64,000 nucleotides of DNA from Aestuariispira ectoiniformans. Its GTDB lineage: Bacteria; Pseudomonadota; Alphaproteobacteria; UBA8366; Aestuariispiraceae. Position 1 is the first letter of the stretch, and each line of letters starts with the position of its first letter. The position numbers and the translations under genes were made by a program. The stretch lies in contig NZ_CP062788.1 in assembly GCF_025136295.1 (NCBI RefSeq), forward strand, positions 496,001 through 560,000, read 5' to 3'. The notes below the pieces were generated by a model. It had not been told where the DNA came from and ran no database searches. It saw only the letters and a list, made by a program, of their open reading frames with translations. Below are positions 1 through 64,000 of the stretch, piece by piece.

Positions 1-680
1 CCGTATTTGTTGTCGAATTTGGACTTGGTCACGCTGTCGTTCACGTTGATGGCCGGGAAGGGCAGGGTGCCTGCTTTGGCCAGTTCGTAGAGACGGTGAA
101 CGCCGGTGGTGGTTTCCTCGGTCACGCCTTTGATTTCGGCCAGCGTGCGGGAATACCAGGTCGGGTCTTCGCCCAGGCGTTTCTTGATCGCGGCAAACAG
201 GACTTCGGCTTCTTCGCTGTCCGGCTTGTCGAGGACGGAGATGTCTTTTTCCGCCCGCGCACCCAGATGCAGCAGCATGGTAGCGTCGCCGCCATCATCG
301 AGGATCATGTTCGGCGCGCCGCCGTCAGACCATTCGAAGATCTTGTGGGTATACTGCCAGTATTCTTCCAGCGTTTCACCCTTGACCGCGAAGACCGGCG
401 TGCCGGTGGCCGCAATGGCCGCCGCCGCATGGTCCTGGGTGGAGTAGATGTTGCAGGACGCCCAGCGCACGTCCGCGCCCAAAGCCTTCAGGCTTTCGAT
501 CAGGACCGCGGTCTGGATCGTCATATGCAGGGAGCCTGCAATACGCGCGCCTTTCAGCGGCTGCGAAGCGGCGAATTCTTCGCGCACGGCCATCAGGCCC
601 GGCATTTCGCTTTCCGCGATGTCTAATTCCTTACGGCCCCAATCGGCCAGGCTGATGTCCTTAATGATATAATCGCTCAT
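1..680 (-). CDS. ahcY: Adenosylhomocysteinase (S-adenosyl-L-homocysteine hydrolase), C-terminal part outside window
   Basis: AhcY reversibly splits S-adenosylhomocysteine into adenosine and homocysteine, relieving product inhibition of methyltransferases in the activated-methyl cycle. About 226 N-terminal residues lie in the window. The protein begins [20 protein letters not shown] and includes the family blocks around [20 protein letters not shown] and the [16 protein letters not shown] segment that precedes the NAD-binding domain. The ATG at 680 is the natural family start. The gene runs off the left edge, so the NAD domain is not visible. A promoter-like pair and a strong leader hairpin lie upstream (separate entries). 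Identification is secure. Confidence 0.95.
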
Positions 681-723
681 GGATGGCTCTCCGGTTCTGA
701 GGGCAAGCAGTCAAATTTCGGGC

Positions 724-741
724 GCGGTCCCGCAGGACCGC
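724..741 (-). other. Strong hairpin in the ahcY 5' leader
   Basis: GCGGTCC and GGACCGC form a perfect 7-bp stem around a 4-nt loop, about 45 bases before the ahcY start. SAM- or SAH-sensing leaders are known upstream of methyl-cycle genes, but I do not recognise a known SAH or SAM riboswitch consensus here. It could simply stabilise the mRNA. Confidence 0.4.
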
Positions 742-764
742 CCCAAGCCTATGTTTCCATCGCG

Positions 765-793
765 GATATAACAGGCTCTGTTTCTCCGCGCAA
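765..793 (-). promoter_or_regulatory. Putative ahcY promoter
   Basis: Read on the minus strand, TTGCGC (-35-like, 793-788) and TATATC (-10-like, 770-765) are separated by 17 bases. This would start transcription about 75 bases before ahcY, so the leader hairpin would be transcribed. The match is by eye to the housekeeping consensus. Confidence 0.4.
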
Positions 794-815
794 GACAATA
801 TAAACTTTTCTTTAT

Positions 816-840
816 GTTGAATAGCAAAAAGCTATTCAAC
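816..840 (-). terminator. Perfect 10-bp hairpin downstream of the SulP gene
   Basis: GTTGAATAGC and GCTATTCAAC are perfect inverted repeats with a five-base loop, lying 2 bases past the SulP stop codon. In the SulP direction the bases that follow are A-rich rather than a T run, so this is a weak intrinsic terminator or an mRNA-end stabiliser. Confidence 0.45.
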
Positions 841-842
841 CG

Positions 843-2582
843 CTAGCCTGATGGCGACCCTTTATCGGCTTTCAGCGCCTCAATCGCCTGATCCACATCT
901 GCATAGAACATCACCTCCGGTGCACGGACACCATGGGTCTGCAGCATCCGGACCGTTACGGGGCTTGCCCCGGTGACAACCACCTGCACCCCCTTGTGAG
1001 CCGCCTTGCGTACGGCCCCTTCCAGCACATTGGCGCCGGTGGAATCCAGGAAGGGAACGGCGTGGAAGTCCAGGATGAAGGTCCGCCGCCGGTCTGCAAT
1101 CCGGTCCAGCACGGACCCCACCGTCGAGGCCGCCCCGAAGAAAAACGCCCCGGAGATATGATAGATGACCATATCGGGGTCGCTCGCCAGATGGCTGTCA
1201 TAGGGAACACGGCCTTCGCCTTCCTCGTCGGCCTGATCCTCCAGAACAAAGCCGCCCTTGATCGCTTCGCGGCTTTCGATGGAAAGGCTTTTCGCCATCC
1301 GGTCGATAAACAGGATCGCGCCCAGCGCAAAACCCACAATGATCCCTTCGGTCAGACTGCGGAATACGGTCAGCAGGAAGGTCGCCAGCAGAACCAGCGC
1401 ATCCCCTTTGGAAGACTTCAGCAAGGCCAGGAAGGCATGCTTTTCAATCATGTTCCAGGCCACCACCGCCAGAATCCCGGCAAGGGCGGACAGCGGGATA
1501 TATTGCGCCAGCGGGGCCGCCACCAGAATGAAGGCCAGCACGAAGATCGCATGCATCATGCCGGACAGCGGACCATGGGCCCCGGCGCGCACATTGGTGG
1601 CCGTGCGGGCGATGGTGCCGGTCACGCAAATCCCGCCGAAAAGGGCAGAGCCCATATTGGCCACGCCCTGCGCCACCAGCTCGCAATTGGACCGGTGGCG
1701 GCGGTTGGTCATGCCATCGGCGACAACCGCCGACAGCAGGCTTTCAATGGAACCCAGAATGGCGAATGACACCGCATTGGGTAAAATCGCCACAACTTTT
1801 TCCGGACTGAAATCAGGCAGCGAGGGCAGGGGAAAACCAGTCGGGATGCCGCCAAAGGCCGTGCCGATCGTCTCCACCGGAAGGCTCATCAGGCCACTGA
1901 CCAGCGAGGCGATCCCCACCCCGATCAGCATACCCGGCCAGCCGGGCCGCAGATATTTCAGCACCAGGATCACCGCGATGGTCAGACCGGCAATCGCCAG
2001 TGACATGGTGTTGAAACTGTCTATCGCCGCCCAGAGTGCGACCAGCTTGTCCACGAAGGGGCCGGGTTCCCCGCCGTCCAGCGTCAACCCCAGCAGGGGC
2101 TTGATCTGGCTGGCGAAGATGATCACCGCGATCCCGGCGGTAAAGCCCACCGTCACCGGGTAGGGGATGAATTTGATATAGGTGCCCAGGCGCAGATAAC
2201 CGATCAGCACCAGCATCACACCGGACAGGAAGGTCGCCAGCAACAGGCCGTCCAGGCCATGCTGTTGAACGGTTGCCGCCACCAGCACGATGAACGCGCC
2301 GGCCGGGCCGCCGATCTGGAAACGGCTGCCGCCGAGGGCGGAGACCAGGAAACCACCGATCACGGCGGTATAAAGCCCCCTTGCGGGGGTCGTGCCGGAG
2401 GCAATGGCAATCGCCATCGACAAGGGCAGGGCAACAATTGCAACCGTCAGGGCCGCCACGATGTCCGCGCGCAACATCGGCAGGCCATAGCCTTCTTTAA
2501 GGACGGTTACTAACTTAGGGGTGAAAAGATCAACAAAACTCGGTTTAGGCGCGCGCGTCTCCTTCGATACGCTCTCTTGCAT
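843..2582 (-). CDS. SulP family anion permease with C-terminal STAS domain
   Basis: Inner-membrane transporter of the SulP (SLC26) family, which moves sulfate, bicarbonate or dicarboxylates; the substrate cannot be read from sequence. The 579-residue protein has a membrane domain of many hydrophobic helices (about residues 30-440, including ALTVAIVALPLSMAIAIASG and GGPAGAFIV). A cytoplasmic STAS domain follows (about 465-575) with the typical DFHAVPFLDSTG loop. I chose the ATG at 2582; a TTG 69 bases upstream is also open but adds a proline-rich, non-family leader. No carbonic anhydrase gene is adjacent, so a bicarbonate role has no support from context. Confidence 0.9.
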   Translation of the reverse strand: MQESVSKETRAPKPSFVDLFTPKLVTVLKEGYGLPMLRADIVAALTVAIVALPLSMAIAIASGTTPARGLYTAVIGGFLVSALGGSRFQIGGPAGAFIVLVAATVQQHGLDGLLLATFLSGVMLVLIGYLRLGTYIKFIPYPVTVGFTAGIAVIIFASQIKPLLGLTLDGGEPGPFVDKLVALWAAIDSFNTMSLAIAGLTIAVILVLKYLRPGWPGMLIGVGIASLVSGLMSLPVETIGTAFGGIPTGFPLPSLPDFSPEKVVAILPNAVSFAILGSIESLLSAVVADGMTNRRHRSNCELVAQGVANMGSALFGGICVTGTIARTATNVRAGAHGPLSGMMHAIFVLAFILVAAPLAQYIPLSALAGILAVVAWNMIEKHAFLALLKSSKGDALVLLATFLLTVFRSLTEGIIVGFALGAILFIDRMAKSLSIESREAIKGGFVLEDQADEEGEGRVPYDSHLASDPDMVIYHISGAFFFGAASTVGSVLDRIADRRRTFILDFHAVPFLDSTGANVLEGAVRKAAHKGVQVVVTGASPVTVRMLQTHGVRAPEVMFYADVDQAIEALKADKGSPSG

Positions 2583-2748
2583 TTTCGTCCACTTGCCAGT
2601 TTCTGGCGGCGGGGTCGTCGGCTGAATTGTCGGCAGGCACCGTCGCAGCAATAATTTTGATTCAAAAATAAATGTCTCACCCCCGGAGAGAAAAACAGCG
2701 GAGGTGAGTGAACTAGAGTGACAGGAATTGATGTACTCTCGTCGGCGG

Positions 2749-3426
2749 CTACTTTACTGCCCGGGCCGGGCCGCGTCGAGAAAGAAGTGATATCCCCGCC
2801 ACCCCCAAAAGCAGCAGGATAAACCCTGACGGCGCGGATACGGGAACTGCCGCCCGGAAACTGCGCAGGGCCATTACCGGTGCTTCCGTCACCGAAACCT
2901 CAAAGCCGTCAAAGCCAAGGAATGAATTGTTGTCCCAGGGGCTGTCCCCGGCGAGCCGCACCCCGAAGAACAGGTCGCCATTGGAAATGGCGCTATTCAG
3001 CAGCGAGGTGATATCGAAGGTAATCAAGGTGCCGATGGTCGCCACGCTATCCAGGAAACTGCCGATCGCGCCGCTGGAGCTTGCCTGGAAATCGCCGACC
3101 GACGCCAGACCGTCCCCGGTATAGCCATCCACCAGAATGCTGTTGCCCACGCAGCAACTGTTCACCGCGCTGGCATTGAACCGCAACTGGGCAGAGGAAA
3201 CCGGACCGGACAATCCGCCCAGGTCAAACTCCGCAAAGCCACGGGTCACATCATAGGGACCGGAGGAACCCACATCCGCCCGTGCCCCGCCCAGCAGGAA
3301 AACACCGCTGTCGGGATAGATTTCCCCCACCACGCCATGGGTTGTCGTTGCCGAGATAACCGAGGCCCCCGCATTTCCCGCAAGGCCCAGAATCGCACTC
3401 ACAAACAGCAAAAAGACAAATCGCAT
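2749..3426 (-). CDS. Secreted protein with PEP-CTERM-like exosortase sorting tail
   Basis: A 225-residue exported protein of unknown function. It has a signal peptide (about residues 1-21, ending AGNAGA), a mostly beta and Ser/Gly-rich middle, and a C-terminal sorting signal: a VSAPSG motif, a hydrophobic helix (FILLLLGVAGISLL) and a basic end with SRRG. This tripartite tail is the hallmark of exosortase/archaeosortase substrates. The middle (for example FAEFDLGGLSGPVSSAQLRF) resembles carbohydrate-binding or DNRLRE-type beta-sandwich extracellular domains, but I cannot assign it. A GGGGGA-type ribosome site precedes the ATG. It stands alone between divergent or unrelated genes; no exosortase is in the window. 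Confidence 0.75.
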   Translation of the reverse strand: MRFVFLLFVSAILGLAGNAGASVISATTTHGVVGEIYPDSGVFLLGGARADVGSSGPYDVTRGFAEFDLGGLSGPVSSAQLRFNASAVNSCCVGNSILVDGYTGDGLASVGDFQASSSGAIGSFLDSVATIGTLITFDITSLLNSAISNGDLFFGVRLAGDSPWDNNSFLGFDGFEVSVTEAPVMALRSFRAAVPVSAPSGFILLLLGVAGISLLSRRGPARAVK

Positions 3427-3554
3427 GGTTCAGGTCCCCCAATCAATAAGCCGTATTAGCGTGACATTATACACTTACTGGTAGAAATAAAAGCATCTTC
3501 CACAACAGGGCTCACGGCATTATCATTGTAGCACTATTCGGGGGGAAAAATGAC

Positions 3555-3950
3555 ATGACGACAATCGACCGTTTTTTCACCAACCTGATGACAAGCCGCC
3601 TTCCGGCCACACAGGAGTTTTATGCCAGCCTGCTGGACATGGTCACCTGTTTCGAAAGCGACTGGTTCGTGATCATGACACCCCGGGACAGGCCGCAGTT
3701 CGAACTTGGATTGATCGACAGCGGCTCGGAATTGATCCCGGCCAGCTACTGCGACACGCCGCGCGGCAGCTATTTCACCTTCGTCGTGGAAGACGTCTCG
3801 GAGATTTACGACCGCGCCAAATCCAACGGCTATAAGGTCATCCAGCCACCCCGTGACGAAGCCTACGGCCAACGCCGCATGCTGGTGGAAGACCCCAACG
3901 GCTATCTGGTGGATGTATCGGCCCCGGCCGCGTCGGTGCGGATGGCCTAA
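3555..3950 (+). CDS. VOC (glyoxalase/bleomycin-resistance fold) superfamily protein
   Basis: A 131-residue protein with one VOC module of two beta-alpha-beta-beta-beta repeats. It begins with FFTNLMTSRLPATQEFYASL and ends with the typical second repeat, RRMLVEDPNGYLVDVSAP. VOC proteins are metal-dependent isomerases or dioxygenases, or binding proteins that sequester drugs. The glutamate position is occupied (FELGLID in the first half) but the metal triad is not certain, so no substrate is proposed. The upstream ATG at 3550 stops after two codons, which leaves 3555 as start behind GGGGGAAAAA. Confidence 0.8.
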   Translation: MTTIDRFFTNLMTSRLPATQEFYASLLDMVTCFESDWFVIMTPRDRPQFELGLIDSGSELIPASYCDTPRGSYFTFVVEDVSEIYDRAKSNGYKVIQPPRDEAYGQRRMLVEDPNGYLVDVSAPAASVRMA

Positions 3951-3980
3951 CTAAGTAGGCACGAAAAACTTCTTCAACTT

Positions 3981-4020
3981 TTCATAATTGTTAATTAGAA
4001 CAAATTAATAAAATTATGAA
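3981..4020 (+). promoter_or_regulatory. Long imperfect palindrome before the AlbA_2 gene (candidate operator or leader hairpin)
   Basis: TTCATAATT (3981-3989) and AATTATGAA (4012-4020) are perfect inverted repeats. Inside them TTAATT (3991-3996) and AATTAA (4003-4008) form a second nested pair. The right arm ends 9 bases before the start codon and touches the GAAGAG ribosome site. It could be an autoregulatory operator for the protein's own N-terminal helix-turn-helix-like region, or an RNA hairpin that limits translation. Confidence 0.45.
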
Positions 4021-4029
4021 GAGTAAACA

Positions 4030-5556
4030 ATGAAGACACCACAATTAAAGGGCTGGGAAGTCAGTCTTATTCGAGCAATGCTCAATACGGGCAGATATTC
4101 GAAGCAACAAATTGTTGCCTACTTCTCACGTCCCGAAAGGTCAATTAACCAAGGTCGTATTTCCGAAATCGAACAAGGCCACGAGCGCTACGAAGGTATT
4201 CCAGTCGCCAGTTTCGAAGAATTAGAGCAATTTCTTGCCGAGTGGAACCAACTTAGTTTCCCGTCAGCCCCGCAAGTACCCCGTGGCCCTACGCACCCCG
4301 ACACGCTTGCGGGAGAATTTAGGACACGGCCTGGAAATACCAACAAACTTTCTATTTCGGAGACTAGTAAGATTGAAGGCAAGGAGAGCTTCAATTGGGG
4401 TTCCAAGCAAGATTATTGTAAAACTCTTGCAGGCATGGCGAATAATTCTGGTGGCTATATTCTGTTCGGGGTTCAAGATGGATCATTTGAAATTAATGGA
4501 ATTGCTCCGGACCGAATGGAGAAATTTGACTTACGTAAAGCCAACGAATTTCTAACCCGATCATTTAATCAGTCTTTAGAACTCGAAAAGGGTTCTTTTG
4601 AAATTGAAGGCAAAACGGTAGGCGTGCTTTATGTTCATGAGACGAAGAACAAGCCCGTCATATGCAAGGTTGACGGAAGCGGACTATTTTCCGGCGACAT
4701 CTACTACCGATATCCCGGAGAGACTCGACGAATTCAGGCTCCGGAGCTCGAGTTTCTTTTACAGTCGCGAGATCATGCGGCTGAGCAAAGTCTTCTCGCA
4801 ATGGTACAGAAGATTACTCGAACCGGCGTGGGCAATTCCGCAATTATCGATCTAAGCACGGGCCTAGTTGAAGGTCAAAAGGGAAGTTTCTTCGTTAATG
4901 AAGCGCTCCTCGAGAAGGTCAAAGTCATTTCTCAAGGGCATTTTGAAGAAAAAGACGGTGCACCAGCGCTAACACTAATTGGGGAACTGCGCACAGCTGA
5001 CGATAACGACGAAATACCAATTGAACAGTCCGTAATTGCCGCAATCACAGAGAGAAATCTACAAGAATCGTTTATTTTCCAAACAACTCCAGCCTATCCA
5101 AAGGGATATATTCAAGCGCAGCCGTGCCTACAGCCCAAGTGGTTACCAATTTATTATTTCGCGTCGTTGGAAGGCTATAATGAAGCACAGGTCATTGAAA
5201 CTCTAGAACAATCGGAAACCACATACCCTAGACGCATCGTGGCTCACACAGACCGAGTAAGATCTAGGAAAGGGCCTGGGGTTTTACCGGGAGCACTAGG
5301 CTCAGAAAGCTACATAAATGCGATTAAAACAGGCAAACAAATCGAAGTAAAAGATGAGGAGGATGCTCGAAAATGCCTAGATGCGATGCGACATTTATCG
5401 CCAAGCAACGTCTCCTTGGAACGCATACTTATTGTCTTACGCCAGCTTTTTGAGCGGTTTGGCAACTCGACCGGTCTAAAAAATAAATTTCGCTACGTTA
5501 TTGCAGACATCGACCTTCGGTGGTTTTCACCGAAAGTGCCTCGGGATAACACTTAA
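4030..5556 (+). CDS. AlbA_2 (Schlafen-type) domain protein with N-terminal HTH-like region
   Basis: A 508-residue protein of unknown role. Residues about 8-70 form a helical, HTH-like region (KQQIVAYFSRP, RISEIEQG). Residues about 110-240 carry an AlbA_2/Schlafen-type domain, recognised by IEGKESFNW followed by KTLAGMANNSGGYILFGVQD. This fold occurs in putative nucleic-acid-binding regulators and in some phage-defence and RNA-cleaving proteins. The C-terminal half (250-508) is unassigned. The gene and its upstream region are clearly more AT-rich than the neighbours, with different codon use. It sits as a single-gene insert between a VOC gene and the PTS genes, which suggests horizontal acquisition. 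No transposase or attachment site is visible. Confidence 0.7.
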   Translation: MKTPQLKGWEVSLIRAMLNTGRYSKQQIVAYFSRPERSINQGRISEIEQGHERYEGIPVASFEELEQFLAEWNQLSFPSAPQVPRGPTHPDTLAGEFRTRPGNTNKLSISETSKIEGKESFNWGSKQDYCKTLAGMANNSGGYILFGVQDGSFEINGIAPDRMEKFDLRKANEFLTRSFNQSLELEKGSFEIEGKTVGVLYVHETKNKPVICKVDGSGLFSGDIYYRYPGETRRIQAPELEFLLQSRDHAAEQSLLAMVQKITRTGVGNSAIIDLSTGLVEGQKGSFFVNEALLEKVKVISQGHFEEKDGAPALTLIGELRTADDNDEIPIEQSVIAAITERNLQESFIFQTTPAYPKGYIQAQPCLQPKWLPIYYFASLEGYNEAQVIETLEQSETTYPRRIVAHTDRVRSRKGPGVLPGALGSESYINAIKTGKQIEVKDEEDARKCLDAMRHLSPSNVSLERILIVLRQLFERFGNSTGLKNKFRYVIADIDLRWFSPKVPRDNT

Positions 5557-5569
5557 AGAAAGAGTTCTT

Positions 5570-5836
5570 TTAATCCTCTTCCTCGAAGCGGTTTTCGACC
5601 AGCGCCTGCAGGGCGGTCAGCGCCTCGTCGGCCTGATTGCCGCTGGCGTCGATGTCGATGCTGGAGCCGCGGGCGGCGGCCAGCATCATCAATCCCATGA
5701 TGGAATAGCCGTTGACCGTCTGACCGTCCTTGGTGACGGTGACATCGGCGTCAAAACTTTCCGCCAGTTTGGCGAATTTGGCAGCCGCGCGCGCATGCAA
5801 CCCGCGCCGGTTTACAATCTCTACCGAACAGGCCAT
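5570..5836 (-). CDS. HPr phosphocarrier protein of the regulatory PTS
   Basis: An 88-residue HPr. It carries the phosphorylated histidine H14 in RRGLHARAA and the regulatory serine S45 in NGYSIMGLM, the site used by HPr kinase/phosphatase. Residues flanking both match the family. The ATG at 5836 lies one base after the stop of the EIIA gene (TGA-C-ATG), so the two are probably translationally coupled. In alphaproteobacteria this HPr relays phosphate from enzyme I-Ntr to regulatory EIIA proteins rather than to a sugar permease. The longer upstream open frame runs into the EIIA gene and is not needed. Confidence 0.93.
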   Translation of the reverse strand: MACSVEIVNRRGLHARAAAKFAKLAESFDADVTVTKDGQTVNGYSIMGLMMLAAARGSSIDIDASGNQADEALTALQALVENRFEEED

Positions 5837-5837
5837 G

Positions 5838-6236
5838 TCAGCCGCCCAGAAGCTTGCTTGCAACGTTGATGTATTTTGCGCCTGCGTCCTGGGCCGCAGC
5901 AGCCGCCTCGTCCAGGTCTTCACCGCCACGGACCGAGGCCAGCTTGATCAGCATGGGCAGGTTCAGGCCCGCCACCACCTCGACCTTGGCCTTGTCCATG
6001 ATGGAAATCGCCAGATTGGACGGCGTTCCGCCGAACATATCGGTCAACAGGATCACACCCCGGCCATCATTAACCCGGTCGACAGCCGCCAGAATATCGG
6101 CCCGGCGCTGTTCCATGTCATCGTCGGGGCCGATGCAAATCGCCTCCACCCGTTCCTGCGGGCCGACTACATGTTCCATGGCAGCGACGAATTCTTCAGC
6201 CAACCTGCCGTGGGTCACCAGAACCAAACCGATCAT
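5838..6236 (-). CDS. PTS EIIA domain protein, mannose-family (EIIA-Man/PtsM type)
   Basis: A 132-residue cytoplasmic EIIA of the mannose/fructose family. The active histidine is H9 in MIGLVLVTHG, and the ILLTDMFGGTPSN segment is typical. Such solitary EIIA-Man proteins in alphaproteobacteria accept phosphate from HPr and act in regulation, with no IIB, IIC or IID partner; none is in this window. A TTG two codons upstream is open, but the ATG at 6236 gives the standard N-terminus. It lies between rapZ and the HPr gene in one operon. Confidence 0.92.
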   Translation of the reverse strand: MIGLVLVTHGRLAEEFVAAMEHVVGPQERVEAICIGPDDDMEQRRADILAAVDRVNDGRGVILLTDMFGGTPSNLAISIMDKAKVEVVAGLNLPMLIKLASVRGGEDLDEAAAAAQDAGAKYINVASKLLGG

Positions 6237-6293
6237 TCCCAAAACCCCTGGTTTTTGTTTATCCGCCTATTCACGACAAAGCCGCCCCTTCCG

Positions 6294-7202
6294 TCAAGAC
6301 TTTGCTTCGGGCCCTTGTTCCCGGTGGAAGCTGTGGGCGCGGTATCCGCCGCGTTTTGCCACCCATTTCGACAATTCTTCCGCAACGAAAACCGAACGAT
6401 GCTTGCCGCCGGTACAGCCCACCGCAATCGACAGGTGGCTTTTGCCCTCTTCAGCATAACGCGGCAGGGTCAGCGACAGCAGACCGGTCAGCCGCCCGAA
6501 GAAGGCCTCAAAAATCTCGTCACCACGAATATAATCCGCCACCTTCGGGTCCAGACCGGTAAAATCGCGCAATTCAGCCACATAATGCGGGTTTTTCAGG
6601 AAACGCACGTCGAACACCAGATCAGCGTCCCGCGGCACGCCCTTGCGATAAGAAAAGGAGGTCACGGAAACCGACATGGCGTGGTCGGATTCAACTGCAT
6701 AAAGCGCCTTGACCTTTTCACGGAACTGCCAGACCGTCAGGGTGGATGTGTCAATCACCTGATCCGCCATATCCCGGATGCCTTCGGTCAGGCGGCGTTC
6801 CAGGCGGATACCATCGGCCACGCGCCGGTCGGGCGACAGGGGATGCGGACGGCGGGTTTCCTTGAACCGGCCGATCAGGGTCTCTTCCCCGCAATCGATA
6901 AACAGGATCGACACGCCATAACGCGCCAGTTTGCGCGCACGCTCAAGCTCCCGCCCGATGGCCCCGGCGCTGAATTCCCGGCTGCGCACATCGACCCCGA
7001 CCGCAAGCGGCCTGCCCGCCTGGCCCGATTTTGTTTCATAGGCCGCCAGCCGCGGCAACAGGCTGAGCGGCAGGTTGTCCACCGCCTCAAAGCCGATATC
7101 TTCCAACGCCCGCAACGCCGTGCTCCGCCCGGCCCCGGACATGCCGGTCACAAGCAGAAGCTGGGCCTTTTCGCTGGTCTTGGGGGCAACCGTATCCGTC
7201 AT
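6294..7202 (-). CDS. rapZ: RapZ/YvcJ family nucleotide-binding RNase adapter
   Basis: A 302-residue P-loop protein. A Walker-A-like GMSGAGRST lies at residues 20-28. The C-terminal domain, which binds RNA or metabolites in the E. coli homologue, includes AVGCTGGKHRSVFVAEEL. RapZ in E. coli tunes glucosamine-6-phosphate synthase through small RNA decay; in alphaproteobacteria its target is less clear. The order hprK-rapZ-EIIA-HPr is a familiar alphaproteobacterial arrangement. The ATG at 7202 lies 9 bases after the hprK stop. Confidence 0.93.
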   Translation of the reverse strand: MTDTVAPKTSEKAQLLLVTGMSGAGRSTALRALEDIGFEAVDNLPLSLLPRLAAYETKSGQAGRPLAVGVDVRSREFSAGAIGRELERARKLARYGVSILFIDCGEETLIGRFKETRRPHPLSPDRRVADGIRLERRLTEGIRDMADQVIDTSTLTVWQFREKVKALYAVESDHAMSVSVTSFSYRKGVPRDADLVFDVRFLKNPHYVAELRDFTGLDPKVADYIRGDEIFEAFFGRLTGLLSLTLPRYAEEGKSHLSIAVGCTGGKHRSVFVAEELSKWVAKRGGYRAHSFHREQGPEAKS

Positions 7203-7211
7203 CGCGTCAAC

Positions 7212-7646
7212 TCACCTGGCATCCGTCTCATGTTGGTGCAGCGTCTTCAATATAACATTGACCCTGGCCACGGCAGAGGCATCCTGCGCATCCAGCATGA
7301 CCATCGGCAGGACCTTGCCCTGGACCTCTATGGTCATGGGGTCCGGCAGACGTGGAATCTCTTCGCGCGGCGCCAGTTTCACGACCAGAACCACAGGCGC
7401 GGATTTTTCAAACGGCATGGGCACCACGCCAAAGCCGCGAAGTTCCATCTTGCCCGCGATGTTGACCGGCGGGGAGGCAATCACCTCGCCGTCTTCCGCC
7501 ACCAGCACCGTCCGGTCATCGGCCACAAGCCGCGCACCATCGTCAATCAGACGCAGGGCGAGGTCGGACTTGCCGCTGCCCGACGGGCCCAGCAGCAAAA
7601 TACCGCGTCCGTCGATTGCCACTGTCGTTGCATGCATCTGATCCAT
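7212..7646 (-). CDS. hprK: HPr kinase/phosphorylase, short alphaproteobacterial form
   Basis: A 144-residue bifunctional kinase/phosphorylase acting on Ser of HPr. Only the catalytic domain is present: the P-loop GPSGSGKSD begins near residue 20, and LVADDRTVL and the downstream G-M-ELRGFGVV block follow. The N-terminal domain of the Gram-positive enzymes is missing, as is normal for this lineage. I prefer the ATG at 7646, which has GGAGG 8 bases before it; the ATG at 7661 is also open. Its substrate HPr is encoded three genes downstream. The sensor-kinase pair often found upstream in relatives is absent here. Confidence 0.92.
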   Translation of the reverse strand: MDQMHATTVAIDGRGILLLGPSGSGKSDLALRLIDDGARLVADDRTVLVAEDGEVIASPPVNIAGKMELRGFGVVPMPFEKSAPVVLVVKLAPREEIPRLPDPMTIEVQGKVLPMVMLDAQDASAVARVNVILKTLHQHETDAR

Positions 7647-7825
7647 GGGTCCCGCCTCCATCCGTCGCCACCCTGCGCAGCTTCACCACTTCTGTCAACA
7701 ACATCAAAATACTGCCTGTGAACGCTTGCGACCGGCCAGACCAATTCTTTTGCCGCAAGGGGCCTTTCCCGGCTGGATGGCGCTGTTATGATGCGGCGCA
7801 ACAAAAACATCAGCCGGGACCGGAA

Positions 7826-8713
7826 ATGCCCACAACAATTCTGACGGATCTGTTCGCCGTGATCGCGCCGGTCTTTCTGCTGGCCGCAACGGGGTTCACC
7901 TGGGCAAAGTCCGGGCGGGCATTTGACACCAACCAGCTGACGCCGATCATCACCAATATCGGCACGCCCTGCCTGATCCTGTCGTCATTGATGAAAACGG
8001 CGCCCGATTTTGCCAATCTGGGTGTGATGGCCGGGGCGGCACTCATGGCCATGACCGCCATGGCGGTGATCGGCTTCACGATCCTGAAGCTCGCCGGGCT
8101 GCCGATGCGCGCCTTTCTGCCCGCGCTGATCTTTCCCAATAACGGCAATATGGGCCTGCCACTGTGCATGTTCGCCTTTGGGGAAAAGGGGCTGGCGCTG
8201 GGCATTGCCTATTTCGTCATGCTGCCGCTGACCCAGTTCACGCTGGGACAAGCCATGGCGTCGGGACATATGTCGGTTCTGAAATTGCTAAAAACCCCTG
8301 TGGTCTGGGCGGTGATCCTCTCGCTCCTGCTGTTGGGGACGGATACGCAGTTGCCGCGATGGGCCGCCAATACCATCAACCTGACGGGCCAGTTCACCCT
8401 GCCCCTGATGCTGATGGCGCTGGGCGTGTCGCTGGCGCGGCTGGAGGTACGCTCGCTGGGGCGCAGCCTTGTACTGTCCTGCCTGCGCGTCTTCGGCGGA
8501 CTGGCACTCGGCATCGCGATTGCAACCGTCCTGGGGCTTGAAGGTGTTACCTTCGGCGTCGTGGTCATCCAGACCGCCATGCCGGTCGCAGTTTTCAATT
8601 ACCTCTTTGCACAGCTATATAATAACCACCCGGAAGAAGTGGCGGGCATGGTGGTGATCAGCACCGTCGTCAGCTTTGTCAGCCTGCCATTCATCCTGGC
8701 CTGGGTTCTCTAA
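7826..8713 (+). CDS. AEC (auxin efflux carrier) family transporter
   Basis: A 295-residue integral membrane protein with about ten hydrophobic helices. It has the family PNNGNMGLPL motif in the centre and MPVAVFNYLFA with VVISTVVSF near the end. AEC carriers export or exchange organic acids and similar anions; the substrate is unknown. The ATG at 7826 is chosen because the upstream extension runs through the hprK promoter side and is not hydrophobic. A HAD phosphatase gene starts 11 bases after its stop, behind AAGGAG, so the two probably form an operon. Confidence 0.88.
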   Translation: MPTTILTDLFAVIAPVFLLAATGFTWAKSGRAFDTNQLTPIITNIGTPCLILSSLMKTAPDFANLGVMAGAALMAMTAMAVIGFTILKLAGLPMRAFLPALIFPNNGNMGLPLCMFAFGEKGLALGIAYFVMLPLTQFTLGQAMASGHMSVLKLLKTPVVWAVILSLLLLGTDTQLPRWAANTINLTGQFTLPLMLMALGVSLARLEVRSLGRSLVLSCLRVFGGLALGIAIATVLGLEGVTFGVVVIQTAMPVAVFNYLFAQLYNNHPEEVAGMVVISTVVSFVSLPFILAWVL

Positions 8714-8724
8714 GGAGCAGCAAC

Positions 8725-9375
8725 GTGACCACTTTATTGTTCGACCTGGACGGCACGATCATCGACCCGAAAGAGGGGATCACCCGGTGCATCCAATATG
8801 CCCTGGAGAAAATGGACGCAGCCGTCCCCAGTCAGGAAGAGCTGCTTTGGTGCATCGGGCCCAGCCTGCGCCTGTCCCTGCCGAAACTGCTGGAAACGGA
8901 CGACCGCGAGGTGGTGGAAACCGGGGTTGCCTATTACCGGGAACGCTTTCGCGAAGAAGGCGTGTTTGAATTCACGCCCTATCCGGACGCTGTGGAAACC
9001 CTGACTGCCCTGGCAGACGGCCATCCGCTTTACATCGCCACCGCAAAGCCGCAGCCGCTGGCAAAGCGTATCCTGGAACATATGGGTGTGGATCACCTGT
9101 TTCAGGTGATCTACGGCGACGACATGGAAGGCACCTATACGGACAAGGGCGACCTTTTGGAGCTGATCAAGGCAAACCATGATCTGGACAGTGCCCGCAC
9201 GGTCATGATCGGCGACCGCCATCACGACATCCGCGCCGGACAGCGCCACGCCATGAAAACCGTCGGGATGCTGCATGGCTATGCTGTGGCGGGGGAGTTC
9301 GAGGCGGACCGTCCGGATGCGCTGGCCGAAGGCTTCCACGATCTGCCGGACCATGTGAAAACCCTGATGGCCTGA
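8725..9375 (+). CDS. HAD superfamily hydrolase, phosphoglycolate-phosphatase-like
   Basis: A 216-residue cytoplasmic phosphatase of HAD subfamily I with an alpha-helical cap. Motif I is LLFDLDGTII with nucleophile D7 and acid D9. Motif II is YIATAKPQ, and motif III/IV is TVMIGDRHHDIRAG. The length and cap type match Gph/PpaX-like enzymes, and the exact substrate is open. The start is GTG at 8725 with a good AAGGAG site. It follows the AEC transporter closely. A GGCCCTT/AAGGGCC hairpin follows the gene. Confidence 0.88.
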   Translation: MTTLLFDLDGTIIDPKEGITRCIQYALEKMDAAVPSQEELLWCIGPSLRLSLPKLLETDDREVVETGVAYYRERFREEGVFEFTPYPDAVETLTALADGHPLYIATAKPQPLAKRILEHMGVDHLFQVIYGDDMEGTYTDKGDLLELIKANHDLDSARTVMIGDRHHDIRAGQRHAMKTVGMLHGYAVAGEFEADRPDALAEGFHDLPDHVKTLMA

Positions 9376-9408
9376 GCTGGCCAATCCCTGACTGCCGACG
9401 CCTGAATT

Positions 9409-9426
9409 GGCCCTTTCTCAAGGGCC
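9409..9426 (+). terminator. Hairpin after the HAD phosphatase gene
   Basis: GGCCCTT and AAGGGCC pair perfectly around a TCTC loop, 34 bases after the stop codon. No T run follows, so termination strength is uncertain. Confidence 0.4.
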
Positions 9427-9479
9427 GCCCTGTCGCTATCTTCGCCATCCAAAAAAAGAAACAAATTTGAGGATCGGTT

Positions 9480-11387
9480 ATGACAGCGCGTGTCAGTGGT
9501 TTATTCATCTATCCCGTCAAATCCGTTGCCGGGATTCCGATGCAGGAGGCCCATGTCCGGGATATCGGCATCGCCCACGACCGCCGTTATATGATCGTGA
9601 AGCCCGACGGAACCTTCGTCACCGGCCGCACCCATCCGAAAATTACGGCCATCCGCGCGCAGGCCACCGGCGAGACGCTGACCCTGTCCTGTGAGGGCGT
9701 GGAACCGATCACCATCACGGCAGGCCAGTTTACCGACCGCTATATCGACAGCGTCGTCTGGTCCAGCGACGTGAACGGCCAGGAATGCGGAGAGGCCGCC
9801 GACCGCTGGATCAGTGATCTCCTGGGCGAACCGCTGAAGCTTTTGTTTTTCGGGGAAAAATCCCACCGCATCTCGCGCCATGGCAGTAAAGTCAGTTTCG
9901 CCGACGGCTTTCCATTGCTGCTGATCGGGAATGCGTCGCTGGACCATCTGAACGGTCGTCTGCCCGGTCCCGTCTCCATGGCCAATTTCCGGCCGAATAT
10001 TGCCGTAGAGGGCACATTGCCCTTCGCAGAGGACGAATGGGCGCGCATCCGCATCGGTGAAGTGGAATTTGTCGCACCGAAACCCTGCGGACGCTGTGTC
10101 TTCACCACGGTTGACCCCCATGCCCATGTGGCGGACAAGCTGACCGAGCCTCTGAAAACACTCAGCCAGTACCGCAAGGCCGACAATGGCGAGGTGAATT
10201 TCGGTGAGAACCTGGTCCCGGTGAATGAGGGGGTTATCCGCGTCGGTGACCGGATCGAGGTCCTGGAAACCAAACCGCGCCCGGTCTATGCGGACAACTG
10301 GCAGCCCGAAAAGGCGCGCCTTGCCCGGCATCTTGCCTTTGAACCGGCAAAAAGCTTTGACCGGGAGCCGGTCCTGCTGCGCTGTTTGCAGGTGGTCGAG
10401 GAAACGGCGGATGTGAAGACCTTCAAATTCACCGCCGACCCGTTCCAGCGTTTCTCCTATCAGCCGGGCCAGTTCATGACACTGCGCCTGTCCATCAATG
10501 GCGAAACCGTCAGCCGTTGTTATACAATTTCCAGCAGCCCGTCGCGGCCTGATCTCGTATCCGTCACGGTGAAACGGGTGGCGGACGGACAGGTTTCCAA
10601 CTGGATGCATGACCATATCACCGTAGGGTCCTCCGTTGAGGCGCTTGGCCCCGCAGGGGTCTTCCATCTGGGTCAGGCCAAGGGGCGCAAGCTCATGTTG
10701 TTGTCGGGCGGGTCGGGGATTACACCGATGCTGTCCATGGCGCGTTTCATCGCTGATACGGGCCTGGACCTGAATGTGCATTTCCACCATTCCGCCCATA
10801 CCGCCGCCGACCTGATCGCCTGGGAAGAACTGACCCTGATGGCAAAACAGCTTCCGGGGCTGACGCTGTCCTGCAACCTGAGCCGCGCCAGTGGCGACGC
10901 CCCCATGGGCCTGCCGGTTTATTCCGGCCGCATTTCCGCGGGCCTTCTTCAGGAAGTCTGCCCCGACCTTCTGGAGCGGGAGGTTTTTGTCTGCGGCCCC
11001 GACGGCTTTATGGCAAGCGCCAAGGATGTCCTGCTGACGCTGGGCCTGCCGGAAGAAAACCATCACGAGGAAAGCTTCACGATTGATGCCGTGGAGGTCC
11101 CGGTGATCGAGGAAGGCGCACAGTCCAGTTATCAGGTGAGTTTCACCAACAGCAATATCACGGTGGAAGTGGCCGCCAACCAAAGCATCCTGAGTGCGGC
11201 GGAGGCGGCAGGGATCACCGTTGACTATAGCTGCCGCAGCGGCCTTTGCGGAACCTGCAAAAGCAATCTCGTCAGCGGCGAGATCACGGCCCCGGATGCC
11301 CAGGGCGTGACACCGGCAGAAGAGGAAGCGGGCAAATTCCTGCCCTGCTGCAGCTTTGCCCGCAGCGATCTGGAAGTTGCCCTTTAA
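9480..11387 (+). CDS. MOSC domain - flavin reductase - 2Fe-2S ferredoxin fusion oxidoreductase
   Basis: A 635-residue single-chain redox enzyme. The N-terminal MOSC_N barrel (VSGLFIYPVKSVAGIPM) and MOSC domain (about 1-270, with KPCGRCVFTTVDP) would hold a molybdenum cofactor. A ferredoxin-reductase module follows: FAD site RCYTISSSP and NAD site LLSGGSGITPMLSM (about 300-540). The C-terminal 2Fe-2S ferredoxin has Cys585, Cys590, Cys593 and Cys623/624. E. coli YcbX has only MOSC plus ferredoxin and needs a separate reductase. Here electrons could pass from NAD(P)H to the molybdenum centre in one polypeptide, consistent with reduction of N-hydroxylated compounds. The order matches known hybrid proteins, so the fusion is likely genuine. 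Confidence 0.88.
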   Translation: MTARVSGLFIYPVKSVAGIPMQEAHVRDIGIAHDRRYMIVKPDGTFVTGRTHPKITAIRAQATGETLTLSCEGVEPITITAGQFTDRYIDSVVWSSDVNGQECGEAADRWISDLLGEPLKLLFFGEKSHRISRHGSKVSFADGFPLLLIGNASLDHLNGRLPGPVSMANFRPNIAVEGTLPFAEDEWARIRIGEVEFVAPKPCGRCVFTTVDPHAHVADKLTEPLKTLSQYRKADNGEVNFGENLVPVNEGVIRVGDRIEVLETKPRPVYADNWQPEKARLARHLAFEPAKSFDREPVLLRCLQVVEETADVKTFKFTADPFQRFSYQPGQFMTLRLSINGETVSRCYTISSSPSRPDLVSVTVKRVADGQVSNWMHDHITVGSSVEALGPAGVFHLGQAKGRKLMLLSGGSGITPMLSMARFIADTGLDLNVHFHHSAHTAADLIAWEELTLMAKQLPGLTLSCNLSRASGDAPMGLPVYSGRISAGLLQEVCPDLLEREVFVCGPDGFMASAKDVLLTLGLPEENHHEESFTIDAVEVPVIEEGAQSSYQVSFTNSNITVEVAANQSILSAAEAAGITVDYSCRSGLCGTCKSNLVSGEITAPDAQGVTPAEEEAGKFLPCCSFARSDLEVAL

Positions 11388-11402
11388 CCGGGAATAACGG
11401 GG

Positions 11403-11744
11403 TTAGTGGTCGGATTGCTCCAGCAATTGCGCTAACCCCGTGTCATAGTCCTGGCCGCGCAGCGTAATGGTAAAGCTGTCATCCCCGTGGATGCGGGCCA
11501 GCCCCTTGCGCTCCAGCGCCTTCCAAACGGAAATATTGCCGAAACCGCTGGCATCCTTGGCGGAAACCACATAGGGGCCGACATGGACATGATTGCCATG
11601 GGCATGGGGCAGGCGCATCAGGGTAACCTCGCCGGTTTCTTCATTCTTGAAACCGGAGGCAGGGTCTTTCGCCAGCACCTGCGCCAGCAAAAGGGTGCGC
11701 GCCTGCAATTTATTCAGTTTCAGCGGATTGGCTTTTACCGGCAT
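11403..11744 (-). CDS. Conserved-looking hypothetical protein, 113 aa
   Basis: I do not recognise this family. The 113-residue soluble protein starts behind AAGGAAAAGACC. It has a His-rich stretch (LPHAHGNHVHVGPYVVSAKD) in the middle that could bind a metal. The C-terminal half (ISVWKALERKGLARIH, then FTITLRGQDYDTG) has the pattern of a winged-helix-like or small alpha/beta domain. It is convergent with the MOSC fusion gene and ends 15 bases from it. Coding character (good ribosome site, sensible codon use) supports a real gene. Confidence 0.65.
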   Translation of the reverse strand: MPVKANPLKLNKLQARTLLLAQVLAKDPASGFKNEETGEVTLMRLPHAHGNHVHVGPYVVSAKDASGFGNISVWKALERKGLARIHGDDSFTITLRGQDYDTGLAQLLEQSDH

Positions 11745-11796
11745 GGTCTTTTCCTTACATCCTTACAACGCCATGGAGTTTCCTGCCCCGGCAATA

Positions 11797-12900
11797 TCAC
11801 TCCGCAGCCGATGAGGAAAGCCCGGCAAGGCGGATGGTAAGCTGCTTTCGCAGCCGCGCATTGCCAAGGGGTTCCACCGCATCATCGCCCGGCAGTGCCA
11901 TCACATCCGGCCATGCATGCCGGAGCGCCGTCAACACCCGCGCCACTTCATTCACCATGTAATGATCCGCCAGACAGCGATGTGCCCCGATGCCAAACGT
12001 CAGATGATCGCTATTGTTCGGGCGGGCCGGGTCAAAGCATTCAGGGTCGGCAAAGCGGGCAGGGTCACGGTTTGCGGCAGCAACAACCGCCAGGACCATG
12101 CTGCCCGCGGGAATGTCCACGTCACCGAAACACATGGAGGCGGTCAACAGCCGTCTGGTGTTGTGGATCGGCGGATCGAACCTTAACGTTTCGATAACGA
12201 AACTTCTTATGTCCTTTGGCCAGCCGCGCGCCAGAACCTGTTGCAGCGCATTGGTCAAAAACCCGCGTCCGGCGTCATAACTCTGGATCAGCAGACCGAT
12301 CAGATTGGCCGCAGCAGCCTTGCGATCCAGCCCGACCAACCCCAGTTCCCGCAGCCTTGTGGCGGCGATGCGGCTGCTGTCCTGCGCAACCGCATTGATG
12401 GCCTGTACCTGTACCTCTGTGCGCCGGGGAAGCATCAAAGCAGTGAGGATGGGCACCGCCTGGATCAGGAAAGCCCTGTCATCGGGCGCAAAGCCCAACC
12501 CTTCCAGCAACAGCCGAAGCGGTAGGACCCGGGCGACCCTTTCAACCCAGTCAAGCTCACCATCACTGCCAAGAAGATCATAGAGCCGCTGGGCCGGATC
12601 AAGCACGTGGCACTCCCTGAAAACCACCGCTGCGACGCCCCGAAGAAACCCGTGGTCCGCCCCGTTCGAAAGCCGGGCCAGATGGGACAGGATATCCCGG
12701 GTCGGCGCATCGAGCCCGTCCGGATTGCCCGCAGGCACCTGCGCCTGGGCGCTCGAGAGCAGTCGCTGGCAGTCCTCATGGCGGAAGATCATCCAGATAT
12801 CGGCCTGCCGGTCATGGAACAGCGGGCATTCCTCACGCATCTGCCGATAGAGAGGAAAGGGGTCCGAGAGTTCGGACTGGGGGCGCAAAAGACTTTTCAT
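11797..12900 (-). CDS. Cytochrome P450, short form with unusual I-helix
   Basis: A 367-residue soluble P450. The heme-binding loop FGIGAHRC places the thiolate ligand at Cys309, and the K-helix ExxR is ETLR (E237, R240). The I-helix region reads QSYDAGRG (about 206-213), where most P450s have an acid followed by threonine; the Thr that helps oxygen activation is missing. The protein is also shorter than the usual 400. Its ATG overlaps the stop of the upstream PEP-mutase-family gene by one base (TGATG), so the two are co-translated. The substrate is unknown. No ferredoxin partner is adjacent; candidates are at 42556 and inside the fusion at 9480. Confidence 0.88.
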   Translation of the reverse strand: MKSLLRPQSELSDPFPLYRQMREECPLFHDRQADIWMIFRHEDCQRLLSSAQAQVPAGNPDGLDAPTRDILSHLARLSNGADHGFLRGVAAVVFRECHVLDPAQRLYDLLGSDGELDWVERVARVLPLRLLLEGLGFAPDDRAFLIQAVPILTALMLPRRTEVQVQAINAVAQDSSRIAATRLRELGLVGLDRKAAAANLIGLLIQSYDAGRGFLTNALQQVLARGWPKDIRSFVIETLRFDPPIHNTRRLLTASMCFGDVDIPAGSMVLAVVAAANRDPARFADPECFDPARPNNSDHLTFGIGAHRCLADHYMVNEVARVLTALRHAWPDVMALPGDDAVEPLGNARLRKQLTIRLAGLSSSAAE

Positions 12901-13757
12901 CACGCCTCTCCCGTCATGAGGGATTGCAGTGCGGGATAGGACAGGGGATCGTCAAACATGTGATCCAGTCCGGGATCGGACCTCATGGACCGGCACAGAT
13001 GGCTAATATCCGCCGCAACACGCCGGTATGCGCCGGAACCGGTGCTAACCCGGGCAACACCTGCCGCTTCAAGTCTCGGCAACAGGTCCTCAACCGGAAA
13101 AGCCAGGATGTTCAGCGGCGCATCGACCGCCCGGGCCAGCGCCTCGATTGTCCCGAAATCCGTCAACCCCTCCGCATGGTTACCGTCATTGGTCAGGCCC
13201 GGCACGAAAACACCATCGGCCCCGGCAGCAACATAGGCATTGCAGCGATCGATCGTATCTGCCAGACGCCGATCCTCCGCGCCCACGCCCATCCAATAGA
13301 GATCGGTCCGCGCATTGATGAAAAGATCCAACCCCTCTTTCGACAGCCTTTCGCGAATGGCGCGGATAACGGCCTCCTGATCCTGCAGGGTGCGCAGGAC
13401 ACCGCCATGATCCTTGAGGCTATCCTCCAGGTTGATCCCCGCCACGCCCAGACGCGCCAGGGCCACCGCATTCGCCGCAATCATCTCAGGGTCGCTGGCA
13501 AAGCCGGATTCCATATCCACGGTCAATGGCACCGTGAGGACAGAGAGCATTCGACCGGCGACAAAGGCCAGTTCCTCGAAAGGCATTTCCTCTCCGTCAC
13601 CATAACCGAGGCTCCAGGCGACGGCCGCACTGGACGTGCCAACAGCGCGCAAACCGGCCTGTTCCATCATTCGTGCGCTCATCGCGTCCCAGGCATTGGG
13701 CAGCAACAGCAGGGGGCCGCGATGCAGGTCGCGAAAGGCTGATAGGTGATTGGTCAT
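12900..13757 (-). CDS. Isocitrate lyase/PEP mutase superfamily enzyme
   Basis: A 285-residue TIM-barrel C-C or P-C bond enzyme of the ICL/PEPM superfamily. Family blocks seen are LLLPNAWDAMSARMMEQAG, VPLTVDMESGF, GINLEDSL and INARTDLYW. It lacks the KKCGH catalytic loop of true isocitrate lyase, so it fits the PEP mutase/methylisocitrate lyase-like or oxaloacetate-hydrolase-like branch; the reaction is not decided. The start is ATG 13757; a longer frame extends into the divergent promoter. It is coupled to the downstream P450 gene and divergent from the ArsR-type regulator. Confidence 0.85.
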   Translation of the reverse strand: MTNHLSAFRDLHRGPLLLLPNAWDAMSARMMEQAGLRAVGTSSAAVAWSLGYGDGEEMPFEELAFVAGRMLSVLTVPLTVDMESGFASDPEMIAANAVALARLGVAGINLEDSLKDHGGVLRTLQDQEAVIRAIRERLSKEGLDLFINARTDLYWMGVGAEDRRLADTIDRCNAYVAAGADGVFVPGLTNDGNHAEGLTDFGTIEALARAVDAPLNILAFPVEDLLPRLEAAGVARVSTGSGAYRRVAADISHLCRSMRSDPGLDHMFDDPLSYPALQSLMTGEA

Positions 13758-13812
13758 GATTATTCGTCCCGTTTCGTGATGGGCTCGGTTATAAGGGGAG
13801 GATCGCGGGAAC

Positions 13813-13832
13813 GTTTCGGCAGGCACCGAAAC
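13813..13832. promoter_or_regulatory. Inverted repeat in divergent promoter (candidate ArsR-family operator)
   Basis: GTTTCGG (13813-13819) and CCGAAAC (13826-13832) form a perfect dyad with a 6-base spacer. It sits between the PEP-mutase-family gene and the winged-helix regulator. This is the expected place for an operator controlling both directions. Confidence 0.5.
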
Positions 13833-13863
13833 ATGCCCACCACCGAGATGCTAGAACCGGGTT

Positions 13864-14577
13864 ATGAGCACGAATTACAACCTTGCCACCATAGGCGCCC
13901 TGATCGGCGACCCCTCACGCGCCCTGATGCTGTCCGCCTTGCAGGACGGATGCGCCTGGACCGCGGGGGAACTGGCGTCGGCTGCCGGGGTCTCCAACTC
14001 CACCGCCAGCGAACATCTGGCCAAACTGGTGGACGGCAACCTGTTGACGGTCTGCAAGCAGGGACGGCACCGCTATTACAACCTCGCCAGCCCGCAGGTG
14101 GCCGACGCACTGGAGGCGTTGAGCCTGATCCCGTCCGACCGGCCCCGGCGCAAGCCATCCTCGCCCGTACCCAAACCCATGCGCGAGGCACGCTGTTGCT
14201 ATGACCATCTGGCGGGCCGGGTTGCCATCGGCCTGGCCGATGCATTGAGCGCACAGGGTTATCTGGATCTGGCGGAAAACAATTTCAGCCTGCGCCCGGA
14301 AGGGGAGATATTCCTGTCCGGCCTGGGGTTGGATATCGGAGCCATGCGGACAAAGAAGCGGCATTTCGCCCGCGCCTGCCTGGACTGGAGCGAGCGGCGC
14401 TATCACATTGCGGGATCGCTGGGGGCAGGGTTGCTGACACTCTTCCTCGACCGCCATTGGGCGCGGCGCAGCCAGACGGACAGGCGGTTGATCACCATCA
14501 CGCCCGCCGGTTTTCAGGAACTGGAGAGCCACCTGCATCTGTCACGCTATATGCCCGAGGAAACGATTGCCAAATGA
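13864..14577 (+). CDS. ArsR-type winged-helix transcriptional regulator with C-terminal domain
   Basis: A 237-residue repressor-like protein. Residues 1-90 form an ArsR winged helix: LIGDPSRALMLSALQDG, then the recognition segment GVSNSTASEHLAKLVDGNLL and the wing KQGRHRYYNL. The C-terminal 130 residues (CCYDHLAGRVAIGLADALS, CLDWSERRYHIAGSLGAGLL) are an effector domain seen in long ArsR proteins, with Cys residues (REARCCYDH and ARACLDW) that might sense a ligand or redox state. It is divergent from the PEP-mutase/P450 operon and is the probable regulator of it through the dyad at 13813-13832. Confidence 0.85.
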   Translation: MSTNYNLATIGALIGDPSRALMLSALQDGCAWTAGELASAAGVSNSTASEHLAKLVDGNLLTVCKQGRHRYYNLASPQVADALEALSLIPSDRPRRKPSSPVPKPMREARCCYDHLAGRVAIGLADALSAQGYLDLAENNFSLRPEGEIFLSGLGLDIGAMRTKKRHFARACLDWSERRYHIAGSLGAGLLTLFLDRHWARRSQTDRRLITITPAGFQELESHLHLSRYMPEETIAK

Positions 14578-14585
14578 CAAAAAGA

Positions 14586-14615
14586 AAGGACGGCCAAACA
14601 GGCCGCCCCGTCTTT
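14586..14615 (-). terminator. Probable terminator after PEP-CTERM gene
   Basis: On the minus strand an imperfect GC-rich hairpin (GGCGGCC, loop TGTTT, GGCCGTC) is followed by TTTCTTTTT. It lies about 25 bases past the stop of the PEP-CTERM gene at 14639 and also follows the ArsR gene on the other strand. Confidence 0.55.
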
Positions 14616-14638
14616 GGGAAACTAATTCTGGTTACAGC

Positions 14639-15211
14639 CTAGAGAAGCTGTTGTTTACGACGGCGCAGGGCATAGCCCATGCTCAACAGACCCAAACCCA
14701 GAAGACTCAGCGCGGCCGGTGTCGGTACATTCGTACCACCCGGACCGGTGCCCGGCGGAACGCTGGTGATCCCCGTCAGCGTTACAATAACCGGATTCCC
14801 CATGGTATCGATGCAGCAATTGGTCCCGGTGAAGAAGCTCCAGGTGCCATTGCCGATGACCAGCGGCACGGTATAGAACCAATCCATATATTCAGTCGGA
14901 CCGTTACCGGCCAGGTCCCAACCATCCAGGGTGCCGTCGGCGAGCATGTCGTCACGGTCCCGGTTGTTCAGAACACCCGACCATTGTGCGGTGAAAGTCG
15001 GAATGGTGCCGGAGGTATCGGTGATATGGATACCGCCATTGGCCGTCGAGGCGACAGTCTGATCGCCATGCCAATGTTCACCCCACAGGACCACCGTCCC
15101 GTTGCCCTGATCCTTCCAACCGAAACTGACCAAATGCGCGTTGGCCGCAGAGGCAGTCAGCGCGAGACCGCCGATACCTGCCGCCAATGCCAGCTTTTTA
15201 AGAAATTTCAT
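14639..15211 (-). CDS. Secreted protein with PEP-CTERM exosortase sorting tail
   Basis: A 190-residue exported protein. The signal peptide is MKFLKKLALAAGIGGLALTA, cleaved near ASAANA/H. The sorting tail is VPTPAALSLLGLGLLSMGYA followed by LRRRKQ. The middle is rich in Trp, His and Gly (VLWGEHWHGDQTV) and has a CC pair (TGTNCCIDTMGNP), features of an extracellular beta domain; no known domain is recognised. GGGAGACGG precedes the ATG. This is one of five such substrates in the window. Exosortase would cleave after the VPTP motif, with the matrix or outer surface as destination. Confidence 0.82.
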   Translation of the reverse strand: MKFLKKLALAAGIGGLALTASAANAHLVSFGWKDQGNGTVVLWGEHWHGDQTVASTANGGIHITDTSGTIPTFTAQWSGVLNNRDRDDMLADGTLDGWDLAGNGPTEYMDWFYTVPLVIGNGTWSFFTGTNCCIDTMGNPVIVTLTGITSVPPGTGPGGTNVPTPAALSLLGLGLLSMGYALRRRKQQLL

Positions 15212-15413
15212 AACCGTCTCCCAATAAATAGATATCTATCAATTAGGCAAGAGGCGTGCCATAACGGTTAAATATTTGAACTAAAAGAAACTATCAGAAT
15301 ACCCACAATAGTTGATGCAGTATTGATGTAAGCATTCCCGACAGTGTTTCCGGTTGTAGTTCATTGAGAACACACTGAAAGCGCGACTTTCCGATACACT
15401 CACCCCAGCGATA

Positions 15414-15839
15414 TTACTCGTCGCGGCCGATCTTGCCGCTGCGCAGGCGTTTGACGGCACCGCGTTTCGATTTTGTGTCCAGCCGCCGCTTTTTCGATCC
15501 CTTGGTCGGTTTGGTCGCCACCCGGTATTTCTGCTTTTCCGCTGCCTTGGCGATCATCGCAACCAGGCGGTCGATCGCATCCTGGCGATTGGCCTCCTGG
15601 GTGCGGAAACGATTGGCGGTGATCACGATCTCACCCTCCTTGGTCAGGCGGGAGCCTGCAATCGTGATCAGATTCTTGCGGACACGGCTGTTCAGTGCGG
15701 GCGAGGCTTTCATATTGAACCGCAGCTGCGCCGCCGTATTGACCTTGTTCACATTCTGCCCGCCGGGTCCACCGGCACGGATATAGGTCAGGTCGATCTC
15801 ATCCTCATGGATAGCAATATTGGGTGTAACGTCGATCAT
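15414..15839 (-). CDS. arfB: Alternative ribosome-rescue factor / peptidyl-tRNA hydrolase ArfB
   Basis: A 141-residue ArfB (YaeJ) that enters stalled, mRNA-free ribosomal A sites and hydrolyses peptidyl-tRNA. The catalytic GGQ motif lies in IRAGGPGGQNVNKVNTA near the N-terminus. The basic tail, rich in Lys/Arg (KPTKGSKKRRLDTKSKRG), is the part that fits the empty mRNA channel. Length and tail separate it from true release factors RF1/RF2, which are more than twice as long. It is a monocistronic gene. Confidence 0.93.
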   Translation of the reverse strand: MIDVTPNIAIHEDEIDLTYIRAGGPGGQNVNKVNTAAQLRFNMKASPALNSRVRKNLITIAGSRLTKEGEIVITANRFRTQEANRQDAIDRLVAMIAKAAEKQKYRVATKPTKGSKKRRLDTKSKRGAVKRLRSGKIGRDE

Positions 15840-15989
15840 GACCGCAGCATACGCAATTCACAGCCCGCGTACAGGGGAAGAAGGAGTTTCAGCACATTAA
15901 TAAAGTTTTTTCTTTATAAATTGTTGGAACGGTTCTAAAGTGCCTTTCAACAGAAGGTCGGCAAACGAAGAAAAAGCAGGATTGGCACC

Positions 15990-16817
15990 ATGAGTGAACG
16001 CAGCATATCGCAGGTCTACCTCAATGCATTGGGGCTGACGGCGGATAAACCCGATCTGACCTTTTTGACCGCGCTGCAGCGCGCCCATCTCGCCCGCTAC
16101 AGCTTCAACAGCATCGGGGTCTTGTTGGGGGAGGACCGCCCGCTTGACCCGTGCCGCCTGTTGCAGACCATCGTGGCGGAAGGGCGCGGCGGCTATTGCT
16201 TTGAACATAACGGGTTGTTTTTTGAAGTCTTGAAGGAACTGGGCTTCACGGTCGAGGCACATCTGGGCCGCGTCCTCTATAACCGCAACGTGGAAGAACC
16301 GGTCATGCCCAGGACCCACCGCATGAGCGTGGTCACGATCGGCGCGGACCGTTATGTGGCTGACGTGGGTTTCGGCGTACTGACCCCGCGTGAACCGGTT
16401 CGCCTCGGCGACGGGGAAACTGTCCACAGCGATGGCGAAAGCTACCGCATCCGCCGCAACAAGGTGGGGGACTATCTGCTGGAGAAACAGCAGAAGGACG
16501 GCCCCTTCGTGCTTTACAGTTTCGACCTGCACCACACGGTTCCGGGCGATTTCGAGATGGGCCATTTCTATTCCCATCGCCATCCCGAGGCCGCCTTCGT
16601 CAACAATCTGGTGGTCTCCAGGGTTCTGGCAGACGAACGGCTGGTGATCCGCAATCACGAGGTTGAGGTCATCCGCGACGGCCAGGCCGTCACCAGCCCG
16701 TTGCTGGACAAACAGGACCTTGTCCGCCGCCTGCACGAGGATTTCAACTATCGGATATCGGAAAAAGACGCCGACTTCCTGTTTGAAAAATTCTGCCAGC
16801 CGAAAAAGGAACCCTGA
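15990..16817 (+). CDS. nat: Arylamine N-acetyltransferase
   Basis: A 275-residue cytoplasmic NAT that transfers acetyl or related acyl groups from CoA to arylamines or hydrazines. The full Cys-His-Asp triad is present: C70 in RGGYCFEHNG, H110 in PRTHRMSV and D125 in YVADVGFG. Length matches the family. The GTTTTTTCTTTAT-rich promoter region upstream is short. The gene is followed by a secreted hydrolase gene 100 bases downstream on the same strand, possibly a separate unit. Confidence 0.93.
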   Translation: MSERSISQVYLNALGLTADKPDLTFLTALQRAHLARYSFNSIGVLLGEDRPLDPCRLLQTIVAEGRGGYCFEHNGLFFEVLKELGFTVEAHLGRVLYNRNVEEPVMPRTHRMSVVTIGADRYVADVGFGVLTPREPVRLGDGETVHSDGESYRIRRNKVGDYLLEKQQKDGPFVLYSFDLHHTVPGDFEMGHFYSHRHPEAAFVNNLVVSRVLADERLVIRNHEVEVIRDGQAVTSPLLDKQDLVRRLHEDFNYRISEKDADFLFEKFCQPKKEP

Positions 16818-16917
16818 CCGCCTTTTGCCGCCATGGAAGCATCACGTGACTATATCCCCGGGGTTTGCTATGGGGTGCTTCTTTACCGTGATTGGCTCAG
16901 GGGAAGGACAAACAATC

Positions 16918-17916
16918 ATGCGCGGCTTTGGTCTACTATTGGCATTTCTGGCCCTTTGCGGCATCGCCCAGGCGGAAACAGTCCAGCCAGAAATGGCCCA
17001 TCCGGTCGGCCTGACAATGCTCACTGTCAAAGACCCGGCCAGCGGCGGACCGGTCCGCAGCCTCATCTGGTACCCAAGCCAGAGCGCGGGCGAACCCACC
17101 CGCATGGGTCCCTTTGTTCTGGATGCCAGCCGCGACATGCCTGCGGCCAAGGGCCACTTCCCTCTGATCCTGCTCAGCCATGGCAATGAAGGCAGCTATC
17201 TGTCCCACAGGGATAGTGCCATGGCCCTGGCGCAGGCAGGCTATATCGTCGCCACGCCCATGCATGCGGGCGACAATTTCCAGGACAGACGCCTTCTGGG
17301 AACCGAGGTCCTGCTGTCCAGCCGCCCGAAATCCATCTCTGCCCTGATCGATGCACTGCTTGCCGACGGTCGTCTGCCTATCGACCCGAAGAAAATAGGC
17401 TTCATCGGCTTTTCCGCAGGCGGCTATACCGGCCTGGCACTGTTAGGCGCACGGCCAAGCTACGCCCGGGCGGCACTCCATTGCGAAGACCATCCACAGG
17501 ACCCGATCTGCCAATACGCCCCGGTCGATCCGGGCAAACCTGTCCTGATCACCGATCTGTCGGATAGTCGGATCAAGGCGGCAGTGCTGATGGACCCGCT
17601 GACCTGGAATTTCACCGATGATGAACTGGCAGCCGTCAAAACCCCGGTCTATCTGATGCGGCCCGAACAGGGTGATGTCCTCGCGGAAGCCTTCCACAGC
17701 GACCGCATTGCGAAGGTCTCACCGGGTGTCGAGACGGTCTGGTCCATCAAGCACGCCGGTCATTTCTCCTTCCTCGCCCCCTTCCCGGAAGCCATAAAAG
17801 CGGACGTCGGCCCCATCGCGCAGGACGCCCCCGGATTCGACCGGGAGGCCGTGCATGAAGAGATTAACAGACGGATGATCGACTTTTTCGGGCGGGTTCT
17901 TACCCCCCGATCCTAG
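16918..17916 (+). CDS. Secreted alpha/beta hydrolase (dienelactone-hydrolase-like)
   Basis: A 332-residue predicted periplasmic hydrolase. The signal peptide is MRGFGLLLAFLALCGIAQA. The oxyanion and nucleophile regions are LILLSHGNEGSYLSH and KIGFIGFSAGGYTGLALLG, with Ser in GFSAGG. Acid and base candidates are near LMRPEQGD and KHAGHFSFL. It resembles platelet-activating-factor-acetylhydrolase or dienelactone-hydrolase-like esterases; the substrate is unknown. AAGGA lies 9 bases before the ATG at 16918. Its stop shares the CTAG tetramer with the convergent acetyltransferase gene. Confidence 0.82.
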   Translation: MRGFGLLLAFLALCGIAQAETVQPEMAHPVGLTMLTVKDPASGGPVRSLIWYPSQSAGEPTRMGPFVLDASRDMPAAKGHFPLILLSHGNEGSYLSHRDSAMALAQAGYIVATPMHAGDNFQDRRLLGTEVLLSSRPKSISALIDALLADGRLPIDPKKIGFIGFSAGGYTGLALLGARPSYARAALHCEDHPQDPICQYAPVDPGKPVLITDLSDSRIKAAVLMDPLTWNFTDDELAAVKTPVYLMRPEQGDVLAEAFHSDRIAKVSPGVETVWSIKHAGHFSFLAPFPEAIKADVGPIAQDAPGFDREAVHEEINRRMIDFFGRVLTPRS

Positions 17917-18371
17917 GGGAGGATAAACCACTGATGGGGGATTCCCCAGTCGTCATCGAAAACCTCTCCCTCGGCGACGAACCCCATGCTTTGATAGAGA
18001 CCGGCCAGATAAGCCTGGCCTTCGATGCGGATGGGTAAATCCGGATAATCGGTTTTCAGGCGGTCGATGGCCGCCGCGACCAGTTCCTTTCCCAGTCCCG
18101 TGCCACGGCAATCCCGCCGCACGGCCACCCGCCCGAAAGAGGTTTCGGTTTCTGCATGTCCAGCCACACCGGGCGGGACGAGGCGCACCGTGCCCGTGAT
18201 TTTTCCATCCTCGTCAGAGGTGATGCCATGGAGGCAGTGCGCATCCTCGCCATCGATATCCGGGAAAGTGGCATTCTGTTCCACGATGAAAATGTCCTGG
18301 CGCAGGCGCAGCAGGTCATAAAGCGCTGCACCGGAAAGCTGATCCAAAGAAACCCAGGAGACAGAAGCCAT
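17913..18371 (-). CDS. ElaA-family GNAT acetyltransferase
   Basis: A 152-residue acetyltransferase. ElaA-type features are the start region LYDLLRLRQDIFIVEQNA and YQSMGFVAEGEVFDDDWGIPHQWF at the end. The acetyl-CoA loop is RRDCRGTGLGKEL. The substrate is unknown. The ATG at 18371 is preferred over a GTG three codons upstream. The stop codon overlaps that of the convergent hydrolase by 4 bases (CTAG). Confidence 0.88.
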   Translation of the reverse strand: MASVSWVSLDQLSGAALYDLLRLRQDIFIVEQNATFPDIDGEDAHCLHGITSDEDGKITGTVRLVPPGVAGHAETETSFGRVAVRRDCRGTGLGKELVAAAIDRLKTDYPDLPIRIEGQAYLAGLYQSMGFVAEGEVFDDDWGIPHQWFILP

Positions 18372-18479
18372 TGTTTTCACCCATGAATTGCTATTGTCTA
18401 TCCGCTTAGCAGAAAACTTTCCCGATGGCAGGCAAAATCGCTACTATCAGGCGGGTTACAAATCAGGAGGACAGGGGAC

Positions 18480-19124
18480 ATGGACCAGTATTTCGCCATT
18501 CTCGCCATATTGGGAACCATGATGATCGGCGCAATGACACCGGGACCAAGTTTTATCGTGGTCGCCCGCGTCTCGCTTGCGCGGTCCCGGCGCGAAGGGG
18601 TCGCTGTCGCCCTGGGCATGGGCCTCGCCAGTGCCACTTTCACCGCAATCGCGCTTGGCGGCCTGCATTTCATCCTGGAACAGGTGCCTTGGGCCTATCT
18701 GGCATTGAAAGTCCTGGGCGGCGGTTATCTGGTCTTTCTGGCCTTCAGGATTTTCCGGGGTTCGAAATCTCCGATGAATGTCAGTTCGCTGCCGTCGGGC
18801 CCGGAACGCCGCGGATCGCTGCGCAAGGCCTTTGCGCTCGGCTTCCTGACGCAGATCAGCAATCCGAAGACCGCCGTGGTTTTCGCCAGTGTCTTCGCCA
18901 CCTTCCTGACCGTGACGCCGGACCTACCTGTCTATCTCATTCTGGTGCCGCTGATCTATACCGCCCACGCAGGCTGGTATTCCTTTGTGGCCCTGGCCCT
19001 GTCCAGCGAGCGCCCGCGCCGCGCCTATGGCCGGGCAAAAACCTGGATCGACCGCTGCGCAGCCACGGTCATGGGAACCCTCGGGGCCAGCCTCGTCGGC
19101 GACGCCGCCGCATCAATAGACTGA
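18480..19124 (+). CDS. LysE/RhtB family amino-acid exporter, tandem copy 1
   Basis: A 214-residue inner-membrane protein of about six helices. Family marks are the N-terminal MTPGPSFIVVARVSLARSR, LGGGYLVFLAFRIF and FLTQISNPKTAVVFASVFAT. RhtB proteins export amino acids or homoserine lactones. It is followed after 15 bases by a second gene of identical length and closely similar sequence, a clear tandem duplication. It probably shares a promoter with it. The ligand is not predictable. Confidence 0.9.
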   Translation: MDQYFAILAILGTMMIGAMTPGPSFIVVARVSLARSRREGVAVALGMGLASATFTAIALGGLHFILEQVPWAYLALKVLGGGYLVFLAFRIFRGSKSPMNVSSLPSGPERRGSLRKAFALGFLTQISNPKTAVVFASVFATFLTVTPDLPVYLILVPLIYTAHAGWYSFVALALSSERPRRAYGRAKTWIDRCAATVMGTLGASLVGDAAASID

Positions 19125-19139
19125 GAACAGGAGGACGCT

Positions 19140-19784
19140 ATGGATCAATCGCTCGCGGTATTGGGCATTCTGGTAGCAATCACACTCGGCAGTATGAGCC
19201 CGGGGCCAAGTTTCGTGGTCATCGCGCGGGTGTCGCTTGCGCAGTCACGGGCGGAAGGCATCGCCGCCGCCGCGGGTCTTGGCGTGGCGAGCATGATCTT
19301 CACCTGTCTGGCGCTTGGCGGCCTGCATGTGGTGCTGGAACAGGTGGGCTGGCTGTATCTGGTGGTTAAACTGGTGGGCGGCGCCTATCTTGTCTATCTG
19401 GCCTATCGCATTTTCACCGGTGCGAAAGAACCGCTTTCAATGGACATGCCGGTCCGCGACAAAAAGCAGTCCCGAGGTTTGGCAAAGGCCTTTCTGCTGG
19501 GTTTCGGCACGCAATTGAGCAATCCCAAAACCGCGATTGTTTTCGCCAGTGTTTTTGCCACCTTCCTCACCGCCAGGCCGGAACCCTGGCTGTATCTGGC
19601 CCTGGTCCCCGCAATCTTCATGGTCGAGGCGACCTGGTATTCCATTGTCGCCACGGCCCTGTCCAGCGAACGCCCGCGCCGCGCCTATGGCCGGGCCAAA
19701 GGCTGGATCGACCGTATCGCCTCCACCGTTCTCGGTGTCATGGGGGCAAGCCTGATCGGTGAGGCGGTCGCCGCGACGGACTGA
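19140..19784 (+). CDS. LysE/RhtB family amino-acid exporter, tandem copy 2
   Basis: A 214-residue paralogue of the preceding gene, with the same N-terminus pattern (MDQ, SMSPGPSFVVIARVSLAQSR) and the same C-terminal SSERPRRAYGRAK block. The two share long identical segments (NPKTA, VFASVFATFLT), while loops such as AKEPLSMDMPVRD differ. GGAGGACGCT before the ATG gives a good ribosome site. A strong hairpin at 19811-19834 ends the unit. The copies may export different amino acids or act as a heteromer, which is inference. Confidence 0.9.
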   Translation: MDQSLAVLGILVAITLGSMSPGPSFVVIARVSLAQSRAEGIAAAAGLGVASMIFTCLALGGLHVVLEQVGWLYLVVKLVGGAYLVYLAYRIFTGAKEPLSMDMPVRDKKQSRGLAKAFLLGFGTQLSNPKTAIVFASVFATFLTARPEPWLYLALVPAIFMVEATWYSIVATALSSERPRRAYGRAKGWIDRIASTVLGVMGASLIGEAVAATD

Positions 19785-19810
19785 CACCCCTTATTCCGTC
19801 AGACAAAAAA

Positions 19811-19834
19811 ACGCGGCATAAACATGTGCCGCGT
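19811..19834. terminator. Bidirectional rho-independent terminator
   Basis: ACGCGGCA and TGCCGCGT form an 8-bp perfect stem with an 8-base loop, flanked by A's before and TTTT after. It can serve both the RhtB pair on the plus strand and the response regulator gene on the minus strand. Confidence 0.8.
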
Positions 19835-19859
19835 TTTAAAATTCAGCCCGCGATCACCG

Positions 19860-20489
19860 TCACCGGGATGCGTTCGAAGCTGTGCGGTCACCCTGCGTGG
19901 TCGACTGGGTCCTGCCCGACGGGATCATCCCACAAGCCGCCTTGTGATCCGCCATGTCATAAGCCTTGCCCAGAACCCTGGCCGCCAGTCGGTTCGGCAC
20001 AGGCCTGACATAGGGACCGTCCTTCGCACGCAGGAGGTCTTTGCGACGGTCAGGTCCAACGTAGTTCTCTGTAAAAACAAAGACTTTCCGGGACTGGATT
20101 ACAGTCTTGATACGATCCAGCAATGTCTTGGGCGCAAGCGGTTTGACCAGGATATCGTCCGGGCCGCTTTGCACGATTGCCTTGATGTCCTCTGAGGAGG
20201 GATTCCACAAGGTCACAAAAATCGGCATAAAGGGATCAACCCCCGCACGGTTAAACCGGATGTCCCTGATCAGGCCCGTCACGTCCTCCATACTGCTATC
20301 CAGGATCAGCAAATCCGGCACCGCCTTTACAAAGGCCGCACGGATATCCTCTTGCGTTTTCAATTCCTGAACGTTGGAAAAACCGGCCTGGTTCAGAACA
20401 TTACGCGTCTGACGCCGCACATCCGTGATTTCTTCCTGAAAGAAAATAACAGCAGACGCCTTGCCGCTGCTCCTGCCTTGTCCTGACAT
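19860..20489 (-). CDS. Response regulator receiver-domain protein
   Basis: A 209-residue protein with an N-terminal CheY-like receiver (about 12-135). The phospho-acceptor is D64 in LLILDSSMEDVTG, the switch region is FVTLWNPSSED, and the conserved Lys is in DDILVKPLAPK. After the receiver comes ENYVGPDRRKD, a short motif common in alphaproteobacterial stand-alone regulators, and a basic tail of unknown role. No DNA-binding or enzymatic output domain and no histidine kinase lie nearby, so it probably acts by protein contact. The ATG at 20489 is chosen over the GTG just before it. Confidence 0.85.
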   Translation of the reverse strand: MSGQGRSSGKASAVIFFQEEITDVRRQTRNVLNQAGFSNVQELKTQEDIRAAFVKAVPDLLILDSSMEDVTGLIRDIRFNRAGVDPFMPIFVTLWNPSSEDIKAIVQSGPDDILVKPLAPKTLLDRIKTVIQSRKVFVFTENYVGPDRRKDLLRAKDGPYVRPVPNRLAARVLGKAYDMADHKAACGMIPSGRTQSTTQGDRTASNASR

Positions 20490-20617
20490 CACCTAACACC
20501 ACTAAAATCAAAAATTTTGGTGGCACATTACCCGGCAGGGGTTAAGCAAAACTGAACAATAACCGGCATTCTACCAAATTTTAAAAGGCCGGACGGTACC
20601 CGTCTACGCAACAAAAA

Positions 20618-20641
20618 ACGCGGCATCGGATGATACCGCGT
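20618..20641 (-). terminator. Rho-independent terminator after infC
   Basis: ACGCGG/CCGCGT with an inner ATC/GAT pairing forms a hairpin. On the minus strand it is followed by a T run (the complement of 20612-20617). It lies about 35 bases past infC. The stem base ACGCGG matches the terminator at 19811. Confidence 0.75.
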
Positions 20642-20676
20642 TTTCCTGTTCGGAGCCGGGAAAATCCCTGCCGGAA

Positions 20677-21222
20677 CTATTTGGTCGCAACCGGGGCCAG
20701 AACCATGACCATCTGGCGGCCTTCCATGGAAGGCTTCTGTTCGACCTTGGCCTTTTCCGCCATCTCATCGCGAACACGGTTGAGCACTTCGAGGCCCAAC
20801 TCCTGATGCGCCATTTCACGACCGCGGAAACGGAGGGTGACCTTCACCTTGTCGCCTTCGTCGATGAACTTGTTCATGTTCTTCATTTTGACCTGATAGT
20901 CATGTTCATCGATATTCGGGCGGAACTTCAGTTCCTTGACCTCGATGGTCTTCTGCTTCTTCTTGGCCTCGTTCTTCTTCTTCTGAAGCTCGTATTTATA
21001 CTTGCCGAGGTCCATGATCTTGCAGACAGGCGGGTTCGCGCCTGGGGAAACTTCCACCAGGTCCAGGCCAACGCCAAAGGCACGGTCAATCGCGTCGCGC
21101 GTAGCGACGACACCGACGTTTTCTCCAGTTTCATCGATCAGACGCACTTCGCGCACATCGATCATATCGTTCGCGCGCGGGCCGGATTTAGCGGGCGCGG
21201 AAGCATGGTGTGGACGGCGTAT
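20677..21222 (-). CDS. infC: Translation initiation factor IF-3, with AUA start codon
   Basis: IF-3 binds the 30S subunit, rejects non-canonical start codons and blocks subunit joining. The core [20 protein letters not shown] and the [20 protein letters not shown] linker are diagnostic. The nearest ATG (21165) would cut the alphaproteobacterial N-terminal arm. An in-frame ATA at 21222 follows AGGAGG by 5 bases and adds [18 protein letters not shown], which looks like the usual N-terminus. Rare starts are known for infC, because IF-3 represses its own translation through them. The resulting length is 181 residues. It lies downstream of thrS; rpmI and rplT are not adjacent. Confidence 0.9.
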
Positions 21223-21233
21223 TAGTTCCTCCT
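21220..21233 (-). promoter_or_regulatory. infC ribosome site with AUA initiation codon
   Basis: On the minus strand AGGAGG (21233-21228) is followed after AACTA by ATA. The very strong ribosome site and absence of another start in reach argue that ATA initiates infC. It is a likely target of IF-3 autoregulation. Confidence 0.7.
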
Positions 21234-21280
21234 CGGGTGTATCAACCCTGGTCCGTAATTTTTCCTATCGATTGAGAGCA

Positions 21281-21306
21281 GGGGGCTGCTCATCAAAAGC
21301 GCCCCC
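21281..21306 (-). other. Hairpin between thrS and infC
   Basis: GGGGGC pairs with GCCCCC, and after a one-base bulge GCT pairs with AGC around loop CATCAAA. There is no T run, so it is more likely an RNA processing or attenuation element separating thrS and infC expression than a terminator. Confidence 0.45.
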
Positions 21307-21352
21307 TACAATCTTTACTATAACCACTTTTACAAAAAACGGGAGGGGAAAA

Positions 21353-23299
21353 TCACTGATTCCCCGGCATTTCCGCTTCTTTTTGCAGTTTTGCAACAGC
21401 CTCGTCCAGCTTCAGGAACTCCTGCTCCTTCGTGCCCAGACGACGAACCGCCACTGTCTTCTCCTCTGCCTCGCGGCCACCGACCACCAGAATGACCGGT
21501 GTCTTTTTGACCGAATGCTCACGGATCTTGTAGTTGATCTTCTCGTTGCGAAGGTCAACATCGACCCGCATCCCGGCCTTTTTCAAGGCTTTCTGGACTT
21601 GCTGGGCATAATCGGCCGCCGCATCGGTGATGGTCGCCACCACCACCTGGGTCGGTGCCAGCCACAGCGGGAATTTGCCCGCAAACTGTTCGATCAGGAT
21701 GCCGATGAAACGCTCGAAAGAGCCCAGGATCGCACGGTGCAGGATCACCGGACGATGTTTTTCGCCATCCTCACCAATATAAGTTGCATCCAGGCGTTCC
21801 GGCAGGATGAAGTCCACCTGCAGCGTGCCGCACTGCCAGTCACGGCCAATGGCGTCACGCAGGACGAATTCCAGTTTCGGGCCATAGAAAGCGCCTTCGC
21901 CCGGGTTCATCTCGTAAGGCAGACCGGTTGCCTCGATCGCCTCACGCAGCATGCGGTTCGCCCGTGCCCAGACTTCGTCGTTACCCGCACTTTTCTCCGG
22001 ACGGTCGGAGAATTTGATGTTGATGTCGGTGAAACCGAAATCCTTGTAGACATCTTTCAGCAGGTCGCAGAACAGCTTCGTTTCGGAAACGATCTGTTCT
22101 TCGGTGCAGAAGATATGGGCATCGTCCTGGGTGAACTGACGCACGCGCATCAGACCATGCAGCGCCCCATGGGGCTCATAACGATGGCAGGAACCGAATT
22201 CCGCCATGCGGATCGGCAGATCGCGATAGCTGGTGATGCCCTGCTTGAACATCTGGATGTGACAGGGGCAGTTCATCGGCTTCAGCGCCAGCATACGGCG
22301 GTTGCCGGTGCTGGTATCGGCCTCGTCCACCTCGGCGATGAACATGTTTTCCCGGTATTTGTCCCAGTGACCGCTGTCTTCCCAAAGCTTGCGATCGACC
22401 AGTTGCGGGGATTTCACCTCCTGATAACCGGCATCGTCCAGCTTGGCGCGCAGATAGCGCTCCAGGGTGCGGTAAACCGCCCAGCCCTTCGGATGCCAGA
22501 AGACGGAGCCCATGGCTTCTTCCTGCATATGGAACAGGCCCATTTCGCGGCCCAGCTTACGGTGGTCGCGCTTTTCAGCCTCTTCCAACTGGGTGAGATA
22601 GGCCTTCAGTTCCTTCTCGGTGCGCCAGCAGGTGCCATAGATACGCTGAAGCTGGGGATTGCTGGCATCACCGCGCCAATAGGCGCCCGCCAGTTTCATC
22701 AGCTTGAACGCCTTGCCCAGTTTCCCGGTCGACGGCAGATGCGGCCCCCGGCAGAGGTCCAGCCAGTTTTCGCCCTGGCGATAGATCGTCAGGTCTTCGT
22801 CCTTCGGCAACTCACCGACCCATTCCGCCTTGAAGCTTTCGCCCACCTGGTTGAAATAGTCGATGGCGTCATCACGTTCCCAGACTTCGCGCGTGATCGG
22901 CTCGTCCCGGTCGACGATTTCGGCCATGCGCTTTTCGATGGCTTCGAAATCATCGGTGGAAAACGGCTCTGCGCGATGGAAATCGTAATAGAAACCGTTT
23001 TCAGTGGACGGACCGAAAGTGATCTGCGTGCCGGGGAAGAGTTCCTGCACCGCCTGCGCCAGCACATGGGCGCAATCGTGACGCAGCAGCTCCAGAGCTT
23101 CAGGATCAGTTCGGGTGATGAGAGCTACTTCCGCGTTGGTAGTGATCGGGCGGGTGAGATCCCATTCTTCACCGTTAACCCGAGCCAATACCGCAGCTTT
23201 CGCGAGACCCGACCCGATAGACTCAGCAATCTGCTGACCCGTTACCGCGCCGTCATACTCGCGAACACTGCCATCCGGAAGCGTAATCGCGACCATCAT
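21353..23299 (-). CDS. thrS: Threonyl-tRNA synthetase
   Basis: A 648-residue class II synthetase that charges tRNA-Thr. The N-terminal TGS domain starts with [17 protein letters not shown]. The editing domain carries [17 protein letters not shown], a zinc-ligand histidine region. The catalytic core has [23 protein letters not shown] and motif [16 protein letters not shown]; the anticodon-binding domain ends with [16 protein letters not shown]. The ATG at 23299 follows AAGGATCAAC. The 5' leader holds a GTACCGGG/CCCGGTAC hairpin (23345-23366), of unknown role. The thrS-infC order is conserved in bacteria. Confidence 0.97.
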
Positions 23300-23344
23300 G
23301 TTGATCCTTATCTTCTGATTCTGTTGCATGTGTTCAAAACAAAG

Positions 23345-23366
23345 GTACCGGGAAACACCCCGGTAC
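23345..23366 (-). other. Hairpin in the thrS leader
   Basis: GTACCGGG and CCCGGTAC form a perfect 8-bp stem about 45 bases before the thrS start. E. coli ThrS represses its own mRNA through leader stem-loops that mimic tRNA-Thr; whether this hairpin does so is unknown. Confidence 0.35.
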
Positions 23367-23418
23367 AGGTCGTTTCTTAGCGGAAAGCCCGAGGGGCCGC
23401 AAGGTTTTGGGCAAGCTT

Positions 23419-23448
23419 TTGGCCTCCGCGCCGTCCTTCTGATATAAT
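23419..23448 (+). promoter_or_regulatory. Putative promoter of the small repeat protein gene
   Basis: TTGGCC (23419-23424) and a perfect TATAAT (23443-23448) are 18 bases apart. Transcription would begin about 25 bases before the small gene at 23481. Confidence 0.5.
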
Positions 23449-23480
23449 GATGTCCACAACGTGAGAAAAGGAGACGGCTC

Positions 23481-23717
23481 ATGAAGCATGTAGTTCGTAA
23501 TGATATGCGCGCCTATGCCGCCTTCCGCGAGGGGCAGGATCGCACGTTGCACGACAACCTGGCCAGGCGCATGCTGGCCATGAACCTGTCCCGACGGAAA
23601 CTGAAACTGACCGGCGAACCCCTGAGAGCCTATGCGGCCTTCCGCACCGGCCAGGACCGGGTCCGCCCTGACGGTAATCACGGTCTGTATTTCCACCGCC
23701 GCAGCCTTTACGGCTGA
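23481..23717 (+). CDS. Small basic protein with a duplicated RAYAAFR-GQDR motif
   Basis: I do not recognise this 78-residue protein. It contains two near-copies of one motif, [12 protein letters not shown] near residue 10 and [12 protein letters not shown] near residue 49, each followed by a short polar stretch. The protein is basic (many Arg and His), with no signal peptide or membrane helix. A good TATAAT promoter and AAAAGGAGACGG before the ATG support expression, and a very strong hairpin terminator follows. It is divergent from thrS. It may be a nucleic-acid- or ribosome-associated peptide, but that is only a guess. Confidence 0.65.
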
Positions 23718-23760
23718 TCTTCGGGCATGGCTTTTCCCGATCAAGAATAAAGTCCTAAAA

Positions 23761-23796
23761 GGTACAGGCCCTGCCGGTAACAGCAGGGCCTGTACC
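23761..23796. terminator. Perfect 14-bp hairpin terminator
   Basis: GGTACAGGCCCTGC and GCAGGGCCTGTACC pair without mismatch around an 8-base loop. AAAA precedes and CGTTTCG follows. It separates the small repeat protein gene (plus) from the LysE gene (minus) and may terminate both. Confidence 0.7.
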
Positions 23797-23822
23797 CGTT
23801 TCGCGCCACCGGCCGATGGCCA

Positions 23823-24416
23823 TCACGCGACTAGATTTTCAACCATGAACCAGAGGGCGGTGAGGCCAAGCACACCCCCCAGCGCCCGATCCACCCAGGA
23901 TCGCGCCGGACCGTTCATCACCTTTGTCACCATCTGTCCGGCCAGCGCCCAAAGCAACAATGAAAAAGCGGGCAAAACAGTGAAAAGAAAGAGCAGTATC
24001 GGGATAGCCGCCATATCCCGGGTCACGCTCAATGCCACGACCATCAGCACCAGTGTCCAGCTTTTCGGGTTTACCAGTTGAAAGGCAAAAAGCGGCCAGA
24101 ACCCCGCCCGGGGTAACAGGGGCGAGGCCCGGCCGCTCTCGCGAGGGATCATCATGCCCACGGCCAGCCACAGCAGGAGCCCCCCGCCAATGGCCGCCGC
24201 TACGGGCTGTACGGCAGGCCAGTGCCGGAACAGCGGCTCCGCCCCCGTCAGGACAGCAACAAGCAACGCAAGCGTGCCAAGGATCACGCCGCCCATTGCG
24301 GGGATTGCGGCCATAACTCCCCGTTCCGCCGACAGGGCCATGACGAGGAAATTGTTGGGGCCGGGGGTAATCACCGCCACCAGGATCGTCACAGCAAGTC
24401 CCAACCAGACTTCCAT
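23823..24416 (-). CDS. LysE family exporter, coupled to glutathionyl-hydroquinone reductase gene
   Basis: A 197-residue membrane protein. The N-terminus EVWLGLAVTILVAVITPGPN is a LysE/RhtB signature and FQLVNPKSWTLVL the second family block. The ATG at 24416 shares its A with the TGA stop of the upstream gene (TGATG) behind GGGGTGAGG, so translation is coupled. Together with that gene and the divergent LysR it forms a likely detoxification unit in which a product of reduction is exported. That role is inferred from context only. Confidence 0.85.
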   Translation of the reverse strand: MEVWLGLAVTILVAVITPGPNNFLVMALSAERGVMAAIPAMGGVILGTLALLVAVLTGAEPLFRHWPAVQPVAAAIGGGLLLWLAVGMMIPRESGRASPLLPRAGFWPLFAFQLVNPKSWTLVLMVVALSVTRDMAAIPILLFLFTVLPAFSLLLWALAGQMVTKVMNGPARSWVDRALGGVLGLTALWFMVENLVA

Positions 24417-25450
24417 CACCTCACCCCTACCAGATCGCATGCGTCATAGGGCCTGTCACATCCATCGGACGCATAAACCATTATTTCACCGAAACGGTTT
24501 CGGTCATGAGAGGCGCACCAGTCCATGTCAGGCATGAGAGGGACAATGCCATGGGGATTATTGTCGCCGTCGTTCTGCCAGTATCCCTTTTGAATCAATG
24601 AAAAATCCACTGTCTCCGCCACCCCGGGAAGCTGGTACAGGTCGCGGGCATAGGCCCAGAGAGCGGGGTAATCGACCAACCGGCGGCGGGTGCAGCGGAA
24701 ATGGCTGTAATAGGCAATGTCGAAACGCAGGAGGACCGGCAACAGCAACCAGTCCGCGCCGGTCAGGACATTCCCCAAAAGAAAGCGCTGGTCTTTCAAC
24801 CGTGTCTCCAGGGCATCTAGGGTCGCAAAGACCCGGCTTACGGCATCGTCATAGGCGGATTGCGTCCGGGCAAAACCGGCACGATAGGCGGCATTGGACA
24901 AATTCTCATAAAGCCAGCGGTCCATTTCGTCGATTTCTGCCGCCAGAACTGCCGGGAAAAAATCCCGCTCATTGCCCCCGGACCGGTCATCCAGGGCGTT
25001 CAGGAAGCGCATCAAGTCACTGCTTTCGTTGGAAATTATACGCTGATCCTGCGCATCCCACAAAACCGGGACGGTCGCGCGGCCTGTGAAGGACGGATGG
25101 CCCAGGCTGTAAAGCTGGTGCAGATGCCGGATCTGGACCGCGCTGCCCGGCACGCGCCATGGATTACCATTGTTCACCGGATAGCCCTGAACGCGCCTGC
25201 CCCCGGCAATCTGGACTGGGATCACCGGCTGTAATTCCTTTTGAATTCGTAACAAATTCACCCGTTGCGACCACGGGCAACTCATGGAGGTGATCAGGTG
25301 ATAACGTCCAGGTGTCATCACGTCCGCTGCAATTCGGGCCATTTCCTGCCTGGACTTGACCCTGTCCAGCCCGGTTTCAGGTCTTTTGAAATCACCATTA
25401 TGGATAATGGTGTCATCATCCACCCATTGCCCGTCAATCAGCATACCCAT
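24416..25450 (-). CDS. Glutathionyl-hydroquinone reductase-like glutathione transferase (ECM4/YqjG family)
   Basis: A 344-residue Xi-class GST-like enzyme. The thioredoxin fold has the active cysteine C58 in SMSCPWSQR; in most relatives the motif is CPWAHR, so the local sequence is slightly divergent. Other family blocks are ISNESSDLMRFLNAL and LFLGDV-like RFLLGNVLTGADWLLLPVL. The family reduces glutathionyl-hydroquinones using GSH. AGGAGA precedes the ATG. It is the first gene of an operon with the LysE exporter and divergent from a LysR regulator. Confidence 0.85.
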   Translation of the reverse strand: MGMLIDGQWVDDDTIIHNGDFKRPETGLDRVKSRQEMARIAADVMTPGRYHLITSMSCPWSQRVNLLRIQKELQPVIPVQIAGGRRVQGYPVNNGNPWRVPGSAVQIRHLHQLYSLGHPSFTGRATVPVLWDAQDQRIISNESSDLMRFLNALDDRSGGNERDFFPAVLAAEIDEMDRWLYENLSNAAYRAGFARTQSAYDDAVSRVFATLDALETRLKDQRFLLGNVLTGADWLLLPVLLRFDIAYYSHFRCTRRRLVDYPALWAYARDLYQLPGVAETVDFSLIQKGYWQNDGDNNPHGIVPLMPDMDWCASHDRNRFGEIMVYASDGCDRPYDACDLVGVR

Positions 25451-25522
25451 CGGTATCTCCTGTGTTTTTCTATAGGGTAAGCAGAAAGCGTGAAAAAATA
25501 TGGTTCAATAGGTAGGAGTTTT

Positions 25523-25539
25523 GGTCTATTTTTCAGACC
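25523..25539 (+). promoter_or_regulatory. LysR-type T-N11-A dyad abutting a start codon
   Basis: GGTCT (25523-25527) and AGACC (25535-25539) form a dyad ending immediately before the ATG of the LysR gene at 25540. It contains a T-N11-A core typical of LysR binding boxes and could serve autoregulation and control of the divergent GST-LysE operon. Confidence 0.5.
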
Positions 25540-26433
25540 ATGAAGAATTTACCTTTGAATGGCCTGCGGGCCTATGCGGCCGTCTGGCGTCTCGGCGGGG
25601 TTCGCGCGGCGGCGCGGGCGCTGGATGTGACCCATTCCGCCGTCAGCCGCCATCTGGGCGAGGTGGAAAACTGGATCGGCTGCCCCCTTACCTACAAGGA
25701 AGAGGGTAGAAAGAAGCTGTCTTTCACTGCCGAAGGGGCGGCCCTGGGCCGGGCAGTGCAGGATGGTCTGGACCAGATTTTGGGCACCGCCGCCAGTCTA
25801 CAGGAACGCCGCGGCGCGGGCAGCGTTGTTGTATCGACCGCACCGTCTTTCGCCACGCGATGGCTGTTGCCCAGGCTACCCCGACTGGCGGAGCAGCATC
25901 CCCATATTCAGCTTTCGGTGCTGGCCGACCAGCGGTTGGAGGATTTCAGCAATCAGGATGTGGACCTCGCAATCCGTATGGGCGAGGGACCCTGGCCGCA
26001 TCTGAAATGCGAGTTGTTGATGGACGAGCGTCTATATCCGGTCATGGGCAGCAAGCTTTGGGCGCGGACCGGCCACAGCAAGGACCCGGACATCCTGAAC
26101 CGCCTGACGCTGCTGCATGACCGCGATCCGCAAACCGCCTGGTCCCAGTGGCGGGATCGGTTCGGCCCACGCGATCTGGCAGTCACGGAAGGGCCACGCA
26201 TGGCGTCGTCGGATTTGCTCCTACGGGCCGCAGCCCTGAACCAAGGGGTCGCGCTGGCCCGGCACCGCCTTGCCGCCGACGACCTTGCCAGCGGTCAGTT
26301 GGTGCGGCCGTTTTCGGGTAAGGAACTCGCCCTGGAACAGGCCTATTGGATTGTCACACCGCGCTACCGCCCCAACCGGCAGGCCGTCAAAACGGTGGTG
26401 GAGTGGTTGCAGACGATGGGCCGGGAGACGTGA
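25540..26433 (+). CDS. LysR family regulator, GcvA-like
   Basis: A 297-residue LysR regulator. The N-terminal winged helix is NGLRAYAAVWRLGGVRAAAR followed by VTHSAVSRHLGEVE. The effector domain is of the GcvA/AmpR type (LLPRLPRLAEQHPHIQLSV, DVDLAIRMGEGPW). It is divergent from the glutathione-reductase/LysE operon and most likely controls it through the dyad just before its own start. The Shine-Dalgarno-like TAGGAG lies about 24 bases before the ATG, farther than normal. Confidence 0.88.
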   Translation: MKNLPLNGLRAYAAVWRLGGVRAAARALDVTHSAVSRHLGEVENWIGCPLTYKEEGRKKLSFTAEGAALGRAVQDGLDQILGTAASLQERRGAGSVVVSTAPSFATRWLLPRLPRLAEQHPHIQLSVLADQRLEDFSNQDVDLAIRMGEGPWPHLKCELLMDERLYPVMGSKLWARTGHSKDPDILNRLTLLHDRDPQTAWSQWRDRFGPRDLAVTEGPRMASSDLLLRAAALNQGVALARHRLAADDLASGQLVRPFSGKELALEQAYWIVTPRYRPNRQAVKTVVEWLQTMGRET

Positions 26434-26439
26434 AAACGA

Positions 26440-26451
26440 CCCCGAAAGGGG
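26440..26451 (-). terminator. Short GC hairpin between LysR and PAPA-CTERM genes
   Basis: CCCC-GAAA-GGGG forms a short tight hairpin. On the minus strand it is followed by TCGTTTTC, so it may end the small PAPA-CTERM transcript. Confidence 0.4.
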
Positions 26452-26491
26452 CCGCATTCACACTTGGGAAAGTAGAGGTAGAAACGCCAGG

Positions 26492-26671
26492 TCAGGAACG
26501 GCGTTTGGCACGACGCAGGGCCAGACCAACCACCAGCAACCCCAAACCCAGCAACAGGAGACCGGCAGGTGCCGGCGCCTCCGTAACCGCATTTACAATA
26601 TCCGCCCTCGCACTACCCGAGAGGGCCACAAATGCAGCCAAAAAAACAATACAAAAACCGCCGGACGTCAT
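26492..26671 (-). CDS. 59-residue minimal PAPA-CTERM (exosortase-substrate-like) protein
   Basis: A very short gene that is easy to miss. The 59-residue product has a signal peptide (about 1-23, hydrophobic IVFLAAFVALSG, cleavage near ARA/D) and then only about 8 residues. A complete sorting tail follows: APAPAG at 32-37, a helix LLLLGLGLLVVGLAL and the basic end RRAKRRS. Thus nearly the whole protein is targeting signals, with almost no mature domain. GGGGTAGGGA precedes the ATG. Either it is a genuine peptide precursor or the remnant of a deleted PEP-CTERM gene. The intact frame with good codon use and stop favours a real gene. Confidence 0.65.
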   Translation of the reverse strand: MTSGGFCIVFLAAFVALSGSARADIVNAVTEAPAPAGLLLLGLGLLVVGLALRRAKRRS

Positions 26672-26839
26672 TCCCTACCCCGAAACCTTACACATTTTGC
26701 CCACCCAGGATCCCTTTGGGCACAAAGATTTTGGCTGTGATCGGAGCAAATTGCGGGCCAGAAATTTAACTGTTCCAAATCAATATGTTAGCAATTTAAC
26801 GATAGAAGGCTTGTAAGAAATTCCGACAGAAAGGCTGTC

Positions 26840-27403
26840 CTATTCCATCCCAGCAATCAGAGACTGTGTATCCGTGACCTCTGCATATTCCTGCCCCAGG
26901 ATCGCAAGCGTCAGATCATAGACGGTCTGTGCATCGAAAAGGCGGCCATCCGGCGCCGTGACCGACACGGCCGTGGTGGCATCTTTGGGCAGAATGATAT
27001 GATAGCCAAGCGCCTTTCCCGTCCGGATCGTGGCATCCATACTGTTATGGATGACAACGCCGGTCAGGACGAAACTCTTCGCGCCCAGAGCCTTTAGCTG
27101 GCGGTCCAGTTCGGTATCTACAAAAGCACAGTTCTGGTGTTTGATCAGCACCGGCTCACCGCCTGCCGGGGCAACATCCGCCTTGATCCGGTTCCAGGGA
27201 CCATGGGTGTGATAGGTGGATGTGGGCGTCGCCTCGTCATGTTTGACATGCAGAACCGGCCATTTGTTGCGCCGCCAATGCGCCAACAACTTTTGGATCG
27301 CCTTCACATAATCGGGGTTGTTCTTATCCGCCCAGACGGGCTGGTCGATTGCGTCCTGAACATCCAGGACGACAAGGGGGAGTACCTGCACAGCCTGCCT
27401 CAC
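26840..27403 (-). CDS. Isochorismatase-family cysteine hydrolase homologue with Ser at the nucleophile position
   Basis: A 187-residue cysteine-hydrolase fold. The acid D14 is in PLVVLDVQDA, and the lysine K88 in VLIKHQNCAF is present. In the third motif (VLTGVVIHNSMDATIRTG) the usual nucleophilic Cys is Ser121. Homologues in this family split amides or vinyl ethers; the Ser variant may be slow, inactive or altered. The start is GTG at 27403, which overlaps the stop of the upstream VOC gene (GTGA), so translation is coupled. The TetR at 27879 is probably the regulator. Confidence 0.8.
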   Translation of the reverse strand: MRQAVQVLPLVVLDVQDAIDQPVWADKNNPDYVKAIQKLLAHWRRNKWPVLHVKHDEATPTSTYHTHGPWNRIKADVAPAGGEPVLIKHQNCAFVDTELDRQLKALGAKSFVLTGVVIHNSMDATIRTGKALGYHIILPKDATTAVSVTAPDGRLFDAQTVYDLTLAILGQEYAEVTDTQSLIAGME

Positions 27404-27750
27404 TTATGCGCCAGAATATTAATCAATTTTCCATAGGGGTCGCGGACATAAAATCGCCGCACGCCCCAGGGCTCTTCCGCCGGTCCGTATTCGATCGGAA
27501 ACCCGGCATCCTGCATGCCCTGATAGACAGCATCCAGATCATCCACCTCAATCGAGAGATCGGGGACAGGGGTATCGGACCCGCCCTGTTCGGCGAAACT
27601 GACCTGAATACTCATATGATCCTGCAGGCCATAGGTCGCAATCCATCCATGGTCCATCAAAAGGTCCAGCCCCAGGACATCCTGATAGAACCGTTTTGCC
27701 TCCGCAACATTTCGGGTTTCGATATTGGCGATGATCCGTTTGACCGTCAT
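27400..27750 (-). CDS. VOC superfamily (glyoxalase-like) protein
   Basis: A 116-residue VOC protein with both beta-alpha-beta modules: NIETRNVAEAKRFYQDVLGL at the start and GVRRFYVRDPYGKLINIL at the end. The C-terminal metal-ligand position is not the usual Glu, so enzymatic activity is uncertain; many such proteins are binding-type resistance factors. It is followed by and coupled to the isochorismatase-like gene. It is divergent from the TetR gene, whose palindrome lies about 95 bases upstream. Confidence 0.8.
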   Translation of the reverse strand: MTVKRIIANIETRNVAEAKRFYQDVLGLDLLMDHGWIATYGLQDHMSIQVSFAEQGGSDTPVPDLSIEVDDLDAVYQGMQDAGFPIEYGPAEEPWGVRRFYVRDPYGKLINILAHK

Positions 27751-27842
27751 GATTTCCCCCTTTGGTTGATTCCCGACTTTAAATCCGGTGCTCCGGAATG
27801 TCTTTTCCTTTTTCCTCTTCCCACAAAAAGATATTCCTAATA

Positions 27843-27864
27843 TAATACGATACGTCTCGTATTA
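27843..27864. promoter_or_regulatory. 22-bp near-perfect palindrome, likely TetR operator
   Basis: TAATACGA (27843-27850) and TCGTATTA (27857-27864) surround ACGT at the exact centre; only one base pair of the 22-bp dyad is mismatched. It lies 14 bases before the TetR start codon, in the region divergent to the VOC/isochorismatase operon. This is a strong candidate for TetR autorepression and operon control. Confidence 0.7.
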
Positions 27865-27878
27865 GAAAAGGACCCGAT

Positions 27879-28445
27879 ATGGCCCGCACAGCCAGTGAAA
27901 CCGTCCGCAAGGCCGTGATGGGGGCAGCCCTCGCGCTGCTCGCGGAGCAGGGCTATCTGAAAACCACCATGGAAGGGATCGCCGCGCGGGCCGGGGCCGG
28001 AAAGCAGACATTGTATCGCCGCTGGGGTTCCAAGGCCGATCTTTATCTGGAGCTTTACGAGGATCTGGTCCCGCCCGCCGCCCTCGACCTGGACACGGGT
28101 AGTACGAGAGAGGACCTCGAAGGCCTGCTGACCCGGCTGTTCGTGATTTACGGCAACACCCAGATCAACCGGGCGCTTGCCGGATTGGTGGCGGAACTTC
28201 CCCACGCCCCCGACTTTGCCGACCGCATGCGCGAACGCTTTTTAAAAAAGCGCCGGGGCATGATCGCCACAATCGCGCAGCGCGGGGTGGCGCGCGGCGA
28301 ATTGCGGGCGGATATCGATCCTGAATTTGTCAGCGACCTGATTTCGGGCGCCGTCTGGTTTCGAGTTCTGCTCGAACATCAACCGCTGGATCAGGCCTAT
28401 GCGACGCAATTGGTCGATTATGTATTGAAAGGAATAGAGGCATGA
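27879..28445 (+). CDS. TetR family transcriptional repressor
   Basis: A 188-residue TetR regulator. The N-terminal HTH is GYLKTTMEGIAARAGAGKQT with recognition helix LYRRWGSKADLYLELY. The C-terminal ligand-binding domain has a helical pattern typical of the AcrR-like C-terminal family. AAAAGGACCC precedes the ATG. Its stop overlaps the start of the downstream GNAT gene (ATGA), so they form a two-gene unit. The palindrome just upstream is its probable operator. Confidence 0.9.
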   Translation: MARTASETVRKAVMGAALALLAEQGYLKTTMEGIAARAGAGKQTLYRRWGSKADLYLELYEDLVPPAALDLDTGSTREDLEGLLTRLFVIYGNTQINRALAGLVAELPHAPDFADRMRERFLKKRRGMIATIAQRGVARGELRADIDPEFVSDLISGAVWFRVLLEHQPLDQAYATQLVDYVLKGIEA

Positions 28446-28936
28446 CGGAAACGGAAATCCTGACCGGTTATCGCCCCGGACTGCTGGGGGAGGTTGCCGC
28501 CTGGCATGGCCGCTACTACAGCGAAAACTGGGGTTTTACCTCTTTTTTCGAAGCCAAGGTGATGGGCGGCATCAGCGAATTTGCCACACGCCTGGACGAT
28601 CCGCGTGTATTGCTGGCAAGCGCGTGGTCGGGAACGGATTTCCTGGGCAGCCTGACCGTCGACAACGACGGCGACCGCCAGGCGGACTGCGCCCATCTGC
28701 GCTGGTTCATCATGAGCGACGCCGCGCGTGGCAAAGGGTTGGGACGAAAGTTATTCGCAACGGCCATGGAATTCATGCCCCGGCAGGGATACCGCAGGGC
28801 CTATCTGACAACCTTCAAGGGGCTGGGCGCGGCGGCCAGGCTTTACAGCGATTTCGGCTTTGCCCTTACCGACGAGCAACCAGGAAATACCTGGGGTGTC
28901 ACAGTCACCGAACAACGCTTCGATATCGCCTTTTGA
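28442..28936 (+). CDS. GNAT family acetyltransferase, coupled to TetR gene
   Basis: A 164-residue N-acetyltransferase. The acetyl-CoA binding segment is FIMSDAARGKGLGRKLFATA and the C-terminal part is TFKGLGAAARLYSDFGFAL. The N-terminal region (LGEVAAWHGRYYSENWGF) is of the MarR-associated GNAT type. It starts at the ATG that overlaps the TetR stop by four bases, so it is co-expressed with the repressor. It may modify the ligand that the repressor senses; that is inference. Confidence 0.85.
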   Translation: MTETEILTGYRPGLLGEVAAWHGRYYSENWGFTSFFEAKVMGGISEFATRLDDPRVLLASAWSGTDFLGSLTVDNDGDRQADCAHLRWFIMSDAARGKGLGRKLFATAMEFMPRQGYRRAYLTTFKGLGAAARLYSDFGFALTDEQPGNTWGVTVTEQRFDIAF

Positions 28937-29042
28937 TAGACTTCCGCCAGATCGTTACATTCTTAAGCAATTGTCTACGGCCGCAAATGGCCTTAGCATG
29001 GTCCACAGGGAGCAATAGTCGCGAAAAGCCGACAAATAGACG

Positions 29043-29807
29043 ATGACCAACAGGGTAATACTTCACGGCCTCACGCATGCCGCTTTGATCTGCCTGTTTC
29101 TGTTCGCAGGAACAATGGCCCATGCCCGCAACGTGTCCATGGTCACCATAAACTGGTCTCCCTATTTTGCCGAAAATCTGGAGGAAGGCGGTTTCTTCAC
29201 TGTTCTGGTGCGCGAGGCCTTCAAGGCGGGCGGCCATGACGCGAACATCCGCTTCCTGCCCTGGAAACGCGCCATGAACATGGTGGAACGCACACAAAGC
29301 GACGTTCTTATGGGCGCTTATTTCACCGAGGAACGGGATAAGCAGTATTTTTACAGCGCACCGATTTTCCCGGTCAGACTTGTGCTGGCAGCCAATCGCC
29401 GCACCGGACTGACCGGCTATAAGGATTTGCGCGAATTATCCAGCTACCGGATCGCCGTTTGCCTCGGCTGGTACTATGGCGAGGCTTTTGAGAAAGCGGA
29501 CTATCTCAAAAAGGAACCGGCCCTGGACCAGATCATCAATATCCGCAAGCTGATCGGCGGGCGCGTTGATATCGTTGCCGGCAGCGAGGTCGTGCTCCGC
29601 CATGAAATAGACCAGCGCCGCGATTTCAGCATGAAGGATGTGACCATCCTGAAACCCGATCTGGCACGGGAAGAACTTTATATTCTGACGTCCCGCCAGC
29701 TTCCGGACGGAAAACAGCTTATCGAGGATTTCAACCGCGGGATGGCCATCATCCGCAAGAACGGCATGTTCGACGCCATCCTCAATCGGTTCAAGGTCAG
29801 CAGCTAG
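29043..29807 (+). CDS. Periplasmic solute-binding protein, family 3, orphan
   Basis: A 254-residue secreted protein with a signal peptide (residues 1-28, ICLFLFAGTMAHA/R). It has the family 3 start NVSMVTINWSPYFAENLEEG and the AFKAGGHDANIRFLPWKRAM segment. It lacks the permease and ATPase genes of an ABC transporter nearby. It resembles the alphaproteobacterial and gammaproteobacterial stand-alone binding-like proteins of unknown role. Its stop shares the CTAG tetramer with the convergent glycosyltransferase. Confidence 0.82.
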   Translation: MTNRVILHGLTHAALICLFLFAGTMAHARNVSMVTINWSPYFAENLEEGGFFTVLVREAFKAGGHDANIRFLPWKRAMNMVERTQSDVLMGAYFTEERDKQYFYSAPIFPVRLVLAANRRTGLTGYKDLRELSSYRIAVCLGWYYGEAFEKADYLKKEPALDQIINIRKLIGGRVDIVAGSEVVLRHEIDQRRDFSMKDVTILKPDLAREELYILTSRQLPDGKQLIEDFNRGMAIIRKNGMFDAILNRFKVSS

Positions 29808-30742
29808 GCCGCCAGCGGCAGCAACCCGGCCAGCCGGCTTTCGACCTCACCGACATCCAACGCATCCAGATCCGCCACCCGCAGGATATCGACCTTCTTG
29901 CCCCGCTGACCGCAAAGCGCCGGGTCGGAGGCATGGGAATAGAGGACAAGACTGGGCGCACCGGCAATGGCGGCAATATGCATCGGGCCGGTATCATTCC
30001 CGATCGCGCAGGTTGCCATGCGGGCAATGGAGGCGATCTCAAACAGCGATGTCTGGTTCAACAGACTGATCGTGGCCGGGCAGGCAGACTGGATCGCCGC
30101 GGCCTCCGCCTCTTCCGCCTGGGTGCCGAGGACGACCGGGGTCAGGCCATGACCGTCATGAAGACGCCGGGCCAACTCGCCATATTTCTCCGCGGGCCAG
30201 CGCTTGTCGGGCCTGTGCGGCGCACCACCGGGAATCAGCAGGGCATAGCGGTCAGGCAGGTTGAATCGCCCCAGGTCCGCATTCATCCAGCTCACATCCG
30301 GCGGCGGGACATCCGGGATACCCGCCATGGCCAACTGTTCGGCCTGACGTTCGATAGTGTGCATGCGGTTGCGGTCCGGATTGGTGTGAGGATGGCTGCA
30401 TCCCTTGGCAATGCCCGACCAGTTGGGCTTATGCGGCCACATCAGATGATAATACATCGACGTCCGGTCCGACGTCTGCAGGTCATAGACCATGTCGAAG
30501 CGGCCTTTGACCAGAAAACGGCGCAACCGCCAGATACGCTTGATTTCCCGCAACTGTGCACGGCCGTCCGCAATCACCCGGTCGAAATAACCGGATTTTT
30601 CCGCCAGTTCCTTGAATGGCCTGGTGGTGACCAGGGTAATTTCCGCATCGGGGTGTCGACGCCGGATTGCCTGGAACGGACCCAGCGCCTGGACGAAATC
30701 GCCCAGCGCACTCAACTTGATGACCAGAATATGTTCACTCAC
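29804..30742 (-). CDS. Glycosyltransferase family 9 (heptosyltransferase-like)
   Basis: A 312-residue GT-B enzyme likely adding heptose or a related sugar to lipopolysaccharide core at the inner membrane. Family features are the N-terminal ILVIKLSALGDFVQALGPF and the C-terminal donor site CAIGNDTGPMHIAAIAGAP. Start is GTG 30742, overlapping the stop of the upstream GT4 gene as GTGA, so the two form one translational unit. The acceptor cannot be predicted. Confidence 0.9.
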   Translation of the reverse strand: MSEHILVIKLSALGDFVQALGPFQAIRRRHPDAEITLVTTRPFKELAEKSGYFDRVIADGRAQLREIKRIWRLRRFLVKGRFDMVYDLQTSDRTSMYYHLMWPHKPNWSGIAKGCSHPHTNPDRNRMHTIERQAEQLAMAGIPDVPPPDVSWMNADLGRFNLPDRYALLIPGGAPHRPDKRWPAEKYGELARRLHDGHGLTPVVLGTQAEEAEAAAIQSACPATISLLNQTSLFEIASIARMATCAIGNDTGPMHIAAIAGAPSLVLYSHASDPALCGQRGKKVDILRVADLDALDVGEVESRLAGLLPLAA

Positions 30743-31935
30743 CGTGCAAGCGCCCCTTCCGGCAGAACGGGCGCGTGTTTGGACTGGCGGGCCAGCATCT
30801 CCGCATAAAGCGCCATGGTCTTTTCCGCCATCTGCGCCTTTGAGAAGCGGGTGCGGGCATTCTCGATGGCCCGTTCGTGAAAGGCGACACGCTCTTCAGG
30901 TGTCAGGGACAGCGCGGCCTCCAGTTGCCTTGCCAGATCGTCGGCATCGCCCGGTTTGAACAGCCAGCCATTGACGCCGTGGTCGATCTGTTCCACCGCA
31001 CCGCCATGGGCGGGCGCCACCACCGGACGGCCCATGGCCTGGCCTTCCACGGCCACACGCCCGAAGGCTTCCGGATCGGTAGAGGCGGAGACCACCACAT
31101 CGGCCAGTTTATAGGCCGCCGGCATATCCCGGCAGTTACCAACTACATGGACCTTGTCGTCGATCCCCAGCTTCCGGGCCAGTGCCTCCACTTCCTCGCG
31201 GTAGGCTTCGCGGCCCTGGTCCGATCCCACGAGGATACAGCGCACCTTGCGGTCCAGCTTGGCAATCGCCTCCAGCAGCAGCGTCTGTCCCTTCCAACGG
31301 GTCAGGCGGCCCGACAGCATCACCACGGGCACGCCGTCCGGCAGACGCCAGTCTGTCGCCAGTTGCACCACGCGTGAGGCCGGGACGGCCTGCGGGTCGA
31401 ACAGGTCCAGGTCCATACCACGCCGGATCACGGTGATCTTGGCCGGGTCCACATCGTAATTTGCAAGGATATGGTCACGGATGAATTCACTGATGGCGAT
31501 CACGCGGTCGCTTTTGACCATGATGGCGTTATAGGCCTTCTTCAGCGGCGTCTTGAAATTGTAGGTGCCGTGGAAGGTGGTGACGAAGGGAATGCCCGTG
31601 CGCTGCGCCGCCCAATAGGCACTCCACGCGGGCGCGCGGCTGCGCGCATGGATCAGGTCGACCCCTTCCGCCTTGATCAGGTCGACCAGACGCGTCGCAT
31701 TCTTGCGCATACGGAAGATATTCTTGCTGTGAAGCGGCATGGTGATATGGCGGATGCCGTGACGGTCCAGTTCACGCACCATCATGCCGCCGTTGGACGC
31801 GACCAACGGCTCGTAACCCGCCTCCTTCTGGGCGATTGCCATATCAATCGTCCCGCGCTCCAGACCACCGGTTTCCAGCGCGGGAAGGACTTGCAAAATC
31901 ACGGGCTTGCGCGGCTTGCCCAAGGGCTCTTTCAT
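30739..31935 (-). CDS. Glycosyltransferase family 4
   Basis: A 398-residue GT-B enzyme. It starts with ILQVLPALETGGLERGTIDM, a typical GT4 N-terminus. The C-terminal donor site includes RLTRWKGQTLLLEAI and the E-x7-E-like region DPEAFGRVAVEGQAMGRPVV. ATG 31935 is preferred; the frame extends further upstream without a family match. It is coupled to the GT9 gene and probably acts in lipopolysaccharide core or surface polysaccharide assembly. Confidence 0.9.
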   Translation of the reverse strand: MKEPLGKPRKPVILQVLPALETGGLERGTIDMAIAQKEAGYEPLVASNGGMMVRELDRHGIRHITMPLHSKNIFRMRKNATRLVDLIKAEGVDLIHARSRAPAWSAYWAAQRTGIPFVTTFHGTYNFKTPLKKAYNAIMVKSDRVIAISEFIRDHILANYDVDPAKITVIRRGMDLDLFDPQAVPASRVVQLATDWRLPDGVPVVMLSGRLTRWKGQTLLLEAIAKLDRKVRCILVGSDQGREAYREEVEALARKLGIDDKVHVVGNCRDMPAAYKLADVVVSASTDPEAFGRVAVEGQAMGRPVVAPAHGGAVEQIDHGVNGWLFKPGDADDLARQLEAALSLTPEERVAFHERAIENARTRFSKAQMAEKTMALYAEMLARQSKHAPVLPEGALAR

Positions 31936-32019
31936 CACTAGGTTGACCCTATCCTGACCATCCAAGACCGGATCGCACCGCCCGCCAATCCCCGCCCCAC
32001 AGCACCCAGGAATTCGCAA

Positions 32020-32811
32020 ATGGCTACCGACAATCCGCTCGCCTTCGACATTTTAACATGCAAAGGCGGCGCATCAATCGCATACCGCCACCGTCCCGGC
32101 AAGCCGCAAACCGGCAACGCCACGCGGCCAGGCGTTATTTTCTGCGGCGGGTTCAACTCCAATATGGACGGGACCAAGGCGGGAAGATTGGACCGTTTCT
32201 GCGAAAAAGAAGGCCTGGCCTATACCCGCTTCGACTATCAGGGACATGGTCACTCCTCCGGTCGTTTCGAAGACGGTACAATCGGCCTCTGGTTCGAAGA
32301 CGCCCTGGCGGTTCTGGACAAGGTAACAGACGGCCCGCAATTGATCGTCGGGTCATCCATGGGCGCATGGATGGCCATGCTGCTCACCAGGGCACGGGTG
32401 GAAAGAATTTCAGGTCTGGTCCTGCTGGCCCCGGCACCCGATTTCGGGCAAAAGCTGATGTGGCCCAGCCTGCCACAGGCCGCCCGCGACGCCATCGAAC
32501 AGGACGGCCTGTGGCAACGCCCCAGCGAATTTGAGGATGAGGACTATCCCATCACCAGGGCCCTGATCGAGGAAAGCGCCAATCATCACCTGCTGGACGG
32601 TGATCCCCTGCCTTTCGACGGACCGGTTCGAATCCTGCAGGGTGACCGGGACGAGGTGGTGCCCGTGGCCCACGCCCTGAAAACGGCGGCGGCCTTCCGC
32701 TCCGGCGACGTGGTGACCAGCATCATCAAGGGTGCCGACCACCGCCTGTCCACCGAAGCCAACCTCAAACTGTTGGAAAACACGATCCTGGACCTGGTTA
32801 AGCAGGTATAA
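32020..32811 (+). CDS. Alpha/beta hydrolase (ABHD10-like)
   Basis: A 263-residue hydrolase. The nucleophile elbow is LIVGSSMGAWMAML (Ser in GSSMGA), the acid is in ILQGDRDEVVPV and the base in KGADHRLS. The start region VIFCGGFNSNMDGTKA matches the group of mitochondrial ABHD10 and bacterial relatives, which act on acyl thioesters or glucuronides. No signal peptide is present. It is divergent from the glycosyltransferases and overlaps the convergent LysE gene by 14 bases. Confidence 0.85.
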   Translation: MATDNPLAFDILTCKGGASIAYRHRPGKPQTGNATRPGVIFCGGFNSNMDGTKAGRLDRFCEKEGLAYTRFDYQGHGHSSGRFEDGTIGLWFEDALAVLDKVTDGPQLIVGSSMGAWMAMLLTRARVERISGLVLLAPAPDFGQKLMWPSLPQAARDAIEQDGLWQRPSEFEDEDYPITRALIEESANHHLLDGDPLPFDGPVRILQGDRDEVVPVAHALKTAAAFRSGDVVTSIIKGADHRLSTEANLKLLENTILDLVKQV

Positions 32812-33442
32812 AACCTAATACGCCCAGCCAGATCATCCCCAAGCCGAAACTTCCGAAGACCAGGGAGACGGTCCGGTTGATCCAGCGCTGTGCCCGGGCG
32901 CTGCGGATGAAACCGGCGACCTTGCTGGCAGTCAGCGCAATGGTCATCAGGATCATGAAGGACATGGCCATGAAGGTTGCCGTCATTACGGCGAACTGGA
33001 CAGGCATCGGATAATCCCGGCTGATAAACATGGGAAAAAGAGCCGTCAGGAAAAGGATCATCTTCGGGTTGGTCAGCCCCACGGCCATGGCCTGACCGAA
33101 CAACTTATGCGCCGGATAGCGGGGCGGGGCGGCCCCGTCCGAAAGGTCGAGCCGCAGCAGGCCTTTCTGCGAGGCCTTTACCGCCAGCCAGAGCAGATAA
33201 CCACCCCCGGCCAATCGCATCGCCGCCAGGACCTGTGGATGACTACCGATGACGGCCCCGAGGCCGATTGCCACCAGCGTGCCGACAATGCAGATCGCCG
33301 CGATGTTACCCAGGCTGGAAAACACCGCCGGCTTCGCCCCCAGCGTCATACCGTTGCGCAAGGCCAAAACAATTGCCGGACCCGGCGCGAGGATATTGGC
33401 ACTGGCGGTAAAAACAAAGGCAACCCACATTTCCAAAGGCAT
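32798..33442 (-). CDS. LysE family exporter
   Basis: A 214-residue membrane protein of the LysE/RhtB superfamily. The signature is ANILAPGPAIVLALRNGMTL and the second block is VGLTNPKMILFLTALFPMF. AGGA lies close to the ATG at 33442; a second ATG four codons on is also possible. It is divergent from the LysR gene at 33564, which probably controls it. It is the fourth LysE-family gene in this window. Confidence 0.87.
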   Translation of the reverse strand: MPLEMWVAFVFTASANILAPGPAIVLALRNGMTLGAKPAVFSSLGNIAAICIVGTLVAIGLGAVIGSHPQVLAAMRLAGGGYLLWLAVKASQKGLLRLDLSDGAAPPRYPAHKLFGQAMAVGLTNPKMILFLTALFPMFISRDYPMPVQFAVMTATFMAMSFMILMTIALTASKVAGFIRSARAQRWINRTVSLVFGSFGLGMIWLGVLGFIPA

Positions 33443-33563
33443 GATCCTGCTCCATTGCGGATATTCGAGGACAAGGCGATGGAACGGACTTAACCGTAAA
33501 GAATGCATCATGAAAAATAATTTGTTACTATTAATACATAGTGATTTTTGATGGATTATTGTC

Positions 33564-34469
33564 GTGGATATTCTCGCCCTTAAGGCCTTCAAGGCCGTGA
33601 TGGACCTGGGCAGCGTGACGGCCGCCGCAGACGCGCTGAATACGGTTCAACCCAATATCTCCACCCGCATCCGCAAGCTGGAGGATGAGTTGGGCACGAC
33701 GCTTTTCCTGCGCGCCAATCGCAAGGTCACCCCCACAGAAGAGGCGATGCGGCTGCTGGATTATGCCAACAGAATCCTGACGCTTGAACAGGCGGCCCGG
33801 GAGGATGTTTCCACCACAGCCTGCGGGTCGATAAAGCTGGGCTGTACGGATTCCCAGGTCGCCAGCCTGTTGCCAACCTTCATCAAGGGCTACAGCCGCC
33901 AGTTCCCCGATGCGGATATCCGTGTCGATTCCGGGGTCACCGAATATCTGGTGGACGAGGTGGAAAACGGGCGGCTCGATGCCGCCGTTGTGGTGGACGT
34001 GCCCAACGATGTCAGACTTGTTCACCAACCCCTGTTCCCGGATCACCTGGCCTTTGTCGCCCCCGCGAGTGTAAATCATTTCGAAACCGCACTGAAAATG
34101 CCGTTGATGGTCCTGAAACAGGAGGGATGCGGCTATCGCAACTATGCCCTGGACTGGTATCGCGAACAGGGCATCGCCCCACCCAAACTGATGGAAATCA
34201 GCACCCTGGTGGGGATCGCGGAATGTGTGAAATCGGGGCTTTGCGCGGCTTTCCTGCCACAGTCGATCCTGCCACCGCTGGGGCTTGATCGCGGAATATC
34301 GGTCTTTCCCCTCACCGGGAAGTCCGCCCATATTGACCTGATCCTCGTCTACCGGCCCGAACTTGCCCGCGACCGCCGGATCGCAGCCCTGCATCAAACC
34401 CTGTTGTCCTGTGCCCCGCTGCACCGGCTGGACGGAGACGTCGTTTCGGGGGGAATTAGGGTGGATTAA
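33564..34469 (+). CDS. LysR family transcriptional regulator
   Basis: A 301-residue LysR protein with the winged-helix region ALKAFKAVMDLGSVTAAADA and TVQPNISTRIRKLEDELG. The effector domain follows (GSIKLGCTDSQVASLLPTF, DAAVVVDVPNDV). Start is GTG 33564. It is divergent from the LysE gene. ACTAT and ATAGT (33527-33542) form a small dyad 22 bases upstream that could be its site. Confidence 0.87.
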   Translation: MDILALKAFKAVMDLGSVTAAADALNTVQPNISTRIRKLEDELGTTLFLRANRKVTPTEEAMRLLDYANRILTLEQAAREDVSTTACGSIKLGCTDSQVASLLPTFIKGYSRQFPDADIRVDSGVTEYLVDEVENGRLDAAVVVDVPNDVRLVHQPLFPDHLAFVAPASVNHFETALKMPLMVLKQEGCGYRNYALDWYREQGIAPPKLMEISTLVGIAECVKSGLCAAFLPQSILPPLGLDRGISVFPLTGKSAHIDLILVYRPELARDRRIAALHQTLLSCAPLHRLDGDVVSGGIRVD

Positions 34470-34619
34470 TGTCGGGTTATTTTACAAGGCTCTTATTCGA
34501 AACAACTGTAGATCATTGAAAGCACGGCATTAAATCAACTGGCACGGTTTCTGCTGTTAATACTTTATTAACTAATAGCGACAATCGACAAAGCCGCTGA
34601 AAGACCGGGGAGTATTGTT

Positions 34620-35303
34620 GTGCAGGGTACAGTTGTTCGGGTGCTGTGGCTGGTGGCCACATTTTTCGCCGTTGCCATTGGTGCGGCGGGTTCTGCGCAG
34701 GCAGGCCTGGTCACGATCGACTTTGAGAATGATGCCACCGGCTTTTATTTCAACGGCTACCAATCCCCGAGTTCCGCCGACGTTGTCTTTTCCAGCACGG
34801 AAAGCCGCAGCACGGACCCGCATGACTATATCTCCATTGATCATTTCGGCCAGGGCAGCCACGGCAAGGGCCTTGCGATTTCAAGCGGCAACCCCGGCCT
34901 GGGCGCGGGCCTGATCATGGATTTCCTGAAGCCGACGGACTTCCTGTCGCTGGAATTCGGAAATGACGACCCGGACCAAAGCTTCACCGGGCTCAAACAG
35001 GTTGTACTCACCCTGTTTTCCGGAGGACTGCAGGTGGGCCAAAGCATCGTTGCACCGAACAAGAACGGGATCATGGACCAGAATATTGCCTATTCCGGGC
35101 AATTCTTCGACCGGGCGCGGTTTTTCTTCATCGACGATTTCGACTTTCCCGCGCTGGTCAATCCGATCGTGGACAATGTGGCCTATCAGAACCACACGGG
35201 CCCGGGCGGCATAAATAATGTCCCGACACCGGGCGGTTTCCTCCTCTTCAGCATCGGCTTGCTCGCGGCCTACGCCCGCCGCAAACGCCTAGTCTTGCGT
35301 TAA
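34620..35303 (+). CDS. Secreted protein with PEP-CTERM exosortase sorting tail
   Basis: A 227-residue exported protein. The signal peptide ends near AGSAQA/G (about residue 28). The mature part begins VTIDFENDATGFYFNG, which looks like a lectin-like or beta-jelly-roll start in PEP-CTERM proteins. The tail is NNVPTPGGFLLFSIGLLAAY with ARRKR. Start is GTG 34620 behind GGGGAG. The last 15 bases overlap the convergent epimerase gene. Confidence 0.8.
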   Translation: MQGTVVRVLWLVATFFAVAIGAAGSAQAGLVTIDFENDATGFYFNGYQSPSSADVVFSSTESRSTDPHDYISIDHFGQGSHGKGLAISSGNPGLGAGLIMDFLKPTDFLSLEFGNDDPDQSFTGLKQVVLTLFSGGLQVGQSIVAPNKNGIMDQNIAYSGQFFDRARFFFIDDFDFPALVNPIVDNVAYQNHTGPGGINNVPTPGGFLLFSIGLLAAYARRKRLVLR

Positions 35304-36200
35304 CAAGGCATTCAACCCGGCCTTATAGTCGGGCCACTGCAACCGGACACCCAATTCCTTCTTCATGCGTTTGTTGGAAACCCGCTTGTTATCGCGATAG
35401 AAGCTGAGCGCCATCGGGCTCAATCCCGCCTCGTCAAGCGGCACCAGCACCGGTCGCTCCACCCCCAGCAGGTCACAGGCATAAGCGATCACCTGTTCAG
35501 GCGCTGCCGGATCATCGTCACAGACGTTATAGGCCCGCCCGGCGTGAGGTTTGTCGAAAGAGGCCAGGATCGTGCTTGCGATATCATCCACATGGATGCG
35601 GCTGAAGACCTGCCCCGGTTTGTTGATCCGTTTGGCCTTACCGGCCTTCACCGTCTCCAGGGCGTTGCGGCCGGGCCCATAGATACCGGCCAGGCGGAAC
35701 AGATGGACGGGCACGTCCTTTTCCCACCAGAGGTCCAGCCAGCGTGCCTCCGCCGTCGCCCGGCGCATGCCGCGTGGGCCGGTCGGCTCCTGAGCGGAAT
35801 CCTCATCCACCCAGCCGCCGTTGCGGTCGCCGTAAACACCGGTCGTGGAAAGATACCCCGCCCACTGTAGAAGGGGCATTCGCGCGATATCATCAAAATG
35901 ATGCTGCAGCACCGGGTCCGCTGTCACGCCGTCGGGTGGTACGCTGCTCAGAAGATGGGTCACACCGCCCAGAACTGCCGCGGCATTTTCCATGGACGCA
36001 CTGCCATCGAACAGATAACCGTCGATCCCCTGCGCGCGAAGCCTGGCGACACCGTCCTCTGTCCGGGCGGTACCGGCGACCGTCCAGCCCTCCGCCAGCA
36101 GCCGCCGCGCCAGGAAGCCTGCGGAATAGCCCATGCCGAAGCAGAAAAAACGGCCCGGTTTCACTGTCATTGCCTTGTTCCCATCCTTGCTTTGCGCCAT
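35289..36200 (-). CDS. NAD(P)-dependent epimerase/SDR-like protein (YeeZ-type)
   Basis: A 303-residue extended SDR-like Rossmann protein. The nucleotide loop is FFCFGMGYSAGFLARRLL, of the GxGxxG type. Other family segments are LQWAGYLSTTGVYGDRNGGW, with the Tyr region, and YNVCDDDPAAPEQVIAYAC. The sequence resembles bacterial YeeZ/NAD-dependent epimerase-like proteins of unknown substrate. GAGG lies 8 bases before the ATG at 36200; a later ATG at 36170 is possible. Confidence 0.85.
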   Translation of the reverse strand: MAQSKDGNKAMTVKPGRFFCFGMGYSAGFLARRLLAEGWTVAGTARTEDGVARLRAQGIDGYLFDGSASMENAAAVLGGVTHLLSSVPPDGVTADPVLQHHFDDIARMPLLQWAGYLSTTGVYGDRNGGWVDEDSAQEPTGPRGMRRATAEARWLDLWWEKDVPVHLFRLAGIYGPGRNALETVKAGKAKRINKPGQVFSRIHVDDIASTILASFDKPHAGRAYNVCDDDPAAPEQVIAYACDLLGVERPVLVPLDEAGLSPMALSFYRDNKRVSNKRMKKELGVRLQWPDYKAGLNALLTQD

Positions 36201-36238
36201 AACGAAGCCTCGCGACGCCCGTCAGCGGCAAGGTAGGC

Positions 36239-37033
36239 ATGCAATCCACGGATGACAAGATGACCCGTTTGGCCATTTCTCTGACTGCAGCTTTCATCAT
36301 CACCCAGGCCACGCTCAGCAATGCCTGGGCCAAGACCGGGGACTTCCTCCAGGACCGGGAATACCAGCAGTGTATGCAACTGGCCCGGACCAAACCGGAA
36401 GACGCCTTCGAAAGCGCGTTGAGCTGGCAGGACGTGGGCGGTGGCATCCGCGCCAAACATTGCGCCGCCACGGCCCTGTTTTCCTTGGGCCATTTCCCGG
36501 AGGCCGCCAACCGCCTGCAGGCCCTGGCGGAAGAAATGCCCGATGACACCCCGCCGGGCATCGTCGCGAACATCCTTGGTCAGGCCGGGATCGCCTGGCA
36601 GCGCGCAGACGACCTGACGCAGGCCTATGCGGTTCAATCCGCCGCCCTGAAGCTGTCCCCGAAAAATCCGGATATCCTGACCGACAGGGCTATCACACTG
36701 ATGGACAGCGGCAAACCCTGGGAGGCCATCGACGATCTGAATGCCGCGCTTGAAGTCGCACCGGATACGCCGAATATTCTGGTATTCCGCGGGTCTGCCT
36801 ATCGCATGCAGGAAGCCTATGATCTGGCGCTGGCCGATCTCAACCGGGCGCTTAAATTCGACCCGGACGAACCGGACGGCCTGCTGGAACGGGGCATCGT
36901 CTTCCGGCTGACCGGGCAGAACGACAAGGCCCGCGCAGACTGGCTGAAGGTCATCGAGCTATACGATGGCATGCCAATTGCCGAAACCGCCCGGCAGAAT
37001 CTTGAAAAGCTGGACGTGAAGGTCGGCAAGTAG
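36239..37033 (+). CDS. Tetratricopeptide-repeat protein with signal peptide
   Basis: A 264-residue exported TPR protein. The signal peptide is in LAISLTAAFIITQATLSNAWA. TPR motifs fill residues about 90-250, for example AYAVQSAALKLSPKNPDILT, AIDDLNAALEVAPDTPNILV and ALADLNRALKFDPDEPDGLL. These make a scaffold for protein contacts in the periplasm. The glycosyltransferase-like gene at 37093 follows closely, and the two may be co-transcribed. No partner is predicted. Confidence 0.85.
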   Translation: MQSTDDKMTRLAISLTAAFIITQATLSNAWAKTGDFLQDREYQQCMQLARTKPEDAFESALSWQDVGGGIRAKHCAATALFSLGHFPEAANRLQALAEEMPDDTPPGIVANILGQAGIAWQRADDLTQAYAVQSAALKLSPKNPDILTDRAITLMDSGKPWEAIDDLNAALEVAPDTPNILVFRGSAYRMQEAYDLALADLNRALKFDPDEPDGLLERGIVFRLTGQNDKARADWLKVIELYDGMPIAETARQNLEKLDVKVGK

Positions 37034-37092
37034 GCAGCCTTGTCAGGGCATTGCAGGCGGATGGCTTTCCTTCTATTTTCAAGCCCTTGGAA

Positions 37093-38298
37093 ATGGACAG
37101 AAACGGAAAGACCGTGCAGGTATTCGTTTGCGATTATACGCCTGATCTCAACTACACCCTTATTCCGCATATGGTCTCTGAGATCCATACCGCGACGAAG
37201 GAACGGTTCCCGACAGCCGTCCTGCATCGCTTCCGCCGGGATGAGAAACAGGATTTCCAGTTCTTTCAGCACCTCTACAAGCTTCATAAACAGCAGCAGC
37301 CCTTTCTGCTGATTGATATCAACGGCGTTCAGTCTTTCATCTTTAAGGGGGAAGACTTTGTCCCGAACCGCCTTTCCTTTTTCACCGATGGGCCTTTCAC
37401 CATCCTCAAGCGCCTGAAGGGCCTGCAGGCCACCACCTGCATGAGCTACAGCGACCGGACCCATGACCGTGTCCTGGATGATTTCGGGATCGGAAACCCG
37501 AAATTCTTTCTACCGCATTTCGGCGCAAGTCCGACTGACAATCCATTACCCATGGCAGAACGGGATATCGGCCTGCTCTTCGTCGGTCAGGTCAGGGCGC
37601 CCCGGCCCACGGGCAGTTTCTCATCGATCTTCGGGGCCTCCACCGACGAGAAATGGATTAAAATCTTTGATCAGGCCGGTGAACAGGCCCAGTTTGAAAA
37701 CACAGCACCCTATGATGCGGTGATGGCTGCCTGTGACGATTTTGACATGGAGCCCTTCAAGACCCTTGGCGACGACCAGTTCGCCGAGCTGTTGTCCCAT
37801 TTTTCGTCCTGGGTTGAATTCCAGAACCGGAACAGGCTGTTGAAATCGATGGCGGGGCTTGGCCTTCATATTGTCGGTCCGGCCTTTGACGAGGTCAAAG
37901 GCATCACCGATGCGGATTTCACCTTCCACGGCCTGCAGAAGGCAGCAGGGGTCCTGGATTTCCTCGGCAGGTCCCGGGTTTTACTGAACAGTATCTCGGT
38001 CTTCCCGGAAGGGTCCCATGAACGGCTGTGGCATGGCGCTGCCGCAGGCACGGTTCTCGCCACCGACCGCAGCCGTTATCTGGAAGAATATTTCAAAGAC
38101 GGGCAGGACATTGCCTATCTGGACTATCGGGACAACAGCCAGGCCGAACGTCTTGACGACCTCGCTCAGGATATCGGGAGGTTGCAGTCTATGTCGGACA
38201 ATAGCAGCCGTATCTACGCGGCACATCACACGCCCCGTCACCGCATGCAGACCGCCTTCGACTTCCTGGAACAGCAGGGCCGCCTAGATCACCAGTGA
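37093..38298 (+). CDS. CgeB-like glycosyltransferase family protein
   Basis: A 401-residue protein. The C-terminal part (KAAGVLDFLGRSRVLLNSIS, GSHERLWHGAAAGTVLATDR) matches the C-terminal domain of CgeB/YkvP-type glycosyltransferases, with the acidic-nucleotide-sugar-like donor region. The N-terminal half is divergent. The start is unsure: a TTG at 37051 also opens this frame, and neither has a strong ribosome site. It follows the TPR gene and overlaps the convergent decarboxylase gene by 15 bases. It probably glycosylates a surface component. Confidence 0.7.
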   Translation: MDRNGKTVQVFVCDYTPDLNYTLIPHMVSEIHTATKERFPTAVLHRFRRDEKQDFQFFQHLYKLHKQQQPFLLIDINGVQSFIFKGEDFVPNRLSFFTDGPFTILKRLKGLQATTCMSYSDRTHDRVLDDFGIGNPKFFLPHFGASPTDNPLPMAERDIGLLFVGQVRAPRPTGSFSSIFGASTDEKWIKIFDQAGEQAQFENTAPYDAVMAACDDFDMEPFKTLGDDQFAELLSHFSSWVEFQNRNRLLKSMAGLGLHIVGPAFDEVKGITDADFTFHGLQKAAGVLDFLGRSRVLLNSISVFPEGSHERLWHGAAAGTVLATDRSRYLEEYFKDGQDIAYLDYRDNSQAERLDDLAQDIGRLQSMSDNSSRIYAAHHTPRHRMQTAFDFLEQQGRLDHQ

Positions 38299-39426
38299 TT
38301 TCAAAGGCGCGAAACCATTAAAGGCCACGCTTGCATAGGTGCTGGTATAGGCGCCTGTCGCCTCGATCAGGATATGATCGCCGATATCCAGTGACAGCGG
38401 CAGCGGATACCGGTTTCTCTCATAGAGGACATCGGCGGAATCACAGGTCGGTCCGGCGATAATCGCGGGTTCCATTGCATCGTCATCCCGCCGGGAGCGG
38501 ATCGGATAACGGATCGCCTCATCCATGCATTCCACAAGGCCGCCGAATTTGCCGATATCCAGAAAGACCCAGCGCGGATTGTCTTCCGACGTTTTCGACT
38601 GATCCTTACGGCTGATCAATACGACCTCGGAACGAATAATTCCCGCATTGCCGACCATGGCCCGGCCGGGCTCGATGATGGTTTTCGGCGGGTGATTGCC
38701 GAAATGGGCGATGATTGCATCGTGAATGGCCTGTGAATAAGCCTCCATTGCCGGCACATCCCGGCGATAGCGGGCCGGAAAACCACCCCCCAGATTGACC
38801 AGACGCAGGACAATCCCCTTATCCGCGAGCCGCCGGAACAGGCCACCAACCGTGGCAAGCGCCCGGTCCCAGGCGGCCAGATCGGTCTGTTGCGAGCCTA
38901 CATGGAAGGACAGGCCCAGCGGCTCCAGGCCGAGGTTCTGCGCCTCTTCCATCAGCCCCTCCGCCATCGCGGGGTCGCAGCCGAATTTGCGCGACAAAGG
39001 CCATTCCGCACCCTCACCATCGCACAGGATACGGCAGAAAACCTGTCCGCCCGGCGCGGCGCGGGCAATCTTCTCAAGCTCTGCCCGTGCATCAAAGGCG
39101 AACAGCCTCACGCCCAGGGCATGGGCGCGCGCAATATCCGCCTCTTTCTTGATGGTATTGCCAAAGGAAATACGGTCCGCTGTGGCCCCGGCAGCCAGCA
39201 CCATCTCGATCTCTGCCACAGAGGCACAATCGAAGGACGACCCCAGCTCCGCCAGGAGCGACAGGATTTCCGGCGCGGGGTTGGCCTTTACCGCATAATA
39301 GATGCTGGTGTCCGGCATGGTGCGGCTGAAAGTCAGATAGTTCTCGCGTACCGCCTCAAGGTCAACCACCAATACGGGACCATCGTGCGGTATTTTATCG
39401 AGAAAGTTGCGAATTCGTTCAGTCAT
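38284..39426 (-). CDS. Type III PLP-dependent ornithine/lysine decarboxylase
   Basis: A 380-residue eukaryotic-type ornithine or lysine decarboxylase producing putrescine or cadaverine. PLP Lys is in IYYAVKANPAPEIL; other family sites are SFDCASVAEIE, LSFHVGSQQTD, KTIIEPGRAMVG and the active-site cysteine region GPTCDSADVL. The ATG at 39426 is the natural start. A leader of more than 200 bases with hairpins precedes it, and a promoter is visible (separate entries). The specificity (Orn versus Lys or Arg) cannot be fixed from motifs alone. Confidence 0.9.
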   Translation of the reverse strand: MTERIRNFLDKIPHDGPVLVVDLEAVRENYLTFSRTMPDTSIYYAVKANPAPEILSLLAELGSSFDCASVAEIEMVLAAGATADRISFGNTIKKEADIARAHALGVRLFAFDARAELEKIARAAPGGQVFCRILCDGEGAEWPLSRKFGCDPAMAEGLMEEAQNLGLEPLGLSFHVGSQQTDLAAWDRALATVGGLFRRLADKGIVLRLVNLGGGFPARYRRDVPAMEAYSQAIHDAIIAHFGNHPPKTIIEPGRAMVGNAGIIRSEVVLISRKDQSKTSEDNPRWVFLDIGKFGGLVECMDEAIRYPIRSRRDDDAMEPAIIAGPTCDSADVLYERNRYPLPLSLDIGDHILIEATGAYTSTYASVAFNGFAPLKSLVI

Positions 39427-39655
39427 ACGGCATTCCCAAATTACGGTCAGGTCTGCAGGGACGTGGCTGACGGAAGTTTTTTCGCCGACGCCTGGCAAAC
39501 AAGGATGTAAGAGCCTCTTCAGCATGCCGGTTGGTACAGGCCCTCCGGCATGGGCTAAAAAAGCCGTCTTACGTCGTTGCTTTAGGCCATCAAACTCTTC
39601 GGGATAAGAAACCGCCTATCCGGGATGGCTACAGGCACGTGCGAGTGACGGTGCT
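39427..39655 (-). ncRNA. Structured 5' leader of the decarboxylase, candidate speF-type leader RNA
   Basis: Alphaproteobacterial ornithine decarboxylase genes are known to carry a conserved leader called the speF motif. Here the predicted transcript has about 225 bases before the start codon, with clear pairing. CATGCCGG (39523-39530) pairs with CCGGCATG (39545-39552), and GGCT-AAAAAA-AGCC-like pairing lies at 39553-39565. I could not check the published consensus by eye, so the family label is inference from position and length. Confidence 0.4.
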
Positions 39656-39658
39656 AGG

Positions 39659-39686
39659 CATATACGGCAAAAATATTCAGTTTCAA
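39659..39686 (-). promoter_or_regulatory. Putative promoter of the decarboxylase
   Basis: On the minus strand TTGAAA (39686-39681) and TATATG (39664-39659) are 16 bases apart. This puts the transcript start near 39652. Confidence 0.5.
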
Positions 39687-39697
39687 AGTGTTTTTTT

Positions 39698-39728
39698 GTG
39701 ATCAAATTATTCAGATTTTATGTGATCA
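39698..39728 (-). promoter_or_regulatory. Two GTGATCA boxes upstream of the decarboxylase promoter
   Basis: GTGATCA occurs at 39698-39704 and 39722-39728, 24 bases apart, the second inside the perfect palindrome TGTGATCACA (39721-39730). They lie just upstream of the -35 element. CRP-, FNR- or GntR-type regulators bind related sites; which one acts here is unknown. Confidence 0.45.
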
Positions 39729-39823
39729 CAAAAGGACTTAGCCAGGTTGTCCACAGCCGGGAAAATGTCTGAATTTCATCAAAGGCTTGGCAGTATCCGG
39801 AGACTTCGTGGTAAAATTTTCGG

Positions 39824-40054
39824 ATGAAGAAAGCCGTCGGAAAGCCTGTTTTGACTTGCCGGATCACCTGTCCGGTCTGCGGTCATGATGAGGTGGAAAA
39901 AATGCCCACAAATGCCTGTCAGTATTTTTACGACTGCAAGGGGTGCGGCGCCCTTTTGAAACCAAGGCCCGGCGATTGCTGTGTCTTCTGTTCCTACGGC
40001 GATATACCCTGCCCGCCGATACAAACCGGGCAGGGCTGCTGTGGCACGCCCTAG
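39824..40054 (+). CDS. GDCCVxC-domain small zinc-ribbon-like protein
   Basis: A 76-residue cysteine-rich protein. CPVCGH and CKGCG form a zinc-ribbon-like pair. The tail has GDCCVFCSYGDIPCPP, the signature of the GDCCVxC family, which includes some selenoproteins and is often found near mercury-resistance or thiol-related genes. Here all positions are Cys. The function is unknown; redox or metal chelation is likely from the motif. Its stop shares CTAG with the fzlA-like gene. Confidence 0.85.
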   Translation: MKKAVGKPVLTCRITCPVCGHDEVEKMPTNACQYFYDCKGCGALLKPRPGDCCVFCSYGDIPCPPIQTGQGCCGTP

Positions 40055-40719
40055 AAGTCCAGGTCGGCGTAATGTTTGGGGGGCGGGGCGCCGGGAATGT
40101 GGTCGGCAAGCAACCCGCGGAAACTGGGCCGGGATTTGATGCGGGCATACCAGTCTTTTGCCGCCGGATGGTCTTCCCAGGGCACGTCGCCCAGATAGTC
40201 AACGCAGGACAGATGCGCCGCCGCTGTCAGATCGGCCAGCGTCATATCCTCGCCCGCCAGCCAGGTGCGGCGGTCGATCAGCCATTCGATATAGCTGAGA
40301 TGGACATGGATATTGCGCCCGCCGGCGCGGATGGCATTGGAATTGGGTTCGCCCAGACCCAGAAACCGCTTCATAATCTTTTCATCAACCAGATTGGCGA
40401 TAACCTCCGCCTGGAACTTGCCGTCAAACCACTGGATCAGGCGGCGGACTTCGGCGCGCTCAACCGCCCCGGTGCCAATCATCGGGGCCGGACCGTACAT
40501 TTCGTCCAGATACTCGCAGATCACCTGTGATCCACAGACCTTGGAACCGTCCTCGTCGATCAGAACCGGCACTTCGCCCGCCGGGTTCAATGCAAGGAAT
40601 TCCGAGCTGCGCTGCCAGACCTTTTCGATCTGCATTTCGAAGTCCAGCTTCTTTTCCGCCAGCACAAGCCGCACCTTGCGGCAACCTGGCGACAGCCAGA
40701 GATGATACAGCAAAATCAT
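40051..40719 (-). CDS. fzlA: FzlA-like glutathione-S-transferase family cell-division protein
   Basis: A 222-residue GST-fold protein. The N-terminus ILLYHLWLSPGCRKVRLVLA and FLALNPAGEVPVLIDEDG resemble Caulobacter FzlA, which binds FtsZ and couples it to septal wall synthesis and has lost GST activity. The start is ATG 40719; an upstream extension has no family match. The assignment rests on the overall GST pattern and on lineage, so a plain GST is the alternative. Confidence 0.65.
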   Translation of the reverse strand: MILLYHLWLSPGCRKVRLVLAEKKLDFEMQIEKVWQRSSEFLALNPAGEVPVLIDEDGSKVCGSQVICEYLDEMYGPAPMIGTGAVERAEVRRLIQWFDGKFQAEVIANLVDEKIMKRFLGLGEPNSNAIRAGGRNIHVHLSYIEWLIDRRTWLAGEDMTLADLTAAAHLSCVDYLGDVPWEDHPAAKDWYARIKSRPSFRGLLADHIPGAPPPKHYADLDF

Positions 40720-40946
40720 GTCGGTAACCCGAAACCACCTTTTCCAGAGCTGAGGCGGCAATTACACATCGGCAATTTCTTCCCCCGCATAGTCCGCCTC
40801 TATTTTTGAAGTCCCACATTTCCCCAAAATCCCGGCATTTTCAATAGTCCACTTGGCCAATCACAAAATTGGTACAGCTTTTGCGAAGCCTTATCCCGAA
40901 AGCACCCGATCAGGGTGACGCCAATTTGTGAGGGAAGGGTTCCGTC

Positions 40947-41750
40947 ATGCTGGAGGCGATGCGCTCGCTTCTCAATACATCAATCGACAGCTTCGTGACG
41001 CCGCGTGTGCAGCCGGAAACCCAGACGCGCCCGGAAAAAGAACCGAAACAGTCGAAAACCTACACGCCCAACCAGGCCGTAGAGGTTACCCTGTCGCCCA
41101 AGGCGCAGCAGCTTTTGCGCGCGCTGGAGCGTCAGGACATCACGGTTGACCAGATCCAGGAAACCGAACGCCGCCGGATCGCCCAACTGGAACAGGCCAG
41201 TGCCCCCCTTCCCAGCCTCGACACCATCGTGGAGCGCCTGAACAAGATTGCCGATGACTTCGGCCTGCCGGAATTGAGCGAGGAAGACACCGCCCAGCTC
41301 GACCGTCTGTTCAAGGAAGCACAACACAGCTTCACCGCATCCGACGATCAGGTCAGCACAGACGGTGGTGCCGCCGCAAGCGACGTGAACCAGCTTTCCC
41401 CGCGCGAGCAGATGAAAACCGCAGCACTTTATGCCGAACTGGACCGCCTTCTGGGCAATATGGGGGTTTTCTTCGGCGGCGACCGCCTGATCGAGCGCCT
41501 GCCCAGAACACAGCAGCCCCAGGCCCAGGAGATGAAAGGCCATCTGGCGGAAACACTGTCGCCCGGCACGCCGACCAGTCAGTTGACCCCGGCCCAGGAA
41601 TCCCGCATCGACGCCATCCTGCGGGAGATCGACCGCATCTACGCCCGCGCCCAGGACGGGCAGGCCGACAGCCGCAGGGACACCCTCGGCAAACTGCTGT
41701 CATCGGATGGAACCGTCGTGCAAACCGGTGGTGCAGACCTGGCGGCCTAA
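40947..41750 (+). CDS. Hypothetical coiled-coil-rich protein, 267 aa
   Basis: I do not recognise this family. The protein is hydrophilic and helical: Gln/Glu-rich segments such as LSPKAQQLLRALERQDITVD and QIQETERRRIAQLEQAS suggest coiled coil or helical hairpins. It has no signal peptide. Regions 135-160 (QVSTDGGAAASDVNQ) look disordered. AGGGAAGGG precedes the ATG. Its stop overlaps the convergent DUF938 methyltransferase gene by four bases (CTAA). The pattern resembles small flagellar or regulatory helical proteins of alphaproteobacteria, but I cannot assign one. Confidence 0.7.
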   Translation: MLEAMRSLLNTSIDSFVTPRVQPETQTRPEKEPKQSKTYTPNQAVEVTLSPKAQQLLRALERQDITVDQIQETERRRIAQLEQASAPLPSLDTIVERLNKIADDFGLPELSEEDTAQLDRLFKEAQHSFTASDDQVSTDGGAAASDVNQLSPREQMKTAALYAELDRLLGNMGVFFGGDRLIERLPRTQQPQAQEMKGHLAETLSPGTPTSQLTPAQESRIDAILREIDRIYARAQDGQADSRRDTLGKLLSSDGTVVQTGGADLAA

Positions 41751-42361
41751 CGCGCCTTCCGGAAAATCACACTGAAATTATTGGCAGGCATGGGAACCAC
41801 CCGGTCCAGATGCAGGTCGTTTTTGCCCGCCTCCTCGACCACCTGCTCAAGGTCCCGCACGCCCCAGCGGCGATCGCGGCTTTGCAGGGACAAATCGAAG
41901 GCCTCGTTGCTGGGGGCGGTATGCGCGCCCTCGCGCCGATAAGGGCCATAGAGGTATAGGACACCGCCGTCCTCCAGCACCGTACCGGCACCGGCCATCA
42001 GGGCGATGGTGCATTCCCAGGGCGAGATATGGATCATATTGACGTTCAAGATCATCGCCGCCTGTGTCAGGGGCCAGGGCTGTGCCGTCACATCCAGCGT
42101 CAACGCCTGGCGGATGTTCTCCGCACCGCTGTGGGCGGCATGGGCGTCGATGCTGGCAAGATTGGCCGGGTCCAGGTCACTTGGCTGCCAGGACAGGTCA
42201 GGGAACTGCGGAGCGATATGGGCGGCATGTTCGCCCGTGCCGCTGGCGATCTCCAGCACCAGCCCCGCGGAAGGGGCGACTTCACGGAAGACTGTCAGGA
42301 TCGGGTCCCGGTTGCGTGCGGCCGCCGGCGCGAATAGCCGCATGTCGTTTGCTGAATTCAT
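41747..42361 (-). CDS. DUF938 SAM-dependent methyltransferase-like protein
   Basis: A 204-residue class I methyltransferase-fold protein. The SAM motif is VLEIASGTGEHAAHIA; WQPSDLDPANLASIDAH and NVNMIHISPWECTIALMAGA are DUF938 features. The family is widespread in proteobacteria with unproven substrate. ATG 42361 follows AAGGGG. The region upstream is shared with the divergent fdxA gene. Confidence 0.87.
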   Translation of the reverse strand: MNSANDMRLFAPAAARNRDPILTVFREVAPSAGLVLEIASGTGEHAAHIAPQFPDLSWQPSDLDPANLASIDAHAAHSGAENIRQALTLDVTAQPWPLTQAAMILNVNMIHISPWECTIALMAGAGTVLEDGGVLYLYGPYRREGAHTAPSNEAFDLSLQSRDRRWGVRDLEQVVEEAGKNDLHLDRVVPMPANNFSVIFRKAR

Positions 42362-42465
42362 ATCTGTCGCCCCTTGGTAATTCCACCGTCCTCTGCGACA
42401 ATAAAGTAGTTGCACGAAACGGTCTTGTGCCTATAACACAAGCAAAAATACATGACAGCAACGCA

Positions 42466-42487
42466 TTTGGTGTTGAATTACACCAAA
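42466..42487. promoter_or_regulatory. Perfect inverted repeat upstream of fdxA
   Basis: TTTGGTGT (42466-42473) and ACACCAAA (42480-42487) form an 8-bp dyad with a 6-base spacer. It lies about 70 bases before fdxA in the divergent intergenic region. Candidate operator; the regulator is unknown. Confidence 0.45.
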
Positions 42488-42555
42488 AAACATGTTGTCT
42501 CACGGATTGAAGTTCGAAGTCTGCCCCAGTGCGGCAGGACAAGAAGGAGAAGGCC

Positions 42556-42897
42556 ATGACTTACGTCGTCACTGAAGCCTGCATCAAGTGCAAGTATCAG
42601 GACTGCGTGGAAGTTTGCCCGGTGGATTGCTTCTACGAAGGCGAAAACATGCTGGTTATCCATCCGGACGAATGCATCGACTGCGGCGTCTGTGAGCCGG
42701 AATGCCCGGCCGAGGCAATCCTGCCCGATACGGAGTCCGACGCGGAAGCCTGGCTGGAACTGAACCGCGAATATTCGGAAAAATGGCCGAACCAGACCCG
42801 CAAGCGCGAGGCGCCTGCCGACGCGGATGAATGGAAAGAAGTGCCCAACAAGTTCAAAGAGCACTTCAGCACCAATCCGGGCCAAGGCGACGGCTAA
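42556..42897 (+). CDS. fdxA: 7Fe ferredoxin (FdxA type)
   Basis: A 113-residue ferredoxin with one 3Fe-4S and one 4Fe-4S cluster. The N-terminal cluster motif is [20 protein letters not shown] and the second is [18 protein letters not shown]. The extended C-terminal helix region ([20 protein letters not shown]) is typical of the FdxA family. It is a likely electron carrier for P450s and other redox enzymes, but no partner is adjacent. AAGAAGGAGAAGG precedes the ATG at 42556; the frame also opens at an upstream GTG. Confidence 0.95.
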
Positions 42898-43267
42898 CAA
42901 TTTCAAGCGTTTATACCGCCCATCCACTGTGCATGGGCGGCAAAACGGCGCATAACCTGCTTTTTCGGACGATTCCCTATAGGAATCTCCGCGAAATTAT
43001 GTTACATTACCAAGACAGAATAGGCAGGAAGCACTTGCACGAAGGGCGAAGTGCTGATGTGGGTTGTAATCGTCGAAAGAGCATCTGAGTCCGTTCATCA
43101 TATAGCGGCCTTCCAAATCAGAGCCAACCATATGTTCCGTCGCAGGGCGGCGGGCAGAATTTTGTCTCTGTAAACTGGCGTCCCAATCCGATGACAACCT
43201 GCCTTTTAATGTCGGTTCCGGCGTAGGGCCAGTGGAACCACGAGGAAAGAAAAAAGCAGGAAGTGGC
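42898..43267. other. 370-bp gene-free stretch between fdxA and carD
   Basis: This holds a hairpin CCGCCCAT/ATGGGCGG (42916-42940) that probably ends fdxA. A second dyad, AGCACTT (43030-43036) with AAGTGCT (43049-43055), has no assigned role and could belong to a small RNA or leader. The rest shows no convincing open frame. The carD promoter must lie in the right half, but I could not fix it. Confidence 0.5.
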
Positions 43268-43771
43268 ATGAGCAAGAAAGTGTCTTTCACCAAAGGTGAT
43301 CACGTTGTTTATCCGACCCATGGCGTCGGCAAGGTACAAGGCGTCGAAAGCCAGGAAATCGCTGGCGAAACCCTGGAACTGATTATCATCGAATTTGACA
43401 AGGACCGCATGATCCTGCGCGTTCCGGTCACCAAGGCCGACCAGTCCGGCCTGCGTCGCCTGTCTTCGCCCGACCAGATGAAAGCAGCGCTGAAAACCCT
43501 GAAAGGCAAAAGCCGTGTACGCCGGACCATGTGGTCCCGCCGTGCGCAGGAATATGAAGCAAAAATCAATTCCGGCGATCCGGTTGCCATTGCCGAAGTG
43601 GTCCGCGACCTGTTCCGCAACGCCAACCAGCCGGACCAGTCCTACAGCGAACGTCAGCTTTATCAGGCTGCCCTCGACCGTCTGGCCCGTGAGTTTGCCG
43701 CCGTTGAGGAAATCGACGAGGAAGAAGCCGCCGTCCGGCTGGAAGCCATGATGGCCAAGGCTGCCGCCTGA
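43268..43771 (+). CDS. CarD family transcriptional regulator (CdnL)
   Basis: A 167-residue protein that binds the RNA polymerase beta subunit and stabilises open complexes at rRNA and other promoters. The N-terminal RID is TKGDHVVYPTHGVGKVQGVE, and the C-terminal helical DNA-binding domain includes RRTMWSRRAQEYEAKINSGD and YSERQLYQAALDRLAREFA. Start is ATG 43268 with AGGAAG. A strong terminator follows. CarD/CdnL is widespread and often essential in alphaproteobacteria. Confidence 0.93.
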   Translation: MSKKVSFTKGDHVVYPTHGVGKVQGVESQEIAGETLELIIIEFDKDRMILRVPVTKADQSGLRRLSSPDQMKAALKTLKGKSRVRRTMWSRRAQEYEAKINSGDPVAIAEVVRDLFRNANQPDQSYSERQLYQAALDRLAREFAAVEEIDEEEAAVRLEAMMAKAAA

Positions 43772-43800
43772 CCGGCGACCACCTTCCAGGACATTTGAAA

Positions 43801-43830
43801 ACCGCCGGTTCGCCGGCGGTTTTTCTTTTG
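43801..43830 (+). terminator. Rho-independent terminator after carD
   Basis: ACCGCCGG and CCGGCGGT form an 8-bp stem with a TTCG loop, followed by TTTTTCTTTTG. A strong example. Confidence 0.9.
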
Positions 43831-43918
43831 TGCATATACCCCCTTGCAGCAACGGCCTTCCATCGTGATGATAGCAGCGGGGAACGGGCATCACCTTGGA
43901 AAGGCAAGACGGAAATCC

Positions 43919-44722
43919 ATGGCAAAGGGGGACAAGTTTCTGACCATCCGCGCGGCGCGCCGCATCTGGGTGGTCGGGGCCATTCATGGGGATATCGCAC
44001 GCCTGTCCGCGCTGCATGACCTGATTGCCCGACATGTCCGTTATGGCGACCGGCTCGTCTATTCCGGCAATGCCATCGGCGTCGGCCTGAACAGCGTGGC
44101 GGTGGTGAATGAACTGCTGCGCTTCCGGCGCTGGTTCCTGTCCATGCCCCCCTATAACGACCGCAATGATGTGGTCTACCTGCGGGGCGCACAGGAAGAG
44201 ATGTGGCAGAAGGTCCATCAACTTCAATTCGCACCGAAACCGGAGGCGGTCTTGGACTGGGCATTGCCGCACGGACTGGAGGCAACGTTGCGATCCTATG
44301 GCGCGGACCCTCAGGAAGGTTATGCCCGGATCAAGGAAGGCACGCTGGCCCTGACCTATTGGACCAGCGAATTGATGGATGCGGTCCACAGCGCGCCCGG
44401 CCATGATAACTATTACGCCTCCTTGAGACATGCCGCCGCCACAGCGGATGCCAAGCTTTTGTTCGTCAATTCCGGTCTCGACCCGGACAAGGCCGTGGTG
44501 GAACAGGGTGACCTGTTCTGGTGGGCCAGCCGCCAGTTCACGCAGATGAGTAAAGCCTATAACGGCTTCAGCCGCGTCATTCGGGGTTATGACAATGATC
44601 ATGGCGGCTTCCGCGAGACCGATTTCAGCCTGACGGTGGATGGCGGCTGTGGCTTTGGCGGTCCTTTGATTACCGCCTGCGTCAATCGAAGTGGCGAGGT
44701 GGAAGACCTGCTCAAGGTCTGA
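43919..44722 (+). CDS. Degenerate metallophosphoesterase (pseudo-phosphatase)
   Basis: A 267-residue protein with the layout of calcineurin-like or PrpE-type phosphatases but with most metal ligands replaced. Motif I reads VVGAIHG (20-24), where the first metal Asp (GDxH) is Ala21. Motif II reads SGNAIGVG (50-56), where GDxxDRG would be expected, so Asp, Asp and Arg are lost. Motif III reads LRGAQE (90-93), where GNHE would be expected. The overall order and spacing still match the fold. It is probably a binding or scaffold protein, not an enzyme. The start is ATG 43919. Confidence 0.75.
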   Translation: MAKGDKFLTIRAARRIWVVGAIHGDIARLSALHDLIARHVRYGDRLVYSGNAIGVGLNSVAVVNELLRFRRWFLSMPPYNDRNDVVYLRGAQEEMWQKVHQLQFAPKPEAVLDWALPHGLEATLRSYGADPQEGYARIKEGTLALTYWTSELMDAVHSAPGHDNYYASLRHAAATADAKLLFVNSGLDPDKAVVEQGDLFWWASRQFTQMSKAYNGFSRVIRGYDNDHGGFRETDFSLTVDGGCGFGGPLITACVNRSGEVEDLLKV

Positions 44723-44893
44723 GACCAGACCGGTTTTTAGGTCTAGAAATCGCTATTTCCAGCCCTGATCAATCACATTTTCGTTAAATCCAATCCTTGT
44801 TCAATTGAAGATGAACAGGTCAACCACCTGTTATTCCAGCATTTTCTAAAATACCTCCCGGACAGCACACGGCCTGCGGGAATGTGAGCTGCT

Positions 44894-44921
44894 ATGACTC
44901 CTGCGGCTTTACCCTTATAAT
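44894..44921 (+). promoter_or_regulatory. Putative rpoH promoter
   Basis: ATGACT (44894-44899) and a perfect TATAAT (44916-44921) are 16 bases apart, about 80 bases before rpoH. The surrounding 277-bp gap (44723-44999) otherwise shows no gene. Confidence 0.5.
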
Positions 44922-44999
44922 TCCCAGGTATGAGACGGGTTTACGGTTCCCAACTGCCGCCTTGGTGCCTAGCACCGCCGCGGCCTTCAGGAGGAACAA

Positions 45000-45887
45000 A
45001 TGCCGCATATTGACGACCGGCATACCCGCAGGGCCAATCTATCCTATGTGAAAGCATCCATGCGGGAGCCTTTGCTCTCGCGGCAGGAGGAAATGGGCCT
45101 TGCGACCAGATGGCGGGAAAACCACGATGTTTCCGCCCTGCATCGGCTGGTGCGGGCCTATACCCGCCTGGTCGTGGCAACAGCATCGCGTTTCCGCAAT
45201 TACGGACTGCCGCTGGGCGACCTGCTGCAGGAGGGGAATGTGGGCCTGATGATGGCCGCCGCCCGGTTTGAACCGGAACGCGATGTGCGTTTTTCCACCT
45301 ATGCCTCCTGGTGGATCCGCTCTGCCATTCAGGATTATGTCCTGCGCAACTGGTCGATCGTGCGCACCGGCACCACCGCCGCCCAGAAGTCGCTTTTCTT
45401 CAACCTGCGCCGCCTGCGGGCCAAACTTCCCGACGCCCCGGACGGCGGCATGACCATGGACGCCCGTTCTCAAGTGGCCGACAGCCTGGGCGTTAACCTG
45501 AGCGACGTGGAAATCATGGAACAACGGCTCAGCGGCCAGGACCAGTCCCTGAACGCCCCCGTTTCCGGGGAATCCGAAAACGCCTGGCTGGACTTTCTGT
45601 CAGACGACCGGCCGAACCCGGAAAGCCTGACCGTGGACTCCCATGACGGCCAGACCCGCCATCGCTGGCTGCAGGAAGCCATGCGCGACCTGTCGGATCG
45701 GGAACAGATGATCATCCGCAAACGCAGGTTGACCGAAAAAGGCGAAACACTGGAACAACTGGGGCAAAAACTGGGGGTCAGCAAGGAACGGGTGCGCCAG
45801 TTGGAACATCGTGCGCTGGGCAAATTGCGTACCGCAATCCTGAAACGCACGAACAACCCGCGCGACCTCCTCATTGAAGGACATTAG
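45000..45887 (+). CDS. rpoH: RNA polymerase sigma-32 factor (heat shock)
   Basis: A 295-residue RpoH. Region 2 includes DLLQEGNVGLMMAAARFEPE and FSTYASWWIRSAIQDYVLRN. The RpoH box is QKSLFFNLR at residues 129-137, diagnostic for sigma-32. Region 4 is ETLEQLGQKLGVSKERVRQL. Alphaproteobacteria often have two or more rpoH genes; which paralogue this is cannot be told. AGGAGGAACAA precedes the ATG. Its last 17 bases overlap the convergent nuclease-fold gene. Confidence 0.95.
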   Translation: MPHIDDRHTRRANLSYVKASMREPLLSRQEEMGLATRWRENHDVSALHRLVRAYTRLVVATASRFRNYGLPLGDLLQEGNVGLMMAAARFEPERDVRFSTYASWWIRSAIQDYVLRNWSIVRTGTTAAQKSLFFNLRRLRAKLPDAPDGGMTMDARSQVADSLGVNLSDVEIMEQRLSGQDQSLNAPVSGESENAWLDFLSDDRPNPESLTVDSHDGQTRHRWLQEAMRDLSDREQMIIRKRRLTEKGETLEQLGQKLGVSKERVRQLEHRALGKLRTAILKRTNNPRDLLIEGH

Positions 45888-46647
45888 CGGCTTCCTGCCG
45901 CGGCGGATCGTCATCCAGCAATTCTATCTGTCCCGGCCTTTCCAGACGCAGGAAGGGCCCGTAATACCAACCGATCCATCCGCGCACACGCAGCCGCCGA
46001 CCGGCCAGGTGCCGCAGATCCAGACCAACCTGTTGAAACCGCGCGACCTCCCACAGATCCAGTCCGATGGTAAAATCGCGCCGCCAGTCTTCCTCGAAAT
46101 TCAGATAGAGAAACCGGCGCTGCTCACTGACCGAGAAGACACGTCCTTCAACCAGGCCGAAACCATGAACCTGCCCGTTATAGGGAGACGCCCTGGCAAT
46201 CCGGAACGCACCACCCGCACGCCAATGACCCTTGCCATCCCGGCGCGCCTTTCGTTCAAGCGCCAAAAGCGCCGCCTGCTTTGGACCGCCCCGTCCATCA
46301 GCCAGAGCCAGCCCTGCCGCGACCACATCACCATTGAGCCAGCGTCCGTCGGGCAGATAGGCATTGCCCACCAACCGGCCATAACGATCCGGCCTGTCCT
46401 GAAGCGCCTGCCATTCAACAGGTGATGACGCAATCATTTCGGAAATAAAACGTTCTGCCGGTCTCTGAATCTTTGGGCTGGGCAGCAGGATACCCGCCAG
46501 GCGCAGGCGCTCTCCTGCCGAAGTGACAAGCGTCAGGCCTTCCTCGACCCGGATCACCGGCATTCCCGCCCGGGCCACGCCTGTCGTCACAGCCATGATC
46601 ACGGCGCAAAGCACCAGAATTTTAACGCCTGTCCTCATGGGTCGCAT
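45871..46647 (-). CDS. Secreted thermonuclease-fold (SNase-like) protein
   Basis: A 258-residue exported protein with a signal peptide (about 1-27, VKILVLCAVIMAVTTGVARA). An SNase-like barrel follows (LRLAGILLP, PDRYGRLVGNAYLPDG, ALERKARRDGKGHW). In the canonical site the segment RL-GID-PE holds the catalytic Asp and Glu; here it reads LRLAGILLPSP, so those acids are not at the expected place. Arg residues are kept. The nuclease activity is therefore doubtful. The C-terminal 100 residues (FGLVEGRVFSVSEQRRFLYL) are an OB-like extension. Confidence 0.75.
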   Translation of the reverse strand: MRPMRTGVKILVLCAVIMAVTTGVARAGMPVIRVEEGLTLVTSAGERLRLAGILLPSPKIQRPAERFISEMIASSPVEWQALQDRPDRYGRLVGNAYLPDGRWLNGDVVAAGLALADGRGGPKQAALLALERKARRDGKGHWRAGGAFRIARASPYNGQVHGFGLVEGRVFSVSEQRRFLYLNFEEDWRRDFTIGLDLWEVARFQQVGLDLRHLAGRRLRVRGWIGWYYGPFLRLERPGQIELLDDDPPRQEAANVLQ

Positions 46648-46775
46648 CGTGACCAAATCCGCCAAGGAAACCAAGCATCTAATTCACCTGCCCGGTTATT
46701 GGCACCGCAGTCCGCTATTGGCGGGCTGGCCCAACGGGCCTACAATCGTGCAATTGTCACAAGAAAGGTTGTTCG

Positions 46776-47726
46776 ATGTTTCGCAAGGAACTCTACCCCT
46801 CCATCGACCCTTACGAACAAGGCGTGATGGAGCGTGATTCCGGTCATAAGGTCTATTGGGAGCAGGTTGGCAATCCCAAGGGCCAGCCGGTCGTGTTCCT
46901 GCATGGCGGCCCGGGGGCGGGGTGTTCCCCCAGTCATCGCCGCTTTTTCGATCCCGACCATTATCGCATCCTGTTGCTGGACCAGCGCGGTTGCGGCAGG
47001 TCCGGCCCCACCGGCAGCCTTGAGAACAACACAACACAGGCCCTGATCGGGGACCTGGAAGCCCTGCGCGAACAGCTTGGCATCGAAAGCTGGATCGTCT
47101 TCGGCGGCTCCTGGGGGTCAACCCTGGCGCTTGCCTATGCGGAAACGCATCCCGACCGCACGGACAGCCTTGTCCTGCGTGGCGTCTTCCTGGGTAGCGA
47201 TGCGGAAATCCACTGGTTCATGCATCATATGGGGGCATTCTTCCCGCAGGAATACGACCATTTCCGCCAACATCTGTCGGAAGGCGACCAAGGCGATTTG
47301 CTGTCGGGTTTCTACGACCTGCTTTGCAGCGACGACCCCGCCATCCATGGCCCCGCAGCAGAGGTCTGGGCCAAATTCGAGGCGCAATGTTCGACCCTGT
47401 TGCCGAACAGGGACGTGGTGAAGGAACTGGACAACAAGGATGCGGCCCTGACCCTGGCCCGGCTTGAGGCCCATTATTTCGTGAACCGCATGTTCCTGGA
47501 CGAAGGACAGCTTTTGCGCGACGCGGGGAAACTCGCCGGCATCCCGGGTGTGATTGTCCAGGGGCGCTATGATGTGATCTGCCCGCCGCAGGCCGCCTAT
47601 AAACTGAGCCTGGCCTGGCCGGAATCCGAATTGATCATGGTGCCGGACGCCGGGCATTCGGCAACCGAACCCGGCATCGCGGCAGCGCTGGTTGCATCCA
47701 TGGAACAGCTCAAAACGCTGGTCTGA
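46776..47726 (+). CDS. pip: Prolyl iminopeptidase
   Basis: A 316-residue alpha/beta hydrolase of peptidase family S33 that removes N-terminal proline. The oxyanion loop is VVFLHGGPGAGCS, the nucleophile Ser112 sits in VFGGSWGSTLALAY, and the acid and base are near GRYDVICPP and DAGHSATE. The starting LYPSIDPYEQGVMERDSGHK is characteristic of the family. It is a single gene. Confidence 0.93.
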   Translation: MFRKELYPSIDPYEQGVMERDSGHKVYWEQVGNPKGQPVVFLHGGPGAGCSPSHRRFFDPDHYRILLLDQRGCGRSGPTGSLENNTTQALIGDLEALREQLGIESWIVFGGSWGSTLALAYAETHPDRTDSLVLRGVFLGSDAEIHWFMHHMGAFFPQEYDHFRQHLSEGDQGDLLSGFYDLLCSDDPAIHGPAAEVWAKFEAQCSTLLPNRDVVKELDNKDAALTLARLEAHYFVNRMFLDEGQLLRDAGKLAGIPGVIVQGRYDVICPPQAAYKLSLAWPESELIMVPDAGHSATEPGIAAALVASMEQLKTLV

Positions 47727-47777
47727 CAACCTGTAAGCCCGGGCAAAGCCAACTTGACGGGATTGCCCGGCTCAGGA

Positions 47778-47981
47778 CTATTCCTGTTTCAGCTTGCGAT
47801 AGTCGGTGGTCAGCATGCCGCTGAAGCCCCAGTTATCCGCATCCACCTCATCAATCACGATATGGGTGTTGTTAGGGTTCTTGTTCAGCACCCGGACCAG
47901 CGTATCGGTGATTTCCGCAACGATCTGCTGTTTCTGCTCACGGGTAACACCGCTTGTCACTTTCACATTCACGAATGGCAT
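47778..47981 (-). CDS. 4-oxalocrotonate tautomerase family protein
   Basis: A 67-residue protein with the catalytic proline directly after the initiator Met (MPFVNVKVTSGVTREQKQQI). Family enzymes tautomerise enols in aromatic degradation or have unknown roles; no aromatic-pathway gene is adjacent. AAGGAAATTCC gives a good ribosome site. Confidence 0.9.
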   Translation of the reverse strand: MPFVNVKVTSGVTREQKQQIVAEITDTLVRVLNKNPNNTHIVIDEVDADNWGFSGMLTTDYRKLKQE

Positions 47982-48020
47982 GGAATTTCCTTGGTTGAAG
48001 ACGGCCGCACGCGCGACCGG

Positions 48021-49013
48021 TCAGGATGGATCGACTTTCAGAAAACGGCTGATGAGATGGCGGGCCGCGGTCACGGGGGATTGCCTGCCATCCCGCACGG
48101 CCTGCTCACTTGTCCGCAACAGGTCCTGCAGATCGGGATCGTCGCGCAGGCGCTGGATCAGGCCCTCGCTGATTTCCGTCCACATCCAGTCCTGTGACTG
48201 GGCCTCGCGGCGGGCCTGCAGATGCCCTGCCTGCGTCATCACATCGCGAAAGGCCTCTACCTGATCCCAGGCTGCATCGACGCCCGCACTGGTCAGGGCG
48301 GAACAGGTCTGGACCGGCACCTTCCAGTCCATGGTCGCCGGGCGCAGCATATGCAGGGCGTTGCGATATTCCGCAACCGACCGGCGCGCCGGTTTTTCCA
48401 TATCTCCGTCGGCCTTATTCACCAGGATCATATCCGCCAGTTCGACGATGCCTTTCTTGATCCCCTGCAATTCATCGCCGCCACCGGGCAACAGCAGCAG
48501 CAGGAACATATCCGTCATCTCCGCCACCGCGGTTTCAGACTGGCCGACACCGACCGTTTCCACCAGAACCACGTCAAATCCGGCCGCCTCGCAAATCAGC
48601 ATGGTCTCGCGCGTGCGGCGCGCCACACCACCCAGCGTCCGTCCCGCGGGAGACGGCCGGATGAAGGCGCCGGGATTGCGCGACAGGGTTTCCATACGGG
48701 TCTTGTCCCCCAGGATCGATCCGCCACTGCGCTTGGAGGAGGGGTCGACGGCCAGCACCGCAATGCGATGCCCCTGATCGACCACATGGTTGCCAAAAGC
48801 CTCGATAAAGGTGGATTTGCCCACGCCGGGCACGCCGGAGATGCCGACGCGGATGCTGTTGCCCGCATGTGGCATCAGTTTTTCGAGCAACCGGTCGGCC
48901 TCTTCACGGTGATCGGCGCGCGTGGATTCGATCAGGGTGATCGCACGCGCCAGCGCACGGCGCTGCCCCGAAAGCACCGCGTCGGCCAGTTGGTCTACCT
49001 TCATCTCAGACAT
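48021..49013 (-). CDS. meaB: MeaB-type G-protein chaperone for methylmalonyl-CoA mutase
   Basis: A 330-residue GTPase of the MeaB/ArgK group that protects and loads cobalamin into methylmalonyl-CoA mutase. The P-loop is GISGVPGVGKSTFIEAFG; VDPSSKRSGGSILGDKTRM and VETVGVGQSE are family segments, and NKADGD is the NKxD site. The ATG at 49013 is preferred to an upstream TTG. The mutase is not in this window. It follows a 129-residue hypothetical gene on the same strand by 63 bases. Confidence 0.93.
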   Translation of the reverse strand: MSEMKVDQLADAVLSGQRRALARAITLIESTRADHREEADRLLEKLMPHAGNSIRVGISGVPGVGKSTFIEAFGNHVVDQGHRIAVLAVDPSSKRSGGSILGDKTRMETLSRNPGAFIRPSPAGRTLGGVARRTRETMLICEAAGFDVVLVETVGVGQSETAVAEMTDMFLLLLLPGGGDELQGIKKGIVELADMILVNKADGDMEKPARRSVAEYRNALHMLRPATMDWKVPVQTCSALTSAGVDAAWDQVEAFRDVMTQAGHLQARREAQSQDWMWTEISEGLIQRLRDDPDLQDLLRTSEQAVRDGRQSPVTAARHLISRFLKVDPS

Positions 49014-49076
49014 GGACAAGAACCTGCAACACCGATGATATATCCGGGACTATGTCGCCCGCCCGGCGCTGTAAGG

Positions 49077-49466
49077 TCAATGGGTTTTTGGCTTTTTCGC
49101 CTCGACCATGGTTTCCGACAACAGGCGAAGCCGCGCCAACGCCTGCGGGTCCAGTTCTTCCAGCGACGTCTGTTTCGCGCGGTAGATATTCATCGCCGCA
49201 TGGATCAACTCGCGCCGGTCCTCTGCCGTCCCCGAAGCAGCCTGTTCCAGTTCCACCAGACGGCTGGCCTCCGCAATCGCCTGCTGGATGGCCTGCGTAT
49301 CCTCGGTTTCCGCCGGGGCGGCAGCCGGGGCCTTTGGTTTGGGGGCAGGATCGGAAGATTGTTTTTGCGGGCGCGGCTGAACCGTTACCCGGCGCTGTTT
49401 CCCGTCACCGCCAGCCTTTTCAGGTGCGGCATCGTCAAGAAAGAACTGAAACAGCTTTTTGAACAT
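49077..49466 (-). CDS. Hypothetical protein upstream of meaB, 129 aa
   Basis: I do not recognise this protein. Residues 1-12 (KKLFQFFLDDA) are followed by a Pro/Ala/Lys-rich linker (PRPQKQSSDPAPKPKAPAAA), then a helical C-terminal half (AEDRRELIHAAMNIYRAKQT, LDPQALARLRLLSETM). The linker predicts disorder. It may be a small adaptor; co-transcription with meaB is plausible from spacing. Confidence 0.6.
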   Translation of the reverse strand: MFKKLFQFFLDDAAPEKAGGDGKQRRVTVQPRPQKQSSDPAPKPKAPAAAPAETEDTQAIQQAIAEASRLVELEQAASGTAEDRRELIHAAMNIYRAKQTSLEELDPQALARLRLLSETMVEAKKPKTH

Positions 49467-49533
49467 GAACTAAGTTTAGCCTGTTTTGGATCAGCCTGGC
49501 AAAGAGTGTTTGAAGGGCATAATAGGCAAGCGA

Positions 49534-50082
49534 TTACGTCAGAAGTTTGGCCATCATGATTTCATCCACATAGCGATGGCCCTGCAGCACAGATTGAAGT
49601 TTCACCCCTTCCCGCCGGTATCCCATCCTGTCATAAAGGCGGCGGGCCGCAGGATTGGTATGCAGGACCGTCAGCTCCAGCCGATGCAGCCCCAACTCCC
49701 GGGCGCGTTCTTCCAGCAAAACCAGCAGCTTTGTCCCCAATCCCATCCGTTGATGGGAATTCAAAATCCCCAGCCCCACCGTGGCGGTCAACCGGCATTT
49801 ATGCAAATGCCCACCGATCAGAACCGCCTCGCCGACGGGAACGCCTCTCTCCCAGGCGTGAAGCATCACATGGTTTGGTGTTTGTTGGAAGCTACGGATT
49901 ATCGCCGCCATTTGAGCCACATCATTGGCCCGCTCGTCGGGAGCGCGGATATAGTTGTCCGATTCCGTCAACAACTGGTTGCCGAAATCAAGCAGGACGT
50001 CGGCATCTTCAATTCTGGGTTCACGAAAAAGGATCTTATCCAACCTGTTGTTTTCCCGGTATAAGGCGCAAAACCTCGACAA
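49534..50082 (-). CDS. GNAT family acetyltransferase
   Basis: A GNAT acetyltransferase, up to 182 residues. The acetyl-CoA loop is GILNSHQRMGLGTKLLVLLE, and the C-terminal part LHTNPAARRLYDRMGYRREG is typical. The start is uncertain: no ATG is well placed, and TTG at 50082 or 50043 are the options, with weak ribosome sites. The shared N-terminal LFREPRIEDADVLLDF fits a start close to 50043. Confidence 0.8.
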   Translation of the reverse strand: MSRFCALYRENNRLDKILFREPRIEDADVLLDFGNQLLTESDNYIRAPDERANDVAQMAAIIRSFQQTPNHVMLHAWERGVPVGEAVLIGGHLHKCRLTATVGLGILNSHQRMGLGTKLLVLLEERARELGLHRLELTVLHTNPAARRLYDRMGYRREGVKLQSVLQGHRYVDEIMMAKLLT

Positions 50083-50307
50083 TAGAGAAAGCTCAGCATT
50101 TAAAAGAGGAAGAGCTTAAATTATTAAACAGAAATATGAAAAATGCTTACTAAAAATTAGGAATTTCCAGTATATCTCAATATTGGGGCAGTATTAAGGG
50201 TACAGGACTGTTTGGGAGGGGAACTCCCGAGCAGGGTTTGTTCACTTGTAGATTGCCCATTCGATAGCAAACGACTAATACAAGTGCATGCCAACGGAAA
50301 ACTAGTA
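50083..50307. other. AT-rich gap before the unknown two-gene unit
   Basis: Visibly more AT-rich than both flanks. It contains CACTTGT (50243-50249) and ACAAGTG (50280-50286) as an inverted repeat, and GGGAG/CTCCC (50214-50228) as a small hairpin. A short run of frame before 50153 reads KAQHLKEEELKLLNRNMKNAY, which looks like the helical C-terminus of a lost gene, though chance cannot be excluded. No complete gene is visible. Confidence 0.45.
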
Positions 50308-51405
50308 ATGATCTCGGGTAGTCCAGTACCAAAATCCCTCATCAGGCGGGGAGTTGCCGTACCATTCACATCTCGTCTGCTTGTTCATGCCCGCGTCCGG
50401 CAAGGGCAGGACGGGCTGGTCTTTCTGTTGCACGATCTGGGTGACGGCCATGGTTATTACGTTGTGCCCGCCGCCCATCTGCAAAAGCTGCCCGGCATGA
50501 CTGTTTACGACAATGCGCTTTTTGCGGCCCTTACGGAGGGCAATATCTGGCAGCCTCTCGGCGTCGCGAAACAGGCGGCTAAAATTGCCATAACAGGCCT
50601 TGGCGGCGCACAGCCGATGTATAGATACCGCAGCTATTTACAGGACCTGACCCAGGAAAGCGGGATTATGACCCTGCGCCTGATACAGCGGGCCGTGGCC
50701 CAGCTTTCCGATGCGGATGACGCCGCGCGCCAGCTCGATCTGGCCGGCCTGGCAAAACCACAGGGCATACAGGCGGCCAGCAAGGCCCTCGGCGGCTTTG
50801 CCAAAAAGGCAAAGATCACCTCCGAAGACCTTTTCCAGCGTCTGGATGACTGGACCAAATCGCTGGTGCCTTTGGGACTGGGCGACGAGCCCTATAAATA
50901 TTCCGTCCAGGCCACATTGAACGACTTAACCAAAATTTCCGGCGACCTGAAGCGGTGGCTGATTACAGAACCTGTCGGCCCGGCGGAACTGGCGCAGCGC
51001 ACGGCACTGGCCATGCAGCATACCGCCAGCCTGGGCAACGACCTGATCGCCACGCAGACCGACATGATCGACAATATGGGCGATACCCTGGCCAACTGGG
51101 ACGAACGGCAAAAACAGATCGCTGATATCAGCGATACCCTGCAATATCTGATCAGCGGATGGCGGACGATCGCCTTTCACTGGCATGACCGGGAAAACCG
51201 GGAACGCTTCAGCCAGCGCGAATTCCTGCAGGAAACGGCACCCTTCCTGCCGCGGCTGCCAGAAGACATGACCGGTAAACACAGTGATTTCTGGACCGAC
51301 CTGCAACGCCTGCAACCCAAATGGGCGACCAAGACACAACTGGTGCAGCGCATGGACCACGCCATAATCGGCGGTCTGGAACGTTTCCGGAGGGAGGCGA
51401 TATGA
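50308..51405 (+). CDS. Unknown protein, first gene of a coupled pair
   Basis: I do not recognise this family. The 365-residue protein starts MISGSPVPKSLIRRGVAVPF, then has an N-terminal globular part (GLVFLLHDLGDGHGYYVVPA). A long helical stretch (about 150-320) follows, with repeated QxxxD/A patterns such as ALAMQHTASLGNDLIATQTD and IADISDTLQYLISGWRTIAF. No membrane helix or signal peptide is seen. The TTG at 50212 opens the same frame, but the ATG at 50308 with CGGAAAA fits better. The second gene starts inside its stop (ATGA). No partner from a known defence or secretion system is recognised. Confidence 0.65.
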   Translation: MISGSPVPKSLIRRGVAVPFTSRLLVHARVRQGQDGLVFLLHDLGDGHGYYVVPAAHLQKLPGMTVYDNALFAALTEGNIWQPLGVAKQAAKIAITGLGGAQPMYRYRSYLQDLTQESGIMTLRLIQRAVAQLSDADDAARQLDLAGLAKPQGIQAASKALGGFAKKAKITSEDLFQRLDDWTKSLVPLGLGDEPYKYSVQATLNDLTKISGDLKRWLITEPVGPAELAQRTALAMQHTASLGNDLIATQTDMIDNMGDTLANWDERQKQIADISDTLQYLISGWRTIAFHWHDRENRERFSQREFLQETAPFLPRLPEDMTGKHSDFWTDLQRLQPKWATKTQLVQRMDHAIIGGLERFRREAI

Positions 51406-52808
51406 GCAGCGAAGAACAGAAAAAGGCACAGCTTCTCGCCTTCATCGAAAACCTGCCGGAACGGGACCTGCGCAAACTGGCAGCCTCCGTCGAACTGGAC
51501 CGGATGGAACACAAGCTTGGCCTGCCGCATAACGCCATCATGGCGATCCTGCGCCCCTCGCTTGCCCTGATCCGCGCACCCCGCGTCCTGACCGCCCAGC
51601 GGGCCTTTTTCCTGCCGGCGGAAGATATGCTGGTCAATGGCAGACCCAGCCCCAAACCCCTGGGCCAGGTTGACCGCAGCACGCTTCAACCACTGTGGGT
51701 CTGGTTGACCAAGGAATTGAAGCCGAATGGTTTCCAGGCTCTGTGCAAGGAATACACGAAGGCCCAACTGGAAAGTGACGACCAGGCCATTGCATCTCTG
51801 TCGCTCTCCCTCTGGGAGGCCGGTGCAGAAGCCTTCAGCACGGCCCTGGATGACATTGCCGACGATGAAAAGGCCCTGAACGCGCTGGCGGACAAACTGG
51901 GCGGACCGGATCGTCTGGAGGACGCCCGGGAAATCACATCGACCCTGCGCATTGCCGCACCGCTTGAGGCGTTGAAATCGCAATTCCCGCCCAAGCCGAT
52001 GATGGACCTCAACGCCAGACAGGTTGAGGATGTAAAAAAGACCTTCCATCACATCTATGACAACCAGCCGGAAGACTCCATTACCCTGATGCTGGCCCTG
52101 ATCGGGCGGTTGCTGCGGCCCTTCCCGATTGTGAAAGTTATCGGCGCAATCTCCCGCAGCGGGGATGACTCGATGGTTCAGCGTACGGAAATGGACCTGA
52201 TCGGGGACATCATCCTCTCCGACCTGGAAACCGACGCCGAAGCGGTCGAAGGCGCAATAGACAACCGCGACATGGCCGATATGGAAGTGGTGTTGCGCGC
52301 ACGTTATTTCTCGCAGGGTTTCAGCCAGATCACGACCGGCATCGGGATCACCCGCGAAGGCCGTTGGGGCAAACGGTTGTTCGCCATGCGTGGACGCGTC
52401 GCCGACGCCTTGCAGGCGCGCATCCTGCGCCATGCGGAAAAGAATGTCATGGCCGCCCTGCCCATGCGCAAGGGGGGTGTCCCGAACCTGAGCGCCGCAC
52501 CGGACGAACAGGCCTTTGAACGGGCCGAGGACTGTGCGCGGGCGGTCGGCGAGTTGCACCAGATCGGGGAGCGCCTGGGCCTGCAATCGGCGGCCAGAAG
52601 CTGTGTCGCCTCCCTGCGGAAAAACCTGGAAAGCTATAACGACGCCATTTTGAAGCTGCTGCCTAAAACGCCGGAAGACAAGCAGGATATTGCAGAATCC
52701 TTCCTGTGCATTTCCGTTCGCCTGGTTGAGCTTCTGACCAGTTCGGTGGAGGCGGAAACCCTGCGCCGCCGCGGTATGAACGCCCTGGCAGCCGCACAAA
52801 ACGAGTAG
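51402..52808 (+). CDS. Unknown protein, second gene of a coupled pair
   Basis: I do not recognise this family. The 468-residue protein starts MSSEEQKKAQLLAFIENLPE at an ATG overlapping the previous stop by 4 bases, behind GGAGGGAGGCG. The whole chain is hydrophilic and largely helical, with segments such as DLRKLAASVELDRMEHKLGL, AEDCARAVGELHQIGERLGL and SVRLVELLTSSVEAETLRRR. No catalytic motif is visible. Coupling with the first gene argues that the two work as one complex. They could be a protein scaffold, a new toxin-like pair, or an alphaproteobacterial cell-envelope or chromosome component; none is favoured. Confidence 0.65.
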   Translation: MSSEEQKKAQLLAFIENLPERDLRKLAASVELDRMEHKLGLPHNAIMAILRPSLALIRAPRVLTAQRAFFLPAEDMLVNGRPSPKPLGQVDRSTLQPLWVWLTKELKPNGFQALCKEYTKAQLESDDQAIASLSLSLWEAGAEAFSTALDDIADDEKALNALADKLGGPDRLEDAREITSTLRIAAPLEALKSQFPPKPMMDLNARQVEDVKKTFHHIYDNQPEDSITLMLALIGRLLRPFPIVKVIGAISRSGDDSMVQRTEMDLIGDIILSDLETDAEAVEGAIDNRDMADMEVVLRARYFSQGFSQITTGIGITREGRWGKRLFAMRGRVADALQARILRHAEKNVMAALPMRKGGVPNLSAAPDEQAFERAEDCARAVGELHQIGERLGLQSAARSCVASLRKNLESYNDAILKLLPKTPEDKQDIAESFLCISVRLVELLTSSVEAETLRRRGMNALAAAQNE

Positions 52809-52953
52809 CCAACCAACCGCCTAAGCTTTTCTTGGTCTCTTGCCCCAGAATTATCCGTTTGTCCTGATCGCAATCCCTACCATCTAATAAGGGATGAAAG
52901 ACAAACCGATAGTCATTTCTCAATCGAAATGACTTAAACGATGGGACTGGGTT

Positions 52954-53787
52954 ATGGATATTCTGGAACTTTCCGCATTCACCGCAGATGGCAAAGGCGG
53001 CAATCCCGCCGGCGTCGCCTTTCTGGAAATGATGCCCGACGATACCGAAATGCTGCGCGTTGCAGCGGATCTGGGGTACTCTGAAACAGCCTTCCTGCTG
53101 AATGAAGGTGACCATTGGCGGGTCCGCTATTTTGCGCCGACCATCGAGGTGCCCTTCTGCGGCCATGCCACCATCGCCTTGGGGGCGGCGCTTGGCATGC
53201 GCTTTGGCGCCGGGGTCTATAACCTGCAGCTCAACGACGCCGCCATCACGGTGGAGGCCCGGCAGGACGAGGGCGGCAACTGGACCGCAGCGCTGCAGTC
53301 GCCGGAAACCTGGTCGGAACCGGCGGATAACGACCTGGTCAACGCCGTCATGGATGAATTCGGCCTGACGAAAGAAAATCTTGCGGACGGCCTGCCGGTC
53401 CGTCTGGCGGGCACGGCCACACGCCATCTGATCCTGCCGCTGGCCCGGCGCAAACGCCTGTCGCAGCTTGGCTACAATTTCGAGGCCCTGCGGAAAATCA
53501 TGGCCGCCCACAACCTGACAACCATCGCCGTCGTCCAGCCGGAAACGCCCGATCTGTTTCATGCCCGCAACCCCTTTGCCATCGGCGGGGTCTATGAAGA
53601 CCCGGCAACCGGTGCGGCGGCGGCCGCATTTGCCGGTTACCTGCGGGACATCAACTGGATGGATGCCGGGAAGATCACCATCGTGCAGGGTGAGGATATG
53701 GGCCGCAAATCTCTGCTGACGGCAGAATTCGGCCCGGAAAAAGGCAGCAGCATCCGGATTTCCGGGGCGGTCTCCGAGATTAAGTAG
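52954..53787 (+). CDS. PhzF family epimerase/isomerase-like protein
   Basis: A 277-residue PhzF/diaminopimelate-epimerase-like fold. The opening ELSAFTADGKGGNPAGVAFL, YSETAFLL with a likely catalytic acid, PTIEVPFCGHATIALGAAL and EDPATGAAAAAFAGYL are family segments. The true substrate is unknown; this group includes trans-2,3-dihydro-3-hydroxyanthranilate isomerase, but no phenazine genes are near. A perfect GTGGCGGGG/CCCCGCCAC hairpin follows. Confidence 0.88.
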   Translation: MDILELSAFTADGKGGNPAGVAFLEMMPDDTEMLRVAADLGYSETAFLLNEGDHWRVRYFAPTIEVPFCGHATIALGAALGMRFGAGVYNLQLNDAAITVEARQDEGGNWTAALQSPETWSEPADNDLVNAVMDEFGLTKENLADGLPVRLAGTATRHLILPLARRKRLSQLGYNFEALRKIMAAHNLTTIAVVQPETPDLFHARNPFAIGGVYEDPATGAAAAAFAGYLRDINWMDAGKITIVQGEDMGRKSLLTAEFGPEKGSSIRISGAVSEIK

Positions 53788-53794
53788 ATAGGCT

Positions 53795-53818
53795 GTGGCG
53801 GGGGAAAGGCCCCGCCAC
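53795..53818. terminator. Perfect 9-bp hairpin between convergent genes
   Basis: GTGGCGGGG and CCCCGCCAC pair exactly around a 6-base loop, between the PhzF and MDR genes. No T run is present on either strand. Confidence 0.5.
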
Positions 53819-53825
53819 TCCCCCT

Positions 53826-54827
53826 CTAAATCCGAATGGCAATTTTGCCGAAATGCCCGCCCTGCGCCATGAGCTCATAGGCCTGGCGCGCCTCGTCAAA
53901 GTCGAATGACCTGTCAATCACCGGACGAAGCCCATTGGCCCCGATTGCAGTCACCATTTCCCTGAAATCGGCCAACGACCCGGTGTTGCTGCCGACAAGA
54001 CGTAACGTCTTCAAAAGAACCGGCAGAAGGGAGACATTCAGCATATCGCCGGAAATAAAACCAACCATAAAGACCGTGCCTTCGATCGCCGTGGCGTTCA
54101 GCGACCGTGCGAAAGTCTCGGGGCCGACGGTCTCCACCACCAGGTCGACACCCTGTCCGTCGGTCAATTCCAGAACATTCTCGTCCCAGGCGTCGACCCG
54201 TCTGTAATTGATCACCTCATCCGCGCCCAGAACCCTTGCCTGATCCAGTTTTTTGTCGGACGAGGAGATGATAATCACTCGCGCACCGCTTGCCTTGGCA
54301 AATTGCAGGGCAAAAAGACTGACCCCACCGGTGCCCAGCAACAGCACCGTCTTGCCGGGGCAGAGATTACCGGTCCGCACCGCCTTCCAGGCCGTGGTCG
54401 CGGCGATGGACAGCGTCGCCCCTTCTTCATAGGAGAGATGTCCCGGCATCGAGGCTAGCCCATAGGCAGGCATCACCAGATAATCAGCCAGCGATCCCGG
54501 CACAGTAATCCCCCGCATGGGGCGGCTTTCCAAAGACGGCAAGCGGCCTGCCTGCCAGTCCGGCAGAAAATGCGGCAGGACCCTGTCACCCGGTTTATAG
54601 GCTGCAACGCCCTCGCCACATTCAACCACCTCCCCAGCCCCGTCGGCGACCGGAATCAGTGGCAATTGCGGGGCAGGAAAGGCGCCGCTGGCGACGGCCA
54701 GATCGATATAATTGAGACTGGCTGCATGAAGTTTAATCAACACCTCTCCCGCCTGTGGTCGGGGAATGTCGACTTCCACCGGCTTCAGACCGTCGAAGCC
54801 CGTAGCGGTCAAATGATAGGCTTTCAT
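53826..54827 (-). CDS. Medium-chain dehydrogenase/reductase (quinone-oxidoreductase-like)
   Basis: A 333-residue MDR enzyme lacking the structural-zinc cysteines, so of the quinone oxidoreductase or zinc-independent type. The NAD(P) loop is VLLLGTGGVSLFALQFAKAS. The N-terminal KAYHLTATGFDGLKPVEVDI and central LIPVADGAGEVVECGEGVA are family blocks. ATG 54827 with GGAA is preferred to the two upstream starts. It is divergent from a LysR regulator and is the likely target. Confidence 0.88.
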   Translation of the reverse strand: MKAYHLTATGFDGLKPVEVDIPRPQAGEVLIKLHAASLNYIDLAVASGAFPAPQLPLIPVADGAGEVVECGEGVAAYKPGDRVLPHFLPDWQAGRLPSLESRPMRGITVPGSLADYLVMPAYGLASMPGHLSYEEGATLSIAATTAWKAVRTGNLCPGKTVLLLGTGGVSLFALQFAKASGARVIIISSSDKKLDQARVLGADEVINYRRVDAWDENVLELTDGQGVDLVVETVGPETFARSLNATAIEGTVFMVGFISGDMLNVSLLPVLLKTLRLVGSNTGSLADFREMVTAIGANGLRPVIDRSFDFDEARQAYELMAQGGHFGKIAIRI

Positions 54828-54907
54828 CGTGATTTCCATAACTGGTTGAACCACGATTTCTCTACATCACCCGTCTTTGACCTTTAATCCATAACAATTT
54901 CAGTATA

Positions 54908-54928
54908 TTCCTGCAAATTATGCAGGAA
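54908..54928 (+). promoter_or_regulatory. Perfect palindrome spanning the LysR start codon
   Basis: TTCCTGCA (54908-54915) and TGCAGGAA (54921-54928) form a dyad whose right arm includes the TG of the ATG at 54920. It contains a T-N11-A LysR box. No Shine-Dalgarno sequence is seen, and TATATT lies just upstream, so a leaderless transcript is possible. Confidence 0.5.
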
Positions 54929-55840
54929 CTAATCGGTCAACATCTGGACCAGATCACCGCCTTTATCACCGTGGCCGAACAGGGCAGCTTCGCAGCAGCA
55001 GCACGGATATTGGGCAAGGACGCCTCCGTTTTGTCCAAACGGGTTACGGCATTGGAAGAAAGACTAGGCATTCGCCTTCTGGAACGCAGCACGCGCAGAC
55101 TGGCCCTGACGGAGATCGGAAAGCGGTATTGCCACCGCATGAAAACCCTTCTCCACGCCATGGCCGAGGCGGAAGCAGAAGCCAGCACCCAGAGCCTTGA
55201 GCCGCGCGGCACCCTACGCCTCGCACTGCCGCTTGCCTTTGGCCGCCAATGGATCGCACCAATCCTGCCCGATTTTCTGGCTCTCTACCCGCAACTCAAT
55301 CTCGATGTCACCTATGCCGACCATTATGTGGACCTGCTGGCGGAAAACATGGATCTGGCAATCCGCATCGGTGAACTGCCAGACAGCAGCCTCGTGGCGC
55401 GAAAGTTGGCCGACCATAGGCGGGTCGTCTGCGCAACGCCCGCCTATCTGAACCGCCACGGACAGCCGGACCGGCCGGAAGACTTACAGAACCATAACTG
55501 TCTGCATTTCACACATATGGTCAGCTATCCCCATTGGCGCTTCCAACGCGGCGGAGAGGAGCGATCCGTCCGCGTTTCAGGAAATTATCAGGCCAATGAT
55601 GCCAATAGCCTGATTCAGGCGGTTCTGGCAGATCAGGGTCTGACCGTTGTTTCCGACTGGCTGGTAGGCCCGGACCTTGCCGAGGGGCGGCTGGTCAATG
55701 CCTTGCCCGGCTGGCAGTTGGAGGGAGAAGGTGCAATCTATCTGGTCCGACCGTCCAATCGTTTCGAGGCCGGAAAGACAAAGGTTTTTGTCGACTGGCT
55801 GACCGGGAAAATGACCCCATTGCCATGGGGCCGCCAATAA
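54920..55840 (+). CDS. LysR family transcriptional regulator
   Basis: A 306-residue LysR with an N-terminal winged helix (ITAFITVAEQGSFAAAARIL, DASVLSKRVTALEERLGI) and a C-terminal periplasmic-binding-like effector domain (AIRIGELPDSSLVARKLADH). It is divergent from the MDR gene, which it probably regulates. Its start lies inside a LysR-type palindrome. Confidence 0.88.
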   Translation: MQELIGQHLDQITAFITVAEQGSFAAAARILGKDASVLSKRVTALEERLGIRLLERSTRRLALTEIGKRYCHRMKTLLHAMAEAEAEASTQSLEPRGTLRLALPLAFGRQWIAPILPDFLALYPQLNLDVTYADHYVDLLAENMDLAIRIGELPDSSLVARKLADHRRVVCATPAYLNRHGQPDRPEDLQNHNCLHFTHMVSYPHWRFQRGGEERSVRVSGNYQANDANSLIQAVLADQGLTVVSDWLVGPDLAEGRLVNALPGWQLEGEGAIYLVRPSNRFEAGKTKVFVDWLTGKMTPLPWGRQ

Positions 55841-55845
55841 TAAAA

Positions 55846-55861
55846 CGGGGCCGAAGCCCCG
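55846..55861. terminator. Bidirectional terminator
   Basis: CGGGGC-CGAA-GCCCCG, flanked by AAAA on the left and TTTAA on the right. It can end LysR (plus) and the PEP-CTERM gene (minus). Confidence 0.7.
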
Positions 55862-55891
55862 CTTTAACTACAAAGCCTAAAGCTTCCAGCC

Positions 55892-56539
55892 TCAGCTTGC
55901 CTGTCCCTGGCGGCGGCGGACCAAACCGAGCCCCATCAGACCGAGCCCCATCAGGCCAAGCGCGGCCGGTGCCGGCACATTGGCAAAAGCATGGTTGTCG
56001 GTTTCAAAGGCATAATTGGTAGAGGTCAGAACAACCTTGTCAAAAACCTCACCCAACGCACTGTCAAACCAGAAGTTCACATAATCCGCCCCGACAACAC
56101 CCTGGTTGCCATTGGCCGGGTTTTTGACGTCGCTGCCGGAGAAACTGGCGACGAGGACATTGTCATCATAGAAACTGATATAGTTGTAGGTATCAACCGA
56201 GCCCCAGTAGAGACCAAAATAGTTGTAATCCCCACCGGCATCAATGGCCAGCGAACCACTGCGGTACGGGTTGGGCACAGACAGATACGGCGTGCCGTCA
56301 CCCGGAGGGGCGGCATAGCGGCCGCCAACGCTACCGGTAACAACCGCGCCATCACCGGAATAGTTAGACGGCATCATGCCGTTATTGAAATCCACAACGG
56401 TGGCACCCGAAACATTGGTGGTCAGCCCGCTGCCATCGGCAGCCATCTTGCCACCCACCGTGATATAGGCGGCCTGTGCACTGACCGTCGCTGACAGGGC
56501 AAAACCGGCGACCAACCCTAATAATTTCCACATACGCAT
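55892..56539 (-). CDS. Secreted protein with PEP-CTERM (PAPA) exosortase sorting tail
   Basis: A 215-residue exported protein. The signal peptide ends near VSAQA/A (about residue 24). The mature beta-rich part contains the repeated Tyr-rich GGDYNYFGLYWGSVDTYNYI and DNVLVASFSGSDV, as seen in PEP-CTERM proteins with a jelly-roll (Npun_F0296-like) body. The tail is NVPAPAALGLMGLGLMGLGL with VRRRQ. ATG 56539 is chosen for the signal peptide start; AGGGAA precedes it. Confidence 0.85.
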   Translation of the reverse strand: MRMWKLLGLVAGFALSATVSAQAAYITVGGKMAADGSGLTTNVSGATVVDFNNGMMPSNYSGDGAVVTGSVGGRYAAPPGDGTPYLSVPNPYRSGSLAIDAGGDYNYFGLYWGSVDTYNYISFYDDNVLVASFSGSDVKNPANGNQGVVGADYVNFWFDSALGEVFDKVVLTSTNYAFETDNHAFANVPAPAALGLMGLGLMGLGLVRRRQGQAS

Positions 56540-56732
56540 GAATAACAATTCCCTAGTCAAAAGCATTTGCATTGAGCCGCCATGCAGCAAGTCCTGTGCC
56601 AGAAGAAAACACACCATAACTTTCAATACCTTAAGAAGGTATTACGAAAGCAATGAAAATCCTGCTGTCAATTTCACCGACACTCCGTCGGAACCTGACA
56701 CCGCATAAACCCAGCCAATGTCCCCAGCCCAT

Positions 56733-56763
56733 AAAAAAACCCGGCGACAAAAGCCGCCGGGTT
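56733..56763 (-). terminator. Rho-independent terminator after typA
   Basis: CCCGGCG and CGCCGGG form a 7-bp stem, with the T run (complement of 56733-56739) on the minus strand. Confidence 0.88.
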
Positions 56764-56793
56764 CCCTATCTACACAGAATTGCATTCCAGGCC

Positions 56794-58620
56794 TTAGACC
56801 GCTTCCGCCTCGCGGCGGCGGCGGTCGCGTTTACGTTCGTTGGAATCCAGGATCGCCTTGCGCAGACGAATGTGGTTGGGGGTGACCTCAACACGCTCGT
56901 CTTCCTCGATATAGGCAATCGCTTCTTCCAGTGTGCGCTGGATCGGCGTGGTCAGCTTCACCGCATCGTCCTTGCCGCTGGCACGGACGTTGGTAAGCTG
57001 CTTGCCTTTCAGCGGGTTCACTTCCAGGTCCTGGCCCTTGTTGTGCTCGCCGATGATCATGCCCGGATAGACATCCACGCCCGCATCGATGAAGAGCGGC
57101 CCGCGTTCTTCCAGGTTCCACAGGGCATAGGCCACGGCCTTGCCTTTCTCCTGGGAAATCAGCACGCCCACACGGCGACCGGCAATGGCGCCCTTGAACG
57201 GGGCAAAACCGGTGAACATGCGAGACAGGATGCCGGAACCGCGGGTATCGGCCAGGAATTCACCCTGATACCCGATCAGGCCGCGCGACGGGATGGCGAA
57301 ACGCAGGCGAACCTTGCCACCGCCCGACGGCTGCATTTCCATCAGCTCGCCTTTGCGGATGCCGAGCTTCTCAACGACGACGCCGCTGAATTCCTCGTCC
57401 ACGTCGATCTGGGCTTCTTCCATCGGCTCCAGCGTTTCGCCGTTCTCGCCCTTCTGGAACAGAACGCGCGGCGGACCGACGGTCAGCTCAAAACCCTCAC
57501 GGCGCATGGTCTCGATCAAAACGCCGAGTTGCAATTCCCCACGGCCAGCCACTTCGAAGCTGTCTTTCTCGGCGGACTGGGTGATGCGGATGGAGATATT
57601 GCCTTCCGCTTCGCGTTCCAGACGGTCGGCGATCATGCGGCTGGTCAGCTTGTCGCCGTCCTGGCCCGCAATCGGGCTGTCGTTGACGGAAATTGTCATG
57701 GACATGGTCGGCGGGCTGATCGGGCGGGCGTCCAATGCCTCATCCACAGTGGTCGCGCAGATGGTGTCGGCCACCGTGGTCTTGGCAAGACCGGCCAGCG
57801 CCACGATGTCACCGGCCTGGGCTTCTTCGATCGGCTCACGCTTCAACCCGCGGAAAGCCAGAAGCTTGGTCAGGCGCGCCTGCTCGATACGCTCACCGGA
57901 CTGTTTCAGGCCCTTGACCGTCTCGCCTGCCTTCAGGCGACCGGACTGGATACGACCGGTCAGGATACGGCCCAGGAAGGGGTCTGCTTCCAGCGTGGTG
58001 ATCAGCATCCGGAACGGCCCGTCCGGATCGGCATCCGGTTCCGGGATGTGATCCAGCATCAGATCGAACAGCACATCCATGTTTTCGCGCGGCTCTGCCA
58101 GATCCTTCACCGCCCAGCCTTCCTTGGCAGAAGCGTAAAGAACCGGGAATTCGAGCTGCTCTTCAGAGGCGTCCAGCGCCACGAACAAATCGAAGACCTG
58201 ATCAACGACCCAATCGGGGCGCGCATCGGGCTTGTCGGCCTTGTTGATCAGAACGATCGGCTTCAGGCCCAGTTCCAGCGCCTTCATGGTAACGAATTTG
58301 GTCTGCGGCATGGGGCCTTCGGCGGCATCCACCAGCAGGACAACACCGTCGACCATGGAGAGGATACGCTCCACCTCGCCACCGAAATCGGCGTGGCCCG
58401 GGGTATCGACGATGTTCAGACGGGTGTCGTTCCATTCGACGCTGGTGCATTTGGCGAGAATGGTAATCCCGCGTTCCTTTTCCAGATCGCCGCTGTCCAT
58501 GGCACGCTCGTCCAGCGCCTGATTGGCGCGGAAGGTCCCGGACTGTTTCAACAATTCATCGACCAGGGTGGTTTTGCCATGGTCGACGTGGGCGATAATC
58601 GCCAGGTTGCGCAACGCCAT
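56794..58620 (-). CDS. typA: Ribosome-associated GTPase TypA/BipA
   Basis: A 608-residue translational GTPase that acts on 50S assembly and stress adaptation. G1 is [40 protein letters not shown] is G3 and [15 protein letters not shown] is G4. The BipA-specific C-terminal domain includes [25 protein letters not shown] precedes the ATG. It lies 40 bases downstream of the adenosine-kinase-like gene on the same strand. Confidence 0.96.
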
Positions 58621-58660
58621 AACGACGTTTCCTTTCGTAGGATTTAATACAAGTAGTTCG

Positions 58661-59650
58661 TTAGCCGACGAGGCCCGGCAGATGTGCTTTCACATCCGCC
58701 TCGATCCGCGCGCCATAGTGGGAGATGACCTCACCCCCCATCATGGAACCGATCCGCCCGCAGGTCGCCAGGTCGTGGCCCTGCGTCAGGCCGAACAATA
58801 CACCGGCGGCGTATTGGTCACCGGCCCCGGTGGTGTCGACCACCTTTTCAACCGGATCGGCGGGAACGGTCACGGTTTCATCCGCACTGATCAGGACCGA
58901 CCCCTTGGCACCGCGCGTAACGCAGGCCAGTTCACAATGGCCGCTGACCAGTTTGATCGCCTCGTCGAAGTCTTCAACCTGGTAGAGCGACAGCAGTTCA
59001 TCCTCATTGGCGAAGAGGATGTCGATATGGTTTTCCACCAGATGACGGAAGCTTTCGCGGTGACGGTCTACACAGAAACTGTCGGACAGCGAAAGTGATA
59101 CTTTGGTGACACCACCGGCATGGGCCGCTTCCGCCGCCTTCACAAAAGCGCGCTTGGCGTCTTCGCGGTCGAACAGATAGCCTTCCATATAGACCACTTT
59201 GGAGGCCTGGATCAGCTTTTCATCCACATCCGCCTCGGTCAGCATATTGGCCGCACCCAGATAGGTGCACATGGTGCGTTCGGCATCGGGGGACACCAGA
59301 ACCAGGCATTTGCCGGTCGCCATGCCATCCGTCGAATAGGGCGTATCAAAGGTCACGCCGATGGAACGGATGTCGTGGCGAAAGACCTGACCGAACTGGT
59401 CGTCGCGGACCTTGCCGATATAGGCACCCTTGCCGCCAAGGGCGGCGATCCCGGCCATGGTATTGCCGCAGGACCCGCCGGAAACCTCATGGGTCGGCGG
59501 CAGTTGCTCATACAGCGCATTGGACCGGTCCAGCTCCACCAGGTTCATGCTGCCCTTGGGCAGGTCATTGCTGCCCAGGAAGCCGTCCTCAATATCGGTG
59601 ATTACGTCCACCAGGGCATTGCCAATGCCCACCACGTCATACGCCGTCAT
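58661..59650 (-). CDS. Adenosine kinase-like PfkB family carbohydrate/nucleoside kinase
   Basis: A 329-residue PfkB kinase. Family marks are VGIGNALVDVITDIEDGFL, SGGSCGNTMAGIAALGG with the di-glycine switch, and the anion hole DTTGAGDQYAAGVLFG, whose Asp is the base. Its size and MTAYDVVGIGNALVDV start fit bacterial adenosine kinase, which phosphorylates adenosine to AMP. AhcY at the other end of the window produces adenosine, which supports but does not prove this. Other sugar or nucleoside kinases are possible. Confidence 0.8.
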   Translation of the reverse strand: MTAYDVVGIGNALVDVITDIEDGFLGSNDLPKGSMNLVELDRSNALYEQLPPTHEVSGGSCGNTMAGIAALGGKGAYIGKVRDDQFGQVFRHDIRSIGVTFDTPYSTDGMATGKCLVLVSPDAERTMCTYLGAANMLTEADVDEKLIQASKVVYMEGYLFDREDAKRAFVKAAEAAHAGGVTKVSLSLSDSFCVDRHRESFRHLVENHIDILFANEDELLSLYQVEDFDEAIKLVSGHCELACVTRGAKGSVLISADETVTVPADPVEKVVDTTGAGDQYAAGVLFGLTQGHDLATCGRIGSMMGGEVISHYGARIEADVKAHLPGLVG

Positions 59651-59834
59651 GAAATGTCCTTATTCGTCGAAGCCGTCTATCCGGCCATGCCAATTCCGGG
59701 TCGCCGAAAAAAGGGCGACGCGGCGCTTCTATACAGTAGAAATATAGGGCAGGGCAACGTTTGTGGGCCGATTTCCGGCAAAGCCCTGCTTATACGGCTT
59801 GATTTTCATCCCTTTCTGCCGCAAAACCGGTCCC

Positions 59835-60584
59835 ATGATGCAGCCAAAAGATCGAATTCTCGTTGCGCTTGATACGCCCGATGTGGCCAAGGCGCAGCAT
59901 TTGTCGCGCCAGCTTCAGGGCCATGTCGGTGGCGTGAAGCTGGGTCTGGAATTCTTCAATGCCAATGGTCATGACGGCGTACGCGCGGTTACCCACGGCG
60001 ACGACGATGCCACGCCACGCGGCGCGGCCACGCCGAACCAGCCGCTGTTCCTGGACCTGAAATTCCACGATATCCCGAATACGGTCGCAGGCGCCATCCG
60101 CTCTGTCACGCCGCTCGCGCCCAAAATCGTCAATGTTCACGCCGGCGGCGGCCCGGCCATGATGAAAGCCGCCCTGCAGGCAGCGGAATTCGCCGCAGAG
60201 CCCCTCGGCATCACCCGCCCGATGGTGATCGCGGTCACCGTGCTGACCAGCATGGATGACGACGATCTCTCCGCCGTCGGCCAGCAGGGCCCGACGGAAG
60301 AACAGGTGGTGCGGCTGGCGAAACTGACGCAGGACTGCGGCTTGGACGGTGTGGTCTGTTCCGCCCGCGAGATTGCTGCAATCCGCAAGGCCTGCGGCCC
60401 GGATTTCAAGCTGATCGTGCCGGGCATCCGCCCGGAATGGGCTGACAAGGGCGACCAGAAACGCACCATGACCCCGCGTGAGGCAGTCGATGCCGGTGCG
60501 GATTATATCGTCATCGGACGCCCGATCACCCAGGCCAATGATCCGGTCGCCGCCGCCAAGGCAATTGCGGAAAGCCTGACCTGA
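59835..60584 (+). CDS. pyrF: Orotidine-5'-phosphate decarboxylase
   Basis: A 249-residue OMP decarboxylase, the last step of UMP synthesis. The start ILVALDTPDVAKAQHLS, the catalytic LDLKFHDIPNTVAGAI with its Lys, and the C-terminal phosphate-binding IVIGRPITQANDPVAAAKAI are clear. Two adjacent ATGs (59835 and 59838) are possible. Two hairpins with T runs follow. Confidence 0.95.
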   Translation: MMQPKDRILVALDTPDVAKAQHLSRQLQGHVGGVKLGLEFFNANGHDGVRAVTHGDDDATPRGAATPNQPLFLDLKFHDIPNTVAGAIRSVTPLAPKIVNVHAGGGPAMMKAALQAAEFAAEPLGITRPMVIAVTVLTSMDDDDLSAVGQQGPTEEQVVRLAKLTQDCGLDGVVCSAREIAAIRKACGPDFKLIVPGIRPEWADKGDQKRTMTPREAVDAGADYIVIGRPITQANDPVAAAKAIAESLT

Positions 60585-60622
60585 CCCACCGGAAAAGGAG
60601 ATTTATGCACAGAGGTTAAAAC

Positions 60623-60640
60623 GCCGAAAACCGGCTTTTT
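60623..60640 (+). terminator. Terminator after pyrF (first)
   Basis: GCCG-AAAAC-CGGC followed by TTTTT. Confidence 0.65.
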
Positions 60641-60646
60641 CCCTTC

Positions 60647-60673
60647 GGCTCCAGATACGGACCGGAGCCTTTT
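60647..60673 (+). terminator. Terminator after pyrF (second)
   Basis: GGCTCC and GGAGCC form a 6-bp stem around an 11-base loop, followed by TTTT. It lies 30 bases before the GNAT gene. Confidence 0.65.
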
Positions 60674-60702
60674 GTGTATGACCGACTTTTCCGGAGCAAT
60701 CC

Positions 60703-61149
60703 ATGACAAATGACTATGTAGTCCGCGCCTTTGATCCCGCCGATACAGACCGCCTGTTGGAAATCTGGCTGGCCGCCTCTAAAATCGGCCATCCCTTTCT
60801 GGGTGACGCCGTGCTGCGGGATCAGATGAAGCTGGTCCGCGATATATACCTGCCCCAGGCGGAAACCTGGGTCGCCTGCAAAACCCATAGGGCGATCGGC
60901 TTCATCGGTCTTCTGGATAATTTTATCGGGGGACTGTTCGTCGACCCATCGTTTCACGGTCATGGCATCGCCAAAACCCTGATCAACGCCGCCAGCAGCC
61001 GTTACCCATCACTGGACGTTGACGTCTATGAAGACAATCCTATTGCCCCCACCGTATACCAACGGCTGGGTTTTCGTGAAATCTCCAGGCGGCTGACAGA
61101 CGACGACGGGAGACCCCACCCGCTGATCCGGATGCGCCTGTCCCCTTGA
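60703..61149 (+). CDS. GNAT family acetyltransferase
   Basis: A 148-residue acetyltransferase. The acetyl-CoA motif is LFVDPSFHGHGIAKTLINAA and the C-terminal part is VDVYEDNPIAPTVYQRLGFR. The N-terminal DTDRLLEIWLAASKIGHPFL is of the YjaB/AttT-like kind. Convergent with the UspA gene. The substrate is unknown. Confidence 0.88.
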   Translation: MTNDYVVRAFDPADTDRLLEIWLAASKIGHPFLGDAVLRDQMKLVRDIYLPQAETWVACKTHRAIGFIGLLDNFIGGLFVDPSFHGHGIAKTLINAASSRYPSLDVDVYEDNPIAPTVYQRLGFREISRRLTDDDGRPHPLIRMRLSP

Positions 61150-61191
61150 ACGGGCATGGACCGGCCCGGCAGTCAAAGCGGTCGGGTCGGT

Positions 61192-61716
61192 CTATTTCAC
61201 CACAACAACCGTACAGGGCGCGGAATTGCTCACCTTGTGGGAGACGCTGCCCATGAGCAGGCCTTTCAGGTCACTCAGCCCCCGGCTGCCCATGATGATC
61301 ATGTCGGCCTTGTATTTCGCGGCATGCTCGACGATCTGCTCTGCCGGGTCGCCATTGGTGATTTCGTGATCGACCTTGGAAACGCCGTGTTCCTTCAGCA
61401 CGGTTTCCGCGTGGTTTGTAATGACACCGCCAATTTTTTCGTAGACCACGCCCATGGCTCCGCGATTTTCCGCCCGTCGCATATCCTCATAGACCGAGAT
61501 CGGCATGGTCACCAATGCGCCGCCGGGGCTTGAGATATCAACATCGGCCAGATGTTCGGATTCCGCCAGATGGCGCAACTGCGCCTCGTCGCGGTGCCCG
61601 TAAACATTCAACACATGAACCGCCGCGCCATATTTGGAGGCAATGTCCCCTGCCAGTTCCAACGCCTTGTCGGCATGTTTGGAACCGTCTGTGGGTACAA
61701 GGATTGATTTGATCAT
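61192..61716 (-). CDS. Universal stress protein UspA family
   Basis: A 174-residue ATP-binding UspA protein. It starts KSILVPTDGSKHADKALELA and ends with the nucleotide loop GSRGLSDLKGLLMGSVSHKV and CTVVVVK. The central extra loop (DISSPGGALVTMPISVYEDM) lengthens it relative to short Usp proteins. It is divergent from trpF. Confidence 0.9.
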   Translation of the reverse strand: MIKSILVPTDGSKHADKALELAGDIASKYGAAVHVLNVYGHRDEAQLRHLAESEHLADVDISSPGGALVTMPISVYEDMRRAENRGAMGVVYEKIGGVITNHAETVLKEHGVSKVDHEITNGDPAEQIVEHAAKYKADMIIMGSRGLSDLKGLLMGSVSHKVSNSAPCTVVVVK

Positions 61717-61931
61717 GAAAAGCCTCCTTTGCGCTGTCTGGTCAGATGCCGGATGCCATTCCGGTATTCATAGCAAGCTTATGATTTCACACCTGAGGCC
61801 TTCCGGGCATTAATCTACATCAACCTCCGTCCGTCCGCTTTCGCCGCAACACCCGCCACCCTGCAAGGAAGTGACTTGTCGAAGGGCTTCGGGATGCTTA
61901 CTTTAGCCGCGTTGACAAGTAGGAAGCTCGC

Positions 61932-62573
61932 ATGACGACAGCTGCGAAAATCTGTGGGATCACCACACCGGATGCGTTGGACGCGGCCGTGAAAGCCGGG
62001 GCCGCGCATGTGGGTTTTGTCTTTTTCCCGCCCAGCCCGCGCAGCATCACGACCGAAGAGGCCGCCATTCTGGCCGCGCGCCTGCCGGTGGACGTGAATG
62101 CCGTCGGTCTGTTTGTGGACCCGGATGATGGTCTGATCGACCGGGTGCTCGAGGCGGTTCCCCTCGACATTATCCAGTTGCATGGCAAGGAAAGCCCGGA
62201 ACGGGTCGCGGCAATCAAGGCGCGCACCGGACGGGCCGTGATGAAGGCGGTTCATATCCGCGAGGCTGAAGACCTGGAACAGGTCCCGGCCTATGAAGAG
62301 GTTTCCGACTGGATTCTGTTCGATGCAAAACCGCCAAAGGACGCAAAGCTGCCCGGCGGCAATGCGGTCGCCTTTGACTGGACCCTGCTTGAAAATCAAC
62401 GATGGCGTCGCCCCTGGATGTTGGCAGGCGGCCTCACCCCGGACAATGTCGTTACTGCCATAAGACTGACCGGCGCACCCTGCGTCGACACCTCGTCCGG
62501 CGTGGAAGACGCACCGGGGCAGAAAAGCCCCCATAAAATCCAGCTCTTCCTCGAAAAGGTAAAAAGCATCTGA
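61932..62573 (+). CDS. trpF: Phosphoribosylanthranilate isomerase
   Basis: A 213-residue TIM-barrel enzyme of tryptophan synthesis. The opening KICGITTPDALDAAVKAGAA holds the catalytic Cys region; HVGFVFFPPSPRSITTEEAA and VDTSSGVEDAPGQKS are diagnostic. A hairpin and a palindrome separate it from trpB. Confidence 0.95.
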   Translation: MTTAAKICGITTPDALDAAVKAGAAHVGFVFFPPSPRSITTEEAAILAARLPVDVNAVGLFVDPDDGLIDRVLEAVPLDIIQLHGKESPERVAAIKARTGRAVMKAVHIREAEDLEQVPAYEEVSDWILFDAKPPKDAKLPGGNAVAFDWTLLENQRWRRPWMLAGGLTPDNVVTAIRLTGAPCVDTSSGVEDAPGQKSPHKIQLFLEKVKSI

Positions 62574-62577
62574 CGCG

Positions 62578-62603
62578 GCTGGCGTCTGGACTTGGACGCC
62601 AGC
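62578..62603 (+). other. Hairpin between trpF and trpB
   Basis: GCTGGCGTC and GACGCCAGC pair perfectly over 9 bp around TGGACTTG. The following bases lack a T run, so it may attenuate or process rather than fully terminate. Confidence 0.45.
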
Positions 62604-62628
62604 CTGCATTAAACACGCGAACGAGTAG

Positions 62629-62644
62629 TGTATATCGCTATACA
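62629..62644 (+). promoter_or_regulatory. Palindrome upstream of trpB
   Basis: TGTATA and TATACA around TCGC, 44 bases before the trpB start. It could be an operator or overlap a promoter (TATAC-like). Confidence 0.4.
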
Positions 62645-62687
62645 TTAATAACGAATACTCTGCTCCGCGCCTGACAGGGGAAATGTG

Positions 62688-63899
62688 ATGAGCCAAGTAA
62701 ACAGCTATCGTACCGGCCCGGATGAAGGGGGTCATTTCGGTATCTTCGGCGGCCGCTTTGTGGCCGAAACCCTGATGCCGCTGATCCTGGATGTGGAAAA
62801 GGCCTATAACGACGCCAAGAACGATCCCGGCTTCGACCAGGAATTCCGCAGCTATCTGAAGCAATATGCCGGTCGCCCCAATCCGCTTTATTTCGCCGAA
62901 CGCCTGACCGAACATTTTGGCGGCGCGAAAGTCTATCTGAAGCGTGAAGAGCTGAACCACACCGGCAGCCACAAGATCAACAACGTGCTGGGCCAGATCC
63001 TGCTGGCGCGGCGCATGGGCAAGAAACGCATCATTGCCGAAACCGGCGCAGGACAGCACGGCGTGGCGGTTGCCACCGTCTGTGCGCTGTTCGACCTGCC
63101 CTGCAAGATCTACATGGGCAAGACCGATGTGGAACGCCAGGCCCCCAACGTCTTCCGTATGAAGCTGCTGGGTGCGGAGGTTGAAGCCGTCACCTCTGGG
63201 TCCATGACGCTCAAGGACGCGATGAACGAAGGCCTGCGCGACTGGGTCGCCAATGTGGAAGACACTTTCTACATCATCGGCACCGTCGCAGGCCCGCATC
63301 CCTATCCGGAAATGGTCCGCGATTTCCAATGCGTGATCGGCGACGAGACCAAGACGCAGATCATGGAGGCCGAAGGCCGTCTGCCGGATGTGGTCACCGC
63401 CTGCATTGGCGGCGGGTCCAACGCCATGGGCCTGTTCCATCCCTTCCTGGACGACAAATCGGTACGCATCATCGGGGTAGAGGCCGCTGGCAGCGGCATT
63501 GAAACCGGCGAACACGCCGCCTCGCTGACCGGCGGGCGTCCGGGCGTGCTGCACGGAAACCGCACCTATCTGCTGCAGGATGACGACGGCCAGATCACCG
63601 AGGCCCATTCCATTTCCGCCGGTCTCGACTATCCCGGCATCGGGCCCGAACATTCGTGGCTAAAGGATATCGGGCGGGCGGAATATGTCTCCGCCACCGA
63701 CGCAGAGGCCCTGGAAGCCTTCCAGCTTTGCTCCAAGAAAGAGGGCATTATTCCGGCCCTGGAATCCAGCCATGCACTGGCCTATGTCGCCAAGCTGGCG
63801 CCGAGCATGAAAAAAGACGACATCATCGTCGCCTGCCTGTCGGGTCGTGGTGACAAGGACGTCTCAACGGTTGCCGCACATCTGGGGGTGGAACTATGA
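62688..63899 (+). CDS. trpB: Tryptophan synthase beta chain
   Basis: A 403-residue PLP enzyme joining indole and serine. PLP Lys96 is in [29 protein letters not shown] is the phosphate site. ATG 62688 follows AGGGGA; the GTG one codon upstream is open too. Its stop overlaps trpA by ATGA. Confidence 0.97.
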
Positions 63900-64000
63900 C
63901 CGCACAATCCTTCGCGCCCGACAGCGGCCGTATCAAAGCCCGTTTCGACGCCCTGAAAAAGGAAGGTCGTAGCGGTCTCGTGACCTTCATCACCGCCGGT
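63896..64000 (+). CDS. trpA: Tryptophan synthase alpha chain, N-terminal part only
   Basis: The first 35 residues are inside the window: an N-terminus followed by [20 protein letters not shown] and ITAG, the standard TrpA start. The ATG overlaps the trpB stop (ATGA), behind GGGGGTGG. The rest lies beyond the right edge. Confidence 0.9.

Follow-up and report, generated by a model that had tools for sequence, protein, structure and literature searches.

Can a protein that consists of little more than a signal peptide and an exosortase sorting tail be a genuine substrate, or is its gene what is left of a larger one? This question is raised by a gene of 59 codons plus stop on the minus strand, at 26492-26671 of a 64,000-nucleotide stretch of the Aestuariispira ectoiniformans genome (here called the window; positions 496001-560000 of the 4.36-Mb single-contig genome, G000). 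The action of exosortase A on its substrates is hard to test, because these are diverse and mostly without homology beyond the tail. Section 5 of Haft et al. (2006, PMC1569441) describes PEP-CTERM substrates in these terms, recognisable homology being mostly confined to the tail.

Features of the short gene and its product

The frame reads from 26671 downward to a stop codon at 26494-26492, and its translation is MTSGGFCIVFLAAFVALSGSARADIVNAVTEAPAPAGLLLLGLGLLVVGLALRRAKRRS. An intact frame with an ATG had been predicted at this place and is indeed present, on the minus strand, which the prediction did not give. By eye, a signal peptide is predicted at residues 1-23 (26603-26671), with the n-region MTSGG, the hydrophobic run FCIVFLAAFVAL and an A-R-A motif before D24. 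Only eight residues, DIVNAVTE (residues 24-31, 26579-26602), form the spacer, and the sorting tail then follows with APAPAG, a hydrophobic helix and RRAKRRS (residues 32-59, 26495-26578). The PEP_CTERM model TIGR02595 scores 17.0 bits on the 59-residue protein, a marginal pass over its cut-off of 16, and the match reaches residue 57 of 59, placing the domain at the extreme C-terminus; the description as an almost passenger-free PEP-CTERM protein is upheld. The Pfam model PF07589 gave 17.7, below its gathering score of 20.7, a miss that we do not treat as defining because the Pfam model of that time caught 22% of TIGR02595 instances, as given in section 5 of PMC1569441. From the eight-residue spacer it follows, as had been proposed, that the product would be an oligopeptide if both ends were cut.

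The ribosome site and the signal peptide ending at about residue 23 were also part of the original prediction. The ribosome site is a G-run (GGGGTAGGGA-ATG) resembling the G-rich stretches ahead of several other PEP-CTERM genes of this genome. The putative signal peptide needs a qualification: since its n-region has neither K nor R it is weak by the usual rule, and the other PEP-CTERM proteins of the genome show, by eye, a K or R near the start where this one does not. The n-region has possibly been changed: 24 nt upstream of the gene's ATG there is another ATG in frame, and between them, at a distance of two codons from the gene's start, stands a TAG (26669-26695, minus strand); because of this TAG the frame cannot grow upstream. 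Both the uncharged n-region and the TAG just ahead of the ATG favour a deletion remnant, that is, a full-size PEP-CTERM gene that lost its middle in frame and kept promoter, signal peptide and tail, its product perhaps being made but useless; against this, the frame is open up to its stop.

Short ORFs were also filtered for a hydrophobic start, an A-x-A, a PxP, a helix and a basic tail. This filter, designed after the ORF had been seen, retained one frame in the window, the short gene itself, and none in 60 first-order Markov windows. Past the stop, a hairpin GGCCCC-TTTC-GGGGTC followed by GTTTTC (26438-26453, minus strand) is a possible terminator with a weak T-run (z -2.24; 5 of 200 shuffles fold equally well); a scan with a terminator consensus did not list it.

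Promoter element

Ahead of proteobacterial PEP-CTERM genes, the promoter description of Haft et al. (2006, PMC1569441) gives a two-part element, a 17-nt motif ending in TTTACA (a putative response-regulator site) and then a sigma-54 site, with a spacer of 62.8±10.6 nt between them (range 32-92) and a mean of 71 nt onward to the start codon. Upstream of the short gene we found a bipartite element of this type, absent from the original prediction, on the minus strand. It comprises a putative PrsR box, CTGTCGGAATTTCTTACA (26812-26829), which follows the motif description in section 7 of that paper, and a predicted sigma-54 type -24/-12 promoter, TGGCCCGCAATTTGCT (26745-26760), located 51 nt past the box and 73 nt ahead of the ATG; both distances agree with the spacing published in PMC1569441.

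Both strands of the window were scored with a weight matrix trained on 12 PEP-CTERM promoters from outside it. The site of the short gene ranked first with 37.1 bits, a rank that carries some circularity, as the consensus for picking the training motifs was composed after all 16 upstream regions, the short gene's included, had been viewed. Ranks 2 to 4 belong to the other three PEP-CTERM genes of the window (32.8, 29.1 and 27.4 bits); rank 5 (19.7 bits) reuses the sigma-54 site of rank 4, and the best independent background reached 18.4. That no other site of the window matches as well as the one ahead of the short gene argues against a deletion remnant. One PEP-CTERM-like gene of the window, L017 (34469-35303, plus strand), has the second-best PrsR/sigma-54 element; scoring 14.5 bits, it is missed by the curated TIGR02595 cut-off.

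Moreover, an exact promoter pattern matched 12 sites in the 4.36 Mb of the genome, each of the 12 immediately preceding a PEP-CTERM gene, the short gene being one of these; this pattern too was composed after the upstream regions had been seen, and the independent part of the result is the zero matches elsewhere in the 4.36 Mb. It covers 12 of the 16 PEP-CTERM loci examined, missing L004, L006, L007 and L008, and the reversed pattern used as a control had no matches across the genome. Judged by these predicted signals, an element of its own upstream and a hairpin past the stop, the short gene is a free-standing unit.

Exosortase system and PEP-CTERM set of the genome

The genome encodes one exosortase (TIGR02602, 160.6 bits), which the XrtA model TIGR03109 scores at 252.4 bits against a cut-off of 208. 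This XrtA is fused to EpsI and lies in a cluster with PrsK, PrsT, PrsR, an XrtA-system deacetylase, two glycosyltransferases and a putative O-ligase, each scoring above its cut-off; so does RpoN, which the genome also encodes. Because a PrsR-box/sigma-54 element stands upstream of it and XrtA, PrsK, PrsR, PrsT and RpoN are all present in the genome, we place the short gene in the exosortase-A gene set.

TIGR02595 gave 18 matches in the genome at E up to 10, 14 of them over cut-off; the loci examined (L002-L017, 16 in all) leave out the weakest two, L018 and L019, which are not PEP-CTERM-like by eye. The remaining 15 of these 16 candidates have longer open frames, 14 at 198-270 aa and one at 99 aa. 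Matches to TIGR02595 at E up to 0.05 were present in at least four of the 14 family genomes, this one counted.

Three adjacent PEP-CTERM paralogues (L005, L010 and L006; G000:C1:1838295-1840426, minus strand) resemble one another in their central regions (GVIGLALVVDGSGSI...), which by eye look like von Willebrand A domains. Elsewhere, L008 (G000:C1:3916828, minus strand) encodes an 85-residue PEP-CTERM protein with a spacer of ~30 residues and is flanked by two full-size PEP-CTERM genes; its promoter has a good PrsR box, and the GC of its -12 element is lost. This loss makes decay within the PEP-CTERM set plausible and so counts on the side of a deletion remnant.

Search for orthologues

In this genome and 58 relatives, a set that includes no second genome of the genus to which A. 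ectoiniformans belongs, we obtained mostly tail matches and no short full-length match except for a 53-residue protein of genome G022 (E 0.81). A collection of genome contigs, which may omit very near genomes, gave no orthologue at E 1e-3. When the DNA of the locus was searched against this genome and 13 family genomes no orthologue was found either, the best non-self match covering 73 bases of the tail region at 72% (E 0.007), and among the matches inspected from profile searches of 36 chosen genomes and of 385 genomes of the class there was no orthologue of the 59-residue protein. Three candidates that were near-full-length by coordinates were rejected: that of G038 (L021) is the tail of a 284-residue frame, in G031 (L022) a signal peptide was not seen, and that of G046 (L043) is without a PEP motif.

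Among named species, Aestuariispira insulae has the closest threonyl-tRNA synthetase (78%). At its locus (L062) the gene block between thrS and a glycosyltransferase pair (23500-29800 of the window), with the short gene within, is missing. Named by eye, the block holds LysE-type, GST-like and LysR genes, the short gene, isochorismatase-like, glyoxalase-like, TetR and GNAT genes and a binding protein. That no orthologue was found in the relatives, the contig collection, the family DNA or the profile searches favours a deletion remnant, and so does the block missing in A. insulae.

Short PEP-CTERM proteins in other Alphaproteobacteria

Where the original prediction had looked to homologues, the outcome is mixed: the searches gave no orthologue, neither a short one nor one with an inserted domain, but other proteins do share this short architecture, and one pair of them is conserved. 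At least seven other alphaproteobacterial genomes (G022, G135, G188, G271, G284, G364 and G099) carry proteins in which, by eye, about 5-8 residues separate the predicted cleavage site from the PEP-like motif, and all seven have an exosortase over cut-off. G022, which belongs to the same order but to a different family, has two of them, with 53 and 56 residues. A two-row profile run over the 36 chosen genomes, 17 loci being inspected, yielded proteins of 55 aa (G188), 55 aa (G135), 57 aa (G271), 63 aa (G284) and 57 aa (G364). An eight-row profile run over the 385 class genomes had matches in 50 of them at E up to 5e-4, most of these being tails of long proteins; it contains proteins that it later recovered, and its new additions are two more tandem copies in G271, a protein of 51 residues and with an LPGP motif in G099, and, doubtfully, one protein in G353. 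At least 7 of the 385 class genomes, the host genome included, or at least 8 with G353, have short proteins that the profile matches over nearly their full length, with at most 17 candidates scored per genome; G022 falls outside this sample.

Several candidates were not counted. The protein of G353 (L326) is doubtful, with 77 residues from the first reasonable ATG, in a genome without an exosortase over cut-off; a 78-residue protein of G157:C9 has a long spacer; and short frames in G028, G034, G042, G025, G157:C81, G286 and G352 had no start with a signal peptide by eye or lay at contig ends.

The promoter element accompanies part of this group. A strong one precedes the 53-residue gene of G022 (41.3 bits; a second box a little further up comes next with 25.8). 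In G271 (G271:C122, L318, minus strand) three genes lie head to tail at 3658-3485, 3429-3259 and 3216-3043 (57, 56 and 57 aa), with an upstream box and -24/-12 site that score 26.4, where the runner-up in 13 kb scores 12.3, and that end 36 nt ahead of the first ATG; the tails of the three proteins are nearly identical and their spacers different. The top site of 12 kb in G135 (27.1 against 15.0) ends 33 nt ahead of the start codon, the best site in G188 is upstream but weak (17.3 against 15.7), and G099 combines a good sigma-54 site with a poor box (23.1 in total; 1 kb searched). The scan for the PrsR/sigma-54 element found none upstream of the second gene of G022 or of the genes of G284, G364 and G353.

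The short genes of G284 and G364 occupy the same place, each following the same upstream gene in a similar neighbourhood. For this pair NG86 gave dN 0.30 and dS 1.10 and YN00 gave 0.30 and 1.61, a dN/dS of ~0.27 or less that comes from one comparison of ~57 codons with dS above 1. The pair carries VPEG instead of VPEP, and the member tested with TIGR02595, that of G364, scored 14.6 against the cut-off of 16.

In the region G099:C4:111822-113774 (minus strand), the short gene L325 for the 51-residue protein of G099, a signal peptide plus LPGP-type tail, precedes by ~1.1 kb the part of a second exosortase gene that was matched. This short gene, with a sigma-54-like site ahead of it, and the second exosortase are possibly a dedicated exosortase/mini-substrate pair.

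We also surveyed genomes starting from the promoter, using a pattern that misses the G271 array and G135. It listed 72 sites outside the host genome in 29 genomes, and among the 60 examined, the other 12 having been left out by eye, there was no plausible PEP-CTERM ORF of less than 100 aa. One ORF of 109 aa was obtained, several pattern sites fall within coding frames, and a 55-residue ORF starting with TTG was dropped as it has no hydrophobic helix.

The near-zero-spacer forms in seven other genomes, including the tandem triplet and the syntenic pair with its dN/dS of ~0.27, argue against a deletion remnant. The passenger-free design looks rare yet recurrent, and not simply like a broken gene.

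Comparison with known systems

The PEP-CTERM proteins of exosortase A (XrtA/PrsK/PrsR/PrsT; TIGR02595), as the cited sections of Haft et al. (2006, PMC1569441) present them, share with the short gene the same tail, a signal-peptide-like start, the single-gene unit, the same PrsR box with its sigma-54 spacing and an XrtA in the genome; the 59-residue protein differs from them in having practically no region between both signals. Among curated models, NCBIfam TIGR04200 (targ_of_XrtJ, PExPT-CTERM protein) describes an exosortase target of 57 positions, about as long as the 59-residue protein, and to judge from its length and name it spans the whole protein. With a cut-off of 40 bits, TIGR04200 is not among the 11 families matched by the 59-residue protein at E up to 10, and the 53-residue protein of G022 scores 15.4 of the 40 bits required. 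The earlier statement that substrates normally carry a folded domain has to be corrected in the light of this 57-position model and of the near-zero-spacer proteins in other Alphaproteobacteria.

Another PEP-CTERM gene with -24/-12 motifs is the RpoN-dependent pepA of Aquincola tertiaricarbonis, related to floc formation, for which the account in PMC9850573 gives a mapped transcription start and the motifs TGGCAC / CTGCTT. The NCBIfam model floc_PepA has 261 positions, of which the 59-residue protein matches only 223-260, far below cut-off.

A literature search by keyword found, in the portions of text it returned, no description of such passenger-free PEP-CTERM proteins, and no paper of the collection searched contained 'PExPT-CTERM' or 'VPEID-CTERM'. 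The passages available from PMC12188702 hold nothing on short substrates, and a match for PEP-CTERM together with 'small proteins' was rejected, the small proteins in the matching text being phasins. The known part is a PEP-CTERM protein of the exosortase-A system, with TIGR04200 already a 57-position target model. The passenger-free form under predicted PrsR/sigma-54 control, and its recurrence, tandem array included, looks new.

Discussion

We consider that the short gene probably encodes a real minimal substrate of exosortase A, and we put the probability of this reading, drawn from sequence comparison, at roughly 0.6. Against it count the orthologue searches, which found none, the uncharged n-region, the rarity of the design, and the traits of the conserved G284/G364 pair, with its VPEG, the sub-cut-off TIGR02595 score of the member tested and no PrsR/sigma-54 element found. 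The gene would be co-expressed when the cell turns on its exopolysaccharide-associated surface proteins, and its product would be exported by Sec and cut by signal peptidase past the ARA motif. The remaining peptide would then be held in the inner membrane by the tail helix until XrtA acts near the PAP motif, giving a peptide of 8-12 residues (DIVNAVTE plus part of APAP) that may be released or passed to whatever carrier normal substrates receive. The tail would transiently occupy XrtA and could in this way tune the speed at which large substrates are processed. Since there is no passenger for display, the use of the protein more likely lies in the tail itself, and a role through the tail appears likelier than one through a secreted, sequence-specific peptide. 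The triplet of G271, with near-identical tails and differing spacers, would favour the tail, though mildly, since in every set of PEP-CTERM proteins it is the tails that are conserved.

The deletion remnant, already named as the alternative in the original prediction, loses weight through the promoter element, which is intact and scores highest, and through the recurrent design, yet for this copy it keeps some probability: recurrence weakens it for the design, without proving function of the short gene. On balance we regard it as unlikely.

That the 8-12 residue product is itself active, as a signal or as a matrix component, seems improbable to us. Both processing signals would leave only DIVNAVTE-APAP, as such an activity would suppose, and the promoter element groups the short gene with surface and exopolysaccharide functions; however, the other near-zero spacers share no sequence by eye, even across three tandem copies, and the two immediate neighbours of the gene, by eye a LysR-type regulator and an isochorismatase-like enzyme, are neither receptor nor exporter. 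A two-helix membrane microprotein, in which the weak signal peptide stays uncut and the protein, as a helical hairpin, makes direct contact with XrtA or PrsK, would suit the uncharged n-region, the two hydrophobic segments ~8 residues apart and the positive C-terminus, but is very improbable in view of the clear ARA motif and of the K, R or H in the n-region and the A-x-A or S-x-A motif that most other short forms carry, because of which cleavage is to be expected for the class.

The reading as a minimal substrate can be widened, and here our proposal is tentative and may well prove wrong: mini PEP-CTERM proteins may form a separate, regulated class in Alphaproteobacteria, made through PrsR and sigma-54 together with the full-size substrates, and serving through their tails as competitive occupants of XrtA that set its throughput, and not for display. 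The rarity of the design in the promoter survey and the VPEG of the conserved pair speak against a common class. A naturally occurring substrate whose two signals are nearly adjacent, under its native regulator, would narrow the question of how exosortase A works to one short peptide; if such proteins do tune the exosortase, they would represent a new regulatory layer in the assembly of the biofilm and floc matrix.
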